The notes below the pieces were generated by a model, which worked only from the letters and a program-made list of their open reading frames with translations, was not told where the DNA came from and did not search any database. A program made the translations under genes and the position numbers. A stretch of DNA of 64,000 bases from Bacilli bacterium (GTDB lineage Bacteria; Bacillota_I; Bacilli_A; RF39; UBA660): assembly GCA_017548925.1 (NCBI GenBank), contig JAFYYX010000001.1, positions 734,852 to 798,851 of the forward strand, given 5' to 3'. Numbering within the stretch: position 1 is the first letter of the stretch; each line of letters opens with the position of its first letter. Shown in pieces: positions 1-64,000 of the stretch.

Positions 1-245
1 ATTATCATTCCTTTATTTGGATAACCTTTTATATCAACCCAGTGTAATTGTCTTTCTTTTTTCATTTCTAGATTTTCTTTTATATTATCCACTTCTTTAG
101 ATATTTTTAAATCTTTATCTTTATTAAGAATTAAGGCAGTCAATATAAAGTATTTAGAACCCTTATTAATTCCCTCATCACCAGATTCATCAATGTATAC
201 ATTATATTCTTTTTGTTTTAAAGCTTGTTTACCTACAGATATCAT
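1..245 (-). CDS. DUF3800 family protein, N-terminal part (runs off the left edge)
   Basis: The reading frame starts at the ATG at 245-243 behind a strong RBS (AGGAGGTGG) and stays open to the window edge, so only about 81 N-terminal residues are present. The segment YIDESGDEG, about 20 residues in, is the acidic signature of DUF3800, a family with an RNase H-like fold often found in mobile or defence neighbourhoods and of unproven activity. The segment QLHWVDIKG follows, as expected in this family. A second, unrelated-looking DUF3800 gene lies at about 34 kb. The family call is fairly safe; the function is unknown. Confidence 0.75.
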   Translation of the reverse strand, partial: MISVGKQALKQKEYNVYIDESGDEGINKGSKYFILTALILNKDKDLKISKEVDNIKENLEMKKERQLHWVDIKGYPNKGMI

Positions 246-324
246 CTATGCCACCTCCTATGTTGCCTAAAATTCTGCAGAAATATTAATTCAAACAAAT
301 TATATCACATAATATTAAAATTAA

Positions 325-352
325 AAGACATAAGATGTTAATCTTATGTCTT
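325..352 (-). terminator. Terminator of the macrodomain pseudogene
   Basis: A perfect 12-bp stem (AAGACATAAGAT and its complement) with a GTTA loop. On the minus strand it is followed by TTTTAATTTTAA. It overlaps the stop codon of the upstream gene. Confidence 0.75.
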
Positions 353-856
353 AATTAAATATTCTTTATATAAGCTGTAGTCTATATCTTCATAACATAC
401 AAATAATACTTTTATATTAGTATTATTTATTTTTTTTATTGTATCAACTGCTATATGACATGCTTCTTCTTTAGGATATCCATATATACCTGTTGAAATG
501 CAAGGAAAAGATATAATTATTTCTTCTAAGTTATTATTTACTCTATATTCTTCAGCAAGCTTCATAGTATTTATTTAACAGTTAGTTAATAATTCTTTAT
601 CATTTTCCATTCCATATATAGGACCTACAGTATGAATTATTTTTTTAGCAGGAAGATTATATGCATTAGTCATTTTAGCTTCTCCAGTATTACATCCATT
701 TAGATGTTCACATTCTATATAAAGCTTAATACCTGCTTTTTTATGAATAGCACCATCTACTCCTCCACCACCAGTTAAACTTCTATTTGCTGCATTTACT
801 ATTATATCTACATCTATATTAGTAATATCACCTTTTATAACATTTATATTATTCAT
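344..856 (-). pseudogene. Macrodomain (ADP-ribose-binding) protein interrupted by an in-frame stop
   Basis: Macrodomains bind ADP-ribose and often remove it or its O-acetyl derivative. The N-terminal half carries the classic [20 protein letters not shown] loop and an IHTVGPIY segment. The C-terminal half carries ISTGIYGYP. Both halves lie in one frame, but a TAA at 577-575 (context TGT TAA ATA AAT) splits them. Without it the product would be about 170 residues, the usual length. The ATG at 856 is chosen because AGGTGA sits just upstream; the GTG nine bases earlier is part of the RBS. It may be a recent pseudogene, a sequencing error, or two fragments made separately, since an ATG at 565 follows the stop. 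Confidence 0.8.
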
Positions 857-915
857 ATATATCACCTATATATAGTATAAAATATATATGAATTATTTCA
901 TATATATTTATATAT

Positions 916-944
916 AAAAAATCTCTATATTATATAGAGATTTT
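916..944 (-). terminator. Terminator after the 974-1864 gene
   Basis: Inverted repeat AAAATCTCTATAT with its complement, followed on the minus strand by a T-rich stretch. A short GC-rich segment (GGCCGGCTGCC) lies between it and the stop codon and could form a second small hairpin. Confidence 0.7.
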
Positions 945-973
945 AAAAGGCCGGCTGCCTAAGCCTGAAGATT

Positions 974-1864
974 TTATTTATAAGCTTCAAAACCATATAA
1001 TCTAGGATCTATCATTTTTATACTTTCTATTTTTCCATTTTTATCAAACTTAGGAGATAGAACTAATCCATTATCGCCATTATTAAATAGAGAATCTTTT
1101 GTTATAAGTAATAAACCAATTTTATTAGGTTCTTGCATTACTTTTATAGTAGAAGGTCCTTCTTTCTTTTCACCTTTTATAATTACACCAGCAGCTTCTA
1201 CAGTTTTAAAGTTGCCAACAGACTTGATAATACAATGACCTATTATTGGTTGTTCACTAAATATTTTCTTAAAATATTTAATTACATTATCTTCAATCTT
1301 CTTATCTGATATTTCATTATCTATCTTGCAATTATCTAATATGTATTCTTTAACTACATCATAATTATTAGCTCTTAAGTAACCACCTATTACTTGCATT
1401 ACGTAAGCTTCATATTTTTCAGTACCAACTTTAGGCAATTCTTTTGATAAGTATTCTAACCCTTTAAAATTCGCATAATATCCATCACCAATTAAAGCTA
1501 AACCTTTATTAAATCTTTCTCCATCAGTTGAACCAATACCTACTGCAGCTATACAAGGCTTTGTTTCAAAACCATCGCAGAAACCTATGATTCCAGATCT
1601 TTCACTAAAATCAAATTCAGGCATTTTGGGTGCTATATCTGTTTTAACAGCAACAGCAACAACTTCTTTATCATTCTTTGCAACTATACTTGGATAAGAA
1701 CCATATCTTGGATTATATTCAAGAATTTTGTATCCATCTTTATCTAAAGTTCTAGCTACTATTTCACAACCAAAATCATGAACTTCTTCTTTAGTCATTA
1801 TTTCTGATTCTTTATATTTTGGTATACCTTTACCCCAATCTCTTGGTTTTAATCTATCATCCAT
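974..1864 (-). CDS. Hypothetical protein, possibly with a degenerate nuclease-like N-terminus
   Basis: A 296-residue protein that I do not recognise. The start at 1864 is set by AGGTGATATAT just upstream, the same leader seen on several island genes; a GTG nine bases earlier is part of that RBS. There is no signal peptide or membrane segment. Residues about 25-75 (FGCEIVARTLDKDGYKILEY, then VAVAVKT) vaguely follow the pattern of UPF0102 or PD-(D/E)XK nucleases, but the catalytic Asp is not evident (PSIVAK where an acidic residue is expected). The middle contains Gly-rich runs (CIAAVGIGSTDG, ALIGDGYY). It has its own promoter-like TGTTATACT and its own terminator, so it is not part of the restriction operon upstream. 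Confidence 0.45.
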   Translation of the reverse strand: MDDRLKPRDWGKGIPKYKESEIMTKEEVHDFGCEIVARTLDKDGYKILEYNPRYGSYPSIVAKNDKEVVAVAVKTDIAPKMPEFDFSERSGIIGFCDGFETKPCIAAVGIGSTDGERFNKGLALIGDGYYANFKGLEYLSKELPKVGTEKYEAYVMQVIGGYLRANNYDVVKEYILDNCKIDNEISDKKIEDNVIKYFKKIFSEQPIIGHCIIKSVGNFKTVEAAGVIIKGEKKEGPSTIKVMQEPNKIGLLLITKDSLFNNGDNGLVLSPKFDKNGKIESIKMIDPRLYGFEAYK

Positions 1865-1881
1865 ATATATCACCTATCTAT

Positions 1882-1890
1882 AGTATAACA
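1882..1890 (-). promoter_or_regulatory. Extended -10 promoter of the 974-1864 gene
   Basis: On the minus strand this reads TGTTATACT, an extended -10 element (TGnTATAAT type), with AGGTGA about 10 bases downstream. The untranslated leader would be very short. Confidence 0.45.
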
Positions 1891-1905
1891 AATTATATAA
1901 AGAAA

Positions 1906-1933
1906 AAGTACATACGTGTAAATGTATGTACTT
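1906..1933 (-). terminator. Terminator of the restriction-modification operon
   Basis: A 10-bp stem (AAGTACATAC and complement) just past the stop of the DUF262 gene. On the minus strand it is followed by TTTTTCTTTATA. It closes the four-gene operon and separates it from the 974-1864 gene. Confidence 0.75.
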
Positions 1934-1943
1934 AATTATTTAA

Positions 1944-4046
1944 TTATTGAAGATCTATTTTTATCTCGTCTTCAATTTTCAAAATTTTAATAAGTTCTCT
2001 AGCATAATTTCTTGCTCTGTCTGCATTAAGACATGTTTCTATATAAAAATTACCTTTTTCAAAATATGCTGGGGAAACCAAATACTTTTTGTCATAAGAA
2101 AATATAGGATCTTTACCTAAAGCATACAATCTAGATGAGCTTGATTTATGAACTTTATTATTTTTTACAACATCATCTATTAAATCTTTATGTGTATCAT
2201 AGAATAAATTACAAACTTGGTAAACTAGCTCGAACCAACCATTTAAAGAATACACATTTTTATTAATGATTAGCGAATTAATATTAGTGCCTGTTACATA
2301 TAGTGAATCATTAAATATATCATATAAACCAGGTACAAAATCGTCCATAGTTTCCATGGTTTTGTAATCTTTTTCTCTTGGAAGAGGTCCTGAAATATAC
2401 TTAACGGCCAAGTTAGAAAGTTTTAAATTTCTATCTTTTATTTCGTTTTCTTTCCAATTTTGATTAAAAGATACCTGTTGCGTAAATAAGAATTGAGCTT
2501 TATTTAATATGTCTTTTTTATACCCCCAAGGTTTATTTGAATTTGATGAATTATATGATCCTGACAACATTGCTAAGTTACCAATACAATTTAAATAAGT
2601 ATTATGAATCTTAGCTGATTCCTCTTCTCCGCCTAAGTATTCTATCCATTCCTTTGATAAAGATTGTGGTAAAACATGTTCAATAGTAATTTTGCTAATA
2701 TCGACAAAAATGTTTTTTGTTTCTTTATATTCCATTTTATAAAGAAGTGCTTTAGCATATGAAATATTAACTTTACTCTGCAATGCAATTTTAAACTCTT
2801 CATCGTTAGGAAATCTACCGTTAGGAGAAGGGCTATTTGATAATTCATATTTTATAGTGTCATAAGTAGGTTCAATTTCACCTGATGTAACTTTTCCCAA
2901 TACATTAAATAATGTGCTTCTTAAATCAGTACTACCATTACTTAATCCAACAATTCTATAACGAATCATAAAATCTACTAATAAATCTATAATATTTAAC
3001 AATTCACTTTTATTATCATCATATAGTTTGTCAAAAAGTACCAACAATAAACTATACATATCATCAGATTTTAAAATGTTCAATTCTTTTATCATTACAT
3101 CTAATGACATGTTTCCTGTATCAGCGTTTTTAAACCAGTTATAATATTTTGATAGTTTTAACATCTCGGACAAAATCTTCTCTTTATCTTCGCCAATGTT
3201 CGAAAAATACGATCTAAATGTTGAATACATTTTATTTTCTTCAACCCAATCACTACGTTTTGTAATCAAATAATGTTTAGCAAAATCAGAAATATTATTT
3301 TTATCATTATATAGTTCTTCTATTTTTACCCAATAATTATCATATAGTTGTTGTTGTTGTTCAATAGTAGTAGCTATTAATAAATAATTCCTAATTAAAT
3401 CAGCAGGGGACAAAGGTTTTCCAGTTGAATTAATTTTCTCAAATATTTTTTGAACTGACTCAAGATCATCCTCGATTTTTAGATCTAAATCGACAATATC
3501 AAGATCACCAACTGCATTATAGAATTCTTTAATATCTATATTTTGTTCTGATAATTCATTCAATCTATCATTAAAGTACTCAAAGTTTCGATATAAATGA
3601 GTATTTTGCTCCTCAGCTGTAAGTTCGCTGCCTAATAATATTTTATCAAAGACTATTTCGTCACTCTCTGTCTGTTTAAGTTTAACTCTATACTTTTCAG
3701 TTCCAAACTCATTAGTAAGATATTTTTTATCAATGGCCATTTTATCTTGATCAGTTTCAGGCAGATGATTTCTAATGGCACTTAATAACAACAATATTGA
3801 AGTTATACGTTGTTGACCATCTACCAAAATGTACTGCAAGAATGAAGCACTACTATCCTTACCAACAAAATAAACAATATTACCAATATAATGAGATTTT
3901 TGCTTTTTTATTGAATCAATAATATCATCAAATAGTTCTTCGCATTGTTCCTTAGACCATGTATAATTACGTTGAAAAGGTGGTATTAAGAATACTCTTT
4001 CACTATTTCCTATAAATGATCTAATTTTTGAATCTGTTGCTTTCAT
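1944..4046 (-). CDS. DUF262/DUF1524 (GmrSD-like) restriction protein
   Basis: A 700-residue protein of the DUF262-DUF1524 class, typified by the modification-dependent enzyme GmrSD. The N-terminal DUF262 shows PPFQRNYTW (about 22-30) and DGQQR (about 76-80), the ParB-like nucleotide-hydrolysing motif. The DUF1524 nuclease region has EHVLPQ (about 454-459) and GNLAML further on, the His-Me finger core. A C-terminal extension of about 130 residues resembles the accessory domain often appended to such restriction proteins. It is the last gene of the operon, 12 nt after the type III res gene. By family it should cut modified or foreign DNA; its operon position suggests coordinated defence with the type III system. 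An HNH anti-phage effector role independent of modification is also possible. Confidence 0.85.
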   Translation of the reverse strand: MKATDSKIRSFIGNSERVFLIPPFQRNYTWSKEQCEELFDDIIDSIKKQKSHYIGNIVYFVGKDSSASFLQYILVDGQQRITSILLLLSAIRNHLPETDQDKMAIDKKYLTNEFGTEKYRVKLKQTESDEIVFDKILLGSELTAEEQNTHLYRNFEYFNDRLNELSEQNIDIKEFYNAVGDLDIVDLDLKIEDDLESVQKIFEKINSTGKPLSPADLIRNYLLIATTIEQQQQLYDNYWVKIEELYNDKNNISDFAKHYLITKRSDWVEENKMYSTFRSYFSNIGEDKEKILSEMLKLSKYYNWFKNADTGNMSLDVMIKELNILKSDDMYSLLLVLFDKLYDDNKSELLNIIDLLVDFMIRYRIVGLSNGSTDLRSTLFNVLGKVTSGEIEPTYDTIKYELSNSPSPNGRFPNDEEFKIALQSKVNISYAKALLYKMEYKETKNIFVDISKITIEHVLPQSLSKEWIEYLGGEEESAKIHNTYLNCIGNLAMLSGSYNSSNSNKPWGYKKDILNKAQFLFTQQVSFNQNWKENEIKDRNLKLSNLAVKYISGPLPREKDYKTMETMDDFVPGLYDIFNDSLYVTGTNINSLIINKNVYSLNGWFELVYQVCNLFYDTHKDLIDDVVKNNKVHKSSSSRLYALGKDPIFSYDKKYLVSPAYFEKGNFYIETCLNADRARNYARELIKILKIEDEIKIDLQ

Positions 4047-4058
4047 AAATTCCTCCGT

Positions 4059-6383
4059 TTATTTTAAATCTAATAAATCATCAAACGATTTCCATTGCTT
4101 TGGATCTTCGTTATATGGGATATAAGGTGTACTTTCGAAATATTTAAACTTATCATCATCCAGAATTACCAATCCGCCAAATAAATTATGTCCATTAATT
4201 CGTTCATCATATATATATTTATATAATGCATTTGATTTAACAGCATCGTCAGCAGCAAACTGTCCGCCTTTAGTATCAAAAATACCAATACTTCCGTCTT
4301 TAAACTTAATTATAAAATCTGGTTGAAATGTTGACTTGTCGTTTTTTTGAATACCAAAGTTATCTTCCATGTGTTCAGATCCATTCTTCCAAAACCATTC
4401 TATCTTATTATCATATGAATCTATATATCTAATAAATTTCATCTCTAGTTCGTTTACTCTTCCACCTATTTTTTCAACAAATAATGGTTGATACAATGAT
4501 AAATTCGATTCAACAATTTGTGAAGTTTCAGGATTATAATTCTTTTCTGGAGCTATTTCCCACTTATCATTAAATCTTTCATCACTTTTAGCACTAACTT
4601 CAACCTCATGTATAGGTTTATACTTATCAGTTGAATCACTTAAAATTTTGGAAAAAACTTCTTCATTAGAACATATAAGGTTTTGTATATACATAATTCC
4701 ACCTTTTGCTGTTTCTAACCCTAAATATTTTTTTAATGTTATAAAGATAGCATTCTTAACTGTTGGAATAGATCTTTTAGGAGCAAATCCATTTAAATTT
4801 GAATTTATAATTTTTTCAAACTTTGCTTGTAAATCAGAAGGGCTTGCATATACTCCAAACAAATTAGATTCTTCTAATTTTATTCCCTTATCAACATCTT
4901 TAGAGTCGACATAAACATTACTTATAATAGAATCTGTTTTACCATATTCTGTTATAATTCCTTTTTCTTTCAATTTTTGACTATTATCATAAAAGAAAGT
5001 CTGAGGAGGAATAAAATTATCTTTTGTCATTTGCTCAATTTCAAAATATTTACAAAACTCATGTTCAAATACCTTGTAGAATGAGGATGTTACATCACCA
5101 TAATCAACTCTATTATGATAATATGACTTCAAATACGTTGTAGTATATTTACTAGATCTTTTTGCATTCAAACTTTTAATAATATTAGGATTATATATTT
5201 CTGGTTTAATAGCAATTGATTGAACATTAGTATAAACATAAGATCTATTTAAATCTTCCTCTTGATAATGTTTAGCTTCAGGCATTCTTAGAATTCTTCC
5301 TACTGTTTGAATTTCGAATGTAATACTATTTGTTTCTCTAAACTTAACTAATATTTGAGCTCTTGGACAATCCCATCCAGTATCAATAGCCATTTTAAAT
5401 ATTAAATATTCAACTTTACTATCAAATGGTAATAAAGTTTCAGCATCCTTATTAACTGTTTCATCCGATAACCAAACTGCTACTTTTCCATTATCAATTG
5501 TAATACCCTTTGACTCTAAGAACTTTAGTACATTTTCTTTCTTTTCTTCACCAGCAATTGAGTTTGGCAATTGAATTAGAACTAATGGTGTAATATGATT
5601 TGAAGTTTCATTGTTTGATAAAGCTTCTTCATATTTTTTCTTTAAATATTCTTCTTTCATATATGCTGATTCAAGTATTAGTGTTTCTGAATCAAGTTCA
5701 TCATCAACAATTTTATCAATATCTTGATTAATGATTATTTCTTTTTTAATCATTCCTTCATTTATAACGTCATTTGGTTTTACAACAACAGGATAAGCAC
5801 CATTCATTAAAACTGGTGTTGCACTCATTTCAACAGTTAACTCAGGTTTTATAATGTTATCACGGATTTCTGTAGCTCTATCTGTAGTTGCAGCTACGTG
5901 ACTTTCATCTATTATTAATATTATCTTTCTTCCAGTAGCTCTTGTATTTTCCAAAACTTCTGGGAAGTTAACTGTTTCTTTATCCTTCATAACAATATTT
6001 TTGAAGTCACCTGTTATTTTGTCTTTTGTTCTTATTTTTTCCCAGTTAACAAATACAATTTCATTTTTATCTATTTCTGTTCTACTTCCAAAGAATTCTT
6101 CTTCAAGTAAACTACACTTTAATGCCTCATCTAGCTCTCTTTTCACGCTTTTGTAACTTTGTACTTGTAATTCACCTTTACCAATACTAACCCATAAAAA
6201 ACATAAATCATATTCTTCTTTTTTTGACATTTCATAAATATAATTAGTTATCATAAATGTTTTACCTGACCCAGTAGGAGATTGAAGAACTAAAGTTTCT
6301 TCTCCATCAATTTTTAAATACATATCAGATAAACTTAATAATTGATATACTGCTATATCTTGATATTTTTTTAACTGCTTCAT
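4059..6383 (-). CDS. Type III restriction enzyme, Res subunit
   Basis: A 774-residue superfamily 2 helicase-nuclease. Walker A SPTGSGKT is at about 35-42, the Walker B region IILIIDESH at about 153-161, SATP at about 185, and helicase motif VI QTVGRILRMPE at about 360. The C-terminal PD-(D/E)XK nuclease is visible as QPDFIIKF and DTKGG at about 686-708. Type III Res translocates or slides along DNA with a Mod dimer and cleaves when two head-to-head sites meet. The gene begins 2 nt after the second mod gene, whose end supplies its RBS (AAGGAG). It is shorter than EcoP15I Res (about 970 residues) but has every expected motif, so it is likely active. Confidence 0.93.
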   Translation of the reverse strand: MKQLKKYQDIAVYQLLSLSDMYLKIDGEETLVLQSPTGSGKTFMITNYIYEMSKKEEYDLCFLWVSIGKGELQVQSYKSVKRELDEALKCSLLEEEFFGSRTEIDKNEIVFVNWEKIRTKDKITGDFKNIVMKDKETVNFPEVLENTRATGRKIILIIDESHVAATTDRATEIRDNIIKPELTVEMSATPVLMNGAYPVVVKPNDVINEGMIKKEIIINQDIDKIVDDELDSETLILESAYMKEEYLKKKYEEALSNNETSNHITPLVLIQLPNSIAGEEKKENVLKFLESKGITIDNGKVAVWLSDETVNKDAETLLPFDSKVEYLIFKMAIDTGWDCPRAQILVKFRETNSITFEIQTVGRILRMPEAKHYQEEDLNRSYVYTNVQSIAIKPEIYNPNIIKSLNAKRSSKYTTTYLKSYYHNRVDYGDVTSSFYKVFEHEFCKYFEIEQMTKDNFIPPQTFFYDNSQKLKEKGIITEYGKTDSIISNVYVDSKDVDKGIKLEESNLFGVYASPSDLQAKFEKIINSNLNGFAPKRSIPTVKNAIFITLKKYLGLETAKGGIMYIQNLICSNEEVFSKILSDSTDKYKPIHEVEVSAKSDERFNDKWEIAPEKNYNPETSQIVESNLSLYQPLFVEKIGGRVNELEMKFIRYIDSYDNKIEWFWKNGSEHMEDNFGIQKNDKSTFQPDFIIKFKDGSIGIFDTKGGQFAADDAVKSNALYKYIYDERINGHNLFGGLVILDDDKFKYFESTPYIPYNEDPKQWKSFDDLLDLK

Positions 6384-6385
6384 AA

Positions 6386-8038
6386 TTAATTCTCCTTACT
6401 CATTTTTACTACATTTTTATAAAGATCAAGTATCTTATATGGTATTGGCTCTATATTATAATTAGATATACCTTTAAAATTATCTTCATTAACGTATTCA
6501 CTTAGTGAAAATATATATAGGTTTTTATGTTCTTTTATTTCTTTTACTTTATCTATAAACATATCATATGATTCACCGAAAATATCATAGTACACACATG
6601 AATATTCTGTTTTATCTGCATTAGAATAAATAGCAAACTCTTTGTTTTTTTCAACCAATTCATAAGTGTCCGATTTAATACATAACATAGGAATGCACTT
6701 TTCTGTTAAATCATAATACAACTGGTCTCTCGTGCCTTTATAATCAACAAATTCAGTTTTATAATATTTTAAATTAGTTGATAGTCCATCAGAATATAAA
6801 GAATTATCGGATCTTTTACCCGTAATTACTGTTTTCATTCTTTGATAAGTAATATTATCGCAAATATTATTCTCGTTGTTGGTGCACAAAATAAACTTTC
6901 TTTTACCCAAATCTTCATTATTTAATTCCACAACAGCTTGTCCAGTTGTTCCTGAACCAGCAAAGAAGTCTAACACAATTGAGTTTTCATTTGTTGACAA
7001 CAATAAAAATGTTTTAATTAAATCTATTGGCTTAGGATTATCAAACTCAACATTGGGTAGACACTTTTTATAATCTTCTTTAGCCTTTTGAGATGTTCCA
7101 ACTTCTGTATTAAGTAACAATGTATTCGGAACTAATCCCTGCTTTACTTCAGACAAAAACTTTTTAACTCTTGGTACATTAGTGCCTTTTTCTCCAAACC
7201 ATATTCTATTTTCATCATATAGTCTTTGTAATGTTTCTCTTGAATAGGCAGAAAACCTACCAGTTGTTGGTTTCCATTCCACTCCATTAGGAAATACAAA
7301 AGACTTTAAAGAATTGGGGCTACCACTTTTAGCATCAAGCTTTGTTGTTGTCCAAGGCCCTCTCGGATCATTATCAGGATTCTTATATGAACTGTTTAAT
7401 TCATCTGTTCTTGGAAGCAAATTAAAGGAAGCCTCCTCTATATTTTTGGCATAGCAAATAACATATTCAGTGTTTGTTGAAACAAACTTTGAATCATTTT
7501 GTCTTCCATTTTTTTTATTCCATATAAAATTTGTTATAAAATTTCTCTCACCAAATATTTTGTCACATAATAATTTTAATGTAGCAAATTCATGATCATC
7601 AATTGATATATAAATTACACCTGATTTTTTCAACAAATTTCTAGCTAATTTTAATCTTTTTTCCATAAAATTTAACCACTTACTATGTCTATATCCATCT
7701 TCTGCATCAACGTATTTATCGTTATAAGTAAAATCTTTATTCCCTGTATTATATGGTGGATCAATATAAATCATATCAATCGATTCATTGTGCGTATAAT
7801 TTAAAACACTTAAAGAATGAAAATTATCTCCATTTATTAACAAATTATTAACTTCTCCATTATCAATATTTTTTTCTTTGCTTTCAATCAATATTGGTAT
7901 ATATTTATCACATTCTACAACTATCTTCTCTGCTTCTCTTTCTTTATCCCACACTAAACCATACTTTCCGTTCAATTCTTCACTAAGATTATTAATGTAA
8001 TCAATAAGTTCTTCTTTTGTCATATTTTCATAATCCAT
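6386..8038 (-). CDS. Type III DNA methyltransferase, Mod (copy 1, next to res)
   Basis: A 550-residue adenine-N6 methyltransferase of the beta class: the catalytic DPPYNTG motif (about 93-99) precedes the SAM-binding LDFFAGSGTTG motif (about 354-364). The target-recognition region lies between them and contains WTTTKLDAKSGSPNS, typical of one Mod group. The N-terminal 185 residues or so and the C-terminal 100 are close to those of the upstream paralogue, while the middle is different. It starts 2 nt after that gene, using AAGGAGAATTAATT inside and after the upstream 3' end. Mod acts as a dimer that sets DNA specificity for Res. Confidence 0.93.
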   Translation of the reverse strand: MDYENMTKEELIDYINNLSEELNGKYGLVWDKEREAEKIVVECDKYIPILIESKEKNIDNGEVNNLLINGDNFHSLSVLNYTHNESIDMIYIDPPYNTGNKDFTYNDKYVDAEDGYRHSKWLNFMEKRLKLARNLLKKSGVIYISIDDHEFATLKLLCDKIFGERNFITNFIWNKKNGRQNDSKFVSTNTEYVICYAKNIEEASFNLLPRTDELNSSYKNPDNDPRGPWTTTKLDAKSGSPNSLKSFVFPNGVEWKPTTGRFSAYSRETLQRLYDENRIWFGEKGTNVPRVKKFLSEVKQGLVPNTLLLNTEVGTSQKAKEDYKKCLPNVEFDNPKPIDLIKTFLLLSTNENSIVLDFFAGSGTTGQAVVELNNEDLGKRKFILCTNNENNICDNITYQRMKTVITGKRSDNSLYSDGLSTNLKYYKTEFVDYKGTRDQLYYDLTEKCIPMLCIKSDTYELVEKNKEFAIYSNADKTEYSCVYYDIFGESYDMFIDKVKEIKEHKNLYIFSLSEYVNEDNFKGISNYNIEPIPYKILDLYKNVVKMSKEN

Positions 8039-8040
8039 AA

Positions 8041-9894
8041 TTAATTCTCCTTACTCATTTTTACAATGTTCTTATATAAATCTAATATCTTATATGGAAT
8101 TGGTTCAATACTATAGTTTTTAATACCTTTAAAAATATCATCATTTACATATTCGCTTAATGAAAATATATATAAATTTTTATGTCCTTGAATGCAATTT
8201 ATTTTTTCTATAAACTTATTATATGATTCACCAAATATATCGTAATATACACAAGAATATTCTGTATTATCAGAGTTGGAATAAATAGCATATTCTTTAT
8301 TTTTTTCTACTAATTCATAAGTATCTGATTTTACGCAAAGCATTGGAATACATTTCTCTGTTAAATCATAATATAGTTGGTCACGTGTTCCTTCATAAGC
8401 AACAAAGTTTGTTTTAAAATATTTTAAACTATTATCTCTTATTATATTTTTTATTCTTACATATGTTTTAGAAGAGCAAATTCCGTTTTTTTCTATAAAG
8501 TCGTTATATTTTTTATCTGGATTTTTCTTCACATTTAAATACTCAGTTTCTGTCAAACTATTCTCTTTTTTATACTGAATCTGAAGTTTTTTTGACAATT
8601 CATTATTAGTACATAAAATAAATCTTCTGTTCCCACCATCATCTTCATTTAGATCTAACACAGCCTGTCCAGTAGTACCGCTACCTGCAAAAAAATCAAG
8701 AACTAAAGAATCTTTTGTAGATGCGAACTTTAATAATTGTTTAATTAACCTAACAGGTTTTTTTCCATTTTCGAAAGCAACCATTCCTTCTTTAGAAACA
8801 TTACCCATATCCAAATAAAATCCAGACCACCAGTCACCTCTGATTCGAGACGGACCATATGTCTGATAAAAATCATCACATAACGCTATTTTTTCAGAGA
8901 GAAGTATTCTTTGACTAATATTATTATTTTCATCTTTAGATACGTAATAATCTCTATCTGAAGTATGATATTTATAAATTACTCCAACATTATATTTATT
9001 TTTTATTTCATCAGGTACATCAACACTATCATGAATCCTACAGATATAATCAGCATTATCTTCAATCCACTTTTTAGTCAAACATGTTTTTTCATATATA
9101 TCTGGAAGTTTATTTAATTTCAAATACTCTATTTCTTTTTTTAATTCGTCATTTTTATATATTTCACTAAGTAGATCTTTTTCTTCATATGTTTCATCAT
9201 TAATTTTTAACAAATATTTGTTATAATGGCCATCATATTTTACAGGATCTTTTAGTGGATTAGTTCCAATATTATTATGACCATCTTTGCTATAGACTAA
9301 AATATATTCACAATTTTTTACTATATTTCCCTGTTTAGCTGCCCTTACTTTCATTCCCTGTGTTGCAGATAATTCAACATTAATTATTTTTACAAAAGAT
9401 TTTTCGCCAAAAACCTTATCACACAATAATTTTAATTGTGCCAATTCATTATCATCAATTGATATAAAAATTACACCATTCTCTTTCAACAAATTTCTGG
9501 CAAGTTTTAATCTTTTTTCCATAAAGTTTAACCATTTGCTATGTCTATATCCATCCTCATTATCAATAAATCTATCATTATATAAAAATTCATCACTACC
9601 GGTGTTATATGGAGGATCTATGTATATAATATCTATAGCCTCCTTATGTGTATAATTTAAAACACTTAAGGAATGAAAATTATCCCCTTCAACAAGAATG
9701 TTACTTACACCCTTATTGTTTATACTCTTACCACAAACTTCGTCCAATATCGGAATATATTTATCACAATCTAAAACAATCTGTTCCGGTTCTTTTTCCT
9801 TATCCCAAACTAGTCCATATTTTCCATTCAATTCTTCATTAAGGTTATTAATATAATCAACTAATTCTTCTTTAGTCATTTCATCAAAATTCAT
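8041..9894 (-). CDS. Type III DNA methyltransferase, Mod (copy 2, first gene of the operon)
   Basis: A 617-residue paralogue of the downstream mod. The start at 9894 is supported by GGGAGTG upstream; an in-frame ATG at 9948 has no RBS and overlaps the promoter. DPPYNTG is at about 93-99 and LDFFAGSGTTG at about 395-405. The central region is longer and different from copy 1, with RIRGDWWSGFYLDMGN and EGMVAFENGKKP, typical of another Mod specificity group. A further insertion after the SAM motif (about residues 425-490) is absent from copy 1. Conserved ends and divergent middles point to duplication followed by replacement of the target-recognition domain. Both motifs are intact, so this copy should methylate its own sequence. 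Confidence 0.92.
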   Translation of the reverse strand: MNFDEMTKEELVDYINNLNEELNGKYGLVWDKEKEPEQIVLDCDKYIPILDEVCGKSINNKGVSNILVEGDNFHSLSVLNYTHKEAIDIIYIDPPYNTGSDEFLYNDRFIDNEDGYRHSKWLNFMEKRLKLARNLLKENGVIFISIDDNELAQLKLLCDKVFGEKSFVKIINVELSATQGMKVRAAKQGNIVKNCEYILVYSKDGHNNIGTNPLKDPVKYDGHYNKYLLKINDETYEEKDLLSEIYKNDELKKEIEYLKLNKLPDIYEKTCLTKKWIEDNADYICRIHDSVDVPDEIKNKYNVGVIYKYHTSDRDYYVSKDENNNISQRILLSEKIALCDDFYQTYGPSRIRGDWWSGFYLDMGNVSKEGMVAFENGKKPVRLIKQLLKFASTKDSLVLDFFAGSGTTGQAVLDLNEDDGGNRRFILCTNNELSKKLQIQYKKENSLTETEYLNVKKNPDKKYNDFIEKNGICSSKTYVRIKNIIRDNSLKYFKTNFVAYEGTRDQLYYDLTEKCIPMLCVKSDTYELVEKNKEYAIYSNSDNTEYSCVYYDIFGESYNKFIEKINCIQGHKNLYIFSLSEYVNDDIFKGIKNYSIEPIPYKILDLYKNIVKMSKEN

Positions 9895-9924
9895 AACAAC
9901 ACTCCCTGTGATTCTCTTATAAAA

Positions 9925-9933
9925 ATTATACCA
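9925..9933 (-). promoter_or_regulatory. Promoter of the mod-mod-res-DUF262 operon
   Basis: The minus strand reads TGGTATAAT, an extended -10, about 30 bases before the ATG. Just upstream lie two direct copies of TTTGTCGA (TTTTGTCGATATTTGTCGAA), which could be an operator. Confidence 0.6.
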
Positions 9934-9980
9934 TACATATTTCGACAAATATCGACAAAATACATAAAGTATACAAAAAA

Positions 9981-10006
9981 ATAACTAGAAGTAAACTTCT
10001 AGTTAT
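9981..10006 (-). terminator. Terminator of the 9999-10454 gene
   Basis: An 11-bp stem (ATAACTAGAAG and complement, loop TAAA) overlaps the stop codon. It is followed on the minus strand by seven T residues. Confidence 0.85.
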
Positions 10007-10454
10007 CTATATCTATACTACTTCTATAAGTAATTTCTTTTATAACATATAATTCATCTTGATGTTTAGGAAGATTATAATCTTTATAATATCCTACTTC
10101 TTTTACTATACCTTCTACTGCATCATATTTTCTTTTATAAAATACTTCATCACCAATTAGAAAATCATTTAAATCACTAATGCAGTAATCTATTACTGAT
10201 GAAGTATAATCAGGTTCTACAAATATAACTCTTGTATATTTATTATCTATATTATCTTCAAGCTTAATTATTTTATTTAATATATCTTCATACATATTTT
10301 TTATATCTATATCTTTTTCTTTATTAACTAAATAAGATATTTCTTTTTTAAGTTCACATATATCACTATTTATATTAATATCTGAATTTCTAAGTAGATT
10401 AGCTTCTTCTTTAGTAAACTCATCTAATATATCTGATTCTTTATATAAATACAT
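9999..10454 (-). CDS. Hypothetical protein with a C-terminal SH3-like 'GDEVFY' region
   Basis: A 151-residue soluble protein of unknown function. The start at 10454 follows AGGTGATATAT; an apparent GTG start nine bases upstream lies inside the RBS. Residues about 1-75 are charged and helical (KKEISYLVNKEKDIDIKNMY). The C-terminal part (LIGDEVFYKRKY, GIVKEVGYYKDYNLPKHQDE) resembles the small beta-barrel segment of the 11909-12502 protein in the same island (VGDFVLVDRCGYE, ARVVKVEFFSKKDVPFP). The two proteins may share a domain. It is a monocistronic gene with its own extended -10 and terminator. Confidence 0.55.
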   Translation of the reverse strand: MYLYKESDILDEFTKEEANLLRNSDININSDICELKKEISYLVNKEKDIDIKNMYEDILNKIIKLEDNIDNKYTRVIFVEPDYTSSVIDYCISDLNDFLIGDEVFYKRKYDAVEGIVKEVGYYKDYNLPKHQDELYVIKEITYRSSIDIDN

Positions 10455-10471
10455 ATATATCACCTACATAA

Positions 10472-10480
10472 ATTATAACA
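10472..10480 (-). promoter_or_regulatory. Extended -10 promoter of the 9999-10454 gene
   Basis: The minus strand reads TGTTATAAT, followed within about 10 bases by AGGTGATATATATG. Near-identical arrangements precede the genes starting at 13286, 15539 and 20354. Confidence 0.55.
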
Positions 10481-10490
10481 AATAAAATAA

Positions 10491-10516
10491 ACTCTAAGGA
10501 ATAAATCCCTTAGAGT
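10491..10516 (-). terminator. ACTCTAAGG hairpin (recurrent terminator type)
   Basis: Stem ACTCTAAGG with its complement, followed on the minus strand by TTATTTTATTTG. It sits between the Fic gene and the 9999-10454 promoter. The same stem recurs at 13324 and 14283. Confidence 0.6.
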
Positions 10517-10573
10517 ATATATCTTATTAATAACACTACAATGTATACATAATAATAAAAAGTCATTAATATA

Positions 10574-10597
10574 CACACTTTTTTTAAAAATAGTGTG
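10574..10597 (-). terminator. Possible terminator directly after the Fic gene
   Basis: CACACT and AGTGTG flank a T7/A5 stretch; the stem extends through the A/T run with one bulge. It is weaker than its neighbour at 10491. Confidence 0.4.
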
Positions 10598-10599
10598 AA

Positions 10600-11679
10600 T
10601 TACATTTGTTCTACAAAAGTATCATATACTCTAATATACCTATATGTAATTCTATTAGTCCCTGGCTTTCGTTCTTTAGCAACTATATTTAACTCTTCCA
10701 TTCTTTTCAATATATTATTAATAGTATTAATGTGGGCACTTAGTTCTTCAGACATTTCCTTAGCAGTAAAAACTATCTTTTTCATCATTAATGGATGCAT
10801 TTTTAATACCATACTACCTTTAATTTCTTTTCTAATCAATTCCTCATCTTCATCATAAACACTATTAATATGTTCTATTCTATTGATGTTTCTAGTACAT
10901 TGATCAACAACGCATTGTAAAAAAAATCTTATAAATCCATCAACATTTCCACTTCTGCAGTCATTAAGTGCACTATAATAATTTGACTTATATAGTTCAA
11001 TTATTTCCGACAAAAATAAAATTGGCTCATCTTCTTTCAATTTAGCAAGTTGTAAAGTCATCAAAGCTCTTCCCATTCTTCCGTTACCATCATTATATGG
11101 ATGGATAGACTCAAATTGTACATGAGAAATAGCTACCTTTATAAAAGGCTCTTCATCATACATATTATTCATGTATTCAATTAAATTATCAAGCAAATCA
11201 GGAACTTCTTCTGGTGTTGGGGGAATAAATGTAGCGCCTTCTTTTCCAAGCCCTCTAAGTCCTATATAATTTTGAATTGTTCGAATTTCTCCAGGATGTT
11301 TATCTTTTCCTCTTACACCAGTCAATAAAATCTTATGCATATTATTAATCATTGTTATACTAAATTTAGAATCCTTAAATTTCTCATTTGCATACCTTAA
11401 CATGTCTTTTAAATTTAAAACTTCTTTTATATCATCAGTATTGTCTTTATAATCCATATAATACATATCATCCTGTGACATTTGAGTTCCTTCAATACGA
11501 GATGATCGTAAACTTTCACCCAAAACTAATGAATCTAAAAAATACTTTTGATCAAATTTAAACATTTTTAATAATGACTTATATTGACCGTATTTATCGT
11601 TTGCAAGTCCAATTAACTTAATTGTATCACTACTAAGTTTATAGGACAAAGGCAAAAATCTTGCTTTGTATGGTTCCAT
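10600..11679 (-). CDS. Fic-domain protein (probable protein AMPylase) with C-terminal winged helix
   Basis: A 359-residue Fic protein. The catalytic loop HPYNDGNGRMGR (about 192-203) matches HPFxDGNGRxxR, including the catalytic His and phosphate-binding residues. An N-terminal inhibitory helix motif SSRIEGT (about 58-64) fits the [S/T]xxxE[G/N] brake of class II Fic enzymes. The C-terminal region (INTINNILKRMEELNIV) looks like a winged-helix DNA-binding domain. Fic enzymes usually transfer AMP to a protein Thr, Ser or Tyr. The ATG at 11679 is chosen because GAGGAG lies nine bases before it. The gene stands alone and is preceded by 220 bp containing two palindromes, which hints at autoregulation. 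Confidence 0.9.
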   Translation of the reverse strand: MEPYKARFLPLSYKLSSDTIKLIGLANDKYGQYKSLLKMFKFDQKYFLDSLVLGESLRSSRIEGTQMSQDDMYYMDYKDNTDDIKEVLNLKDMLRYANEKFKDSKFSITMINNMHKILLTGVRGKDKHPGEIRTIQNYIGLRGLGKEGATFIPPTPEEVPDLLDNLIEYMNNMYDEEPFIKVAISHVQFESIHPYNDGNGRMGRALMTLQLAKLKEDEPILFLSEIIELYKSNYYSALNDCRSGNVDGFIRFFLQCVVDQCTRNINRIEHINSVYDEDEELIRKEIKGSMVLKMHPLMMKKIVFTAKEMSEELSAHINTINNILKRMEELNIVAKERKPGTNRITYRYIRVYDTFVEQM

Positions 11680-11763
11680 ACTATTCAACTCCTCTACTAT
11701 TAATATATACCATTTTTATGTAAAAATATACATTAAATTTAATTTTAGTGTGTATTTTATACT

Positions 11764-11779
11764 AAAAATGTACATTTTT
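11764..11779. promoter_or_regulatory. 16-bp palindrome upstream of the Fic gene
   Basis: AAAAATGTACATTTTT is a perfect palindrome about 85 bp before the Fic start. It could be an operator for the Fic protein's own winged helix, but A/T-rich palindromes also arise by chance here. Confidence 0.3.
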
Positions 11780-11844
11780 CAAGTAAATATTGTATATTTT
11801 TTTGATTTATATAAAAAATATAACAATCACGTGTAGTTTTCTCT

Positions 11845-11872
11845 CCCAAATCTAATATATATTAGATTTGGG
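11845..11872. repeat. Dispersed palindrome, copy A (28 bp, perfect)
   Basis: CCCAAATCTAATAT and its exact complement, centre to centre. It shares its arms (CAAATCTAAT / ATTAGATTTG) with copies at 12551 and 14246. Each copy lies directly downstream (minus sense) of a gene's terminator. Confidence 0.7.
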
Positions 11873-11876
11873 TAAT

Positions 11877-11909
11877 AATTAAAAGGATAGATAAACTATC
11901 CTTTTAATT
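11877..11909 (-). terminator. Terminator of the 11909-12502 gene
   Basis: Stem AAAAGGATAG with its complement, loop ATAAA, extended by AATT on both sides and touching the stop codon. Confidence 0.75.
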
Positions 11910-12502
11910 TATACATTATTATCACAGTTATTACAGTGATAATGATATCTTACATTGTTTTGTGGTTCATAATATTTATTAGTACCAATATATATTTTAT
12001 TATCTTCTTCTAATGCTTCAATATTATCATCTACTAAACCATAATAATAAGGAACCATTTCGTTACCACATTTAGGGCATGTATAAGTATTATTAATCTT
12101 ACAAGCTATTTCTTGAGAATTAAGAATAATACTTCCCTTACATTTATCATCAAGTAAAACTATAACAGCTAGATTATTATCATATATTTCTTTAATACCG
12201 CCAAGTCTACCTTGATTAGTAAGTACTAAGTCTTTTTCTCTATATAAACTCTTTTCATATATTTCTCCATCAATAAAACCTAATATATCTTTAGTTTTAT
12301 CAAGTGGAAAAGGAACATCCTTTTTACTAAAAAACTCTACTTTTACTACCCTAGCTTCTATTTCATAACCACATCTATCAACTAAAACAAAGTCACCAAC
12401 TTTAATAGCATCAATATCAGTTTTATAGTAATATGTTTTACTTCCTTCAAATTGATCTATATATAGTACACTAACATATTTATATAACTTCTTTTTAAAC
12501 AT
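11909..12502 (-). CDS. Hypothetical protein with beta-barrel segment and C-terminal zinc ribbon
   Basis: A 197-residue soluble protein. Residues about 30-65 (IKVGDFVLVDRCGYEIEARV, then VPFPLDKTKDILGFI) resemble an SH3- or OB-like barrel also seen in the 9999-10454 gene. The C-terminal part has two Cys pairs (CPKCGNEM and CNNCDN) about 50 residues apart, as in a zinc ribbon. No function is recognised. It is monocistronic, with TGGTATAAT upstream (12521-12529) and a hairpin terminator. The RBS is weak (AGGTGGTAGCTT before the ATG). Confidence 0.6.
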   Translation of the reverse strand: MFKKKLYKYVSVLYIDQFEGSKTYYYKTDIDAIKVGDFVLVDRCGYEIEARVVKVEFFSKKDVPFPLDKTKDILGFIDGEIYEKSLYREKDLVLTNQGRLGGIKEIYDNNLAVIVLLDDKCKGSIILNSQEIACKINNTYTCPKCGNEMVPYYYGLVDDNIEALEEDNKIYIGTNKYYEPQNNVRYHYHCNNCDNNV

Positions 12503-12520
12503 AAGCTACCACCTATATAA

Positions 12521-12529
12521 ATTATACCA
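12521..12529 (-). promoter_or_regulatory. Extended -10 promoter of the 11909-12502 gene
   Basis: The minus strand reads TGGTATAAT about 20 bases before the ATG. The palindrome at 12551-12584 lies just upstream, roughly where a -35 or an operator would be. Confidence 0.5.
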
Positions 12530-12550
12530 CATCACCCCTATAGCTCTCTC

Positions 12551-12584
12551 CCAAATCTAATCCATATACATGTATTAGATTTGG
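12551..12584. repeat. Dispersed palindrome, copy B
   Basis: Arms CCAAATCTAAT and ATTAGATTTGG around a 12-base centre. It has the same arms as copies A and C and lies between the terminator of one gene and the promoter of the next. Confidence 0.65.
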
Positions 12585-12591
12585 TTAACAA

Positions 12592-12617
12592 AAGAAGGAT
12601 AGTAAACTATCCTTCTT
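12592..12617 (-). terminator. Terminator of the MmcQ/YjbR-like gene
   Basis: An 11-bp stem (AAGAAGGATAG and complement) with loop TAAA, a few bases past the stop codon at 12621. On the minus strand only TTTTGTTAACC follows, so the T-run is short. Confidence 0.65.
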
Positions 12618-12620
12618 ATT

Positions 12621-13286
12621 TTATTTAACTAAATTATATGATTTATCTATTAAAGATGTTATTTCATCTAAACTAAGTGTATCATTTAAAACTATAGATA
12701 TCCAATCAACTTTACTCATGTGATAAGCTTTATAATAACCATTTTTATTAAGTAACTCTATTATTTCATCTCTATTAAGTTTAACATTTAAAACTTCTAC
12801 TTCACCATGTTTATTTTTATCAAGTTTAGAATAATCAATATTCATAATAATACCAAACCATTTATTAGTATCTTTATTTCTATATACTCCACAACCTGGA
12901 GTTTTCTCCCATAAGAATTCTGGATCTATATTATATTTATCTTTAATATATTTATTAACTTTATTAGTTTGATCAAAAATAAAATAGTTAGTATCACATA
13001 TATTATTTTTTATATTTATTAATATATCTTTATAAGCATCTCTTACCTTAGATACATATTCACCAGTCATATTAGTTCTAAGAGGTGTATATTCTTCATT
13101 AATATCTATATCTATTACTTTACCACTTATACTACCTTTATCATCTATAGTAATAATAGCTTTAAACTTATCATTAAAAAATATTTTCTCTAATATATAG
13201 TTATTATTATTTTTAATAAAACCATATATAGTTAATTTATTAAAATTAACTTTACTTCTTTTAAATATGTCATATTCAATATTCAT
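12621..13286 (-). CDS. MmcQ/YjbR family protein
   Basis: A 221-residue protein. The C-terminal 120 residues fit the MmcQ/YjbR (DUF419) family, a double-wing fold proposed to bind DNA: FLWEKTPGCGVYRNKDTNKW, then VKLNRDEIIELL, then AYHMSKVDWISIVLND. The N-terminal 100 residues are the beta-rich half seen in longer members. No catalytic role is established for this family. It stands alone, with TGTTATAAT at 13306-13314 on the minus strand, RBS AGGTGATTCTTT and its own terminator. Such genes are common cargo in accessory regions of Firmicutes. Confidence 0.75.
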   Translation of the reverse strand: MNIEYDIFKRSKVNFNKLTIYGFIKNNNNYILEKIFFNDKFKAIITIDDKGSISGKVIDIDINEEYTPLRTNMTGEYVSKVRDAYKDILINIKNNICDTNYFIFDQTNKVNKYIKDKYNIDPEFLWEKTPGCGVYRNKDTNKWFGIIMNIDYSKLDKNKHGEVEVLNVKLNRDEIIELLNKNGYYKAYHMSKVDWISIVLNDTLSLDEITSLIDKSYNLVK

Positions 13287-13305
13287 AAAGAATCACCTTT
13301 TATAT

Positions 13306-13314
13306 ATTATAACA
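13306..13314 (-). promoter_or_regulatory. Extended -10 promoter of the MmcQ/YjbR-like gene
   Basis: The minus strand reads TGTTATAAT, about 20 bases before the ATG, with AGGTGA in between. Confidence 0.5.
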
Positions 13315-13323
13315 AATAAAATA

Positions 13324-13353
13324 AACTCTAAGGAATTAACATTCCTTAGAGTT
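13324..13353 (-). terminator. Terminator of the dinD pseudogene (recurrent CTCTAAGG type)
   Basis: A perfect 13-bp stem (AACTCTAAGGAAT and complement) overlapping the dinD stop codon, followed by TTATTTTATTTG on the minus strand. Confidence 0.75.
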
Positions 13354-14168
13354 ATTATTTTTATTATTTATTTTATTTATATCTTTAGTACTACTTATTG
13401 GCATTTTCATATCCTCTGGCATAGTGCCTCCATGTTTTTTAACAAACTCTCTTATATCTTTTCCAACATTATAGTGGGTACTATTAGCATCATACTCATT
13501 ATCAATATTTTTATTTGTAAGTTCTTGCTCTGTTTGAGAAATTCTAAAAATATTAAGAGCAAGTTCAGCACTACTCATATGATCTAAAATTTCTTCTCTA
13601 TAACCTAATTTTTTTCTCTTAGCTATATCAGCTGCTGTTTCACCATTATATAAACCCTTATAACCTGCATTAGTAAATGTTTCAAAGTTTCTAACACCAG
13701 ACTTATATGCTACCTTATTTAAAGAATTATTACCATGTTTTACTTTATTACGATTATATAACCTTTTTGATCTTCTGTTAAACTATTATATTCTTGTTCA
13801 AGAAGTTCTTGCTTTCTCGTTTTAGTTGCAAAATAAGATTGTGCAAGAGCCACAACTTCTTTTCTTGGATCAGAGTTTTGTGCAATTAAATAACAAGCAT
13901 ATCGAGATAACTTATAATCATCAATTTTCCTCGTTGAAACCCCAATTTCTACCATTTTGCCGGCGCTGGCAAAATGGTAAAAAATATCAACATTTGAATT
14001 CATACAAGAAAGTTTTGCTTTATCAATTGTATTACAAAATCTTCTCCACTGTTTATAGTCTAAAGCATTCATTAATTCTCTTGCAAACCAGTATTCATTT
14101 CCATCATCATCAATGTGTTTTATATTCTCAAATAAAGAAAAAGTACTATCAATTAAGTTATTAGACAT
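13336..14168 (-). pseudogene. dinD: DinD-like (DNA-damage-inducible protein D) gene with a one-base frameshift
   Basis: The N-terminal half (FARELMNALDYKQWRRF, KLSRYACYLIAQNSDPRKEV, AQSYFATKTRKQEL) and the C-terminal half (GLYNGETAADIAKRKKLGYR, then ILDHMSSAELALNIFRISQT and HGGTMPE) are both clearly DinD. The frame breaks at CAAAAAGG (complement of 13762-13769). Adding one A to the five-A run restores LYNRNKVKHGN and joins both halves. The intact protein would be about 277 residues, the E. coli DinD size. E. coli DinD is SOS-induced and inhibits RecA; the fold is BRO/antirepressor-like. The start at 14168 follows an RBS buried in a hairpin. It is either inactive, phase-variable, or a sequencing error. 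Confidence 0.85.
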
Positions 14169-14169
14169 A

Positions 14170-14240
14170 AAAATATCTCTCCTTACGGGAGAGATATTAT
14201 ATACTACTAATATTAAGAAATATGTCGATTCATGTAACTT
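14170..14240 (-). promoter_or_regulatory. Leader of dinD: promoter plus RBS-sequestering hairpin
   Basis: On the minus strand the leader holds TATAAT, then AATATCTCTCC-CGTAA-GGAGAGATATT, an 11-bp stem whose 3' arm is the RBS. About 60 bases upstream of the ATG are nearly identical to the leader of the ORF6N gene at 15181-15240, including TCGACA and TTTCTTAATAT. The hairpin would hide the RBS once transcribed. Confidence 0.65.
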
Positions 14241-14245
14241 ACCTC

Positions 14246-14273
14246 GCAAATCTAATACTTACATTAGATTTGC
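14246..14273. repeat. Dispersed palindrome, copy C
   Basis: Arms GCAAATCTAAT and ATTAGATTTGC around a 6-base centre. It sits between the ORF6N gene's terminator and the dinD leader. Confidence 0.65.
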
Positions 14274-14282
14274 TAATATAAT

Positions 14283-14312
14283 AAACTCTAAGGAATTAAT
14301 TCCTTAGATTTA
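14283..14312 (-). terminator. Terminator of the ORF6N-PLD gene (recurrent CTCTAAGG type)
   Basis: TCTAAGGAATT and its complement form an unbroken 22-bp palindrome overlapping the stop codon region. It is the third copy of this hairpin type in 4 kb. Confidence 0.7.
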
Positions 14313-15178
14313 TTATTTATTATATTATTTATATTATCTATAAATATTTTGTTAATACTATCATCTATAATTTCATTAATAGCAAAGGTTTTATGACCAA
14401 GTCTATTAATACTAGCTCCAGAGTGATATACTTCTTTTTTATCTATAATAAAGAATCTATCATGAAAACTCTTATTATAAATAAGTCTTAAGTTTTTATA
14501 TTCATCATTATATTTATCTATATCTATTTTATTTATATAACATGTTTCTTTATTAGTAATAATAGTAACTTTAACACTAAACTTAGAAATAATATCTAAA
14601 GTATCTTTATCAACATAGTTATCAATAATAATTAAACTCTTTTTAGCTTTCTTAAAGATATCTATTATAGCAGAGTAAGCATCATATATAGATCCTTCAT
14701 AATATATTCCTGTTCCATCATTTTTAACAAATGCATCTTCAAGCACTTTTACTCTATCATCTAAATTAGTAAGTGCTTTAGATACATCAAATAAATTATT
14801 AGAAATATATTTTCTCATTTCAACAAACGCACGCATTATACCAATGCTTACGTCAGCAGCTATTTTAGTTCTTAAAACTGATGCAAGCATTGCAACGCCT
14901 TGTTCAGTAAAAACATATGGCATCTTTCTAACACCACCATGTTCCTTATCGCAACTTGAAGTCACAATTTGTGACTTCAAGTTTTTATATTCTTCTTTAG
15001 ATAATTGAAAATAAAAATCAGGCGGAAATCTATCTCTATTTCTACTAACTGCCTGATTAATTACCTTAGTACCATTAGAGCATTTATAAAGAATTGCTAA
15101 GTCTGAATCAAGCATTACTTGTTTTCCTCTTATTACATATATTTTACTTTTTACATTTATAGATAAATTATTAGTCAT
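14288..15178 (-). CDS. ORF6N-domain protein with C-terminal phospholipase D-like domain
   Basis: A 296-residue protein. The N-terminal ORF6N domain (an antirepressor-type DNA-binding domain) is clear from VMLDSDLAILY, AVSRNRDRFPPDFYFQL, NLKSQIVTSS and PYVFTEQGVAMLASVL. A short coiled segment follows. The C-terminal part (SLIIIDNYVDKDTLDII, HDRFFIIDKKEVYHSGAS) is PLD-like, with one HxxxFxIIDK-type motif, a combination known from phage- and integrative-element proteins. The PLD motif is a variant (HDRFFIID in place of HxKxxxxD), so catalysis is uncertain. Within the NLKSQIVTSS codons lies a 31-bp palindrome, listed separately. Its leader is nearly the same as that of dinD, suggesting common control. 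Confidence 0.85.
   Translation of the reverse strand: MTNNLSINVKSKIYVIRGKQVMLDSDLAILYKCSNGTKVINQAVSRNRDRFPPDFYFQLSKEEYKNLKSQIVTSSCDKEHGGVRKMPYVFTEQGVAMLASVLRTKIAADVSIGIMRAFVEMRKYISNNLFDVSKALTNLDDRVKVLEDAFVKNDGTGIYYEGSIYDAYSAIIDIFKKAKKSLIIIDNYVDKDTLDIISKFSVKVTIITNKETCYINKIDIDKYNDEYKNLRLIYNKSFHDRFFIIDKKEVYHSGASINRLGHKTFAINEIIDDSINKIFIDNINNIINNKSKELIP
14953..14983. repeat. 31-bp near-perfect palindrome inside the ORF6N gene
   Basis: Two exact 15-base arms (AACTTGAAGTCACAA and its complement) flank one central base. It coincides with the codons for NLKSQIVTSS. A perfect 15-bp stem in coding DNA is far beyond chance for one gene. Confidence 0.8.
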
Positions 15179-15240
15179 AATAAAAATCTCTCCTTACGGG
15201 AGAGATATTATATACTACTTATATTAAGAAATTTGTCGAA
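15179..15240 (-). promoter_or_regulatory. Leader of the ORF6N gene: promoter plus RBS hairpin
   Basis: It contains TCGACA, TTTCTTAATAT, TATAAT and then ATCTCTCC-CGTAA-GGAGAGAT directly before the start region. The 3' arm is the RBS (AAGGAGAG). It differs at only a few positions from the dinD leader. Confidence 0.65.
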
Positions 15241-15245
15241 TTATA

Positions 15246-15539
15246 TCATTTGTTTATTAATCCATTATATGTATCTAGTATAATATCTTTTAATATATTT
15301 TTATCATCTATATCTACTAAATACATAGCTTTAGCTCCATCATATGGAATAGATTCTTCTAAGTTATATTTTTTATTAGTACTAGTTATTTTAACAAGTA
15401 ATCTATCATCATAGATACCACCAAATAATATATTCTTATAATATAAAAGATATTCACCCATCATAGGTTTATAAGATATATCACCTATAAATGATAATTC
15501 ATCTATTATATAATCTTTATATTCTTTACTTGTTGACAT
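15246..15539 (-). CDS. TfoX N-terminal domain protein
   Basis: A 97-residue protein with the TfoX-N fold: YKPMMGEYLLYYKNILFGGI followed by DDRLLVKIT match the family core. In gammaproteobacteria TfoX/Sxy promotes competence gene expression; the stand-alone N-domain proteins of Firmicutes have no settled function. The start at 15539 follows AGGTGATATAT, and the GTG nine bases earlier is part of the RBS. TGTTATAAT at 15558-15566 (minus sense) is the likely -10. No clear terminator follows; transcription may run into the ORF6N leader. Confidence 0.8.
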   Translation of the reverse strand: MSTSKEYKDYIIDELSFIGDISYKPMMGEYLLYYKNILFGGIYDDRLLVKITSTNKKYNLEESIPYDGAKAMYLVDIDDKNILKDIILDTYNGLINK

Positions 15540-15557
15540 ATATATCACCTTATATAA

Positions 15558-15566
15558 ATTATAACA
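15558..15566 (-). promoter_or_regulatory. Extended -10 promoter of the TfoX-N gene
   Basis: TGTTATAAT on the minus strand, with the RBS about 10 bases downstream. Confidence 0.5.
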
Positions 15567-15572
15567 AATAAA

Positions 15573-15601
15573 AATAACTGAAAGATACTCTTTCAGTTAT
15601 T
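15573..15601 (-). terminator. Terminator of the 15609-16958 gene
   Basis: A 12-bp stem (AATAACTGAAAG and complement) a few bases past the stop codon, followed on the minus strand by TTTATTTG. Confidence 0.75.
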
Positions 15602-15608
15602 ATTTACA

Positions 15609-16958
15609 TTAAAAGTTAGGTTTCTCCCACTTATAACAATCTCCATTAAACTCTTGTCCACCATATGAACCCCATAAGTATTCATATCCACTAGGACAAA
15701 CTGGGAAATTATTATAAACTGTTGAATTATCAACACACTTACCATCCATCATAGCATATTGATCATTTCCTGATTCACAGTAAGATGAATCAACAACTTT
15801 TCCACAATCAGGTCCTAAATCAGTATAACCAGACATACAAGCTTTTTGTGAAGGAGATTTAGTCTTTTTACTGTTATAACATCTGCCATCATCACTTACA
15901 TATACAAATCCATCATTACATTTCTTTGTAGGTTTAGATGGTTCAGGAGTTGTTTTTTCTGGAACTTTTTCAGGTTCCTTAGTTCCTGATTCAGGTTCAG
16001 TTTTTTTAGTACCAGGATTTGGTACTTCAGCATCTGGATCAGATTGTTTAGTTGTAGCGCAGCTACCACCAGAGACTTCTGAACTTGATAAAATCTTTTG
16101 TCCTCTTTTTAAAGTATATTCAGATAATCGTTCATTAACTTTATCCCATGTATTACTATTAATTAAATCTTTTAAATAATATTTTTCATCAATAGCTTTT
16201 TTTAGGTAATGTTTAACAGATTTAAAACCATCACCAATTGATATTTCATGTTGAATACGTTTTTCAGTATTAAATGTATTTTCTAAGTAATCATAAAATA
16301 CATAGTATATCTTTTGAATAGATGTTTTTACACCTTTATTACTTATTGCAGAAAAGAAATCATCTTCAGTTAATGTAACAGTATAAGGGTCAGAACATTC
16401 AGTTACAATATCTCTTAAAAGTGTTACTTTGAATTTTTGATGATATGATTGAGCATCTTCTATTTGATATAAATAATAATCTATTTCATCTTTTTCAATA
16501 TTGTAATATGGTTTAATATTAGAGTTTTCACCATATTTCTTTTCAATTACTTTTCCATCTTTAATATAAAATAGTGTTACTTCTTCTCTTGGTTTACGAA
16601 CATATTCTGTTCCAATATTATGGGCAAGTGTCAAAATAGGTTCATCTATACCTTCTAAATAAATTAAATAATATTGATAACTATTATTATCATCATATTT
16701 TAAATCTTTATATTTAGAAATTGCATCTACATATAAATTATAATATTTTTTCTCATCTTTAGTTAATTTAGTAGGATTTAAAACGCCTTGTAATCCTTCC
16801 TCATTAATAGTTGGTAATATAAATATACATACAGCAGCTATAATAGCAAGAATAATACCAAGAATTATAAATAATTTAACTTTACCTTTCTTTTTAGGTT
16901 TTTCAATAATTTTTGAAGTTTCTTCTTTAACTTCAATTTCTTCTTTTTCCTTTTTCAT
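15609..16958 (-). CDS. Membrane-anchored extracellular protein with Pro/Thr linker and Cys-rich tail
   Basis: A 449-residue protein with a charged cytoplasmic N-terminus (about 1-27), one membrane segment (LFIILGIILAIIAAVCIFIL, about 29-48) and a long outer part. The outer part has a folded region of about 250 residues. A Pro/Glu/Thr-rich linker (about 305-345, for example EPEKVPEKTTPEPSKPTKK) follows. The tail of about 110 residues has eight cysteines in short motifs such as CNDGFVYV, CMSGYTDLGPDC and CPSGYEYL, suggesting disulfide-bonded repeats. I do not recognise the family. RBS CGGAGG is well placed. Confidence 0.6.
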   Translation of the reverse strand: MKKEKEEIEVKEETSKIIEKPKKKGKVKLFIILGIILAIIAAVCIFILPTINEEGLQGVLNPTKLTKDEKKYYNLYVDAISKYKDLKYDDNNSYQYYLIYLEGIDEPILTLAHNIGTEYVRKPREEVTLFYIKDGKVIEKKYGENSNIKPYYNIEKDEIDYYLYQIEDAQSYHQKFKVTLLRDIVTECSDPYTVTLTEDDFFSAISNKGVKTSIQKIYYVFYDYLENTFNTEKRIQHEISIGDGFKSVKHYLKKAIDEKYYLKDLINSNTWDKVNERLSEYTLKRGQKILSSSEVSGGSCATTKQSDPDAEVPNPGTKKTEPESGTKEPEKVPEKTTPEPSKPTKKCNDGFVYVSDDGRCYNSKKTKSPSQKACMSGYTDLGPDCGKVVDSSYCESGNDQYAMMDGKCVDNSTVYNNFPVCPSGYEYLWGSYGGQEFNGDCYKWEKPNF

Positions 16959-17056
16959 TACTTTCCTCCGAATATTAGTTTAGTTATGCAAAGTTTATCT
17001 AGTATTAATATAAAGATAACATTATTTACGTAATATTTCAAATATAAATAAAAAAA

Positions 17057-17075
17057 CAGATATTTATAATATCTG
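17057..17075 (-). terminator. Terminator of the beta-helix/small anchored protein pair
   Basis: Stem CAGATATT with its complement, followed by seven T residues on the minus strand; it lies against the stop codon. Confidence 0.75.
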
Positions 17076-17076
17076 C

Positions 17077-18438
17077 TTATTTAAGTAAGTTTCCATTAAC
17101 ATAAAGTTTATAACCATTTAAATTAATATTACTATTTGTTGAGTCACCATTAGTAAGTGATTTAATATAAGAATCTCCAGTTAATGTAAGAGTACTTGTT
17201 GAATCAAGTGTTAAATTAACTTCTCCTTCATTTTTGTTATTAATAACACCACTAAATGAAGAGTTGCTTGTTAGTTTTATTGTAAGCTTAGATATTGAAT
17301 CAACAACAATGCTACCATCAGCTTTTTGATTAGTTAAGTTAAGTGTAACAGTTCCACCATTACTTCCTGAATTACCCCATGAATCTTTTTGGATTCTTAA
17401 GAAGTTACCAGTTGAATCATTATTGATAATAGTATTATTTTCAAGGTTTATTGTAGCTGTTGTATTAGTTACATAAAAACTATCACCTTTATTAGTAGTT
17501 ATCTTTGAGTTTTTAGCAGTAAATTTAGCTTCACCAGATGCAGCATCTCCACTCATAGATTGATATAAAAATATATTTTTATATGTAGTTGATTGACCAT
17601 TTAAACTACTATTAGTATCAGTTAAATCAACATTTTCAAGAGTTATACTATTTTTACCTTCGATAATTGCTCCTTCTGATGCAGTTGCAATTAAAGTAGC
17701 GTTTTTAACAGTAATATCAGCTGTTGAATATATTGCTGGTGAACCTTTACCTGTTGTTTTATATGTTCCTTTATCAACTGTTACAGTTCCACCACCTCTA
17801 TCAGATCTAATAGCTGCACTCGATATTCCAGATGTATTAATAGTTAAATTAGTGGCTTTCATTATTCCACCACCAGTAGTCATAATTCCTCCAGAATTAT
17901 CTTTAGCAGTTGTGATAGTTGAATCAGAAATATTTATAGTTGTATTATCTGATGAAGAATTGTTAGTAGTAGCAGACCCACCATAACTAAATACTCCATT
18001 AGCTCCAGTTGCATTTGTAGTAATAGTAGCATTTTTAATTGTAAGAGTTGATCCACCTTTAGCTATAATAGCTGAGTTAGTCCCATAAAAAGATGTATTA
18101 TCTCCACCATCAGAATCTCCTGTTTTATTAACTGTAATACCTGATAATGTAGATTTTATAGAGCCACTTACTAAAATAGCATTTTCATCTTTAGTTGTCG
18201 ATTTATAAGATCCTGATGTTATTTCAGTATCTTTAGTTATTTCTGTTTGTGCAGTATATGATGCACTTGATGAACCATTTCCCCCAGGTGTATTATTACT
18301 ATTATTATTACTTGAGTTACTATTACTAGATTTAGTTGATTTATTATTATTTATTATTAAATACCATAATAATCCTAATATAAGTAATAAAACTATAATA
18401 ATAACAATATATAATTTGTTAGATTTATTATCTTCCAT
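17077..18438 (-). CDS. Membrane-anchored surface protein, probable beta-helix
   Basis: A 453-residue protein with one N-terminal membrane segment (about 9-28: VIIIVLLLILGLLWYLII) and a Ser/Asn-rich spacer. The remainder is Thr/Ser/Asn-rich short beta repeats (TLTIKNATITT, TTINISDSTITT, ATLIATASEGAIIEG), as in right-handed parallel beta-helix proteins. The Gly-rich turns and lack of cysteines fit an extracellular adhesin-like or matrix protein. It lies 17 nt after the small anchored protein gene and is probably cotranscribed with it. The specific ligand cannot be told from sequence. The RBS is AAAGG. Confidence 0.6.
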   Translation of the reverse strand: MEDNKSNKLYIVIIIVLLLILGLLWYLIINNNKSTKSSNSNSSNNNSNNTPGGNGSSSASYTAQTEITKDTEITSGSYKSTTKDENAILVSGSIKSTLSGITVNKTGDSDGGDNTSFYGTNSAIIAKGGSTLTIKNATITTNATGANGVFSYGGSATTNNSSSDNTTINISDSTITTAKDNSGGIMTTGGGIMKATNLTINTSGISSAAIRSDRGGGTVTVDKGTYKTTGKGSPAIYSTADITVKNATLIATASEGAIIEGKNSITLENVDLTDTNSSLNGQSTTYKNIFLYQSMSGDAASGEAKFTAKNSKITTNKGDSFYVTNTTATINLENNTIINNDSTGNFLRIQKDSWGNSGSNGGTVTLNLTNQKADGSIVVDSISKLTIKLTSNSSFSGVINNKNEGEVNLTLDSTSTLTLTGDSYIKSLTNGDSTNSNINLNGYKLYVNGNLLK

Positions 18439-18455
18439 AAATATAACCTTTCTAA

Positions 18456-18686
18456 TTATTGATTACTGCTTTGTGAAGTAGTACTAGAATTACTTTCTCC
18501 TGGTTTTTCAGGTGGTTGACCATTTTGTCCACTAGGCATTTCTGGTGGTTGACCATTATTTGAAGTATTAGAAGTAGTATTACTGCAATCACATTTATTA
18601 CTTTTAGAATAAACATAAAATGCCCCAGTTGCTATAACTGCACCTAGAAGTAAACCTATAATAAATAACATAAATTTATCTTTCAT
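18456..18686 (-). CDS. Small anchored Pro/Ser-rich protein
   Basis: A 76-residue protein: one membrane segment (about 5-26), a CDC motif (about 32-34), then a low-complexity tail with two GQPPE(M/K)P repeats and a Ser/Asn-rich end. It has a strong RBS (AAAGGAGG) and leads the pair with the beta-helix protein, so it may be an accessory or partner. The Gly/Pro-rich style resembles an insertion in the MacB-like permease at 29.7-31.3 kb. No known family is recognised. Confidence 0.5.
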   Translation of the reverse strand: MKDKFMLFIIGLLLGAVIATGAFYVYSKSNKCDCSNTTSNTSNNGQPPEMPSGQNGQPPEKPGESNSSTTSQSSNQ

Positions 18687-18811
18687 ATATATTCCTCCTT
18701 TACTATTTATTATTTACTTATATATTAATTATAAATTTCATATTTAAATTTTAAATATATTTTTTCCTCCTTCATGTAAAGAATATAACAAATAAATTAA
18801 ATAAAAATTAA

Positions 18812-18839
18812 AAAACTGAAAGTTTTTACTTTCAGTTTT
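18812..18839 (-). terminator. Terminator of the XRE-TM regulator gene
   Basis: A 12-bp stem (AAAACTGAAAGT and complement) with a TTTT loop, followed by TTTAATTTTTATT on the minus strand. Confidence 0.7.
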
Positions 18840-18848
18840 ATTTTACAC

Positions 18849-19247
18849 TTATATTTTTTCAACATAAGTGACATTACTTTTAGATTTATTTTCTTTAAAT
18901 GGACCTATCTTTTTAGTAAAACAAATTGCAAAAGCAATAATATCAACAACAAGTAATGTTATAAATCCAATTAAAATTGCTTTACCAATTTTTTTAATAG
19001 TTCTTGTTTGCTTTTCAGTTAGTTTTACTTTTGATAAAACTACATTTTGAATATCATTTTCAATTAAATCATCTACACTTGTATTAAGTGCTTTAGATAA
19101 TCCTTTTAATTGATCTGGATTTGGGGTAGTTTCATCAAGTTCCCAGTTAGATATAGTTTGTCTAGTAACTCCTACTTTTTCTCCTAATTCTTCTTGAGAA
19201 AGTCCACTTTTCTTTCTCATCTTTAAAATGTTTTGACCTAATGTCAT
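18849..19247 (-). CDS. XRE-family regulator with C-terminal membrane segment
   Basis: A 132-residue protein. Residues 1-60 are a Cro/CI-type helix-turn-helix (LSQEELGEKVGVTRQTISNW, then LKGLSKALNTSVDDLI). A short linker is followed by one membrane segment (about 91-112, ILIGFITLLVVDIIAFAICF) and a charged tail. Membrane-tethered XRE regulators of this size are common in Firmicutes next to transporters and surface proteins. It reads toward the beta-helix pair but has its own terminator before it. Its target is not evident. Confidence 0.8.
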   Translation of the reverse strand: MTLGQNILKMRKKSGLSQEELGEKVGVTRQTISNWELDETTPNPDQLKGLSKALNTSVDDLIENDIQNVVLSKVKLTEKQTRTIKKIGKAILIGFITLLVVDIIAFAICFTKKIGPFKENKSKSNVTYVEKI

Positions 19248-19542
19248 AATCTTTCCTTCTTTCTGGAAACAATTATATTAAAAATTAACTTAACATCTCT
19301 AGCGAGGTTCTTTAGAACTTTGTCAAAGACTTTTAACATTATTAATTAAAAACATTATAACACATTATTTTTATTAAAAAAGAAAGATTACTTTTGATCT
19401 TTCTTTCTAGTGTTTTCTTTGGTATAAGAAAAAATAAAAATATTAAAGCATACTATTTTCTTATTTTAATAACGGTCAGCTTCTTCTAATTTACAAATTA
19501 AAAATGATGAATTAGGATTGAGCTAAGAAGAATTATTCTTAT
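19248..19542. other. 295-bp gap, possible small RNA on the minus strand
   Basis: No open frame of note. A clean hairpin at 19380-19405 (AAGAAAGAT and complement) followed by six T residues on the minus strand looks like a terminator. It lies about 135 bp after the lipoprotein stop codon. The DNA between contains complementary stretches (CTTCTTCTAAT against ATTAG...AAGAAG). It could be a long 3' UTR or a separate small RNA; no known RNA family is recognised. Confidence 0.3.
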
Positions 19543-19974
19543 CTACTCTTTTTCGATTCTCACCTTTACTGTATCATCATTAATTATTGGTAAATTATCA
19601 ATATGACCTATTTTAGTATAGCTATAAGATGTATTAAATGTTTTATAAAAAATAACTAAACAGTTATCACCATAAAGCATTACATCACCTGAATGTATAG
19701 TTTTAGGATTAGATGAATTAGTTGGTAACTTTTCATCCAAGTAAACATAAACTTCATTTTCATTTAATGTTTTCATAGTTACTTCAATTGGAAATAACTT
19801 AACTAAACTACTTGAAGTTTCATTATCATATAAATTAAGTTTATATTCTTTATCATTAATAAATACTTTCACAGTATCACTAACCTTTTCTACCGTTTTA
19901 TTATCACTACAACCTACAATAGTTATAGATATAATAAGTAAAAATAATATATATAATATTTTCTTCATATACAT
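19543..19974 (-). CDS. Lipoprotein with cyclophilin-like fold
   Basis: A 143-residue protein with a lipoprotein signal peptide (hydrophobic core, then IVGCSD, so the lipid-carrying Cys is at about 22). The mature part (VKVFINDKEYKLNL, FPIEVTMKTLNENEVYVYL, HSGDVMLYGDNCLVIFYKTF, YTKIGHID) matches the small cyclophilin-like fold family common in gut anaerobes. Isomerase activity has not been shown for these. It begins 2 nt after the Mrr-like gene and is cotranscribed. The start could be 19974 or the second ATG at 19968; neither has a strong RBS. Confidence 0.75.
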   Translation of the reverse strand: MYMKKILYILFLLIISITIVGCSDNKTVEKVSDTVKVFINDKEYKLNLYDNETSSSLVKLFPIEVTMKTLNENEVYVYLDEKLPTNSSNPKTIHSGDVMLYGDNCLVIFYKTFNTSYSYTKIGHIDNLPIINDDTVKVRIEKE

Positions 19975-19976
19975 AT

Positions 19977-20354
19977 CTACTCTTGAGGAATAACTTGAAT
20001 TAAATCTTCTCTATCTATTAAAGCAAGATTTCTTTCTTCAGCTTTTTCTTTAACATCTTTATCAATACATTTATTAGTAATAATTAAAGCATATGAAGTA
20101 TGCTCAAATAATTTATCTAAGATAGCTTCATTAATTTCATCATAAGTTATATCTTGATTTAAATATGTTTGAATAGCATATCTTCTACCATCTTTTCTAG
20201 CTAAAACATCATTATTATTTTCGATATCTTCATCAGATATTCTAATGTCATCAATAGAAATTAATTCATAACCAAGCTTAGGCAGTAAAGATACTACATA
20301 ATTTCTAAATTCTCTATCATCTATAAAGTTATCAATTATATTTGAATCTGTCAT
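19977..20354 (-). CDS. Mrr-like endonuclease-fold protein, catalytic Lys missing
   Basis: A 125-residue protein with the Mrr_cat pattern of the PD-(D/E)XK superfamily: FRNYVVSLLPKLGYELISI, then NNDVLARKDGRRYAIQTY, then HTSYALIITNKCI and LALIDREDL. In active Mrr-type nucleases the segment after the Asp reads like QxK or ExK; here it is IQTY, so the usual Lys is replaced by Tyr. It may be inactive, act as a binding protein, or use another residue. It has TGTTATAAT at 20373-20381 (minus sense) and AGGTGAT as RBS. It is followed by the lipoprotein gene in a two-gene unit. Confidence 0.7.
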   Translation of the reverse strand: MTDSNIIDNFIDDREFRNYVVSLLPKLGYELISIDDIRISDEDIENNNDVLARKDGRRYAIQTYLNQDITYDEINEAILDKLFEHTSYALIITNKCIDKDVKEKAEERNLALIDREDLIQVIPQE

Positions 20355-20372
20355 ATTTTATCACCTACACTA

Positions 20373-20381
20373 ATTATAACA
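20373..20381 (-). promoter_or_regulatory. Extended -10 promoter of the Mrr-like/lipoprotein unit
   Basis: TGTTATAAT on the minus strand about 20 bases before the ATG. Confidence 0.5.
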
Positions 20382-20389
20382 TATAGGAA

Positions 20390-20420
20390 AAAAAGACCTA
20401 ATTAAGATTAGGTCATTTTT
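20390..20420 (-). terminator. Terminator of the ribonucleotide reductase-trxB operon
   Basis: Stem GACCTAAT with its complement within A5/T5 flanks, directly after the trxB stop codon. Confidence 0.8.
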
Positions 20421-20425
20421 ATATA

Positions 20426-21316
20426 CTATTTATAATTTTCAATATATTTAATAGCATTTATTGCAGCAGTAGTACCATCTGCAACTGCTGTAGTAAGTTG
20501 TCTAATATTTTTAGTTCTACAATCTCCTGCAACAAAGATACCATTTTTTTCTGTAGTGCAATCTTCACTATCAATATATTTTTGTGGACTTAACTTAACT
20601 AAATCTTTAACTAAATCAGTTTGAGCAACCATACCAATAGATATAAACATACCATCAAGATCAATTACTCTATCATTAGTAAGTTTAATGCCTTTAAGTT
20701 CATCGTCACCTAGAAGTTCTTTAACACCTGTTTCTTGAATAATTTCAACGTTATCTAAACTTCTAAGTTTAGCCTCTAAAGTTTTTTCACAAATTAAATG
20801 ATCACATATATCTATTAAATAAACTTTCTTACATAAATTAGCCATATAAAGTGCATTACCAACAGCTGAGTTACCTCCACCAATAACCGCTACAGTTTTA
20901 CCTTTAAAGAATGCTCCATCACATGATGTACAAAAAGCAATTCCTTTTCCGATAAAATCAACTTCTTTAGGAAGACCTAATAGTCTATACTTAGAGCCCG
21001 TTGCGATAATAACAACTTTAGATTCGTACTCTCCAAAATCGGTTTTTACCTTATTTATTTTGCCCGGTATAATCTCGAGTACCTCTTCTATCTCTATCTC
21101 AACGCCAAGCTCTTCAGCTTGTTCAAGAAAATTAGTCGCAAGCTGGGCTCCACTTATAGATTTACATCCTGGGAAGTTTTCAACTAGTGGACTAGATGCT
21201 ATTTGTCCACCAATAGCTTCTTTTTCAAAAATAATAGTTTTAAGATTAGCTCTTTTGCAGTAGATGCCTGCAGTTATACCTGCAGGACCTCCACCTATAA
21301 TAATTACGTCGTACAT
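20426..21316 (-). CDS. trxB: Thioredoxin reductase
   Basis: A 296-residue FAD- and NADPH-dependent flavoprotein. GGGPAGITAGIY (about 8-19) is the FAD site, CTSCDGAFF (CxxC about 132-135) the redox-active disulfide, and VIGGGNSAVGNALYMA (about 149-164) the NADPH site. It passes electrons from NADPH to thioredoxin-like partners. It is the last gene of the anaerobic ribonucleotide reductase operon, 11 nt after an nrdD whose product ends in a thioredoxin-like domain, so that domain is the likely substrate. Confidence 0.95.
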   Translation of the reverse strand: MYDVIIIGGGPAGITAGIYCKRANLKTIIFEKEAIGGQIASSPLVENFPGCKSISGAQLATNFLEQAEELGVEIEIEEVLEIIPGKINKVKTDFGEYESKVVIIATGSKYRLLGLPKEVDFIGKGIAFCTSCDGAFFKGKTVAVIGGGNSAVGNALYMANLCKKVYLIDICDHLICEKTLEAKLRSLDNVEIIQETGVKELLGDDELKGIKLTNDRVIDLDGMFISIGMVAQTDLVKDLVKLSPQKYIDSEDCTTEKNGIFVAGDCRTKNIRQLTTAVADGTTAAINAIKYIENYK

Positions 21317-21327
21317 AAGCTTAAAAC

Positions 21328-23703
21328 CTACTTTTTGAAGCTTTCAGCATATTTTTTAATATTTGATAAGTTTGGTATTACTTCCATTTTTCCTTTTTTA
21401 ATTTCAATTAATGTAGGAGCTTGTTTTACACCAAACTTATTAGTCATTTCAACATTTTCTTCAGCATCAACAAATTCATATTTAACTTTATATTTTTCTA
21501 AAAGTTTTTTTGCTGATGCACAGTTAGGACATGTTTTAGTTCCAAATAGTAAAACACCATCTTTTACTTTTTCTTCTTCACATTTGCAAGCTTTATCTTC
21601 ACATTTAACATTTTTTTTCTTAGTTGATTTTAAAGCTTTGCACATGTCATATTCTTTTCTCATTTCAAATTCTTTAGATTTACCATCATTCCAGTTCTTA
21701 ACAGGTCTATAGTAACCAGTAATTCTACTATATACTTCAGTTTCTTCACCACATTCAGGACACTTATAAACTTCACCTTTAATATATCCATGATTCTTAC
21801 ATACAGAATATGTTGGACTCATTGTATAGTATGGAAGTTTATAGTTTTCAGCAATCTTTCTAACTAAGTTAGCAGCAGCTTTCCAATCTTCAAGTCTTTC
21901 ACCCATAAATGCATGGAATACAGTTCCTGATGTATAAAGTGTTTGTAAGTCATCTTGAATATCAAGAGCAGCAAATATATCATCAGTATATCCAACAGGT
22001 AAGTGTGAACTATTTGTGTAATATGGAGTTTCATCATCAGATGCAGTAATAATATCTGGATATAGTGCTTTATCCTTTTTAGCCATTCTATATGAAGTAG
22101 ATTCAGCAGGAGTAGCTTCAAGGTTATATAAATCTCCATATTCTTCTTGGTAATCTGATAATTTTTCTCTCATGAAGTTAAGAACATCTTTAGTAAATTT
22201 TTGTGCATTTTCATGAGTTAAATCTTCTTTAATCCATTTAGCATTTAAACATACTTCATTCATACCAACTAAACCAATAGTTGAGAAATGGTTATTAAAT
22301 GTTCCTAAGTATCTCTTAGTATATGGATATAATCCTTCATCAAGGAGTTTAGTGATTACATTACGTTTAATTTTTAAACTTCTTGCAGCAATATTCATTA
22401 ATTTTTCTAGTCTTTCATAGAATTCATTTTCATCTTTAGATAGATATGCAATTCTTGGCATGTTAATTGTTACAACACCAACAGATCCTGTTGATTCACC
22501 AGAACCAAAGTATCCACCAGATTTTTTACGAAGTTCTCTTAAGTCTAGTCTTAAACGGCAGCACATTGATCTAACATCAGATGGTTCCATATCACTATTA
22601 ATATAATTTGAGAAATAAGGAGTACCATATTTAGCTGTCATTTCAAATAATAATTTATTATTTTCTGTTTCAGACCAATCAAAGTCTTTAGTAATTGAAT
22701 ATGTTGGAATTGGATATTGGAATCCACGTCCATTAGCATCTCCTTCGATCATTATTTCGATGAATGCTTTATTAATCATATTCATTTCTTTTTGACAATC
22801 TTTATATTTAAAGTCAACTTCTTTTCCACCAATTAAACAGTTAAGTTCAGCAAGGTCATTTGGTACAACCCAGTCAAGTGTTATGTTTGTAAATGGAGCT
22901 TGAGTACCCCATCTTGATGGAGTATTAACGCCATATACAAAACTTTGAATACATTGTTTAACATCGTGATAATTTAAATTATCAATTTTAACAAATGGAG
23001 CAAGGTATGTATCAAAAGATGAGAATGCTTGAGCACCAGCCCATTCATTTTGCATGATACCTAAGAAGTTAACCATTTGATTACATAATGTAGATAAGTG
23101 TTTAGCAGGTGCTGATGTAATTTTACCAGGAACTCCTCCTAAACCTTCTTTAATAAGTTGTTTTAAACTCCAACCAGCACAGTATCCAGTAAGCATTGAT
23201 AAATCATGGATATGGAAATCACAATCTCTATGTGCTTTAGCTATTTCTTCATCATATACTTCAGATAGCCAGTAGTTTGCTGTAATAGCTCCTGAGTTAG
23301 ATAGAATTAAACCACCAACTGAATATGTAACTGTTGAGTTTTCTTTAACTCTCCAGTCAGTTACATTAATATAACTATTAACAACTTGTTTATAGTCAAG
23401 GATTGTTGATTGCATAGCTCTTTGTTTTTCATGTAATTTACGATATAGAATGTATGCTTTAGCAACTCCAGTATAACCAGCTTGTGATAATACTTCCTCA
23501 ACTTTATCTTGGATAACTTCAACATCTATAATGTTATCCTTTACTTCAGGTGCAAATGCTGCAGTTACTTTAAGTGATAGAAAATCAATTACATTTTCAT
23601 CATAATTAACTTCCTCTGCATCAAATGCTTTTGTAATAGCCCCCTTGATTTTTTCAATTTCGAATGGAACAATTTTTCCATCTCTTTTTCTTACTTTATA
23701 CAT
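21328..23703 (-). CDS. nrdD: Anaerobic ribonucleoside-triphosphate reductase fused to a thioredoxin-like domain
   Basis: A 791-residue class III ribonucleotide reductase. An N-terminal ATP-cone (about 1-95) provides allosteric control. The catalytic Cys in GYCAGWSL, the SMCCRLRLD segment and GSVGVVTINMPR form the barrel core. A Cys4 zinc site (CKNHGY and CPECGEE) and the glycyl-radical loop ITGYY (Gly about 663) follow. A Cys-rich linker then joins a thioredoxin/glutaredoxin-like domain (about 713-791) with CPNC at about 725-728 and a cis-Pro motif QAPT. The enzyme makes dNTPs without oxygen. The fused redoxin probably reduces the active site, and the adjacent trxB fits that. The RBS is GGAGG. 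Confidence 0.95.
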   Translation of the reverse strand: MYKVRKRDGKIVPFEIEKIKGAITKAFDAEEVNYDENVIDFLSLKVTAAFAPEVKDNIIDVEVIQDKVEEVLSQAGYTGVAKAYILYRKLHEKQRAMQSTILDYKQVVNSYINVTDWRVKENSTVTYSVGGLILSNSGAITANYWLSEVYDEEIAKAHRDCDFHIHDLSMLTGYCAGWSLKQLIKEGLGGVPGKITSAPAKHLSTLCNQMVNFLGIMQNEWAGAQAFSSFDTYLAPFVKIDNLNYHDVKQCIQSFVYGVNTPSRWGTQAPFTNITLDWVVPNDLAELNCLIGGKEVDFKYKDCQKEMNMINKAFIEIMIEGDANGRGFQYPIPTYSITKDFDWSETENNKLLFEMTAKYGTPYFSNYINSDMEPSDVRSMCCRLRLDLRELRKKSGGYFGSGESTGSVGVVTINMPRIAYLSKDENEFYERLEKLMNIAARSLKIKRNVITKLLDEGLYPYTKRYLGTFNNHFSTIGLVGMNEVCLNAKWIKEDLTHENAQKFTKDVLNFMREKLSDYQEEYGDLYNLEATPAESTSYRMAKKDKALYPDIITASDDETPYYTNSSHLPVGYTDDIFAALDIQDDLQTLYTSGTVFHAFMGERLEDWKAAANLVRKIAENYKLPYYTMSPTYSVCKNHGYIKGEVYKCPECGEETEVYSRITGYYRPVKNWNDGKSKEFEMRKEYDMCKALKSTKKKNVKCEDKACKCEEEKVKDGVLLFGTKTCPNCASAKKLLEKYKVKYEFVDAEENVEMTNKFGVKQAPTLIEIKKGKMEVIPNLSNIKKYAESFKK

Positions 23704-23716
23704 TTTCTTTACCTCC

Positions 23717-24400
23717 TCATATTCCCCTAACTTTAACGTTAGGATATTTCCCTTTCATCTTCTTTTGTATATCAAGTAATTCTTCTTTTGAAAATGATTC
23801 TAGGTTTTTACCTAAAACATTTTCACTTTGTTCAAAATTTTGTAAATACATCTTATTCCCATCAACATACTCACAAATTTCGAAGATTTTATCTATATCA
23901 TGAATGTTTTTTATGATTGTTGTTCTGAATTCATGATCTATAGAACAATTTTTAAGTAGTTCAATGCTTCTTTTTAGTTTATCTACTTTTGGACTTATGC
24001 AACAAACTTCTTTATATAGTGGCAAAGGATTTTTAATATCCATTGCAACATAATCAAGTAAGTTGTCATTAAGTAGTTCTTCCAAGATATCAGGATTACT
24101 ACCATTAGTATCCAGTTTAACTAAAAAGCCCATATCTTTGACCCTTCTAATAAATCTAGTTAGGTCTGCTTGAACTGTAGGTTCGCCCCCACTGATAACA
24201 ACGCCATCTATTACCCCTTTCCTTTTATTTAAATAAGAAAATATTTCTTCTTCATCAATTAGTTCTTCATTTTCATGTCCAATTAAACCAGAGTTTTGAC
24301 AATATGAACATTTAAAATTACAACCTTGAGTAAAAAGTATGCATGAGACTTTACCCGGAAAATCTAAAAGTGTTAATTTTTGAAATCCAGCAATTCTCAT
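23717..24400 (-). CDS. nrdG: Anaerobic ribonucleotide reductase activating protein
   Basis: A 227-residue radical-SAM enzyme. LFTQGCNFKCSYCQNSG carries the CxxxCxxC cluster motif (about 26-33) and ISGGEPT the SAM-binding GGE motif. It installs the glycyl radical on NrdD using SAM and a 4Fe-4S cluster. Its ATG overlaps the TAA of the upstream NrdD-like gene (TAATG), and it ends in TGA 13 nt before nrdD, so all three are translationally linked. Length and motifs are normal. Confidence 0.95.
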   Translation of the reverse strand: MRIAGFQKLTLLDFPGKVSCILFTQGCNFKCSYCQNSGLIGHENEELIDEEEIFSYLNKRKGVIDGVVISGGEPTVQADLTRFIRRVKDMGFLVKLDTNGSNPDILEELLNDNLLDYVAMDIKNPLPLYKEVCCISPKVDKLKRSIELLKNCSIDHEFRTTIIKNIHDIDKIFEICEYVDGNKMYLQNFEQSENVLGKNLESFSKEELLDIQKKMKGKYPNVKVRGI

Positions 24401-26340
24401 TATTTATCAACCTGTAATTTTACAAATCCGATGTCATCATTCATAAGTCCAATTATTTGATCTACAATTTTCTTATTATTGGTTTTATTAGAAATATTAA
24501 TTGTTGCAAGACATCCACCAGATAGTAGTTCTTGCACTTTTGATAGTTCCTTATTATTTGTAATAAATTTCGCTGTATCTATTAATTCGTAGGCATTTTT
24601 ATCTGTTATCTCTTTATGCATGCCATATATTGATTTATCAATTCCAATGAAATGTTTTCTTGATGTTAAACCACTTGGTTCAAACATTTGAAAATTAAGT
24701 TTTGTTTCATCTGAGAATTGTTTAATCTTTTTATCAATGTATTTTAAAATCTTTATTAATAATTCATATTGTTTTGTTTCATCAGTTTCAAATGAAAGAA
24801 CACATTCTTTTAAACCAACAAGTCCAATATTTACAACTCCAGATTTTAAAATCTTTCTAATTTTTTGACCTGGTTCCAATCTTTCATCACCAAGTACATT
24901 TCCATTAAATAGAACTTGATAATTTTCTTTACTTTTATTACCCATTGTTTCAAAAGCAAGGAGTAATTGATTTTTTGTTAACTCTAACAAAGAATCAAGT
25001 TCTTCATAAAAATGTGAAATGTTGTGATTATTAAGATATTTAAGTCCAAGTCTTGCCATATTAATTGAAGTACTTGTAACAATCATTCTTCCATTTGATC
25101 TTTTTTCATCATTAAGTGATTCAAATATTCTAAGACCATTACTAAAGTATTCAACATCATTTGTTGTATCTTTGTTATATGAACTACTAGGAAATGAAAT
25201 AAATACATTTTTTTGATTTATTATTAAGCTTGCTATTCTTCCTAAGTATCCTTCATCAATATCATGAACGATTTTAAATACTACGTGTACATTATCAAGT
25301 GCTTTATTATCATTTAAATATGAAATAATTGTTTCTTTAATAAATGTTGCTACACTCGAATAACTTGTACTAACACTTATTGTATAACCATTACTTGTTT
25401 GATAAGTTTTTAAGTTATTAAATATTCTTGAGATAGTTGAAACAATAAATGCTTTTTCACTTTCATATGTATCTTTAATAATAATTTTAAATACATTTTT
25501 TAAAATTGAATTACTGATGTATTGTTCAAAATAACTAACATCAATATCAATATCATTTACTTTATTAATTATTTCTTCCACTTTATTAAAAGGAACAAAT
25601 TCAGAAATACCATTTACTTCAAAATAACACTTAAGTTTTTGTTTTAAAGTATTTTTATAGTGATTTAGAAAATACCCTTCTAGTAAAGTATCTATATTAT
25701 TAATTCCTATTTCTGAACTTATTTCACTTTGTGCATTTATAATGCTACTTATAAATTCATCTAAGAATTCATCATCATCGCTTATATTTAATTTTAAATT
25801 TAAATGAGATATATAACCTAGTGGAAAAAATTCTAAATTGTGAATATATATATTTCCTTCTTCATATGCTCTTACATATTTTGAATCTAAAATATATGAT
25901 TTAGCATATTCAGAAGAAATTGTTTTACCAAACTTATGTAGAAGTTTTCTTGGAGTAAGTGTTGTATCAACATTTTCAATACTTTCTACAACTTTTACAA
26001 ATTTATGTTGTTGTTTTTCACTAAAGACTTTTCTTGATGCAGCTCTTTTTTGTCTATAGTCTTGATAAGCATTATATACTTCAGTAAATCCCATTTTTTG
26101 TAAGTGATTAACAATTGTATCTTGAATATCTTCAACACTTATTGTTTTACGATCACCATAATTATCATTTATATATTTAAGTACACTTTCAAATACACTA
26201 TAGATTTGTTTTTCATCAGGATCTTGGTATACAGCATCAAATGCTTTTTTGATTGCAATAGCAACTTTAGAAGCATTGAAGTCAACTCTTTGACCACTAC
26301 GTTTAACAACAACTAAGTTTTCGAGAACTTCATTCCACAT
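24400..26340 (-). CDS. NrdD-like paralogue lacking catalytic cysteines and glycyl-radical domain
   Basis: A 646-residue protein whose N-terminal 95 residues are an ATP-cone (VKRSGQRVDFNASKVAIAIK, then VNHLQKMGFTEVYNAY). The rest follows the NrdD barrel: TLTPRKLL, YIHNLEFFPLGYISHLNLKL, MIVTSTSINMARLGLKYL and NIGLVGLKECVL line up with the downstream NrdD. Where NrdD has GYCAGWSL this has GYISHLNL, and the SMCCRL segment is missing. The protein stops just before the point where NrdD enters its zinc/glycyl-radical domain. It is probably not a reductase. As first gene of the operon it may be a regulatory or structural partner. The RBS is GGTGAGG. Confidence 0.8.
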   Translation of the reverse strand: MWNEVLENLVVVKRSGQRVDFNASKVAIAIKKAFDAVYQDPDEKQIYSVFESVLKYINDNYGDRKTISVEDIQDTIVNHLQKMGFTEVYNAYQDYRQKRAASRKVFSEKQQHKFVKVVESIENVDTTLTPRKLLHKFGKTISSEYAKSYILDSKYVRAYEEGNIYIHNLEFFPLGYISHLNLKLNISDDDEFLDEFISSIINAQSEISSEIGINNIDTLLEGYFLNHYKNTLKQKLKCYFEVNGISEFVPFNKVEEIINKVNDIDIDVSYFEQYISNSILKNVFKIIIKDTYESEKAFIVSTISRIFNNLKTYQTSNGYTISVSTSYSSVATFIKETIISYLNDNKALDNVHVVFKIVHDIDEGYLGRIASLIINQKNVFISFPSSSYNKDTTNDVEYFSNGLRIFESLNDEKRSNGRMIVTSTSINMARLGLKYLNNHNISHFYEELDSLLELTKNQLLLAFETMGNKSKENYQVLFNGNVLGDERLEPGQKIRKILKSGVVNIGLVGLKECVLSFETDETKQYELLIKILKYIDKKIKQFSDETKLNFQMFEPSGLTSRKHFIGIDKSIYGMHKEITDKNAYELIDTAKFITNNKELSKVQELLSGGCLATINISNKTNNKKIVDQIIGLMNDDIGFVKLQVDK

Positions 26341-26645
26341 ATATACCTCACCTACCTTTATCGTAATTAAATCGTACCATTTAATTTTTAAAGTATCAAT
26401 GTTTTTTTACACAACTTTTTTAAATTTTACACTTTTTGATTTTTTGCAAAATTAATTTTTTGATAAAAAAAACATAAATACTAGGGTTTTCTTAAGAATG
26501 TACTATTTTTCGGCATATATATGGACTTTACACGTGATATACAATATAAAATTTATTTTGTTTTTTTCTTAGTATTTATATTGTTTACTTAAAGTATAAA
26601 ATATTAAGGTAAACAAAAAAGACTTGTGAAAAATATCACAAATCT
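26341..26645. other. 305-bp gap: promoter region of the anaerobic reductase operon
   Basis: Very AT-rich, with no open frame. A segment at about 26529-26546 (ACACGTGATATACAATAT) loosely resembles an NrdR box (ACACWATAT...), but a clear second box at the usual spacing is not seen. A long 5' leader is likely, since no good -10 lies near the start codon. The metK stop and a short A-rich tract close the left-hand gene. Confidence 0.35.
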
Positions 26646-27428
26646 TTAATATAAGCCCCATTCTGCAAGCTTTTCAAAGCCACCTATACTATTTATATAC
26701 TCTCTTGCTATTTCAACTATCTCACTATATTCTTTTCCATCTACAGTTGTATCTCCAATAGCACAAGATAGTTCTATAACTTTATTTTCTTTTTGAGCTT
26801 TTAAAAATGCATATATATTAATTGCAACATCAGCTTTAGATAAATCTTTTCCATGTAGACCACCACCAGTTACACTTCTAGCCATATCACTACCAAGTTT
26901 TCTATTAACAGCTCCCGAATCAACATCAGATCCACCAGTCCAATCCCCAAGTGGATTAATAATAGCGTTAGGATAATCTTTTAATAGTTCATCTTTAGAT
27001 GCATTACTTTGACATATTATTAATTTATCTTTATCAAGTATATATTTACCATCAGATGGATATTTAGAGTATATATCATGAGCTATTTTGGATAACTTAA
27101 TTTCTTCTTCATTTAAAGGTACTCCTTTAAATATTCCATTATCTCCACATCTAATAATATCCCTTTGATTATTATTAAGATATACATCTTGACTTACTAT
27201 TTGTAAATCAAGTTTTAAATTACCTCCTATTCTATTTACTATTTTTAAAATATCATCATATTTATAATCAACATCAGTTTCTATAATAATATGACAATTA
27301 TCATGACCAAGTAGTATTTCAACTGCTATTTTAGGATTATCTTTTAGTTTATATCCTAAATCAACAATAGCTCCAGCAATTCTATCAGCTACTTTGTCTG
27401 GATGAGATGGATTAACTTTTTCTATCAT
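26646..27428 (-). CDS. metK: Compact S-adenosylmethionine synthetase
   Basis: Makes SAM from methionine and ATP. Signature motifs are present: NPSHPDKVADR (about 6-16), GDNGIFKG, GDWTGGSDVDSG and VTGGGLHGKDLSKADVA (the phosphate-binding loop). At 260 residues it is much shorter than typical MetK (about 385-400). The middle of the protein, including the usual KTQV segment, is reduced. The ATG at 27428 is chosen because AAGGAGGAG sits six bases before it. A SAM-I riboswitch precedes it, which strongly supports the assignment. Compact members of this family exist in other anaerobes. Confidence 0.88.
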   Translation of the reverse strand: MIEKVNPSHPDKVADRIAGAIVDLGYKLKDNPKIAVEILLGHDNCHIIIETDVDYKYDDILKIVNRIGGNLKLDLQIVSQDVYLNNNQRDIIRCGDNGIFKGVPLNEEEIKLSKIAHDIYSKYPSDGKYILDKDKLIICQSNASKDELLKDYPNAIINPLGDWTGGSDVDSGAVNRKLGSDMARSVTGGGLHGKDLSKADVAINIYAFLKAQKENKVIELSCAIGDTTVDGKEYSEIVEIAREYINSIGGFEKLAEWGLY

Positions 27429-27484
27429 AATAAACTCCTCCTTCATATAAAAAGTTAATATTTAACATCTTTTTTTAGATAAGA

Positions 27485-27516
27485 AAAAGGACTTAAGATA
27501 ACTCTTAAGTCCTTTT
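27485..27516 (-). terminator. Riboswitch-controlled terminator ahead of metK
   Basis: A 14-bp stem (AAAAGGACTTAAGA and complement, loop TAAC), followed by TTTTTCTT on the minus strand, between the SAM-I aptamer and metK. Binding of SAM should favour this terminator. Confidence 0.85.
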
Positions 27517-27530
27517 ATAAACTTTTTTGT

Positions 27531-27616
27531 TATCTTATCGTTCTAGCTTTACCACCTAATCTAATAGGTTGGTGTGATTTCAACGGGCTAGTCCCTCAAT
27601 CACTCTTTATAAGATG
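27531..27616 (-). ncRNA. SAM-I (S-box) riboswitch of metK
   Basis: On the minus strand the S-box core is readable: CTTATAAAGAGTGATTGAGG, GACTAGCCCGTTGAAAT, CACCAACCT, AGGTGGTAAAGCTAGAACG and the closing GATAAGAT. It matches the SAM-I consensus (CTTATxAAGAG, GGGACTGGCCC, GATGAAA, CGGCAACC, GGTGCTAA, GATAAG). It regulates metK by SAM-dependent transcription termination. A TATAAT at about 27628-27633 (minus sense, overlapping the end of the upstream gene) is a likely promoter. Confidence 0.92.
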
Positions 27617-27636
27617 TTATAAACATTATAATACTA

Positions 27637-28035
27637 TTAATTATTATTATCAATTGGTTTTCGTTCTCTATTTTTAGATTGAAAATAATCTCTATCATCC
27701 AATCTATTCATATAATCTTCTATTGCTTTATTACATATTTCACTAGCTTTTTTTGATCTATCCCTTGTCCACTTTTCAATATAATTATTTTCTGACAACA
27801 CTTTTGTAAAATAAAAAAGTTTAAAAACAACATTAATATCTAATTCATTAAAATCTTTAGATAAAACAACATTGTGTCGATAGTATTTAGGATCAATACC
27901 AAACATTCTACAAAGAGATTCACTTGTTTGTCCAATGTCTATTCTAATACACTCAATACAAATTCCTGCATAATGTTGTTCTCCATATTCTTTTAGTTTA
28001 TCATACCATTCATTAAATCCTTCATCACTCATCAT
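27637..28035 (-). CDS. Hypothetical protein, helical
   Basis: A 132-residue soluble, mostly helical protein. Segments GFNEWYDKLKEYGEQHYAGI and FGIDPKYYRHNV are the most distinctive. The C-terminus is Asn/Arg-rich. No family is recognised and no membrane segment or signal peptide is present. It has a strong RBS (GGAGGAG) and is divergent from the LysR gene, separated by about 90 bp that must hold both promoters. Confidence 0.5.
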   Translation of the reverse strand: MMSDEGFNEWYDKLKEYGEQHYAGICIECIRIDIGQTSESLCRMFGIDPKYYRHNVVLSKDFNELDINVVFKLFYFTKVLSENNYIEKWTRDRSKKASEICNKAIEDYMNRLDDRDYFQSKNRERKPIDNNN

Positions 28036-28127
28036 ATATTTATCTCCTCCTACTTGTATTATAAAAAAATATTAAATATAATAAAAATGAATGTTTTTTA
28101 TAATAAACATAAATAGGAGTTATGAAT

Positions 28128-29030
28128 ATGAACATTGATTTTGAATTATATAGAATATTTTATGAAGTTGCCAATGAAGGAAATATAACTAAAGCCGCTA
28201 ATAAACTTAATTTAACTCAACCTGCAATATCTAAATCAATTAAAAATCTAGAAGACCAATTAGGTGGTACACTATTTGTCAGATCTAAAAAAGGTGTTAC
28301 ATTAACGGAAGAAGGTAAAACTTTTTATAAATACATAAAAAATGCCATGATATATATTGAAAATGCAGAAAATGAATTTACTAATTTAGTTAATTTAGAA
28401 ACTGGTACAATCAAAATAGGAAGTAGTACTAATCTTACAGAAAACTTCTTACTTCCTTATTTAAATTTATTTCATAAAACTTATCCAAAAGTAAAAATAA
28501 AAATAATTACAGATATCGGATCAGAATTAATTAATAAACTTAAAAACGGATTAGTTGATATAGTAATAATGCATTTTATCGATAAAATATGTGATAAAGA
28601 AATAAGTATTAAAAAGATTAAAAATATTGAAACATCATTTATTGCATCTAATAAATATAAAGATTTACAAAATAAAGATATATTTCTACAAGATTTAAAT
28701 AAATATCCCTTGATAATGCAAATTAAAGGATCGAGTAGTAGAGATTTAATTGATATTTATGCATCAAAAAATAATATAAATTTAGAACCGTCTATTGAAC
28801 TAAGTAGTTACACATTAATCGCTGAATTTGTAAAAAATGGATATGGTATCGGAATGTGTACTAAAGAATATATTAATGAGGATTTAAAAAATAAATCATT
28901 GTTTGAGCTTAATATTAAAGATAGTATTCCAAATAGATATATTGGATATGCAACATTAAATAATCACATAAACAGTTTTAGTACATCTAAGCTAATTGAA
29001 ATAATAGAAAAAGATCTAACTAATTGTTAG
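28128..29030 (+). CDS. LysR-family transcriptional regulator
   Basis: A 300-residue regulator. The winged helix is at about 1-62 (NITKAANKLNLTQPAISKSI, then LFVRSKKGVTLTEEG), followed by a helical linker and a periplasmic-binding-like effector domain (about 90-295). The ATG at 28128 is preferred over 28122 because AGGAG lies 8 bases ahead of it. It is divergent from the 27637-28035 gene and convergent with the ABC transporter, sharing a two-way terminator. Its ligand cannot be inferred. Confidence 0.88.
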   Translation: MNIDFELYRIFYEVANEGNITKAANKLNLTQPAISKSIKNLEDQLGGTLFVRSKKGVTLTEEGKTFYKYIKNAMIYIENAENEFTNLVNLETGTIKIGSSTNLTENFLLPYLNLFHKTYPKVKIKIITDIGSELINKLKNGLVDIVIMHFIDKICDKEISIKKIKNIETSFIASNKYKDLQNKDIFLQDLNKYPLIMQIKGSSSRDLIDIYASKNNINLEPSIELSSYTLIAEFVKNGYGIGMCTKEYINEDLKNKSLFELNIKDSIPNRYIGYATLNNHINSFSTSKLIEIIEKDLTNC

Positions 29031-29038
29031 ATCTTTTT
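29008..29038. terminator. Two-way terminator between LysR and ABC genes
   Basis: A 12-bp stem (AAAAGATCTAAC and complement) with T-runs on both strands; both stop codons lie inside it. Confidence 0.85.
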
Positions 29039-29694
29039 TTTAGTTCAAATACTTCATCAACTTTTTCACAAACATTTGGCGAATGTGTAACTATAATTAC
29101 ACATTTACCCTCTTCATGAGCAAGTTTTTTAAATATTTCTAGAACATCGTTTTCTGTTTCTTTATCTAGGTTTCCTGTTGGTTCATCAGCAAGTATTATT
29201 TCTGGATTGTAAGATAAACTTCTAGCAATAGCAATTCTTTGTTGTTCACCACCAGAAAGTTTAAGTACTCTTCTATTAGCTAGATTTTTATTTAAACCTA
29301 CCTCTTCCATTAGTTCTATAGCTTTTTTATCCTTATCTTGTACCTTTACTTTAGATACGTCCATGGAAAGTATTATATTTTCCTTAGCTGTTAACTGTGG
29401 AAGTAAGTTATAACTTTGAAATACAATACCCACATTACTATTTCTATAAGTATCTAAATCCATCTTTTTAAGAGGTTTATCTTTATATAATATTTCACCT
29501 TGGTATTTATTTTCAAGTCCACTTATTAAGGATAGTAGTGTTGTTTTACCGGATCCACTTTTTCCTTTAATAGCATATACTTTACCAGTTTCAAATTCAT
29601 AGTTAATATCTTTTAACACAAATTCATCTTTTGCAGCATCACTATATCTATAAGCAACACTACTAAGTTTAAGTACTACGTCATTTTTCTTCAT
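29020..29694 (-). CDS. ABC transporter ATPase (MacB/LolD type)
   Basis: A 224-residue ATPase. Walker A GKSGSGKTTLL (about 42-52), Q-loop region GIVFQSYNLLPQLT, signature LSGGEQQRIAIARSL, Walker B EIILADEPTGNLD and the switch His in VTHSP are all present. This group powers mechanotransmission or export by FtsX-like permeases. It follows the permease gene by 1 nt. Probable role: handling of antimicrobial peptides or lipoproteins, under the two-component system upstream. Confidence 0.92.
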   Translation of the reverse strand: MKKNDVVLKLSSVAYRYSDAAKDEFVLKDINYEFETGKVYAIKGKSGSGKTTLLSLISGLENKYQGEILYKDKPLKKMDLDTYRNSNVGIVFQSYNLLPQLTAKENIILSMDVSKVKVQDKDKKAIELMEEVGLNKNLANRRVLKLSGGEQQRIAIARSLSYNPEIILADEPTGNLDKETENDVLEIFKKLAHEEGKCVIIVTHSPNVCEKVDEVFELKKRSNN

Positions 29695-29695
29695 A

Positions 29696-31297
29696 TTAAC
29701 TACGCTCCTTTAATATTGTAAGTGGTGAGAATCTTGATATTGCTACCATACTTGCAAGTGATGATAAAAGTGTAAGTAGTACTCCTATACCAAGTAATTC
29801 ACCTAATACTTTTATATTGACAACTGCATTAATCTTATTTACTTTTTCAATTTTAGATTGACCAAAATTAAATCTACTAGATCTACTTGATGAAGATTTA
29901 CTTGATGATTTAGAACTACTACTAGGTGCATCAGGTGGAGTCATACCAAAGTTTTGACTTGCATCTTCATATTTAGATTCAGCATTTGATATTTCTGATT
30001 TAAGTAGATTATTTGCAATTGGTACAGATGTAAATGCACCAACAGCAGCACCAATTGATAGTGATACTAAAGCAACAATTAATAGTTCCATCATGAACTG
30101 AAATGCTACTTTAATTTTTTTCATACCAATAGTTCTAAGTACGCCTATTTCATATTTTCTTTCTCTTATATTAATCATATTAATAACAATTAATACAACA
30201 GATCCAATAACTAAAGTAACAATTAAGAATGTTGTTGCAAAGTTTTTAACATTAGTTATTGATGATGTTGCTTCTTTAATATCATCAACATTATTTGTTA
30301 CTTCATAGTAATCTCCTAAACCTTTAGTTTTTACTTCACTAGCAAACATATCAGCATCATTCATATCTTTTAAAATATAAGTTGGTGTAACAGTTGCTTC
30401 TAAGTCTTCATTTTTTTCTAATATTGTTTTAACTACAGTAGTGTTAGTTATAATCTTATTAGCACTATTTGAAAACATGTTAGTTACTTTATTAGATTCA
30501 TCACTATTTTCTTTATAAATACCTGTAACAGTTAATTCATAAGTATTTTTAGTATTATCGGTATCAACTAACTTAATAGTATCTCCTACTTTAATTTCAT
30601 TTAAAGTAGCAAGCTCTTCTGATATAACAGCATAATTACCTGTAAAATCACTATTTACTTCTCCATCAGTTATTTTATATTCACCATTAATAAACTCCTT
30701 CATATCTTCATATGAATTATAACCAACTAAAGTAAAAGCTCCTTTACTAGCTTTTTCATTATATATTTTTTCTGTTTTCTTAGTTGTTGTTCTTTTAGTT
30801 GTAGATGATCCACCGCCAGGATATCCTCCAGGTCCTCCTCCAGGAAATCCACTAGGAGCACCACCACTAAATTTTCTTGTACTAGTAGTAGTTTTAGTTG
30901 TTGTAGTTTCTTTAACCAAACTATCAGTTGCTTCTGTTAAACCATCACCATTAATACCAAGTGATAGTGTGTAATAGTAACTATCTACATACTTAGAGTC
31001 TCCGTATGATTTAACCTCTTCTTCAGTAATAGATTTAATCTCATTAAAAGCATTAATCATTTCTTCTTGAGATTTATCATCTTCTCTTAAAGATTCCATA
31101 AGCTTATTCCTATTCATTGAAATTTCTGCTTTAAATGGATTCTTTTCAACATAAGATTTAACAATCTTATTTGCACTTTCTCTTATAGCAAGAGTAATTG
31201 CACATGCTGCAGATATAACAATAATTATTATACCTATTAAAATATTTCTTCCTTTACTTCTTGTAATATTTCTTGCTGCATTCTTTAAAATATACAT
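29696..31297 (-). CDS. MacB/FtsX-like ABC transporter permease
   Basis: A 533-residue permease with one N-terminal membrane helix (about 18-38), a large outer domain and three C-terminal helices (about 355-380, 405-430 and 500-525), the FtsX/MacB topology. The outer domain contains an unusual low-complexity insertion (about 145-178) rich in Gly, Pro and Thr (FPGGGPGGYPGGG, then KRTTTKKTEK). A second Ser-rich stretch (SSSSKSSSKSSSSRSSRF) lies between helices 3 and 4. It is paired with the ATPase immediately downstream. Substrate unknown. Confidence 0.85.
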   Translation of the reverse strand: MYILKNAARNITRSKGRNILIGIIIIVISAACAITLAIRESANKIVKSYVEKNPFKAEISMNRNKLMESLREDDKSQEEMINAFNEIKSITEEEVKSYGDSKYVDSYYYTLSLGINGDGLTEATDSLVKETTTTKTTTSTRKFSGGAPSGFPGGGPGGYPGGGSSTTKRTTTKKTEKIYNEKASKGAFTLVGYNSYEDMKEFINGEYKITDGEVNSDFTGNYAVISEELATLNEIKVGDTIKLVDTDNTKNTYELTVTGIYKENSDESNKVTNMFSNSANKIITNTTVVKTILEKNEDLEATVTPTYILKDMNDADMFASEVKTKGLGDYYEVTNNVDDIKEATSSITNVKNFATTFLIVTLVIGSVVLIVINMINIRERKYEIGVLRTIGMKKIKVAFQFMMELLIVALVSLSIGAAVGAFTSVPIANNLLKSEISNAESKYEDASQNFGMTPPDAPSSSSKSSSKSSSSRSSRFNFGQSKIEKVNKINAVVNIKVLGELLGIGVLLTLLSSLASMVAISRFSPLTILKERS

Positions 31298-31629
31298 TCT
31301 TTTTCCTCACTTTCGCTATTAATATAAATGTTGAAACTTAAACAAAAATTAAAAAACCAAATATTTTTTAAATATTTGGTTTTAGTTTATAAAAATTTTA
31401 TTTAAGTACTTCTTATCAAATAATAATAGAAAGGAGCAGTTTATTTATTTATATATAATTCATACTTAAATAAAAATAATTATTATAGTAGGTTAATTGT
31501 AGTATCATGAAATTTTTTCAACTTTTATCTTATACTCATCACTTCCTTTTTTATTTTACAAGCTTATTATATAAACCATTTCTTAAACAAAGATTAAAAA
31601 AAATAAAAACTTTTAAAAAGTTTTTATTT
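31298..31629. other. 332-bp gap between the two-component system and the ABC transporter
   Basis: Reading the minus strand, it holds the sensor kinase terminator (31602-31630), a promoter-like TTTGTTTAAG...TATATAAT (about 31564-31592), about 180 bp without a convincing frame, and a second terminator (31353-31383). Then a second TTTGTTTAAG...TATATTAAT (about 31318-31345) stands just before the permease. The middle piece could be a small RNA. Confidence 0.4.
31353..31383 (-). terminator. Hairpin terminator upstream of the permease
   Basis: A 14-bp stem (AAAACCAAATATTT and complement), then TTTAATTTTTG on the minus strand. It ends a transcript that starts somewhere in the gap. Confidence 0.75.
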
Positions 31630-31630
31630 T
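31602..31630 (-). terminator. Terminator of the two-component system
   Basis: A 14-bp A/T-rich stem (AAATAAAAACTTTT and complement) at the stop codon, followed by TTTTTAATC on the minus strand. Confidence 0.7.
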
Positions 31631-32832
31631 TATAATTTTACTGTAAATGTAGTCTTTTCGTTTTTAGATTCAACTGATATGTCACCATTATGTAGATCAA
31701 CTATTTTCTTAGCAATAGATAAGCCTAGTCCATAATTATTAGATTTTCTATTTCTTGATTTATCAGCTCTATAGAATCTATCAAATATTCTATTTATATC
31801 TTCTTCTTTAATTTCTTCACCTTGATTAGATACTTTTAAATATATATCTTTATCAGTATATAAACTAACCTTTACTTTACCATTTTTCTTACTATATTTA
31901 ATTGCATTATCAATTAAAATACTTATAAGTTCTTTAATCTTTTCTTCATTTACTTCACATTTAATATTAGGTTTAATATCATAAGTGAATTTTAAACTGT
32001 TTTCAAAAAATAAACTTTCATAAGGTAGTAGTGATGATTCAATTAATTTAGATAAATCAACATGTTCTTTTTTAAACTCTTTATTTTCTAAACTATTTAA
32101 ATCAAGAAGTTCAGTAACAAGTTTATTCATACGATCAGATTCAGATTTTATATTATTAAGCCATTTTTTTTCTTTATCTTGTTCATATGCATCAGCTGAT
32201 GCCATTATAACTGCAATAGGTGTTTTAAGTTCGTGTGATGCATCACCAATAAATCTTTTTTCTCTTTCAAAAGATTCCTCAACTGGTTTAACAATCCACT
32301 TAGTTAAGAATCTTGTTAAGAAATATGCAATGATTTCTACTATAAAGAAAATTATTAATGATGTAACCATATATCTATACATTCTATTAGTTTGATTAGT
32401 ATTATCAACAATAGTTAAAATATTAAATCTATCTATAGAATATGAATATTTTTTAGTAAGTAGATTAATCTCTAAATCTGACTTTTTAGTACTTAAAACT
32501 CTTTCAGCAAACTTTTTAACTTCAGATTCATCTAAATCATCATTAGTATTTCGAAGAAGTTCTTTATAATTACCTTCACTATCAAGAGCAATATTATATA
32601 CATTGTAATCAATAAAGATATCTCTTCTTGTTCTATCAAATGTAGGTCTATCAGGCCCAGATACTTCAAAATCAGTTTGAATGATTCCCATTCTACTTCT
32701 TCTTAAAACATCTTCAATACTATTTTTTTCTCTATTATATTCTCTTAAATTACTAAGTAGTAATAAAGAAAAAGTAAATATTGTAAGTATTAAAAAGATA
32801 GTAACAAAAACTTTAACTCTTAGTTTTTTCAT
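31630..32832 (-). CDS. Sensor histidine kinase
   Basis: A 400-residue membrane kinase: two membrane helices (about 8-28 and 152-172), an outer sensor region, then the phosphoacceptor motif GDASHELKTPIAVIMASADA (His about 201). The catalytic domain has the N-box (LIDNAIKYS) and G-boxes (YGLGLSIAKKIV). It transfers phosphate to the response regulator. It overlaps the regulator gene by about 20 bases. The ATG at 32832 follows AGAGGTG. Confidence 0.92.
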   Translation of the reverse strand: MKKLRVKVFVTIFLILTIFTFSLLLLSNLREYNREKNSIEDVLRRSRMGIIQTDFEVSGPDRPTFDRTRRDIFIDYNVYNIALDSEGNYKELLRNTNDDLDESEVKKFAERVLSTKKSDLEINLLTKKYSYSIDRFNILTIVDNTNQTNRMYRYMVTSLIIFFIVEIIAYFLTRFLTKWIVKPVEESFEREKRFIGDASHELKTPIAVIMASADAYEQDKEKKWLNNIKSESDRMNKLVTELLDLNSLENKEFKKEHVDLSKLIESSLLPYESLFFENSLKFTYDIKPNIKCEVNEEKIKELISILIDNAIKYSKKNGKVKVSLYTDKDIYLKVSNQGEEIKEEDINRIFDRFYRADKSRNRKSNNYGLGLSIAKKIVDLHNGDISVESKNEKTTFTVKL

Positions 32833-33502
32833 CAAGCACCTCTAACTTATAACCTAGATTTCTAACTGCTTTTATATTTAAGTTAGAGTTTATAAGTTTT
32901 AGTTTTTTTCTTATAAATGAAAGGTAAGCTTCTAAACTGTTACTTTCAACCTCACTATCATATCCCCAAATTTTATTAAAGATTTGTTCTTTATCTAAAA
33001 CTTGATTTAAGTTATTCATAAAGTTTTCAAGAAGTTGAAATTCTTTTCCTATAATACTTACTTCTTCTTTCGTATCTTTATTAATTAATAAAAGTTTATC
33101 AATATCTAAAACTGTATTACCTATTTCAATATTATTATCTTTATTATTTTTTCTAAGCTGAATATTAACTCTAGCTAAAAGTTCATCCATATGAAATGGT
33201 TTTGTAATATAATCATCTGCTCCATTATTAAGACCAGTTAATTTATCTTCAATAGTACTTTTAGCTGTAAGCATTAATACTTTACTATCAATATTTTCAT
33301 TTTTTAATTCTTCCAAAATTTCAAAACCATCAATTCCTGGAAGCATTACATCTAAAATAATAAGATCATAAATATTAGTGAGTGCCTCATCCAAGCCCTC
33401 ATCACCATCAGTTTTAATGGTTACATCATATTTTTTCTTTAAAAGCATGGCTTTAATAGCATCAGCTAAATTAAATTCATCTTCAATAATAAGTATTTTC
33501 AT
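32813..33502 (-). CDS. OmpR-family response regulator
   Basis: A 229-residue regulator: receiver domain with the acidic pair (IIEDE), phosphoacceptor Asp in LIILDVMLPG (about 53) and Lys in DYITKPF. The C-terminal winged helix has RVNIQLRK, VSIIGKEFQLLENFM and SFIRKKL. It pairs with the kinase downstream and probably controls the ABC transporter, since similar promoter motifs occur in the gap beyond. TGTTATAAT at 33560-33568 (minus sense) is a likely -10. Confidence 0.93.
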   Translation of the reverse strand: MKILIIEDEFNLADAIKAMLLKKKYDVTIKTDGDEGLDEALTNIYDLIILDVMLPGIDGFEILEELKNENIDSKVLMLTAKSTIEDKLTGLNNGADDYITKPFHMDELLARVNIQLRKNNKDNNIEIGNTVLDIDKLLLINKDTKEEVSIIGKEFQLLENFMNNLNQVLDKEQIFNKIWGYDSEVESNSLEAYLSFIRKKLKLINSNLNIKAVRNLGYKLEVLDEKTKS

Positions 33503-33559
33503 CGATAATCACCTTCGAAAATAATTTAATAAAAATTTATTAAATAAATCTTAAAATAT

Positions 33560-33568
33560 ATTATAACA
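33560..33568 (-). promoter_or_regulatory. Extended -10 promoter of the two-component system
   Basis: TGTTATAAT on the minus strand, just after the terminator at 33571-33605. Confidence 0.55.
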
Positions 33569-33570
33569 TT

Positions 33571-33605
33571 AAAAAAGACATTTCCAAAAAGGAAATATCT
33601 TTTTT
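33571..33605 (-). terminator. Terminator of the structured RNA candidate
   Basis: A 15-bp stem (AAAAAAGACATTTCC with GGAAATATCTTTTTT, one mismatch), loop AAAAA, followed on the minus strand by a T-rich tail (the arm ends in six T). Confidence 0.8.
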
Positions 33606-33697
33606 AAACAACGTTATTTGCCTTATTGCGATGACAACTAATATGCCACTTACCTAGCCAATTTCCGGGCGGCGCTCTCTAAGGACTTACTGCTAAC
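33571..33697 (-). ncRNA. Unidentified GC-rich structured RNA with its own promoter and terminator
   Basis: In otherwise AT-rich DNA this stretch holds a compact GC-rich core (minus strand: GAGAGCGCCGCCCGG, then AAATTGGCTAGGTAAGTGGC). Complementary parts suggest a three-way junction: CCTTA (33684-33680) with TAAGG (33625-33621), GCC with GGC, and TGGCA with TGTCA. A strong promoter lies upstream and an intrinsic terminator follows. No reading frame fits. I could not match it to tRNA, SRP RNA, tmRNA, RNase P, T-box or the common riboswitches. It may be a stand-alone regulatory RNA or a leader controlling the two-component system downstream. Confidence 0.55.
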
Positions 33698-33703
33698 AAA
33701 TAA

Positions 33704-33733
33704 AATATACATCATAGGTTTACTTATTGTCAA
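33704..33733 (-). promoter_or_regulatory. Strong sigma-A promoter of the structured RNA
   Basis: On the minus strand: TTGACA, an 18-bp spacer ending in TG, then TATATT. The -35 overlaps the stop codon of the DUF3800 gene. It is one of the best promoters in the window. Confidence 0.75.
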
Positions 33734-34437
33734 TAGTTAAATGGAAAATAAAATTCATTTTTTATATAATTATTCTTTCTCATATAATTTATCTCTTTAT
33801 CATACATTTTACCTTTAACAATATATGAGTAATATAGATTAGAAAATACATCAGCTATTTGTATTAACTCCTCTACCTCACTTTGATGATATTCAACTGT
33901 AAAACCAAGTTGTAAATGTTTTACTGTAACAAGTTCTATACATAAATACTCCTCAAGTGTATCAATAGTTCTTGTAGAAACATTTCTCTCATCAATGTGA
34001 AAATTATTATAATCTTTTTTTAAATTATTATTTGAAGAATTATATTCAATACATAATCTAACTAAATAATTAAATGCTCTAGCTTTATTTGTATAAAAAT
34101 AATTATCCGCTAATTGATTAGAGCAGCAAATATAATATAGTTCTATATAATTACACCTACAAAAAAATTCAGCAAATTTTACTTTAAGTTCTTTAGACAT
34201 AAATGAACCTTTTAATTCTTTAAATTTTCCCGATTTATAAAACATATTATGATGTTTATCATCACGTCTTAAAAGATCCAAATTAGCTGAAACAAACCTT
34301 TTATATGCTCTTTTAAGCATCTTAGGTTCTTTTACATTTACAACACATATTACAAAATACTGATTATATAAATATTTCAATCCTTTTTTAGTCATGCTCC
34401 CTGATTCATCAACATAAAAAGTATTAATATTTATCAC
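33730..34437 (-). CDS. DUF3800 family protein
   Basis: A protein of about 232-235 residues with the DUF3800 signature: TFYVDESGSM at the N-terminus and LIQIADVFSNLYY near the C-terminus, plus FHIDERN in the middle. The fold is RNase H-like with conserved acidic residues; activity is unproven. The start is unclear: the frame opens with a GTG at 34437 that is part of AGGTGA. By analogy with other genes here, translation should begin at 34428, where the codon is ATT rather than ATG. The gene is monocistronic, between the RNA candidate and the ABC exporter terminator. Confidence 0.75.
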   Translation of the reverse strand: MININTFYVDESGSMTKKGLKYLYNQYFVICVVNVKEPKMLKRAYKRFVSANLDLLRRDDKHHNMFYKSGKFKELKGSFMSKELKVKFAEFFCRCNYIELYYICCSNQLADNYFYTNKARAFNYLVRLCIEYNSSNNNLKKDYNNFHIDERNVSTRTIDTLEEYLCIELVTVKHLQLGFTVEYHQSEVEELIQIADVFSNLYYSYIVKGKMYDKEINYMRKNNYIKNEFYFPFNY

Positions 34438-34480
34438 CTACTTAAAAATTATTTTAAATAAATAATATTGTTATATAAAG

Positions 34481-34512
34481 AAAAAGACGTCGATAAATAT
34501 CGACATCTTTTT
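34481..34512 (-). terminator. Terminator of the ABC-2 exporter operon
   Basis: A 14-bp stem (AAAAAGACGTCGAT and near-complement) just past the stop codon of the second permease. Confidence 0.8.
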
Positions 34513-34513
34513 A

Positions 34514-35293
34514 TTATGATCCGGTAGATGTATATCTTTTTAATCCTTTATAAAATACTACTACTGATAAACCTGTAAATAAAATTGTTACAAGTGGTGA
34601 TATTGCATAAAGTATATTATTAGTTCTTCCTATTAAATATAAAAGTGGATAATAATTTATAAATCCATACGGAATTACAAATGTAAAAAATATAAATACT
34701 CCCTTTTTATATATAGATATTGGATACTCAGCTAAATACTTTCCTCCATCAGTAAATAAATTTTTTACTTCTAATCCATCTACCGTAATAAAGCAGTAAG
34801 ATGCCGTAAATATAAATATTCCAAGGAATATCAGAACTGATGAGATAAGCATATTAGCTAAAGTAACTATCTTTAATATATCTAAATTAATATTTAATTT
34901 TACGATTCCAATAACAATTATAATTAATGCTTGCAGAGCTTTAAATACTTTAACAAAATCTACTTCACTAACAAGTATTTGAAGTAGAATATTTTTAGGT
35001 CTAACTAAGAATCTATCTAAAGATCCTTTTATGATATGATCTTCAAATCTATCAATTCCTCTAAAGAATGTTTCACAAAAAGCATATCCAAAATGAATAA
35101 CTCCGAAACATATAAAGATTTCATATAGATTGAATCCTTTAATATTATTAAATTTATCAAATAAGGCTACTACCATAAAGTAGTAAGTAAAGAAAACTAA
35201 GAATTGACTAATTGAATTTATAATTACAGAAGCTTTATATTCAAGTTTGGTTTTTATACATAGCTTCATGCTATTTATAAAATACCTAACCAC
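34514..35293 (-). CDS. ABC-2 type exporter permease (second)
   Basis: A 259-residue membrane protein with about six hydrophobic segments and the motif GSLDRFLVRPKNILLQIL typical of the ABC2_membrane_6 group (daunorubicin-type permeases). It starts at a GTG that overlaps the end of the first permease gene by 8 nt. It pairs with that permease as a heterodimer. Substrate unknown. Confidence 0.85.
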   Translation of the reverse strand: MVRYFINSMKLCIKTKLEYKASVIINSISQFLVFFTYYFMVVALFDKFNNIKGFNLYEIFICFGVIHFGYAFCETFFRGIDRFEDHIIKGSLDRFLVRPKNILLQILVSEVDFVKVFKALQALIIIVIGIVKLNINLDILKIVTLANMLISSVLIFLGIFIFTASYCFITVDGLEVKNLFTDGGKYLAEYPISIYKKGVFIFFTFVIPYGFINYYPLLYLIGRTNNILYAISPLVTILFTGLSVVVFYKGLKRYTSTGS

Positions 35294-36092
35294 CTTGAAT
35301 CACTGCTTTTCTTAAAGCTATTTTAGATACCATATAACCAATTAATACTATTACTATAATCCATAGTATATTTATTGGTATTAGGTTTATTCCACTAGAT
35401 ATACTTATATCTCCCATATATATTCGATATGGAAAATCAGATAAGAATCTAAATGGTAATATATAAGCTATGATTCTAAGAATTTTAGGTAAAAATGGAA
35501 TTGGAACAATTCCTCCCATAAATAGTTCACCTATTACTGCATAAAAACTAAATACTCCTCTTGAATCAATTGTAAATATTGTAAGTAAATGTACTAAAAT
35601 TGATAAAGCTGTAATTAAAAATGATGATAATACTAATATTACTAAAAATATAATAAATGCACCTATTGATGTAGGAGCTCCTAAATTATATGGTTTAGGA
35701 AGTAAAACAGAAACTATTACAATTGGAAAGAATCTAAGCATTACAGATATTAATCTATGGGCATATAGTTTAATATAGAATTTAAAGTAAAAATCTTGTG
35801 GTCTAATTATTTCATATGCTAAGTTTCCATCTTTAATCATATTAAGTAATTCTGAATCTTTTAAAACTGGTATTCTAAGAGCATAAAATGCTTGACCAAG
35901 CCACATATAAGATATTACATTTTCTAGGCTCATTGGAGCACTTATTCCAGCATTTGATTCATATAAAGCTATATAAAATAGTATATACATAAATCCAAAG
36001 AATAACTGTGTACTTACGCCTGCAAGAGCTGCTGCTCTATACTGTATATTAGTAATAATTCTTAGTTTAAAATAACTTAGATATGATCTCAT
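35286..36092 (-). CDS. ABC-2 type exporter permease (first)
   Basis: A 268-residue membrane protein with about six hydrophobic segments. The segment IKDGNLAYEIIRPQDFYF is the counterpart of the RPxN-type motif in the partner. Its ATG overlaps the ATPase stop codon as ATGA, so translation is coupled. The arrangement ATPase-permease-permease is typical for this exporter family in Firmicutes. Confidence 0.85.
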   Translation of the reverse strand: MRSYLSYFKLRIITNIQYRAAALAGVSTQLFFGFMYILFYIALYESNAGISAPMSLENVISYMWLGQAFYALRIPVLKDSELLNMIKDGNLAYEIIRPQDFYFKFYIKLYAHRLISVMLRFFPIVIVSVLLPKPYNLGAPTSIGAFIIFLVILVLSSFLITALSILVHLLTIFTIDSRGVFSFYAVIGELFMGGIVPIPFLPKILRIIAYILPFRFLSDFPYRIYMGDISISSGINLIPINILWIIVIVLIGYMVSKIALRKAVIQGG

Positions 36093-37072
36093 ATCTTATA
36101 GTCTTGATATAGTTTTAAGATAATATTATCAATTGATTCATTATCGATATCCATATCATCTATTTCATAATTTTTTGATAAATAATTTATGAAATTTGAT
36201 ATGGATAATTTATTAGAATCAATAATAAAACTATATCCACCATCAGATTTTTCTTTTTTTATGATGCCATTTATTTTGATATCTTTAATAATATTTTTTG
36301 TATAGACAACTATACTTTTGTGACTGCCATATGTTGTTTTAAGTTTGTTTAAAGAGCCATCGTATAATATCTCACCTTTACCTATTAAAATAATTCTTTT
36401 AGCTAAAGTATCGATATCCATCATATCGTGAGTAGTTAAAATAACAGTAACTTTTCTTTCTTTATTTATCCTTAGAATAAAGTCTCTAACTATTTTTTTA
36501 CTCACGGCATCAAGACCGATTGTTGGTTCATCAAGAAATAATATTTTAGGGCTATGAAGAAGGGATGCTGCAATTTCACATCTCATACGCTCACCTAAAC
36601 TAAGGGACCTCACTGGTTTTTTTATTATTTCTCCAATTTTTAAGAGATTTATAAGTTCGGTTTCGTTTTTTAAGTAAGTTTTTTCAGGAACCTTATAGAT
36701 ATCTTTTAGAAGATCAAAAGTATCTTCAGCAGGTATATCCCAGGCCAACTGACTTCTTTGTCCAAAAACAACACCGATATTAGAAACATATTTTTTTCGA
36801 TCTTTAAATGGATCAAGTCCATTAACTCTTATGTTTCCAGCGGTTGGTAATAAAATTCCACTAAGCATTTTGATAGTTGTACTTTTTCCGGCACCGTTTG
36901 GACCTATATAACCAACAATTTCACCTTTTTCAATTGAAAACGATATATTCTTCACAGCATCAACGAATACATAGTTTCTTTTGAAGAAGGACTTTAAGGC
37001 ATTTTTAAGTCCACTATTTCTCTTGGACACCTTAAAGGTTTTACTAATCTTGTCAACTTTGATGTATGACAT
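36089..37072 (-). CDS. ABC-2 exporter ATPase
   Basis: A 327-residue ATPase of the NatA/daunorubicin type. Walker A GPNGAGKSTTIKM (about 58-70), Q-loop VVFGQRSQLAWDIP, signature LSLGERMRCEIAASL, Walker B ILFLDEPTIGLD and the switch His (TTHDMMDI) are present. The FGQRSQLAWD motif is characteristic of this exporter group. A C-terminal extension of about 80 residues follows. It begins the operon; the XRE gene just upstream may regulate it. Confidence 0.92.
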   Translation of the reverse strand: MSYIKVDKISKTFKVSKRNSGLKNALKSFFKRNYVFVDAVKNISFSIEKGEIVGYIGPNGAGKSTTIKMLSGILLPTAGNIRVNGLDPFKDRKKYVSNIGVVFGQRSQLAWDIPAEDTFDLLKDIYKVPEKTYLKNETELINLLKIGEIIKKPVRSLSLGERMRCEIAASLLHSPKILFLDEPTIGLDAVSKKIVRDFILRINKERKVTVILTTHDMMDIDTLAKRIILIGKGEILYDGSLNKLKTTYGSHKSIVVYTKNIIKDIKINGIIKKEKSDGGYSFIIDSNKLSISNFINYLSKNYEIDDMDIDNESIDNIILKLYQDYKI

Positions 37073-37095
37073 CTTTTCTCCTTTCTAACAACACG

Positions 37096-37148
37096 CAAAA
37101 AAACACATCCATAAAATTTGATAGGTATCAAAATTTTAAGAAATGTGT
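37096..37148 (-). terminator. Long hairpin terminator of the XRE/zinc-ribbon gene
   Basis: ACACAT/ATGTGT and ATAAAATTTGATA/TATCAAAATTTTA form a stem of over 17 pairs with a small internal loop, followed by seven T residues on the minus strand. It is longer than other terminators here and could also affect the exporter's leader. Confidence 0.65.
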
Positions 37149-37207
37149 CAATCTTGGTTGCTACTTCAAATAATAGCAAAGAAAAATTAAGTTGTAAAGT
37201 AAAAATT

Positions 37208-37813
37208 TTATTTCATTACTTTTTTACACCAAGTCTTCTTACCACACTTAGGGCATTTAAGTCTTCTTGTATAACCCATATGTTGAGCAAAGAAAATTGT
37301 TTTAAATGTTGGTTTAAATTTATGATGACAATTTTTACATTCTTGATATCCAGCAGCAGCATCAAGTGCAAGAGCTGCAAACATACAAAGTAAATATAAA
37401 ATTACTCCAGGAATAAATAATAAAATATATTTAGATTCTTCTTCTACAGCAAGCATCAATAAAATTGTGTAAGCAACAAAAAATATCGTACTTCCAAATC
37501 CAATTATATTAACAGCAAAGAATAATTTTTTATTCATTTCTTCTTCATTCTTTTTTAAACTAAGCAAATTTTCTTCTGCATGTTTTTCTAAATCTTTCAT
37601 ATCCACTATTTCACCACTAAATAGATCATTAACAGATATTTTTAATATCTTACATAGTTCTGGAATTGTTCCAGCATCTGGCATACATACACCATTTTCC
37701 CATTTAGATATTGCTCTATCAGTAATACCTAATTTTTCCGCTAGTTCAGCTTGAGTTAAATTAACTTCTTTTCTTTTAGATGCAATAAACTCACCTATCT
37801 TTATTTGATCCAT
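37208..37813 (-). CDS. XRE-family regulator with two membrane helices and a zinc ribbon
   Basis: A 201-residue protein. The helix-turn-helix is at about 1-65 (LTQAELAEKLGITDRAISKW). A charged linker leads to two membrane helices (about 98-120 and 128-150). A cytoplasmic Cys cluster follows (CKNCHHKF and CPKCGKKTWC), typical of a zinc ribbon. The RBS is AAGGAG. It sits directly upstream of the ABC-2 exporter but ends in its own terminator. A membrane-sensing or metal-sensing regulator of the exporter is a plausible guess. Confidence 0.8.
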   Translation of the reverse strand: MDQIKIGEFIASKRKEVNLTQAELAEKLGITDRAISKWENGVCMPDAGTIPELCKILKISVNDLFSGEIVDMKDLEKHAEENLLSLKKNEEEMNKKLFFAVNIIGFGSTIFFVAYTILLMLAVEEESKYILLFIPGVILYLLCMFAALALDAAAGYQECKNCHHKFKPTFKTIFFAQHMGYTRRLKCPKCGKKTWCKKVMK

Positions 37814-37885
37814 CTAGCATTTCTCCTTTCTTATAAACAAACTATACTATTTTTTATATAAAACTAACACGAACTTAAAGTTGAG

Positions 37886-38305
37886 TTAATCTAAATCATC
37901 ACTATAAAAGTCATCTTCATCCATATTTTCTTCTTCAAAATTCATTGGCTCATAATTTTGTTTACTTATTTCATCAACTTCCCAAGGTGATAAATCTACA
38001 TGATTAGTTTTTGTACTTGATTTACCTCCAAATAGTCCACTAAATAAGCCACCTAGTATTGCAACTTTTCTAGCTTTCTTATATCTTTTTTCTTCTTCTA
38101 TTTTACGTGCTTCTCTTATTTTAGCTTCAGCTTCTAATTTTTTTCTTAAAACTATAGCATCATCTACAATTTGAGCATCAGCACCTTGTGCTTCTACTCT
38201 TTTTTTAATAATTTCTAAATTAGGAACATCATATTTATTAGCAAGACTATATGCAGTACTCTTTTCAACATTGCTTACAAAAGTATCAATATCTTGATTA
38301 AGCAT
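37886..38305 (-). CDS. Hypothetical protein, charged and partly coiled
   Basis: A 139-residue protein. The centre (about 55-85) is a Lys/Glu/Arg-rich helix. A short hydrophobic GGLFSGLFGGKS segment comes next, then a strongly acidic C-terminus (EEENMDEDDFYSDDLD). The ATG at 38305 is chosen because AAAGGTGATCGTT stands before it. It lies between the XRE gene and polC and has no recognised family. Confidence 0.5.
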   Translation of the reverse strand: MLNQDIDTFVSNVEKSTAYSLANKYDVPNLEIIKKRVEAQGADAQIVDDAIVLRKKLEAEAKIREARKIEEEKRYKKARKVAILGGLFSGLFGGKSSTKTNHVDLSPWEVDEISKQNYEPMNFEEENMDEDDFYSDDLD

Positions 38306-38335
38306 AACGATCACCTTTAAACAATTATATCATAA

Positions 38336-38366
38336 AAAAAGTTCAATTTATTAAATTGAACTTTTT
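38336..38366 (-). terminator. Terminator of polC
   Basis: Stem GTTCAATTTA with its complement inside A5/T5 flanks, overlapping the polC stop codon. Confidence 0.8.
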
Positions 38367-41300
38367 AAAATAAACTTAACTGAGATGATTCAGGCATACC
38401 TTTAAATATACCCATACCAGTCATTTTATCAATTAATGTTTGTGAAACTTTACATCTAGATTGGAAATCTTCAATACTGATAAATTCACCCTTTTGAGCT
38501 TCTTTTTCAATATTCATAGCAACAGTTTCACCAAGTCCATCAATAGTTACAAAAGATGGAAGTAAAGTATTATCATCCTCAACACCAAATGTAAGTCCCT
38601 TACATTTGTATAAATCAAATGGAGCAACTTTAATTCCTCTTGCAGCCATTTCAAGAGCAACATTAAGTGATTCAGATTGACCAACTTCTTTATTAGTTGC
38701 ATCATAACCTTTATTTTTAATTTCTACTAATTTATCTTTAATAGAATCATATCCACCAATCATGGCATTTATATCAAAATCAGTAGCTTTTGTTGAAAAC
38801 CATGATGCATAGAAATATGCAGGCATATGAACTTTATACCAAGCTATTCTAAATGCACTCATAACATATGCAGCAGCATGTGCTTTAGGGAACATGTACT
38901 TAATCTTTTCACATGAATTAATATACCAATCTGGAATATTAGCTTCTTGCATTGTTTGCTTATGTTCAGCCCATGTAGCTGGATCTTTACTTGCTTTTCC
39001 TTTTCGAACAAATTCCATAATTTTAAACGCTTTAATTGGTTTTAAGCCATTATAAATTAAGTAAACCATGATATCATCACGACATCCAATAACTTCACTA
39101 AATGGAACAATATTATTTTTAATTAATTCTTGAGCATTTCCAAGCCATACATCAGTACCATGAGAAAGACCTGCTATTTTAACAAGTTCAGCAAACTTAG
39201 TTGGTTTAATTTCATCAACCATCCCAATTGTAAATGATGTTCCAAATTCTGGAATACCTAAGGTTCCAGTTGGACACATTATTTCCTCATTAGATACTTT
39301 TAATGCTTTAGTTGATGAGAAGATACTCATTGTTTCTTTATCATCAAATGGTACGGCATTAACATCAGTATGAGATAAATCTTGAATAAGTTTTAATTGT
39401 GTTGGATCAGAGTGACCTAAAATATCTAGTTTTAATAAATCATCTTCTATTGAGTGATAATCAAAGTGTGTAGTTCTCCAAGGAGACTCTGGATCATCTG
39501 CTGGGAATTGATAAGGTGTAAAATCATATACTTCTTTATAATCAGGTACAACAACAATACCACCTGGATGTTGACCTGTTGTTCTTTTAACACCAGTACA
39601 CCCAATAGCAAGTCTTTCAATTTCTGCATTTCTTGTTGATAAAATACCTTTATCTTCAAAATATCCTTTAACAAAACCATAAGCAGTTTTATCAGCAACA
39701 GTACCAATAGTACCTGCTCTATATACATTATCAACACCAAATAATACTTTAGTATATTCATGAGCTGATGCTTGATTTAAATCTGAGAAGTTAAGGTCAA
39801 TATCTGGAACCTTATCTGCATTAAATCCAAGGAAGGTAGCAAATGGCATATCTTGACCATCTTTTTTCATTACTTCTCCACAGTTAGGACATTTCATATC
39901 AGGTAAATCAAAACCTGAATTATAATTTTTACCTAATGGATTACCTTCTTCATCATCAAATATACTATGTTGACATTTTAAACATCTATAGTGTGCTGGA
40001 AGTGGATTAACTTCAGTTATACCCATTAAAGTTGCAATAAATGATGAACCAACAGATCCACGGGATCCAACTATATATCCATCATCATTTGAGTGTTTAA
40101 CAAGTCTTTGTGCAATTAGGTAAATTGGGTCAAATCCTCCACCAATAATTCCACCTAAACTATCCTTAACTTTACTTTCAACTTTATCAGGTGTTTGATC
40201 ACCATCTTCAGTAATCCAGTGGTTAATAACATATTCTTCAACAATTTTATGAATTTTATCGAATCCTTCTAAAATAGAATCATGAACATTCTCTAAAGTT
40301 TTTTTATTTAATTCATCATTAGAAATATCCGGATTCAATTTATCTATTTTTTCATGCCAGTATGTGTAAACAATATCTCCATATAATTCTTTAGCAATAC
40401 GCTCTTCAATATTTGATGGAAGTGGATTACCATACCAAGATGTTGCCTTATCATAAACTAAGTCTGTAACAACTCTCTTACAATCTAGATATGTTTCTCC
40501 ATCATCACTTCTAACTCTAGGTGAAAAAGGAACACCATGAGTATCAATAATAACTTCAATTTCTTGAACCATATCTAAAATTCTATTTGGATTATCAATA
40601 ACAATTTCTTTAATTAATGCATCATTATTTAAGAAAACAAAATCTTCCATCATTTCTTTTGTAGTTCTAAAGTGTTGTGAAGGAATAGATTTAATTTCTT
40701 TTTTAGCAAGTGGATGTCTTCCTCCACCAGGTACTTTTTGATTAACAATTATTTCACGGTAAATCTTATCTTCTCTATCAAAATGGTGTACATCACCTGT
40801 TGCAACAATTAACTTACCATTTTTCTTTGTTTCATCAATTATTTTTCTTATATGTGCTTCTAGTTCATAATTATCTTTAAAATCACCTGTTTGAATTAAA
40901 TGAGAATATACTTCTGGTGGTTGAACTTCTACATAATCATAAAATTTAATTATATTGGCTAAGTCTGATGAGTCTTTACTTCTTGCTTCAATAAAGACTT
41001 CTGACTCATAACAACCACTACCTAGTATAAGTCCATCTCTTAGTTCATTTAAAACACTTCTTGGTATTCTAGGTGTTTTATATAAATACTTAGTATTAGC
41101 AAGTGAAATGATTTTAAATAAATTCTTAAGACCATTTCTATTAAGTGCAATTGCATTAAAATGAAATGTTCTACCAAATTTATGTATTTCTTCTTTAGAT
41201 ACAAGTTTTGAATCAATATCACTAACAGTTTCAATATTTTGTTGTAATAATTTTTTTAGCATTTTATCAAATACTAAAGCAGTTCCCTCAGCATCATAAT

Positions 41301-42981
41301 CAGCTCTATGGTGTGATTCTTCATCAAATGGAACATTATATCTTTTAACAAGTGCTGATAAACTATGTCTAGCAAATCCTTGATCTAATTGTCTTGATAA
41401 CTCTAAAGTATCAATAACAGTATTTTTAAATTCACCCATATCATATTTTTTCATTGCCATTTGAACAAACGAAATATCAAATTTAGCATTATGGGCAACC
41501 ATAGGTAAACTACCAGACCAATCTAGAAATTCTTGAGTGACTGTTTTTTCATCATCAGCATCTTTAACCATTTCATCAGTGATTTCAGTTAAAGCTGTAA
41601 TATTATCAGGAATATGGTATCCAGGGTTAATAAATTTATCAAATCTATCAATTATTTCGCCATCTTTAATTTTAACTGCACCAATTTCAATCATTTGATC
41701 TCCACCAGCAGCATTAAAACCAGTTGTTTCAGTATCAAATACAACAAAAGTATTACCTTCAAGTTTTTCATCAGTTGGATCTTTTACTATTGTAGTTGTA
41801 TCATCAACTAAAGTAAGTTCTGTTCCATATAAACCTTTAAACTTTTTAGAAGGATCTTCTTGTTTTTTATTATATCCACTTATAATTTGATAAGCTATTG
41901 GGAAGGCTTGACAACCATTATGATCAGTTATTGCTACTCCCTTATAACCCATTTCAATACATCTAGAAACAAGTTCACAAGTATGTTTTCCTAAATCAAC
42001 TTTAGTTAAACCATCCATTTGACTCATCATTGTATGAGCATGAAGTTCTACTCTTTTTATAGGAGCATCATCAATTCTTGCTTCTTCTTTATTAGGAATC
42101 TTTTCAATTGATTTAATATTAAATACTAAATCTTTTAAATAATTATCATTTTGGACATCTCCATAAAAACGATACCAATTATTTTCCTTTAAGTTTTTAG
42201 AAATATACTTATATTCTTCTTCATCAAAACGTAAAAGTTTAGCCATAATACTATTAGTTTTATCACTAATCTTTAAATTAAAGATATAAATCATACCTTT
42301 TTGACCTTGTCTTTCAACAAAATCAGTTCCAAAAACATATGCTTCAACAAGCACATTTTTCATTTCTGTATTTAAATCATTTATTAAAGATATTTCTCCA
42401 TCATAATGTTTACCATAAATAACCGGAGATACTTCTTCTTTTACTTCTTCTAATTTAACTTCTTCTTTACTTTTCTTAATTTCATTTATAATTTCATCAC
42501 GTTTTGCATCATTTAATCTTGTTGTAATTATAAATTCAGGAAGTCCAAAACTAAGAAGTTCTGCAGTAATTTTTTTAGCTTCTTTATTAATTTCAGTTTC
42601 TTCTATTTTACTAGTTACTTCAATAATAATTATTTCTCCATCTTTTTCAATAATAGTATTTTGTAAACTTGTTAAAGATGGTCTTTTCTTAGCAAGATTA
42701 TTAATCATTTCACTAATATAATTATTAATATCTTCATCTGTTAAATTTTCATATTTAAAAACAATCTTACACTTTTTTTCTCCATTAATACCTTTATTAG
42801 CACATGAAATAAGTTTCTTTATATCTTTTAAATTAATAAGTGATGGAGAATTTAAGTGCACAGTAAAAACTTCACTTTTTTTATTAAGAACTACTTTTTC
42901 AACAAGAACATTCTGGAAGTTTTCTATAGAACTTGGTTTAAAACTAATACTATCAAAAAATCTTTGCAAAGTATCATTCAT
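38365..42981 (-). CDS. polC: DNA polymerase III PolC-type
   Basis: A 1538-residue replicative polymerase of low-GC Gram-positives. It has an N-terminal domain and OB fold (about 200-290), then a PHP domain (VELHAHTMMSQMDG, about 315-328) split by the DnaQ-type 3'-5' exonuclease (FVVFDTETTGFN near 420, ending HHRADYDAEGTA near 575). The palm follows (GSRGSVGSSFIATLMG; DIDLNFS). A zinc finger (CLKCQ and CPNCGE) lies within the polymerase. Length is as expected, about 1440-1530. RBS GGGAGG. dnaE is directly upstream with a terminator between. Confidence 0.97.
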   Translation of the reverse strand: MNDTLQRFFDSISFKPSSIENFQNVLVEKVVLNKKSEVFTVHLNSPSLINLKDIKKLISCANKGINGEKKCKIVFKYENLTDEDINNYISEMINNLAKKRPSLTSLQNTIIEKDGEIIIIEVTSKIEETEINKEAKKITAELLSFGLPEFIITTRLNDAKRDEIINEIKKSKEEVKLEEVKEEVSPVIYGKHYDGEISLINDLNTEMKNVLVEAYVFGTDFVERQGQKGMIYIFNLKISDKTNSIMAKLLRFDEEEYKYISKNLKENNWYRFYGDVQNDNYLKDLVFNIKSIEKIPNKEEARIDDAPIKRVELHAHTMMSQMDGLTKVDLGKHTCELVSRCIEMGYKGVAITDHNGCQAFPIAYQIISGYNKKQEDPSKKFKGLYGTELTLVDDTTTIVKDPTDEKLEGNTFVVFDTETTGFNAAGGDQMIEIGAVKIKDGEIIDRFDKFINPGYHIPDNITALTEITDEMVKDADDEKTVTQEFLDWSGSLPMVAHNAKFDISFVQMAMKKYDMGEFKNTVIDTLELSRQLDQGFARHSLSALVKRYNVPFDEESHHRADYDAEGTALVFDKMLKKLLQQNIETVSDIDSKLVSKEEIHKFGRTFHFNAIALNRNGLKNLFKIISLANTKYLYKTPRIPRSVLNELRDGLILGSGCYESEVFIEARSKDSSDLANIIKFYDYVEVQPPEVYSHLIQTGDFKDNYELEAHIRKIIDETKKNGKLIVATGDVHHFDREDKIYREIIVNQKVPGGGRHPLAKKEIKSIPSQHFRTTKEMMEDFVFLNNDALIKEIVIDNPNRILDMVQEIEVIIDTHGVPFSPRVRSDDGETYLDCKRVVTDLVYDKATSWYGNPLPSNIEERIAKELYGDIVYTYWHEKIDKLNPDISNDELNKKTLENVHDSILEGFDKIHKIVEEYVINHWITEDGDQTPDKVESKVKDSLGGIIGGGFDPIYLIAQRLVKHSNDDGYIVGSRGSVGSSFIATLMGITEVNPLPAHYRCLKCQHSIFDDEEGNPLGKNYNSGFDLPDMKCPNCGEVMKKDGQDMPFATFLGFNADKVPDIDLNFSDLNQASAHEYTKVLFGVDNVYRAGTIGTVADKTAYGFVKGYFEDKGILSTRNAEIERLAIGCTGVKRTTGQHPGGIVVVPDYKEVYDFTPYQFPADDPESPWRTTHFDYHSIEDDLLKLDILGHSDPTQLKLIQDLSHTDVNAVPFDDKETMSIFSSTKALKVSNEEIMCPTGTLGIPEFGTSFTIGMVDEIKPTKFAELVKIAGLSHGTDVWLGNAQELIKNNIVPFSEVIGCRDDIMVYLIYNGLKPIKAFKIMEFVRKGKASKDPATWAEHKQTMQEANIPDWYINSCEKIKYMFPKAHAAAYVMSAFRIAWYKVHMPAYFYASWFSTKATDFDINAMIGGYDSIKDKLVEIKNKGYDATNKEVGQSESLNVALEMAARGIKVAPFDLYKCKGLTFGVEDDNTLLPSFVTIDGLGETVAMNIEKEAQKGEFISIEDFQSRCKVSQTLIDKMTGMGIFKGMPESSQLSLF

Positions 42982-43016
42982 ATATAAAACCTCCCTTGAA
43001 TTTTACGACTAAAATT

Positions 43017-43025
43017 ATTATAACA
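43017..43025 (-). promoter_or_regulatory. Extended -10 promoter of polC
   Basis: TGTTATAAT on the minus strand, about 35 bases before the ATG. Confidence 0.5.
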
Positions 43026-43031
43026 TATAAT

Positions 43032-43064
43032 AAAAAAAAATCACATAAAGTGATTTCTTTTTTT
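43032..43064 (-). terminator. Terminator of dnaE
   Basis: A short stem AATCAC/GTGATT within long A and T runs, just past the dnaE stop codon. Confidence 0.65.
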
Positions 43065-43065
43065 A

Positions 43066-45957
43066 CTATTTTTTTCTATCAATTGTGTTAACTAAAATTT
43101 GATAGTCATTATATCTTTTTCCAACAGTGCCTTTAACTAATATAATATCTCCAACAGTCACCTTTTCAATTAAACTAATATTTCTTGGAAATACTATAAG
43201 TTCTATTTCGCCTGTTTCATCTGATGCTAAAATAGATGCCATATTCTCACTTTTTTTAGTTTTAAAAGTATCAATATTTTCAATAACAAGAACCATGTTA
43301 ACTTGTTTATCAAAATATTTAGATACATTTTCTATTTTTACAACTTTTTCTTGATAAGCAGATGATGGATGATTCGAAATATAAAAACCATATATTTCTT
43401 TTTCAATTAATCTTAATTCTTTTTCTTGATAATCTTTTTCAATAATTAAATATGGTTCTTGAATTTCTCCTTCTTCAAGTCCATTTGCTATTTCAGCATA
43501 ATTAAGTATTGAATCAATATTACTAACTAAAGTTTTCATATTATATCCAAAAGTTCTAAATGCATCAGCATTTATTAACTTTTCAATATTATTTTTATTA
43601 ATAAACTTTACTGGTACTCTTCTAACAAAATCAAAAATACTTTTATATTCCCCATTTTTTTCTCTTTCAATAGTTATAGCACTAGCAAATTCTTCAGTAA
43701 TACCAGTAATTTGATTTAGTGGAAGAAGTATATTTACTCCTTTAATAATAAACATATTAGTGCTTTTATTAATTAAAGGTTTATGAAGTTTTAAATGAAA
43801 TTTTAAAGCTTCCATTAAATATTCTTTACATTTAATTTGTGCTTTACCAAATATATTTAAGTTAGCAACAATAAACTTATCTGGATAATTAGCTTTTAAA
43901 TATGCCATTTCATAACCAATCAAAGCATAAGCAACACTATGAGCTTTATTAAATCCATAATCAGCAAATTTAAGTATTAAATTATATATCTCTTCAGCAA
44001 CATCTTTTTGATAACCTTTATCAACTGATCTAGAAATAAAGTTCTCTTTTTCACTTAAAATTATTTCTTCTTTTTTCTTACTCATAGCTCTTCTAATATT
44101 ATCTGCTTCTGCAAATGAATAATCAGCCATGAACTGTAGAATTTGCATGATTTGTTCTTGATATACAATTATGCCATTAGTTTCTTTTAAAATATCTTTA
44201 AGTGAATTATCTGGATATTTAATTAAATTTGGATGATTTTTATTTTTAATATATAAATCAATATTATCCATAGGTCCAGGTCTAAATAAAGCAATAGCAA
44301 CAAGTAAATCAGAAAAACTTGTTGGTTTTAACTTAACAAGTAAATTTTGCATACCTGGAGTTTCAAATTGAAATATTCCTTTAGTATTACCACTTGATAG
44401 TAATCTATAAGTCTTACTATCATCAAGTGGTATAGTTGATAAATCAAAGTTTTTATCATCTTCTTTAATAATATTAACAATTTCTTTAATAACTGATAGA
44501 TTTTTAAGACCTAAGAAATCCATCTTAAGTAATCCATTTTCTTCTAAGTTATCTTTTGTTAAACCAACAACAAGTCCATTTTCATTTTTAATAACTGGAA
44601 CAATATCTTTTAAGTTTTCACTTGAAATAACAACTCCAGCTGCATGAACAGAAGTATGTCTTTTAAGTCCGTATAACTTACTTGCTATCTTATAACATTT
44701 CTTTAAGTTACTATCTTCATTAAGAACTTTTTTTACATTATCAGTATAGTTTTCAACAAGTGTTTTATCAGCATCAATATATTTCATTAATCTTGATAAA
44801 GTGCTATCTTCAATATTAAGTATTCTAGCAACATCCCTTAAAGCTTGTTTAGAACCAAGCGTTCCATAAGTAATAACTAAACCTACTTTATCAAAAGAAT
44901 ATTTATCTTTAACATAGTTAATGATGTCATATCTTCTTTCATCTTCAAAGTCTATATCAATATCAGGCATAGTTACTCTTTTTGGATTTAAGAATCTTTC
45001 AAAAAGTAAATTATATTTAAGCGGATCTATATCAGTTATTCCTAAACAATAACTTACTAAAGATCCAGCAGCAGATCCTCTTCCTGGACCAACAGATATT
45101 TTATTTTTTTTAGCATATAAAACATAATCATAAACAATTAAAAAATAATCAACAAAACCCATACTTTTAATTGTTTCAAGTTCATAATTTAGTCTTTGTT
45201 TATAATTATCAGATACTTCATTATGTAATCTTTTATTTAAACCTTTAATACATAAACTACCAAGTAGATTATATGGATCCTTATCTGTTGGATACTTAGG
45301 TAAATAATTAGGTTTTTCAGGAAAAGTAATATCTATTTTATTAATAATTTCACTATAATCATATCCTTCAGTGCTGTTAATAAAAGTATCAAGGGAAATA
45401 TAATTATTTTCATCTATTTCTTCTACTGTTTTACCACTTTTAATTAATTGTAAATAATTAAGATATTTTAAATCTTCATCTTCTATTGCTCTAATATCAT
45501 CTAAGTGTACTTCTTTATATGAAGTAACTAAAATATTCTTCTTTTCTTCAATTGTTGAATATGAAACATATAAATCAAAATCTTTAAATTCTTTAGCAAA
45601 TTCTTTAGATGCATATGGGACAATAATAATTATATTATCTTTAATTTTAGACACATCAAAAATAGTAAGTTCTCTTTCTTGACTTAAATAACTTATATTA
45701 AGTAAATCTTTATAACCATCATAATTTTTAGCATATAAATAAATGCTTTTATTATCTATAAATATTTCAAGACCAATAATTGGTTTTATATTATTTTTTT
45801 TACATTCTTTATAAAACAAATAAGAACCAAGTAAATTATCATCACAAATTCCAGCAACAGTTACATTACTTTTTTTAAGAGCAGGAAAAAGTTTATCAAG
45901 TGTAATCAAACTAGATAAAAGTGTATATTCAGTTGTAATCTTAATTGGAATCTGCAT
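43066..45957 (-). CDS. dnaE: DNA polymerase III alpha subunit DnaE
   Basis: A 963-residue polymerase. The N-terminal PHP domain is weak (TEYTLLSSLITLDKLF) and lacks clear metal ligands. The palm (VGPGRGSAAGSLVSYCLGIT about 289-308, then MPDIDIDFEDERR about 332-344) carries the three acidic residues. A tandem HhH and OB fold are at the C-terminus (VEIENVSKYFDKQ region onward). In PolC-containing bacteria DnaE extends RNA primers before PolC takes over. It is somewhat shorter than B. subtilis DnaE (about 1115). Confidence 0.95.
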   Translation of the reverse strand: MQIPIKITTEYTLLSSLITLDKLFPALKKSNVTVAGICDDNLLGSYLFYKECKKNNIKPIIGLEIFIDNKSIYLYAKNYDGYKDLLNISYLSQERELTIFDVSKIKDNIIIIVPYASKEFAKEFKDFDLYVSYSTIEEKKNILVTSYKEVHLDDIRAIEDEDLKYLNYLQLIKSGKTVEEIDENNYISLDTFINSTEGYDYSEIINKIDITFPEKPNYLPKYPTDKDPYNLLGSLCIKGLNKRLHNEVSDNYKQRLNYELETIKSMGFVDYFLIVYDYVLYAKKNKISVGPGRGSAAGSLVSYCLGITDIDPLKYNLLFERFLNPKRVTMPDIDIDFEDERRYDIINYVKDKYSFDKVGLVITYGTLGSKQALRDVARILNIEDSTLSRLMKYIDADKTLVENYTDNVKKVLNEDSNLKKCYKIASKLYGLKRHTSVHAAGVVISSENLKDIVPVIKNENGLVVGLTKDNLEENGLLKMDFLGLKNLSVIKEIVNIIKEDDKNFDLSTIPLDDSKTYRLLSSGNTKGIFQFETPGMQNLLVKLKPTSFSDLLVAIALFRPGPMDNIDLYIKNKNHPNLIKYPDNSLKDILKETNGIIVYQEQIMQILQFMADYSFAEADNIRRAMSKKKEEIILSEKENFISRSVDKGYQKDVAEEIYNLILKFADYGFNKAHSVAYALIGYEMAYLKANYPDKFIVANLNIFGKAQIKCKEYLMEALKFHLKLHKPLINKSTNMFIIKGVNILLPLNQITGITEEFASAITIEREKNGEYKSIFDFVRRVPVKFINKNNIEKLINADAFRTFGYNMKTLVSNIDSILNYAEIANGLEEGEIQEPYLIIEKDYQEKELRLIEKEIYGFYISNHPSSAYQEKVVKIENVSKYFDKQVNMVLVIENIDTFKTKKSENMASILASDETGEIELIVFPRNISLIEKVTVGDIILVKGTVGKRYNDYQILVNTIDRKK

Positions 45958-46002
45958 GACTATTCACCCACCCTCTAAATAAAGTATATCATAAATTATT
46001 TT

Positions 46003-46785
46003 CTATTTATTTTTTTCATCACGATATTTTTTTAAACTTCTAGCAAAGTCCATAACATCACCATCATATTTAATAACATCTTCTTTAAATCCATCGATTG
46101 ATGTTGGACCCATATTTATTAAAAATAGTTTTTTATCTTTACCATTAAATCTAGCTAAGTGCATAGTTTCAATAAAATGATGCACTAATACTCTTATTGG
46201 ATAAATCTCAAGTCCAGTACCTATAATAAGTAAAGTTTTTGCATACATAAAATCATTATCAGCTTGATCTAATACTCCAGGTTTATAACTTTCATTATAA
46301 AAAACAATATTAGGTCTAATTAATGAACCACATTCTGTGCAGTGTGGCACAAAATCCATATTTTTTACTTCATCATATGAGTATTCTTTTTTACAATTTA
46401 TACAGCTAAAACTAGTTCCGCCATGTAGTTCTATTACATTTTTTGAACCAGCTGCTTGGTGAAGTCCATCTATATTTTGTGTATATAAAGCTCTTATGTA
46501 TCCATCATTTTCTAAATCAGCAAGTACTTCATGAGCTAAATTAGGTTTAATATCATCACTAGTTAAAATATATTTTCTATAGAATCTATAAAACTCTTCT
46601 GGATGCTCTTCTAAATATCCAGAAGTAAGTATAGAAATGCCATCTTCTGCATCTTTATAAATACCATTTGCACCTCTAAAATCTTTAATTCCACTAGGAG
46701 TTGATATCCCAGCACCTGTTAAAACTAAGATGTTTTTCTTCTCCATTTGTTTAGTAAATTCGCTCATAAATTCTTCTATTGTCAT
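46003..46785 (-). CDS. cobB: Sir2-family NAD-dependent protein deacylase
   Basis: A 260-residue sirtuin. GAGISTPSGIKDFRG (about 24-38) and TQNIDGLH (about 103-110) bind NAD; the catalytic His is in ELHGG (about 122). Two Cys pairs (CINCKKEY and CTECGS) bind zinc. It removes acyl groups from lysines. The RBS is AGGTGAT. It is divergent from rpmB. Confidence 0.93.
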   Translation of the reverse strand: MTIEEFMSEFTKQMEKKNILVLTGAGISTPSGIKDFRGANGIYKDAEDGISILTSGYLEEHPEEFYRFYRKYILTSDDIKPNLAHEVLADLENDGYIRALYTQNIDGLHQAAGSKNVIELHGGTSFSCINCKKEYSYDEVKNMDFVPHCTECGSLIRPNIVFYNESYKPGVLDQADNDFMYAKTLLIIGTGLEIYPIRVLVHHFIETMHLARFNGKDKKLFLINMGPTSIDGFKEDVIKYDGDVMDFARSLKKYRDEKNK

Positions 46786-46919
46786 ATTTAATCACCTTAT
46801 ACATAATAATTTATATTATGATAACACAAAGTAAAGCATTATAAAACCTTATTTTATTTGACTTTAAGCATTATTTTTGGTATCATTTTTAAGTAATTCA
46901 ATTGGAGGTGGCTTAGATT

Positions 46920-47081
46920 ATGGCAACAAAAGTAACAAAGAAAAAACCATTAAGTGGTAACTTAAGAAGTCATGCATGTAATGCAACTAAAACAAAACAA
47001 AAACCAAATCTTCAAAAAAAGACTATTAATGGACAAAAAGTAATTATTAGTGCAAGAGAAGCAAAAACAATGAACAAATAG
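46920..47081 (+). CDS. rpmB: Ribosomal protein bL28
   Basis: A 53-residue basic protein. KKPLSGNLRSHACNATKTKQ followed by PNLQKKTINGQKVIISARE matches bL28 (GKxxxxGNxxSHAxxxTKRxxxPNLQ). It is a little shorter than usual (about 60), lacking the first few residues (no Cys motif at the start) and trimmed at the C-terminus. RBS GGAGGTGG is eight bases before the ATG. It ends in a terminator shared with the gene on the other strand. Confidence 0.92.
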   Translation: MATKVTKKKPLSGNLRSHACNATKTKQKPNLQKKTINGQKVIISAREAKTMNK

Positions 47082-47090
47082 TTCATTGTT
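47066..47090. terminator. Two-way terminator of rpmB and the 47094-47906 gene
   Basis: A 10-bp stem (AACAATGAAC and complement, loop AAATA) with T-runs on both strands. Confidence 0.85.
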
Positions 47091-47093
47091 TTT

Positions 47094-47906
47094 TTATTCT
47101 TCTCTTTTTCTTGAAGCACCTTTATATTGAGCATATTGAAATTCTGATAGAGATAGAATCTCAAGAGCAAATCTTTTTCTTTTTGTAAGATAAGCAGAAT
47201 ATTCATCAAAAGAATATAAATTTTCATCAAATGCTTTAAAATAAGTTTCTGCAAGATCATATAAATCTGTTACTTCTAATTTTTTAATTCCGTTTTTAAA
47301 TTGGATTTTTTCTACAAAATTACAACACATAGTTTTATAACATGAATATAAAGAACTATAGAAAATATATACACCTAAATCATTTAGTTCATCACTAGTT
47401 AAATCTAAACCAATTTTTTCAACACTAAGTCCGCCTGTTGAAAGTATATATCCTTTAACTGCATTTATGCACCTATCATTATATAATTCATTCATAAATT
47501 TTAGTACTTTAGGATCTTTAACAAGTTTAGTTCTAAAAGTTTCTTGGTATTCTTCATAACTTACTTGATACATAGATTCATCTAGATTTAGCTCCATTAA
47601 TAAATATGAAAATTCCTGAATAATAGCATCAATTAAATTAGTAATAATTTTTTTATTTTGTAGTTGTGATAAAAATTCGGTAAAATCAGATATCCCCTCT
47701 TCAAGATAATAATTACATATTGCAAAATATGCCATATATACTGGAATTACTTCTTGATCAACATTATTTAAAGAAGGATATGTCTTTAAATAATTATCTT
47801 TATTTAAATTATATAATTCAGTAATATTATTTATTATACCTTTGTTATAAAGTATATCTAAATCTGGTACTATTAAATCTGTTGTTGATATTTCTCTTTC
47901 GCTCAT
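47094..47906 (-). CDS. Hypothetical helical protein
   Basis: A 270-residue soluble protein, predominantly helical, with many Tyr, Leu and Asn residues and no recognised motif. Segments include EVIPVYMAYFAICNYYLEEG and VEKIGLDLTSDELNDLG. No signal peptide or clear membrane segment is present. The RBS is a modest GGGTGG. It converges on rpmB. Confidence 0.5.
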   Translation of the reverse strand: MSEREISTTDLIVPDLDILYNKGIINNITELYNLNKDNYLKTYPSLNNVDQEVIPVYMAYFAICNYYLEEGISDFTEFLSQLQNKKIITNLIDAIIQEFSYLLMELNLDESMYQVSYEEYQETFRTKLVKDPKVLKFMNELYNDRCINAVKGYILSTGGLSVEKIGLDLTSDELNDLGVYIFYSSLYSCYKTMCCNFVEKIQFKNGIKKLEVTDLYDLAETYFKAFDENLYSFDEYSAYLTKRKRFALEILSLSEFQYAQYKGASRKREE

Positions 47907-47970
47907 AACCCATAACCACCCTGTTAATTTTATTCTACTTTAACTTATCAAATAATGTCAAATAAAAAAA

Positions 47971-47993
47971 TATAACAGTATTAAACTGTTATA
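47971..47993 (-). terminator. Terminator of the 48015-48686 gene
   Basis: A 9-bp stem TATAACAGT with its complement, followed on the minus strand by TTTTTTTATTTG. Confidence 0.75.
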
Positions 47994-48014
47994 TTTTTTA
48001 GTAATATAGATTTA

Positions 48015-48686
48015 TTAGTTAATAAAACTGTTTATCTTTTTAATATTAAAATTTATTTGACATTTTGTATGATTATACTCACAATCAATAGTTATATTAT
48101 ACAATCCACTTTTTTCTAAATATTTTGAAATATCATTTTTAAATTTTCCTTTATAAACTTGGCCATAACCATTGCTTATTCTATAAATTTCCATATTCTT
48201 TAATTTAATTGGTTTTTTTTCAGGTTTAATATCTTTAAAATAACGACATTTAATACGGTTTTTTCCATAGTAACATTCATAACTATCTATATCAATAATT
48301 ATTTTTTCATTATTAAATTCGGAATAACCAGTTATAGGTTCATTCGCATATAATAAAGTATCTTCATAAGTACTTTTTAAATAAACAAAAAAGGGTACAA
48401 TTGGAAAACTGTGTATTAATTTATATGAAGTGTTTTTTAAAGATAATTCATTTACTTTAACATCAAAATATCTATTATTTGATGACGGGTAACCAAAAAT
48501 GTTTTTAATATAAATAGGACCAAATATACCCCTTATTATAAGAACTATCAAAAATATAAAAATAATTTTCAAAATCTTTATTTTCTTTTGCTCGTTAACA
48601 TCTTGGGAAAGTCTTATGTAATCTAATGTTGCTTGTCTTCTTTCCTCACTGTAAATGTGTTCATTATTAAAGTTATTTTTATTCAT
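48015..48686 (-). CDS. Hypothetical single-pass membrane protein
   Basis: A 223-residue protein: a cytoplasmic N-terminus of about 35 residues, one membrane helix (about 37-57, IKILKIIFIFLIVLIIRGIF) and an outer domain of about 165 residues with a pair of cysteines near the middle (YECYYGKNRIKCRY) and another pair near the end (CEYNHTKC), suggesting disulfides. No family is recognised. The gene lies between the signal-peptide protein and the hypothetical helical protein, without a shared operon being certain. Confidence 0.5.
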   Translation of the reverse strand: MNKNNFNNEHIYSEERRQATLDYIRLSQDVNEQKKIKILKIIFIFLIVLIIRGIFGPIYIKNIFGYPSSNNRYFDVKVNELSLKNTSYKLIHSFPIVPFFVYLKSTYEDTLLYANEPITGYSEFNNEKIIIDIDSYECYYGKNRIKCRYFKDIKPEKKPIKLKNMEIYRISNGYGQVYKGKFKNDISKYLEKSGLYNITIDCEYNHTKCQINFNIKKINSFIN

Positions 48687-48724
48687 AAAACATTATACGC
48701 TACTTAAACCATTTTGCATAATTA

Positions 48725-49573
48725 CTAAAAATTGACATGAACACCTTGCATATCATCATACTTAGGATTTACACTGTTAGCGAATTTAAAAACTCCGCCT
48801 TTACCATTGGCGCTAAAAGAATAATTTTGTGATTGTGATAAAGTTACATCAGATTTAGCGTGTTGATAAGCTCCATACGCATCAAGTCCTTGTGCCGCAA
48901 GATATACTACAGTAAGTTGATTTTGAAGTGAATTTGTAACGTTATTTACAATATTCATAGAAATTCCCACATGTTTGGAATTAGAGGTTTTAGTATTAGA
49001 ACCATTTCCATAATAATTAATAGTTATTCCATCATGTATTTGTACACCGCTTATTGAACTAAGTGTTAAATAACTTGCAGTATTATTAATCCTTAATCCA
49101 ATTACATCAAATGATTTGGTACTTGGGATTGAAAGCCAAGTATTAGTTAACGTTGCTACTCTAACACTTTGATCATTTTGAACTACCTGAAGTGTTAAAG
49201 ACTTCATACTTGTTGTATGCGTATCAGAACCACTTCTATCAAAATCATTATGAAAGGTTTCAGCAGTTTCTTTATCAACCTCTATATTAGTTGATAAAAT
49301 CACATTACCTAAATTGTCTTTCCACTCATCAAAGCGATAATATTTTGTATCTTCTTTTTTAGATAATGTATGGTCATTTTTTAATAAATCTAGGGCCTCA
49401 TTTGATAAAATTGATATTGTAGTTGGACTAAATACACTTGACAAATTATCATATTCTTCCTTTGTTAAAGAATAACCATTTTTAGTTGTAAAATATGCTT
49501 TTGCATATACATTATCTGTTTTAGCAATAATAAACACAAAAATAAAAATAATTAATAAATATCTAATTTTCAT
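48725..49573 (-). CDS. Secreted protein of unknown function
   Basis: A 282-residue protein with an N-terminal signal peptide (hydrophobic stretch LLIIFIFVFIIA, then a VYA-KA cleavage-like site near residue 26). The ATG at 49573 is chosen because AAGGAGGATATA precedes it; an upstream in-frame ATG at 49627 has no RBS. The mature part is Ser/Thr/Asn-rich, with predicted beta strands (SLTLQVVQNDQSVRVATLTN, GVQIHDGITINYYGNG) and no cysteines. Family not recognised; a secreted or wall-associated role is likely. Confidence 0.55.
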   Translation of the reverse strand: MKIRYLLIIFIFVFIIAKTDNVYAKAYFTTKNGYSLTKEEYDNLSSVFSPTTISILSNEALDLLKNDHTLSKKEDTKYYRFDEWKDNLGNVILSTNIEVDKETAETFHNDFDRSGSDTHTTSMKSLTLQVVQNDQSVRVATLTNTWLSIPSTKSFDVIGLRINNTASYLTLSSISGVQIHDGITINYYGNGSNTKTSNSKHVGISMNIVNNVTNSLQNQLTVVYLAAQGLDAYGAYQHAKSDVTLSQSQNYSFSANGKGGVFKFANSVNPKYDDMQGVHVNF

Positions 49574-49683
49574 TATATCCTCCTTAAAAAATATTTTTTT
49601 AAATACTAATAATAATTCTTTTATCACCTGATTCTTTATAATTGAGTTTTTTAGAATAAAAATAATTAATTCAATTCATTCTA

Positions 49684-50316
49684 TTATTTTAATAATTCTT
49701 TTATTGGTCTTTGAAAATTTTCATTTCCACATACATAAGAACCAACTACAAATATATCTATTGGATAAGATTTAACATCTTTATAAATATCTTTATTTAC
49801 TCCACCATCTATTTCAAGTAAAAAATGATAATTATCTTTAAAACTTTCAATATCTTTTAATCTTCCATATGAAGTTTTTAAAAACTTTTGACCACCATAA
49901 CCTGCTGTTACAGTCATAAGAAGAAGTGTATCAATTTTATCATATAAAGATTCATAAGATCTTACATCTATATTAGTATTAATAGCAATGCCTGCATTAA
50001 TACCATAAGATTTTATTTGATCTACTACTTTTCTAGGTGAAGAAGTTGCCTCAGGATGAAAACTTATACACTTAGGTTTAAGCTTACTTAACTTCTCAAT
50101 GTAATCTTCTGGATTTTTAACCATTAGATGAACATCAAGTGGTTTTTTTATATCTTTAAAATCTTCTAATATTTCATCAATTTCAAAGTTTTTCTCATCA
50201 ACATATTTTCCATCCATTAAATCAAGATGAATAAAATCTACTTCATTTATTTTATCAAGAAGTTCAATTGTTTTTTTTCTATCATATACACTACTAATAT
50301 AAGAAATACTAAGCAT
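49684..50316 (-). CDS. rpe: Ribulose-phosphate 3-epimerase
   Basis: A 210-residue TIM-barrel enzyme that interconverts ribulose-5-phosphate and xylulose-5-phosphate. HLDLMDGKYV (about 30-39), LDVHLMVKNPEDYI, VTAGYGGQKF and EIDGGVNK are the family's metal- and phosphate-binding segments. The ATG at 50316 follows the rsgA stop by 1 nt, with AAGGAG in the rsgA end as RBS. It is the last gene of the rlmN-prpC-prkC-rsgA-rpe operon, an order common in Firmicutes. Confidence 0.95.
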   Translation of the reverse strand: MLSISYISSVYDRKKTIELLDKINEVDFIHLDLMDGKYVDEKNFEIDEILEDFKDIKKPLDVHLMVKNPEDYIEKLSKLKPKCISFHPEATSSPRKVVDQIKSYGINAGIAINTNIDVRSYESLYDKIDTLLLMTVTAGYGGQKFLKTSYGRLKDIESFKDNYHFLLEIDGGVNKDIYKDVKSYPIDIFVVGSYVCGNENFQRPIKELLK

Positions 50317-50317
50317 A

Positions 50318-51157
50318 CTAATCAAGCTCCTTCATAAATAATTTATAGTCTTCATATCTTGATTTCAAGATTTTTTTACTATTTACTGCATCTTTAACCT
50401 TACATGATTTTTCATCAATATGTTTACAATCTTTAAAATCGCATTCATAATTACTAAATTCAGGAAATCCAACTAATATAGACTCTTTAGTAATTCCATC
50501 TAAATTAATAGATGAAAAACCAGGTGTATCAGCAAAATAAATATTGCTTATTTCATGAATTTCTGTATGTCTAGTTGTATGAACTCCTCTACCTAGAGCC
50601 TCAGATATAGGATTTGTATCTAAATTTAAATCTTTATTAAGTTTATTTAATAAAGATGATTTACCAGCTCCAGTTTGACCGGTTAAAACAACTATTTTTT
50701 TATTTAAATATTTTTTTAAACCACTTAAATCATTGTTATAAAAAACTTTAATACCAATATTTTCATAATATTTAAATAGTTTTTTATAAACACCTCTACT
50801 AAAAAATGACACTAAATCCATTTTTGTAACGCAAATAACCGGTTCAATATTGCTATGTTTTATAACTAAAATTAATTTATCAAGTAAATTAAGCGATAAA
50901 TCAGGCTTTTTAATACTTGTTACAATTAAAGCAACATCAACATTACTTATTTGGGGTCTATTTAAAGAATTTTTTCTTTCGTGAATATTTATTATATAAT
51001 TTTCATTTGCATCAAAATCAACTATATCACCAACAAGAGGAGAAATTTTGTCGAAACGAAATTTCCCCCTTGCTCTACATTCAAATAATTTATTATCTGA
51101 ACTTACAGTATATAAATTACTAACAATTTTTACTATTTTACCAGTTTTATTATTCAT
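50318..51157 (-). CDS. rsgA: Ribosome small-subunit-dependent GTPase
   Basis: A 279-residue circularly permuted GTPase. An N-terminal OB fold precedes VTKMDL (G4), GQTGAGKSSLLN (P-loop, about 160-171), HTTRHTEIHEI and DTPGF (G3). The Cys/His zinc motif at the end is CDFKDCKHIDEKSCKV. It checks maturation of the 30S subunit. The start overlaps the prkC stop (TAATG). Confidence 0.95.
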   Translation of the reverse strand: MNNKTGKIVKIVSNLYTVSSDNKLFECRARGKFRFDKISPLVGDIVDFDANENYIINIHERKNSLNRPQISNVDVALIVTSIKKPDLSLNLLDKLILVIKHSNIEPVICVTKMDLVSFFSRGVYKKLFKYYENIGIKVFYNNDLSGLKKYLNKKIVVLTGQTGAGKSSLLNKLNKDLNLDTNPISEALGRGVHTTRHTEIHEISNIYFADTPGFSSINLDGITKESILVGFPEFSNYECDFKDCKHIDEKSCKVKDAVNSKKILKSRYEDYKLFMKELD

Positions 51158-52944
51158 TAATAATTACACCAATCATCATCACAGTCATCATCTGTAGGTG
51201 TATTTTCTTGTTTTTCATTTTTTACAACTGTAATATTGAATTTTTGTTCACCAGGTAAAACTTTATATCCTTCTGGTAAACTTTGAGATACAACTGTACC
51301 ATCTTCTTTTGTATCATCAGATACAGTTAAAACTTTTTCAAGTTCTACACCATTTTCAGCAGCCCAAGCTTTAACTTTAGCCTCTGTCCATTTACCTTCA
51401 GTGAAGTTAGGGTATTTTTTACTTGTATCAGCAACATAAAGTGTAATTGTATCACCAGCTGCTAATTTTTTACCAACTTCAACAGATTGACCAATTATTT
51501 CATTTTCTTTTGCAGTATCACTATTATCTACTTCTTGAATTTCTTTTATTACTTTAATCTTTTGAGCTTCAAGAGCACCTTTAACTTCAGAATAATCTTT
51601 ACCTGAATAGTTTTCAACAATAATACTTGCATCACCTAAAGAAACATAAATAGTTACTTCATAACCTTTTTTACGTTTAGTTCCAGCTATTGGATCTGTT
51701 TTAATAACAAAGCCTTCTTTTACTGTATCAGATGCTTTTTCTATTTGTTCTTCACTAATAACAAAACCTTTATCTTGTAAAATTTTAGTGGCTTCTTTTA
51801 AAGATTTTTCAGAAACATCAGGAATAGCAATTTGTTTTCTTTTAGTTACAACAGGTATTAATACCATAATACATGTAATAATTAAAACAAGTGATGTAAA
51901 AATAGAAGCTAAAACAATTAACACTTTGTTTTGACCAGAAGATGATTTATCAGATACATCTTTAACTATTACTTCATCTTTTTTCTTCTTCTTATCTTTT
52001 TTATCTTTCTTATCGTCTTTTTCCTCTGCCTTTTCCTTTTCTTTAATTACTTTTAACATTTTAGTTTCATCGTAATCATTTTCAGGATACTTAAATGTAT
52101 ATTTTTCTTCATTTAATCTTTCTTCATTTAAACATGTTTTTAAATCTTCAAGCATTTCTTTTGCATCTGCATATCTATTTTTAGGATTTTTAGCAGTTGC
52201 TTTAATGATAATATTTTCAACACTTTGTGGTATTGAAGGAAGTTCATTACGAATACTTGGAAGTGGTTCTTTTAAATGTTTAAGTGCTATTTCAACAGCG
52301 TTATCTCCATGATATGGAAGTTTACCTGTTAAAAGTTCATACATTAAAATACCCATTGAATAAATATCAGATTGAAGGGATGCACCCTTACCACTTGCTT
52401 GTTCAGGTGGAAGGTAATGTACACTACCCATTACACTATTTGTTTGAGTAAGCTGTGTAGAGTTCATTGCCATAGCAATACCAAAATCTGTTATTTTAAC
52501 TAATCCATTTTCAAGAATCATTATATTTTGAGGTTTAATATCTCTATGAATTAGATATTGATCATGTGCAACAGATAAACCTGATGCAATTTGACTCATT
52601 ATATCTACAGCTTCAGGAATAGTAAGTTTGCCTCGCTTTTTAAGAAGTGTCTTTAAATGTTTACCATCAATATATTCCATAACGATATAGTACTGACCAT
52701 TATCTTCACCTACATCATATACTTCAACAATGTTTTCGTTATAAAGACTACTAGCTGCTAGGGCTTCTCTTTGAAATCTTCTAACAAACTTTTCATCAGA
52801 AGCTAAATCACCTCTTAAAACTTTAACAGCAACATTACGATCTAGTATAGTATCATATGCTAAATAAACATTAGCCATTCCACCTTCACCAATACTTTTA
52901 ATTATTTGGTAGCGGTCGGAAATTTTTTGACCTTTCATGATCAT
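51157..52944 (-). CDS. prkC: PASTA-domain Ser/Thr protein kinase
   Basis: A 595-residue membrane kinase. Kinase domain at about 1-275: GEGGMANVYLAYD (glycine loop), VAVKVL (Lys), HRDIKPQNIM (catalytic loop), ITDFGIAM, SDIYSMGILMYELLTG. A Lys/Asp/Glu-rich linker is followed by one membrane helix (about 343-368). Three outer PASTA repeats sense peptidoglycan fragments. The end is acidic with a Cys (DDDCDDDWCNY). It partners with the adjacent PP2C phosphatase (overlap 4 nt). Confidence 0.96.
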   Translation of the reverse strand: MIMKGQKISDRYQIIKSIGEGGMANVYLAYDTILDRNVAVKVLRGDLASDEKFVRRFQREALAASSLYNENIVEVYDVGEDNGQYYIVMEYIDGKHLKTLLKKRGKLTIPEAVDIMSQIASGLSVAHDQYLIHRDIKPQNIMILENGLVKITDFGIAMAMNSTQLTQTNSVMGSVHYLPPEQASGKGASLQSDIYSMGILMYELLTGKLPYHGDNAVEIALKHLKEPLPSIRNELPSIPQSVENIIIKATAKNPKNRYADAKEMLEDLKTCLNEERLNEEKYTFKYPENDYDETKMLKVIKEKEKAEEKDDKKDKKDKKKKKDEVIVKDVSDKSSSGQNKVLIVLASIFTSLVLIITCIMVLIPVVTKRKQIAIPDVSEKSLKEATKILQDKGFVISEEQIEKASDTVKEGFVIKTDPIAGTKRKKGYEVTIYVSLGDASIIVENYSGKDYSEVKGALEAQKIKVIKEIQEVDNSDTAKENEIIGQSVEVGKKLAAGDTITLYVADTSKKYPNFTEGKWTEAKVKAWAAENGVELEKVLTVSDDTKEDGTVVSQSLPEGYKVLPGEQKFNITVVKNEKQENTPTDDDCDDDWCNY

Positions 52945-53687
52945 AATGTTTCACTTCCTTTCCTTTCAAGATATGCAATTGAAACATTATCAACTCCACC
53001 CCTGGCGTTAGTCTTTCTAACAAGTTTGATAATTTTTTCTTCAAGTTCCAATTCTGGATCTAATAATACTTTTTCTATTTGTTCATCAGTAAGCATATTA
53101 GTTAAACCATCACTACAAAGAAGCACTGCTTCTGCTTCATTATCTACATCAAGTACATCTGGTTCAGCTTTTTCACCAGAACCAAGTGCTTTAAGTAGTA
53201 CATTTTTCTTTGGGTGATTTCTTGCCTCTTCTTCAGTTAAATCTCCAGCTTCAACTAAAAGATTAACTAAAGTATGAGGTTTAGTTACTTTATGTAATTT
53301 TCCATTTTTCATTACATAAGCTGATGAATCACCAACATTACCAATTATTAAATAATCATTTGTAACAAGTGCTATAACAGCGGTTGTTCCCATTCCAAGA
53401 GAATCACTATGAGTATTTCCATAATCAATAATTGCTTGATTCATTTCATCTAATATATTCTTAAGCCAGTTAATAGCATCACTTTTAGTTCCAAGTGTTC
53501 CCATACTAGTAAATCTTTTACCTAAAAATGTAACTACTAAACTAGATGCAACTTCACCTTTTCTGTGTCCACCCATACCATCAGCAACTACCATTAATAC
53601 TTCGTTGGCTTGATTTTTAAGTATAGTTACACTATCTTCATTATGAGTTCTTACTCTTCCTACATCTGTTAAATAAAATGACTTCAT
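52941..53687 (-). CDS. prpC: PP2C-type Ser/Thr phosphatase
   Basis: A 248-residue metal-dependent phosphatase that reverses PrkC phosphorylation. Motifs: VRTHNEDSV, VADGMGGHRKGEVAS (metal-binding Asp/Gly), GTTAVIAL, IGNVGDSSAYV, LLCSDGLTNML and GGVDNVSI. It overlaps prkC by 4 nt and follows rlmN by 1 nt. Confidence 0.96.
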   Translation of the reverse strand: MKSFYLTDVGRVRTHNEDSVTILKNQANEVLMVVADGMGGHRKGEVASSLVVTFLGKRFTSMGTLGTKSDAINWLKNILDEMNQAIIDYGNTHSDSLGMGTTAVIALVTNDYLIIGNVGDSSAYVMKNGKLHKVTKPHTLVNLLVEAGDLTEEEARNHPKKNVLLKALGSGEKAEPDVLDVDNEAEAVLLCSDGLTNMLTDEQIEKVLLDPELELEEKIIKLVRKTNARGGVDNVSIAYLERKGSETL

Positions 53688-53688
53688 A

Positions 53689-54708
53689 TCATTTCACCTC
53701 TTTGCTTCTTAGTTGTCCGCAAGCGGCAGATATTTTTGAACCAAACTCTTTTCTAATGGTTACATTAATTCCACCCTTTTTTAAAGTATCATAAAATTTC
53801 ATGATCTTATCTTTTGGACTTTTCTTGTAGATGATATGACTAGTTTCGTTATAAGGAATAAGATTTATATAAACATTTTTACCTTTAAATAAACTAATTA
53901 ATTCTTCAGCATTATTTTCATTATCATTTACATTATTAAGCATAACATATTCTATAGTAACTCGTCTATTAGTATGGGCTATGTACTCGTCAATTGTTGA
54001 CAGTAGTTGACTTAAACTATACACTTTATTAATTGGCATAATTTTGCTTCTTAGTTCATTATTTGAAGCATGAAGTGATATAGCCAAATTAATTTGTAGT
54101 GGTAAATTCATAAACTCTTTAATTTTTGGAATAATACCACATGTTGATACAGTAATGTGTCTTGCTCCTATTGCTAAACCTTTATCATCATTAATTACTT
54201 TAATAAATTCAATAACATTATCATAATTATCAAATGGTTCGCCAATTCCCATGATTACAACACTTGATATTCTTTCACTAACATCTTTTTCTATTAATAA
54301 AATTTGTTCTACCATTTCATAGGTTTCAAGGTTTCTTACTTTTTTAAGTCTTCCACTTTCGCAAAAAGAACAACCCATGTTACAACCAACTTGACTTGAT
54401 ACACAAACACTTAAACCATAATCATGTCTCATTAATACAGCTTCAACATGATTATTATCTTCTAGTTTAAAAAGATACTTTTTAGTAAGGTCATCTTCCT
54501 CTTTTTTAACTATTTTTATCATGTTATTTTTAAAGTCTTTTTTTATTTGTTCTCTAGTCTCATTTTTAAAATTGGACCAGTTAGATGAATCTAGTACTTT
54601 CTTATCATAAATCCACTCAAAAACTTGAGTTGCTTTAAACTCTTTTTCACCAATTGATGAGAAATACTTTTTAAATGAATCACGCGATAAACTAAGTAAA
54701 TGTTTCAT
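53689..54708 (-). CDS. rlmN: 23S rRNA (adenine-2503-C2) methyltransferase
   Basis: A 339-residue radical-SAM methyltransferase that methylates A2503 of 23S rRNA (and A37 of some tRNAs). SQVGCNMGCSFCESG holds the CxxxCxxC cluster motif (about 107-114); the catalytic Cys near the C-terminus is in SAACGQL. MGIGEPFDN is the GGEP-like motif. Several start codons are stacked (ATG GTG ATG ATG ATG). The last, at 54708, has GGTGATG before it and is preferred, but 54720 is possible. It heads the operon. Confidence 0.95.
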   Translation of the reverse strand: MKHLLSLSRDSFKKYFSSIGEKEFKATQVFEWIYDKKVLDSSNWSNFKNETREQIKKDFKNNMIKIVKKEEDDLTKKYLFKLEDNNHVEAVLMRHDYGLSVCVSSQVGCNMGCSFCESGRLKKVRNLETYEMVEQILLIEKDVSERISSVVIMGIGEPFDNYDNVIEFIKVINDDKGLAIGARHITVSTCGIIPKIKEFMNLPLQINLAISLHASNNELRSKIMPINKVYSLSQLLSTIDEYIAHTNRRVTIEYVMLNNVNDNENNAEELISLFKGKNVYINLIPYNETSHIIYKKSPKDKIMKFYDTLKKGGINVTIRKEFGSKISAACGQLRSKEVK

Positions 54709-54740
54709 CATCATCACCATACTATTAACATTATATCACA

Positions 54741-54768
54741 AAAAAAGATAGATTAATCTATCCTTTTT
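54741..54768 (-). terminator. Terminator of the serpin gene
   Basis: A 16-bp palindrome GATAGATTAATCTATC within A5/T5 flanks, a few bases past the serpin stop codon. Confidence 0.75.
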
Positions 54769-54773
54769 ATAAA

Positions 54774-56006
54774 TTACTTACTACAAGTTTTACCTTCCCA
54801 TAAATTAGGTTCAAATACTGCACCAAAGAATAATACATCTTTTGTTTTAGTATCTCTAATCATATATACAAAAGGTTTATTAAATTCAATGTTTACAATA
54901 TCTTTTTCTTGTGGAATAGCAGCATAACTATCAACTCCAAAATAAGTAATAGCTGCAGCTCTAGTACCTTTTTCATTTAAGTCAATGTATGTTTTATGAA
55001 TAGCAGTACTTACATAAATATTATCTTTCATATCACTTTGTTTCATAATATTAGTAAAATCAGCTTTTTCATAATCAAATGCATCTTTAATGCCTAAACT
55101 CATTAAAGCCTCTTTAAAATTATCAACCGAATACTCATATTTAAATCTTGGAAGTGCTAAATGAATTTCATATTCTGAACTTGCTTCTTTAGCACTATTA
55201 ATTAAATTATTTATTTCTTTTTCTGTTAAGTTCTCAATATATTTATTAACATCGTCATTAGGAAGAATTGCAATAAATTCTAAATTACGTCCATTATCAT
55301 AGTCATCTTTTCCAGTAGTTGGATTATAAGATTGATATGGAATAACTACTCCTTTTGCATTTTTAGATTCTAGATATTTAAAATCACTTGAACTATATGT
55401 ATTATGCATCATTTCAACATTAATCTTTTTACCATTAGATTTAGTAAAAGACTCTTTAGTTGTATCAGCACAATCAAATGCTTTTTCCCACTCAACATCA
55501 ACAGCTATAGCATTAGCAAGTCCAAGAACAAAATCATCATCTATGTCATTTAAAATCTTTTTAATCATACCATCAGTTTTTTTATTAACCCAATTATTAA
55601 TAACATCTGGTGTTTTAAACTCATCATATATAACTTCAGAATTATAGTTATCAATTAAATCAATTTTAAATTCATTTTTAATTAACTTCTTATAATAATC
55701 TTTAATAAATAAAGCATTAGCAACATTAACTTTATTTTTTACGGAAATATCAGAAATCTTTCTATCAGGTAATATTTTTTCTATTTGTTTTTTAGTATTA
55801 CCATTAGCACCTTCCTTAAGCATATTAAGTGATACTTCAATAGAATATGGGCTAACTAAATAATTTCCTTTTTTATATGTTGCTTTAATTAATTTAACAT
55901 TAAAGCTATTTTTAGTATTATAACCACTTGATCCTTTCTTTTGACAACTACAACAAGTAAATAAACACAATGTTAACATAAATAAAAGTAATAAACTTTT
56001 TTTCAT
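54774..56006 (-). CDS. Lipoprotein serpin (serine protease inhibitor)
   Basis: A 410-residue serpin. The N-terminus is a lipoprotein signal (hydrophobic LLLLFMLTLCLF, then TCCSC, the lipid Cys at about 18-19), so it is likely membrane-anchored outside. Serpin signatures: NVANALFIKD, ANAIAVDVEWEKAFD, LPRFKYEYS, the hinge DLNEKGTRAAAITYFG, and FNKPFVYMIRD...VLFFGAV near the C-terminus. The reactive loop has the small-residue hinge (TRAAAIT) of inhibitory members. The start at 56006 follows AAGGAG. Gut bacterial serpins are known to inhibit host or microbial proteases; the specific target is not clear. Confidence 0.93.
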   Translation of the reverse strand: MKKSLLLLFMLTLCLFTCCSCQKKGSSGYNTKNSFNVKLIKATYKKGNYLVSPYSIEVSLNMLKEGANGNTKKQIEKILPDRKISDISVKNKVNVANALFIKDYYKKLIKNEFKIDLIDNYNSEVIYDEFKTPDVINNWVNKKTDGMIKKILNDIDDDFVLGLANAIAVDVEWEKAFDCADTTKESFTKSNGKKINVEMMHNTYSSSDFKYLESKNAKGVVIPYQSYNPTTGKDDYDNGRNLEFIAILPNDDVNKYIENLTEKEINNLINSAKEASSEYEIHLALPRFKYEYSVDNFKEALMSLGIKDAFDYEKADFTNIMKQSDMKDNIYVSTAIHKTYIDLNEKGTRAAAITYFGVDSYAAIPQEKDIVNIEFNKPFVYMIRDTKTKDVLFFGAVFEPNLWEGKTCSK

Positions 56007-56088
56007 ATTTAAAAAAACACTCCTTAACACACATATTTTCAAATACACTTATATATTATACCACAAATAAAAAAAGGAAATAATTTTA

Positions 56089-56745
56089 TTACTTCCCATC
56101 TTCATATATATTGTTTAAAAGACCCGTTTTATCCTTGTTTTGTTCGTAAAACTCAGGACTAAATAACATTCTTTTAATTTCTTTTGAACTTTTATATTTA
56201 GGTTTATTTTTAGTAACAACTATTTTTTTACTAACAAGTCTATTAAAATAAACGATTAATGTAAGAATTTCAAAAACACCAGCTGGAATAAATACAATTA
56301 AATTAATAACTTCTTTATCTGATCTGCAGAAGAAAAATCCCGCAACAACACACATACATAAAATCCACATTTTAAGTTTACCAATATATAGTGATTTAGC
56401 TTCATTATTCTGAGTTAGATTAAATGAACTAATTAAAAATATTAAAATCTCACACATAATTGCATAAATCATATATGGATTTAAATAACAAAGTACCCAG
56501 CAAGATATAATCATAATGAATTTATCACAAATTGTATCCATGATACTTCCAAAGAAAGTACATACATTATGTTTTCTTGCTAAATACCCATCTATCCAAT
56601 CTGTTAAAAAGAAAGCTGCTAGAATATAACCAACTACTTTAGCACCAAAGTGAAAATAAATTGGAAATACAAAAATGGATGCAATAATTCTAGATATCGT
56701 TAATGCATTTACTAAAACAAGCCAAAATTTCTTACCCTTATTCAT
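56089..56745 (-). CDS. CDP-alcohol phosphatidyltransferase
   Basis: A 218-residue membrane enzyme with about five hydrophobic segments. The family motif is complete: DWIDGYLARKHN followed by GSIMDTICDK, i.e. D-x2-DG-x2-AR-x8-G-x3-D-x3-D. It makes phospholipids from CDP-diacylglycerol and a glycerol-type acceptor; it could be the phosphatidylglycerophosphate or cardiolipin-type enzyme. The start at 56745 follows AAAGGATGTGG. A charged C-terminal tail is present. Confidence 0.85.
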   Translation of the reverse strand: MNKGKKFWLVLVNALTISRIIASIFVFPIYFHFGAKVVGYILAAFFLTDWIDGYLARKHNVCTFFGSIMDTICDKFIMIISCWVLCYLNPYMIYAIMCEILIFLISSFNLTQNNEAKSLYIGKLKMWILCMCVVAGFFFCRSDKEVINLIVFIPAGVFEILTLIVYFNRLVSKKIVVTKNKPKYKSSKEIKRMLFSPEFYEQNKDKTGLLNNIYEDGK

Positions 56746-56779
56746 ATTTCCACATCCTTTCACTTTTAAAAATTTTTTA

Positions 56780-57457
56780 TTAACTCTCTTCTTCTATTAT
56801 TTTATCAATTTTACTATAATCATCAATAACATATTCAAAAGAATAAGTATTGTTTTTTTCATTTATAATAATAGATTTTATTTCGTTTTCAATATAGTAT
56901 ATTGCAATATTTATACCATTATCCAAATCAAATGAATAATATTTTTTTTCTTCATAATTATATCCTTTTGCATCTTTTATTAAATCATAAATATTCTTAT
57001 AGTTAAAATAACTATAATCAATAATTTCTGGACATAATAAATCAGTTTTAACAAATTCTTCTTTGCTATTATAATCACCAACATAGCATTCATTATTATT
57101 TATCATAATTGTTTGACTTTCACCATTATGTAGTATTTTTCCATATATACTATCATTTTTATCTGTTCCAGAAAAATAATATTTATTACTACCTATATCA
57201 ATAACATAATTATATGCTAACTTTTTATTTTCAAAATTTAAAAACTTATTATTAAGTGTTGATCCACTAATTGTAAGATCGGGTTTTTTACCTGTACTTG
57301 ATAGATTCATAAATACTATTAAAACTAAAAAGAATAATAAATATAAACCTAAAACAATTGCAGCATGAGATCTTTTGTTATACCAAAGTTTAATAAAAAG
57401 GGAATCATCATCTTTTATAATTCTTGGTTCTTTTTCTTTTTTCTTAAATAAACTCAT
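56780..57457 (-). CDS. Hypothetical single-pass membrane protein
   Basis: A 225-residue protein with one membrane helix (about 37-60, AIVLGLYLLFFLVLIVFM) after a basic N-terminus, and an outer domain of about 165 residues rich in Asn, Tyr and Ile with two cysteines (NECYVG and LLCPE). It begins 2 nt after fmt; the ATG at 57457 is chosen because GGAGTG and the fmt stop lie just before it. No family is recognised. It is located between fmt and the phosphatidyltransferase gene. Confidence 0.5.
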   Translation of the reverse strand: MSLFKKKEKEPRIIKDDDSLFIKLWYNKRSHAAIVLGLYLLFFLVLIVFMNLSSTGKKPDLTISGSTLNNKFLNFENKKLAYNYVIDIGSNKYYFSGTDKNDSIYGKILHNGESQTIMINNNECYVGDYNSKEEFVKTDLLCPEIIDYSYFNYKNIYDLIKDAKGYNYEEKKYYSFDLDNGINIAIYYIENEIKSIIINEKNNTYSFEYVIDDYSKIDKIIEEES

Positions 57458-57459
57458 AA

Positions 57460-58383
57460 TTATTTTACACTCCAATCCGCAGTAGCATTTCTAATACCAT
57501 TTAAATAATCAGAAATACTCATAATCTTTTTACCAAATGGTTTAATAGTTTTTAAATAAATAACACCATCTAAACATGTTATACCTAATTTATTCTTTTC
57601 AACTATTATAAAGTATGTATTTTCAACATCTTTTTTAATAAACTCAGCATCTATTACTTTGCATTCCAAATCATTAAGAATAATATTTGATAAAGGCCAT
57701 GGATTTAAACCTCTAATTAAATTAATAATTTCTTCACCATTTTTATTAAAATCAATATGTTCATCTTCTCTTTTAATTGTAGGTGCAAATGTAACTAAAC
57801 TCTCATCTTGTTTTATTCTATTGTTAGTTTTACTAAGTATACTTGGAAGAGTTTTTTCAAGTAAACTAGCACCTAACATAGATAATTTATCATGAAGTGT
57901 ACCAACATTATCTTCTTTATCAATTATTATTTTTTCTTGACTAATAATATCGCCATCATCCATACCTTCAGCCATATACATTATTGTTACACCAGTTTCT
58001 TTATATCCATCAATTATTGCATGATGTATTGGTGCACCACCTCTTAGTTTTGGTAAAAGTGATGCATGAACATTAATTGGTGCAATCTTTGGATGATTAA
58101 GTATTTGAAGAGGAAGTATTTGGCCATAAGCGCAAGTTACAATCAAATCTGCTTCACAGTTTAAAACTTCATCCATTTCTTTTCTTAACTTTATTGGTTG
58201 AAATACTTTAATATTATTTTCTAATGCTTTTTTCTTTATTGGTGAGTAAGAAAGTTCTTGCTTTCTACCAACTAACTTATCAGGTTGAGTAACAACTAAA
58301 ACTACATCAGTAAGTTTTATAAGAACCTCTAAAACAGGAACAGCAAAATCTGGAGTACCCATAAAAATTACCTTTGGTTTCAT
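57460..58383 (-). CDS. fmt: Methionyl-tRNA formyltransferase
   Basis: A 307-residue enzyme that formylates initiator Met-tRNA. The N-terminal part has VIFMGTPDFAVPVL and the catalytic HASLLPKLRGGAPIHHAI (Asn/His/Asp set: NVHAS, GMDDGD). The C-terminal domain is the OB-like tRNA-binding fold (LRGLNPWP). RBS GAGGTGAT. It overlaps no gene but sits 10 nt after a prepilin gene. Confidence 0.95.
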   Translation of the reverse strand: MKPKVIFMGTPDFAVPVLEVLIKLTDVVLVVTQPDKLVGRKQELSYSPIKKKALENNIKVFQPIKLRKEMDEVLNCEADLIVTCAYGQILPLQILNHPKIAPINVHASLLPKLRGGAPIHHAIIDGYKETGVTIMYMAEGMDDGDIISQEKIIIDKEDNVGTLHDKLSMLGASLLEKTLPSILSKTNNRIKQDESLVTFAPTIKREDEHIDFNKNGEEIINLIRGLNPWPLSNIILNDLECKVIDAEFIKKDVENTYFIIVEKNKLGITCLDGVIYLKTIKPFGKKIMSISDYLNGIRNATADWSVK

Positions 58384-58393
58384 ATTATCACCT

Positions 58394-58807
58394 CTAATTA
58401 TTATATTTAGCGTAAGCTCGATTATTTTTTATATAAATTGTTATGCTTTTATCTAGCATGCTTGAATCATCTCTTGGATCAAGAATATCATTACCTTTTA
58501 TATCATTATCTTTAGTAACATACCCATTATTAAGTAAGTCTCTAACCGTTACAGTTACTGCTGGATATGAATTATTAGTATCAGGATCAGTATACGTAGA
58601 TCCATTAGATGAATATAAAATAATTTCTTTATAATCATCACCATATTCTTTGGCAGCATTTAAAATTAACTCTATTTTAGTATTATAATCTTTTTGATGA
58701 AATTTTTTATCAGCATATCTAATTGTTGGAATTGCAATAAGTAAAACAATACTTATTAGTGCAATTACAGCAAGTAATTCAACAAATGTAAACCCTTTTT
58801 TATTCAT
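58394..58807 (-). CDS. Type IV prepilin-like protein
   Basis: A 137-residue protein with the class III-style prepilin N-terminus KKGFTFVELLAVIALISIVL: Gly-Phe cleavage/methylation site, Glu at position 5 of the mature form and a hydrophobic helix. The rest is a small outer domain with acidic, Asn-rich stretches and no obvious disulfide. It may be a pseudopilin of a competence-type (ComG) or type II-like system, but no other pilus genes lie nearby. The ATG at 58807 follows AAGGTGAT. Confidence 0.8.
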   Translation of the reverse strand: MNKKGFTFVELLAVIALISIVLLIAIPTIRYADKKFHQKDYNTKIELILNAAKEYGDDYKEIILYSSNGSTYTDPDTNNSYPAVTVTVRDLLNNGYVTKDNDIKGNDILDPRDDSSMLDKSITIYIKNNRAYAKYNN

Positions 58808-58846
58808 ATTAATCACCTTCTATTAGTATACCATATTTTTTGTAAT

Positions 58847-59305
58847 TTATCTTGTATTATGATTTCTTGAGTGCATTTCAAGTGCAGTTTTAACACTTAA
58901 ATATAAATCAGGATCAAATTGTCTTAATCTCGTATTAACGTCTCTATATATAGTCCAAACTGTTTCACCAAGCTTAGTTGCAATTGATTCAATTGAATAA
59001 CCATTTAAAACTAAGTTTGCCGCAGTTAATACTCTTTTTTTAACATTTATATCTTTTAGTGATTTAGCTTTCTTAGCTTCAATTAAACTATCAATTTCTT
59101 CAACTTTTTCAGGATGTTTATTTTTATACCTTTGAATATAATCAGAAACTGTAGCGTTACTTATTTTAAAACCATATAAACTATTATTTGAAATAATAGT
59201 TGATATTTGTCTTGTTGAATATTCTTCTTCACTTAAAAACAAATCTCCAACTATTTCTATTCTTCTATCTCTTTCAACAAAATCATCATGTAAATTATCA
59301 GCCAT
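58847..59305 (-). CDS. SpoIIID-like DNA-binding protein with two helix-turn-helix modules
   Basis: A 152-residue protein. The C-terminal half (RVLTAANLVLNGYSIESIAT, then TVWTIYRDVNTRLRQFDPDL and VKTALEMHSRNHNTR) follows the SpoIIID pattern (TVRxxAxxFGVSKSTVHKD, TERLxxxxPxLxxxV, LxxxxxxRH). The N-terminal half (YSTRQISTIISNNSLYGFKI, then SNATVSDYIQRYKNKHPEKV) looks like a second, related HTH. In Bacillus SpoIIID regulates mother-cell genes during sporulation. A CotE-like gene lies 0.8 kb away. Confidence 0.7.
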   Translation of the reverse strand: MADNLHDDFVERDRRIEIVGDLFLSEEEYSTRQISTIISNNSLYGFKISNATVSDYIQRYKNKHPEKVEEIDSLIEAKKAKSLKDINVKKRVLTAANLVLNGYSIESIATKLGETVWTIYRDVNTRLRQFDPDLYLSVKTALEMHSRNHNTR

Positions 59306-59339
59306 CTTAAAACACCCTATAATAATTTTACCATAAAAA

Positions 59340-59364
59340 AATGATTTCTTTTAAAGAAATCATT
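59340..59364 (-). terminator. Terminator of the rpsP-khpA operon
   Basis: Stem ATGATTTCTTT with its complement around one base, followed by TTTTTTTATGG on the minus strand; it abuts the khpA stop codon. Confidence 0.75.
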
Positions 59365-59608
59365 AAAAAGAATCAATATTTAACTTAATCTTTTTGTTAT
59401 CATGTAAATAAGCATAAGCTTGAACAATAGTTCTAAGAGAATTTGCCATACGTCCATTTTTACCAATTACAGCACCTTTATCATTATCAGATACAATAAT
59501 TTCTAAAATTTGAGCATCATCTTCTCCACCGAAACTTTGTACTTTAACCATTTCTGGTTCTTTAACAATACTTTTTACAAGTTCTTCAGTAAATGTAACT
59601 ATATCCAT
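59363..59608 (-). CDS. khpA: KH-domain RNA-binding protein KhpA
   Basis: An 81-residue protein with the KH motif GAVIGKNGRMANSLRTIV (about 49-66). KhpA pairs with KhpB and binds RNA, affecting cell division and growth in Gram-positives. The gene starts 2 nt after rpsP, the standard rpsP-khpA arrangement. RBS AGGTAAATAATT. Confidence 0.92.
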   Translation of the reverse strand: MDIVTFTEELVKSIVKEPEMVKVQSFGGEDDAQILEIIVSDNDKGAVIGKNGRMANSLRTIVQAYAYLHDNKKIKLNIDSF

Positions 59609-59610
59609 AA

Positions 59611-60030
59611 TTATTTACCTGCTTTTTTAGTAGTTGTTGTTTTCTTTGCAGTAGTAGTTTTTTTAGCAGTAGAAGCTTTAGCAGTTGCAGCTTTTTTAGC
59701 TGGAGCTTTTTTAGGAGCTTCTTCTTTAACTACTTCTTTCTTAGTTTCTTTTTTTACTTCTTTTTTAGCTTTAGATGCAGCAAATTTAGCCATGATACCT
59801 TTACTAGCTAAAATACTTCTAACAGTATCAGTTGGTTGAGCACCATTTGAAAGCCATTTTAATGCTTTTTCTTCATCGATAGTAACATCTGCATCTTTCT
59901 TAATTGGATCATATGTTCCTACAGTTTCAATGAAACGTCCATCTCTTGGGAATCTTGAATCAGCAGCAACTATACGATAGAAAGGTTTTTGTTTAGAACC
60001 CATTCTTTTTAATCTTAATTTTACAGCCAT
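59611..60030 (-). CDS. rpsP: Ribosomal protein bS16 with a long Ala/Lys/Thr tail
   Basis: A 139-residue protein. The first 80 residues are bS16 ([43 protein letters not shown]). The rest is a low-complexity tail of Lys, Ala and Thr ([14 protein letters not shown], then [14 protein letters not shown]), longer than the usual 80-90-residue protein. Basic Ala/Lys tails on ribosomal proteins occur in several AT-rich bacteria. RBS GGAGG. Confidence 0.95.
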
Positions 60031-60103
60031 TATTAAATACCTCCTCTAACGCATATTATTTTATCTAAATTTATATTAAATGTCAACTATTTTTGGTTAA
60101 CAT

Positions 60104-60628
60104 CTAATCTAAATATTCTGTATCTATTTGCTCAACAACTTCATCTATTTTATCATCATCATAAATTTCTTCATAATCATCTTCATCTTCTTCAATAGTT
60201 ACTTTAATTTTACCTTCCCCAACAATCTCAACACCCATTTCTTTTTCAACTACTAAACTTACTTCATTACCATTTATTTTTACATCACTAACTGTTGGTT
60301 GTTTTAAACTTCTAACAATGATTTCAGATTCATCATTGAATTCACTTTCACTTTTTATAGGTACATTCATTGAATCTGTATAATTAAATGTTTTGGAAGT
60401 TACTGCAGTTTTATGATCACTATCATACGAATACCAAACATTTACATCAAATGACCCATTTATTTTAACTAATCCTTTATCACTAAGTCCTTTAAATGCA
60501 TGATTAATTACCCAACAGCCTAAAACTGTACTAGGCATTTGTTCTGGATTAATAACAATATTATTTTTGCTTGTTTTTTTTGCTTTTCCTATTACTGTTT
60601 TCGTTACAATTTCTTTATAACTAGCCAT
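60104..60628 (-). CDS. cotE: CotE-like outer spore coat morphogenetic protein
   Basis: A 174-residue protein aligning with B. subtilis CotE: YKEIVTKTVIGKAKKTSKNN, then LGCWVINHAFKG, INGSFDVNVWYSY, VRSLKQPTV and the acidic C-terminus (EEDEDDYEEIYDDDKIDE). CotE builds the outer coat of Bacillus spores. In CotE the pattern is EIxTKAVxxKGxKxxK, LGGWVINH, xYDINVWYSY, VLQQPN. A strong RBS (AAGGGGG) is present. No sigma factor site is identified. It strongly suggests that the organism, or a close ancestor, sporulates. Confidence 0.88.
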   Translation of the reverse strand: MASYKEIVTKTVIGKAKKTSKNNIVINPEQMPSTVLGCWVINHAFKGLSDKGLVKINGSFDVNVWYSYDSDHKTAVTSKTFNYTDSMNVPIKSESEFNDESEIIVRSLKQPTVSDVKINGNEVSLVVEKEMGVEIVGEGKIKVTIEEDEDDYEEIYDDDKIDEVVEQIDTEYLD

Positions 60629-60730
60629 TTTTATCCCCCTTTTAATATAATCTATGCTTATACCTATAAAATTGTGCCCAAAAATATTTTTTATTTGTTA
60701 TAATATTATTTATAAGATGGAGGAAGTATT

Positions 60731-61096
60731 ATGGATTGCTTATTTTGTAAAATTGTTAGTGGTGAAATACCATCAAAAAAAATATATGAAGATGACTTAG
60801 TAATTGGTATTTTAGATATAAACCCTAATGGTGAAGGACATACATTAATTATTCCTAAAAAACACTACGCAGATTATAAAGAACTACCTGATGATTTATT
60901 AGTACATATTTATAAAGTTGCTGATAAGATAAGTGATAAGTTAGAAGAAAAACTTCAAAAACACAGAGTATCATTTATATTTAATTATCTTGATGCTCAA
61001 GAGATTAAACACTTTCACTTACATATAGTACCTGCATTTGGAAAAGAAATTACAAAATCACAAGACGAAGTTTATGAATTAATGAAAGAGGAATAA
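60731..61096 (+). CDS. hit: HIT-family hydrolase
   Basis: A 121-residue HIT protein. CLFCKIVSGEIPSKKIYEDD begins the fold, and the catalytic triad HFHLHIVP is at about 98-105 (HxHxH). Such enzymes cleave nucleotide phosphoramidates or AMP-lysine. The N-terminal CxxC with other residues may bind zinc. RBS GGAGG. It is followed 2 nt later by capA and probably cotranscribed. Confidence 0.93.
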   Translation: MDCLFCKIVSGEIPSKKIYEDDLVIGILDINPNGEGHTLIIPKKHYADYKELPDDLLVHIYKVADKISDKLEEKLQKHRVSFIFNYLDAQEIKHFHLHIVPAFGKEITKSQDEVYELMKEE

Positions 61097-61098
61097 AA

Positions 61099-62316
61099 AT
61101 GGGAAAAAGAAAAAGTAAATTAAAGCCATGGTTTAAAACCCTTTTATTTATTTTTGCTTTAGTTATTCTTGGAACATTCTTAGCACTTAAGTTTACAGGA
61201 AATAATGAAAGTAAAAGTAATAATAATAAATCTAAAGATAAACCTGCAGTAAAAGAAACTAAAAAAGTTTATAAACTATCTATGATTATGGCTGGAGATG
61301 CATTACTACACGGATATTTAAATACAGATGCTAAACAATCTGATGGAACATATAACTACATGAAAATGTTTAGATATGTTAAAGATTATGTTAAAGATTA
61401 TGATTTAAGATATTGGAATCAAGAAACTATCTTTGGTGGTACAAAATATTCTGATGGATCTAAAAGACCATATTCAGGATATCCAAGATTTAATACTCCA
61501 TCAGCATTTGGTGATAACATGATTGATGATATGGGATTTAATATCGTAACAACTGCTAATAACCATGCAATGGATCAGTATGAATCTGGTTTACTTAACT
61601 CAGTTGAATACTGGAAAACAAAAGATATCTTATGGAATGGTACAGCTGATAGCGAAGAAACAAGAAATAACTTTATTATTAAAGAAAAAAATAATATAAC
61701 ATATGGCATTTTATCATATACAGATCATACTAATGGTCTTCCTGTTCCAAAAGGAAAATCATATTTAGTTAATGTATGGGATGAAGAACAAGCTAAAAAA
61801 GATATAGAAACATTAAGACCACAAGTAGATGTATTAATGGTTGCAATGCACTGGGGAATTGAATATACTCATAAACCTGTTCAAAAACAAAGAGATCAAG
61901 CTAAGTTCTTAGCAGATCAAGGTGTTGATATTATAATTGGATGCCACCCACATGTAATTGAACCAATAGAAAAAATTGTAAATGAAGAAACTGGTAAAGA
62001 AACTATTGTCTTCTACTCTCTTGGTAATTTTATATCTAATCAAACTGATGAAAACACAAGAGTTGGTTTATTTGGAACACTAGATATTACTAAAACTGTT
62101 GAAAAAGGAAAATCTACAATAACTATTGATAATATTGGTGGTGAACTACACTATACTTATAGAGATTTACCATCACACAGAAATTATGTTGTTATTCCAT
62201 TTAGTAATCCAGATATAGCTAAATACTTAAAAAATTATAAAACAGCTTATGAAAAATATAAAAATATCGTTACTGGCGGTAACGAGGAATTTAAAATAGT
62301 TCCATTAAGTGAATAA
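61099..62316 (+). CDS. CapA-family metallophosphoesterase-like protein
   Basis: A 405-residue protein with one N-terminal membrane helix (about 12-30), a Lys/Ser-rich linker and a CapA domain: MIMAGDALLHGYLN, TTANNHAMDQYESGL, GILSYTDHTNG, VAMHWGIEYTH and GCHPHVIEP, SLGNFISNQ. Those Asp, Asn and His residues match the metal-binding pattern of the poly-gamma-glutamate CapA/PgsA family. No capB or capC genes are nearby, so the substrate (poly-glutamate or other wall polymer) is uncertain. It ends in a terminator. Confidence 0.85.
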   Translation: MGKRKSKLKPWFKTLLFIFALVILGTFLALKFTGNNESKSNNNKSKDKPAVKETKKVYKLSMIMAGDALLHGYLNTDAKQSDGTYNYMKMFRYVKDYVKDYDLRYWNQETIFGGTKYSDGSKRPYSGYPRFNTPSAFGDNMIDDMGFNIVTTANNHAMDQYESGLLNSVEYWKTKDILWNGTADSEETRNNFIIKEKNNITYGILSYTDHTNGLPVPKGKSYLVNVWDEEQAKKDIETLRPQVDVLMVAMHWGIEYTHKPVQKQRDQAKFLADQGVDIIIGCHPHVIEPIEKIVNEETGKETIVFYSLGNFISNQTDENTRVGLFGTLDITKTVEKGKSTITIDNIGGELHYTYRDLPSHRNYVVIPFSNPDIAKYLKNYKTAYEKYKNIVTGGNEEFKIVPLSE

Positions 62317-62344
62317 AGTACTGAAGTTAAACCTTCAGTACTTT
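62315..62344. terminator. Terminator of capA, shared with the YjcZ-like gene
   Basis: A 12-bp stem (AAAGTACTGAAG and complement), followed by TTTTTT on the plus strand; it abuts the minus-strand small gene. Confidence 0.85.
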
Positions 62345-62345
62345 T

Positions 62346-62462
62346 TTAATAGAAGAATTTTCCACCTACTATAATAGCCATTAAAATAAATATAATTAAA
62401 ATAATAAAAGCACTATTGCTATTACAGCTTGGTTTATTTCCTCCACAATTTTTGTTGCCCAT
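62346..62462 (-). CDS. YjcZ-type sporulation-associated miniprotein (38 residues)
   Basis: The ORF is too short for ordinary ORF calling. It encodes a Gly/Asn/Ser-rich start with two cysteines (NKNCGG and PSCNSN), then one hydrophobic helix (AFIILIIFILMAIIV) and a short GGKFFY end. It resembles the YjcZ family of tiny spore proteins, whose function is little known. An AAGGAGG RBS is present, a little farther than usual (about 11 bases). Confidence 0.7.
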   Translation of the reverse strand: MGNKNCGGNKPSCNSNSAFIILIIFILMAIIVGGKFFY

Positions 62463-62495
62463 AAATTTAATAAGGCCTCCTTAACTAAAAAAAGA

Positions 62496-62585
62496 CTAAA
62501 TAGCAGCTCCTAATATGATTATAAGTAAAATAAATAACACTAAAATGATAGAAGCACCTAAGCCTCCGCCACAATTAACGTTCAT
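62496..62585 (-). CDS. YjcZ-type sporulation-associated miniprotein (29 residues)
   Basis: Sequence pattern: NVNCGGGLGASIILVLFILL, then IIILGAAI. The Gly-rich start and single helix are typical of YjcZ. RBS AAAGGAGG is six to eight bases before the ATG. It is adjacent to, and upstream of, the 38-residue relative. Both are likely expressed together, possibly under a sporulation sigma factor. Confidence 0.75.
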   Translation of the reverse strand: MNVNCGGGLGASIILVLFILLIIILGAAI

Positions 62586-62708
62586 ATCGATTCCTCCTTT
62601 ATTTGTCTTTTCATTTATATTTTATACAAATAGAAAAATAATGTGATTCTTTGATAACTTGAAAATGATATATGAAGTTGCTATAATAGTTTATGTTTAG
62701 GAGGATTT

Positions 62709-63737
62709 ATGAAAAAGAAATTATTTTTATTAACACTATCTATATTTTTAGTTTGTGGTTGTGGTAAAGTTCCAAAACTAAAAAATGGAGAGGAAGCAGT
62801 TATAACATTTAAAAACGGTGACAAAATTAGTGCTGATGACTTATACAAGGAATTAAAGGAAAAATATGCTCTTGATGCAACAATCAATTTGATTGATACA
62901 AAAATTCTAGAAAAAGAGTTTAAAAATGATGTTGATGATGCTAAAGAATATGCAGAAGATACAATTAAATCAATGGAAAAAAGTTATGATGGAAAAGAAA
63001 AACTTCTAGAAGCTATACAGTACTACACTAGTTTTTCAACTATTGAAGCATACCAAAATTATATTTATATAAATTACTTACAAAATAAAGCTGCTGAAGC
63101 ATATGCTAAAACTATAGTTACTGATAAACAAGTACAAAAATATTTTGAAAAAACATATTTTGGAGATATTTCAATTAATCATATTTTGATTACCCCATCA
63201 GTTAAATCAGGTGCATCAACTGATGATACTAAAAAAGCTGAAGAAGAAGCCAAAAAGAAAGCTGAAGAAGTTATAACTAAATTAAATGAAGCTAAAAAAG
63301 CTGGTAAAGATATTACTGAAGAATTTACTGCTTTAGCTAAAGAATATTCAGATGATTCATCTACTAAGAAAAAAGGTGGAGCTTTAGGTTATATTAACTT
63401 AAATAACTTAGATACAAACTATGATGAACTTGTTAATACTGCTGTAAAACTAAAAGATGGAGAGTACTCTACTAAAGTAATTACTACAGAACTAGGATAT
63501 CATGTTATCTTAAGAGTTAAACAAAAATCTAAAGGAACTTTAAAGGATGCATCAGATAATATTAGAACAATTCTTTCAAAAGATGTATTATCAAGTGAAA
63601 GTAATATTACAGTTAAAGCTATGAAACATTATCGTGAAGAATATGGTGTTAAAATTATCGATAGTGATATAAATTCACAATACAATAAATATATTACTAA
63701 TGCTTTAAATCAAAATACAAAACAAAATAATGAATAA
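62709..63737 (+). CDS. prsA: PrsA-type peptidyl-prolyl isomerase lipoprotein
   Basis: A 342-residue lipoprotein. The signal peptide ends in LVCGCGK, a lipobox with the Cys at about 16-18. The N-terminal foldase region is followed by a parvulin domain (about 155-275: INHILITP, LAKEYSDD, GGALGYIN, ELGYHVILRV). PrsA helps fold exported proteins outside the membrane. It has a strong RBS (TAGGAGG). Confidence 0.93.
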   Translation: MKKKLFLLTLSIFLVCGCGKVPKLKNGEEAVITFKNGDKISADDLYKELKEKYALDATINLIDTKILEKEFKNDVDDAKEYAEDTIKSMEKSYDGKEKLLEAIQYYTSFSTIEAYQNYIYINYLQNKAAEAYAKTIVTDKQVQKYFEKTYFGDISINHILITPSVKSGASTDDTKKAEEEAKKKAEEVITKLNEAKKAGKDITEEFTALAKEYSDDSSTKKKGGALGYINLNNLDTNYDELVNTAVKLKDGEYSTKVITTELGYHVILRVKQKSKGTLKDASDNIRTILSKDVLSSESNITVKAMKHYREEYGVKIIDSDINSQYNKYITNALNQNTKQNNE

Positions 63738-63742
63738 AAAAT

Positions 63743-63771
63743 AAGTATGTAAGATAAAATCTTACATACTT
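63743..63771. terminator. Two-way terminator between prsA and recX
   Basis: A 13-bp stem (AAGTATGTAAGAT and complement) with T-runs on both sides. Confidence 0.85.
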
Positions 63772-64000
63772 TTTATTTCTTCTTCACTATACCCTCTTCT
63801 TAAAAGAAAATTATATATATACTCTTCACTTCTACCTTTTCTTTCTAAATCTTTCTTTATCTTATTCATGTTATTTATAAAAACAGCATTACTATATTTA
63901 TATAAAATATAATTAATTAAATTAAGAGATATTCCTTTACTTAAAAAATAATTAACAATATATTTTTTTCCATACATTTTTATATGAAGAAGAAAATATG
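63762..64000 (-). CDS. recX: RecX regulatory protein, C-terminal part (runs off the right edge)
   Basis: The frame stays open to the window edge, so the ATG at 63977 is probably internal. The visible part, HIKMYGKKYIVNYFLSKGIS followed by LERKGRSEEYIYNFLLRRGY, then SEEEIK, matches the last three-helix repeats of RecX (GxxxIxxxLxxKGI; LxRxGFxxxxI). RecX limits RecA activity. Only about 79 residues are present. Confidence 0.75.
   Translation of the reverse strand, partial: YFLLHIKMYGKKYIVNYFLSKGISLNLINYILYKYSNAVFINNMNKIKKDLERKGRSEEYIYNFLLRRGYSEEEIKSM

What the first reader, a model, noticed from the sequence alone, without database searches (positions are those of the whole stretch)
33571..33733. 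Unidentified GC-rich structured RNA with strong promoter and terminator
A TTGACA-18-TATATT promoter, a GC-rich core in very AT-rich DNA with pairing that fits a three-way junction, and a strong terminator followed by another promoter. No protein frame. I could not assign it to any RNA class I know. It may be a new small RNA or riboswitch-like element next to a two-component system.
Basis: partly seen in the sequence, partly recalled or inferred. Interest (0 to 1): 0.62.

Follow-up and report, generated by a model that had tools for sequence, protein, structure and literature searches.

The report
New RNA partner of DUF3800 nucleases
The sequence encodes a small folded RNA that is inherited together with a neighbouring gene for an RNase-H-like nuclease (DUF3800) in gut bacteria, phages and phage satellites; the pair looks like a two-part RNA-protein system, perhaps a toxin and its RNA antidote, and this RNA class is absent from the RNA family database.

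Summary
On the minus strand, 33733-33571, lie a near-consensus promoter, a ~90-nt structured RNA and a terminator. Comparative data support the structure strongly: P1, a two-part P2 closing a three-way junction, P3 and P4. In 41 aligned sequences 20 of 24 pairs change on both sides, and 95.6% of cells pair versus 34-42% for slid controls. Rfam 15 has no match. The 'riboswitch beside a two-component system' reading is wrong: the RNA belongs to the upstream gene 34428-33730(-), a DUF3800 protein with a predicted RNase HII-like fold. In every assessable relative found by protein (50 loci: Bacilli, Lachnospiraceae, Treponema, prophages, Listeria phage PSA, streptococcal satellite phages) this RNA lies beside the DUF3800 gene, upstream or downstream, usually with its own promoter. 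It is a new class of a known kind, the DUF3800-associated RNAs; its core aligns with Rfam DUF3800-I. No intact DUF3800 gene found lacks the RNA, but eight lineages keep the RNA with a broken or absent gene, including one clean gene deletion and phage orphan RNAs without promoters. The gene often starts with AUU. Best model: a trans-acting ribonucleoprotein pair in which the RNA restrains the nuclease (antitoxin-like). An activating cofactor is the main rival.

The parts
33728..33733 (-). -35 box TTGACA of the RNA promoter; overlaps the DUF3800 stop codon
   Evidence: same position in 48/51 relatives
33610..33700 (-). conserved structured RNA core (R1 match 71.2 bits)
33693..33699 (-). P1 5' strand; invariant AGUAAGU-like single strand follows (33691-33685)
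33680..33684 (-). P2 5' strand CCUUA
33673..33676 (-). P2b 5' strand, closes the three-way junction
33653..33672 (-). P3: two-pair stem (CC 33672-33671 / GG 33654-33653) with a variable apical part
33631..33649 (-). P4 hairpin GUGGCA...UGUCAU, preceded by conserved GUAAG
33627..33630 (-). P2b 3' strand
33621..33625 (-). P2 3' strand UAAGG
33611..33617 (-). P1 3' strand
33571..33605 (-). intrinsic terminator hairpin with U-run
33730..34428 (-). DUF3800 gene (PF12686), predicted RNase HII-like nuclease, probable AUU start at 34428 (ORF open from GTG 34437)

Best explanation
The element is the RNA half of a two-gene ribonucleoprotein cassette: a DUF3800 RNase-H-fold protein plus a separately transcribed ~90-nt structured RNA. 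Shown here: the RNA is conserved, structured, and a near-obligate genetic partner of one DUF3800 lineage across phyla and mobile elements, with either gene order, so it most likely acts in trans and is not a leader of the next gene. Inferred: the protein binds the RNA; the RNA, made from a strong promoter, holds a potentially harmful nuclease in check while the nuclease is weakly translated (AUU start in this clade). Release, for example when a phage disturbs RNA supply, would let the nuclease attack RNA or RNA:DNA. It would thus work like a type III toxin-antitoxin or abortive-infection module without belonging to that family. Confidence about 0.97 that the RNA is the functional partner of DUF3800, about 0.45 for the inhibitory direction.
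For: Partnership: all 50 assessable protein-selected loci have the RNA adjacent (20 genome; 26 viral; 4 phage/satellite). In 386 family genomes the RNA model hits exactly 10 genomes that also have close DUF3800 genes or remnants, plus one false hit inside a coding gene. RNA and protein distances correlate (Mantel r 0.91, 0/5000 permutations). Trans action: own promoter and terminator; RNA upstream of the gene in Treponema bryantii L072, L115 and L151. Nuclease: model pLDDT 90.8, best PDB matches RNase HII (E 3e-5), D10, E11, E74, D149, E150, D196 invariant. Antitoxin-like: RNA kept with broken or absent gene in eight lineages (G376, G217, L098, L101/L104, L144, L148, L097, L106), never the reverse. 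G782 lost DUF3800 between an 88.6% identical upstream gene and an 86% identical M32 peptidase yet kept RNA, promoter and terminator. Phage orphans L097 and L106 have no own promoter. AUU starts in most window-clade genes.
Against: No expression, binding or toxicity data. Asymmetric decay also fits a cofactor: a protein without its RNA may be useless, while a lone RNA is cheap. Some broken genes may be assembly errors. AUU starts are clade-specific; most Lachnospiraceae and phage homologues use AUG or UUG. The orphan RNA in G782 shows two mismatches in P2, suggesting relaxed constraint.
Confidence: 0.5

Rival explanations
1. The RNA is an activating cofactor or scaffold of the DUF3800 nuclease (an RNP effector), not an inhibitor.
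For: Same obligate pairing; DUF3800 proteins occur as accessories in some Cas12a2-type loci and were proposed to act in interference or crRNA handling (PMC10910872; PMC12669027); loss of the RNA would make the protein useless, which also gives the decay asymmetry.
Against: No guide-like variable segment: the only variable part is the P3 apex, similar among relatives. Maintained orphan RNAs and promoter-less phage orphans are less expected.
Confidence: 0.35
2. The RNA is a substrate or processing product of DUF3800, or represses DUF3800 expression, with the physiological target elsewhere.
For: Adjacency and conserved single-stranded AGUAAGU and GUAAG motifs that a nuclease could recognise.
Against: RNA retained where the gene is deleted; both gene orders occur, so cis control through one transcript is unlikely.
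Confidence: 0.12
3. Riboswitch or leader controlling the downstream response regulator.
For: It lies about 110 nt upstream of the regulator gene.
Against: Terminator and separate promoter in between; G001 has the regulator without the RNA; downstream genes differ among relatives.
Confidence: 0.02

Closest known systems
DUF3800-I RNA (Rfam RF02969)
   Same: Adjacent to a DUF3800 gene. Model R2 aligns to two RF02969 loci on the same strand and place (L024 21.8 bits full length; L008 14.3 bits over the junction core): two-part P2, small hairpin, UAAG, hairpin with a UGU loop.
   Different: RF02969 does not recognise the new RNA. RF02969 has extra 5' and 3' hairpins and no enclosing P1; in L008 it is convergent to the gene, whereas the new class has an enclosing P1 and the same strand as the gene.
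DUF3800-VII RNA (Rfam RF02967)
   Same: DUF3800-adjacent RNA with a three-way junction; accompanies the second DUF3800 gene of this same genome (L006).
   Different: No sequence match to R2 at E<=1; its terminator is part of the outer helix; convergent orientation in the loci examined.
Type III toxin-antitoxin systems (ToxIN, CptIN, TenpIN)
   Same: Nuclease gene plus separate structured RNA; phages can evade by carrying an RNA mimic (phage PhiTE, PMC3475682, abstract listed).
   Different: RNase H fold rather than the ToxN fold; single RNA unit rather than tandem repeats upstream of the toxin (defining features from own knowledge); RNA has its own promoter, usually downstream; toxicity untested.
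RNase HII
   Same: Predicted fold; the DESG motif resembles the DEAG(R)G motif of RNase HII (motif from own knowledge) and acidic residues are invariant.
   Different: No Pfam RNase HII match; TM-score only about 0.46; has a dedicated RNA partner.

Membership tests
DUF3800-associated RNAs (kind) | structured RNA next to a DUF3800 gene | tested here: met
   50/50 assessable loci
DUF3800-I..XI Rfam families | match to the family covariance model | tested here: not met
   no DUF3800 family match in the window (E up to 5), Lachnospiraceae relatives or viral relatives
DUF3800-I (RF02969) | shared three-way-junction core by homology | tested here: inconclusive
   R2 matches two RF02969 loci in place, 21.8 bits (E 4e-4 over 25 kb) and 14.3 bits
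Type III toxin-antitoxin | ToxN/CptN/TenpN-family endoribonuclease | tested here: not met
   Pfam DUF3800; RNase HII-like fold
Type III toxin-antitoxin | tandem-repeat RNA antitoxin upstream of the toxin | tested here: not met
   single unit with own promoter; two units only in L113
Type III toxin-antitoxin | toxin inhibited by its RNA | not testable with these tools
   needs an expression assay
RNA-guided nucleases (OMEGA/CRISPR) | variable guide segment | tested here: not met
   no hypervariable segment across 41 RNAs
RNA-guided nucleases (OMEGA/CRISPR) | RNase H-fold nuclease partner | tested here: met
Riboswitch | lies in the leader of a consistently associated downstream gene | tested here: not met
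   terminator after the RNA; downstream genes vary

The most novel reading that the evidence does not exclude
DUF3800 plus its RNA is a new type of phage- and satellite-borne conflict system: an RNase-H-fold nuclease restrained by a folded RNA antitoxin, countered by other phages that carry promoter-less orphan copies of the RNA. The Rfam DUF3800 RNA classes and this one would descend from a single ancestral core.
Probability: 0.35. Interest if true: 0.82.

Novelty: new variant of a known kind. Interest (0 to 1): 0.62.

Why it matters
DUF3800-associated RNAs are catalogued as separate motifs without a known function. This adds a class that spans gut Bacilli, Lachnospiraceae, Treponema, Listeria phage PSA and streptococcal satellites, gives it a covarying structure and a protein with an RNase HII-like predicted fold, links its core to DUF3800-I, and provides natural gene deletions and orphan RNAs that make the partner-versus-antitoxin question directly testable in laboratory strains. 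It also bears on the unexplained DUF3800 accessory proteins of some Cas12a2 loci.

Tried and rejected
Rfam at gathering and permissive thresholds: only chance matches, mostly microRNA families. Single-protein scans of genome and viral collections with the window protein found nothing; the alignment query worked. Single-sequence folding does not reveal the structure. The G122 RNA hit (L085, 27 bits) lies inside a coding gene and was rejected. PADLOC and NCBIfam: no match for these proteins. No sequence-level relative in the PDB. A link to the two-component system was rejected. Weinberg et al. 2017 (doi 10.1093/nar/gkx699), which I recall as the source of the DUF3800 motifs, is not held, so I could not compare with motifs that it may describe outside Rfam.

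Full report
WHAT IS THERE. The feature is on the minus strand. A near-consensus promoter (TTGACA 33733-33728, 18 nt, TATATT 33709-33704) precedes a conserved core at 33700-33610, followed by a terminator hairpin at 33605-33571. No ORF of 50 aa or more lies there. Rfam 15 gives no gathering match there, and at E up to 5 only chance matches, mostly microRNA families. Folded alone, the window RNA is not stable (z +1.58), so the structure rests on comparison, not on thermodynamics.

THE MISSED NEIGHBOUR. The gene immediately upstream on the same strand (34428/34437-33730) encodes a DUF3800 protein (PF12686, E 1.8e-9). The RNA's -35 box overlaps its stop codon. Homologues of this protein in other genomes carry a recognisably similar RNA in the same place although the next gene differs.

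STRUCTURE. A hand-defined structure on 17 sequences has 24 pairs: P1, P2, P2b, P3, P4. 15 pairs change on both sides, 96.1% of cells pair, against 84.6% after shuffling and 28-49% when slid. A model built from it (R1) was used to collect 41 sequences. On these, 20 of 24 pairs change on both sides, 95.6% of cells pair, slid controls 34-42%, covariation score 0.755 versus 0.24 shuffled (this alignment was fitted to the structure, the first was a plain MAFFT alignment). Nearly invariant unpaired elements are AGUAAGU between P1 and P2 and GUAAG before P4. P3 is two pairs plus a variable apex.

PARTNERSHIP WITH DUF3800. In 386 genomes of the same family, the protein search and the RNA search pick the same 10 genomes. 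An eleventh protein genome, G356, has only a broken gene and no RNA; an eleventh RNA hit lies inside a coding gene. Loci chosen only by protein: 22 in genomes, of which 2 end at the contig edge and 20 have the RNA; 28 in viral contigs, of which 2 end at the contig edge, 24 are hit by R1 and the remaining two, L133 and L135, by R2; and 4 phage or satellite records, all hit by R2, namely Listeria phage PSA and streptococcal satellite phages. R2 had not been trained on PSA, L109, L133 or L135. In total 50 of 50 assessable loci. Several are near-identical, so independent lineages are fewer. The RNA is upstream of the gene in Treponema bryantii (L072), L115 and L151, elsewhere downstream. RNA and protein distances correlate with r = 0.91 (0/5000 permutations). 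48 of 51 RNAs have a promoter of at least 9/12 at a fixed position (shuffled mean 4.3) and 47 a terminator-like hairpin.

THE PROTEIN. AlphaFold2 gives a confident model (pLDDT 90.8). Its best PDB matches are RNase HII enzymes (E 3e-5 to 8e-4, TM about 0.46), with Piwi domains only at insignificant E-values. This agrees with the published remark that DUF3800 has an RNase H fold with a catalytic rearrangement (PMC10910872). D10, E11, E74, D149, E150 and D196 are invariant in 18 proteins, so an active nuclease is likely; this is inference.

RELATION TO KNOWN DUF3800 RNAS. The same genome's second DUF3800 gene (window 1-203) has an Rfam DUF3800-VII RNA, and a congener has DUF3800-I. The new RNA is not matched by those models. 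Conversely R2 matches two DUF3800-I loci at the annotated place and strand (21.8 and 14.3 bits), aligning the two-part P2, UAAG and the UGU-loop hairpin. I read this as a shared core, moderately supported.

MECHANISM. Both gene orders, own promoter and terminator argue for a trans-acting RNA. Decay is one-sided: eight lineages keep the RNA with a broken or absent gene (G376, G217, L098, L101/L104, L144, L148, L097, L106), and none found keeps an intact gene without RNA. The clearest case is G782: between a Cys/Met enzyme gene (88.6% identical) and an M32 peptidase gene (86%), which flank DUF3800 plus RNA in Lachnoanaerobaculum saburreum, DUF3800 is gone and RNA, promoter and terminator remain. 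Two phage contigs carry a well-conserved RNA with no own promoter and no DUF3800. Many genes of the window clade have AUU where relatives have AUG, several with an in-frame stop just upstream that excludes other starts, suggesting deliberately weak translation. Phage copies often sit between terminase and portal genes on the opposite strand, like other cargo. Together these favour an RNA that restrains a nuclease, but a required cofactor would give much of the same pattern.

VERDICT. Observation confirmed; interpretation partly right. A new class of DUF3800-associated RNA with strong structural and genetic evidence; its function is inferred.

Noticed in passing
window 1-203 and G000:C3 734263-734357 (L006 1246-1340): A second DUF3800 gene starts at the window edge; just outside the window it has a convergent Rfam DUF3800-VII RNA.
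   Followed up: partly
window 34428(-); L054, L057, L060, L066, L068: DUF3800 genes of this clade start with AUU, a very rare start codon, where relatives have AUG or UUG.
   Followed up: partly
window 27532-27615(-): SAM riboswitch (RF00162, 63 bits).
   Followed up: no
L113 3714-3794 and 3859-3939: Two tandem copies of the RNA after one DUF3800 gene, the first diverged and without promoter.
   Followed up: no
L015, L025, L028, L033, L038, L139, L131, L108: Many DUF3800 loci lie beside tRNA or tmRNA genes or next to an integrase/attP, suggesting integration at tRNA genes.
   Followed up: no
L097 7070-7150, L106 2554-2632: Orphan RNA without own promoter in phage replication and head-gene regions; possible decoys.
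   Followed up: partly
L033 2201-2278: A more distant DUF3800 group carries an RNA that matches R2 (33.6 bits), apparently with the terminator built into P1.
   Followed up: partly
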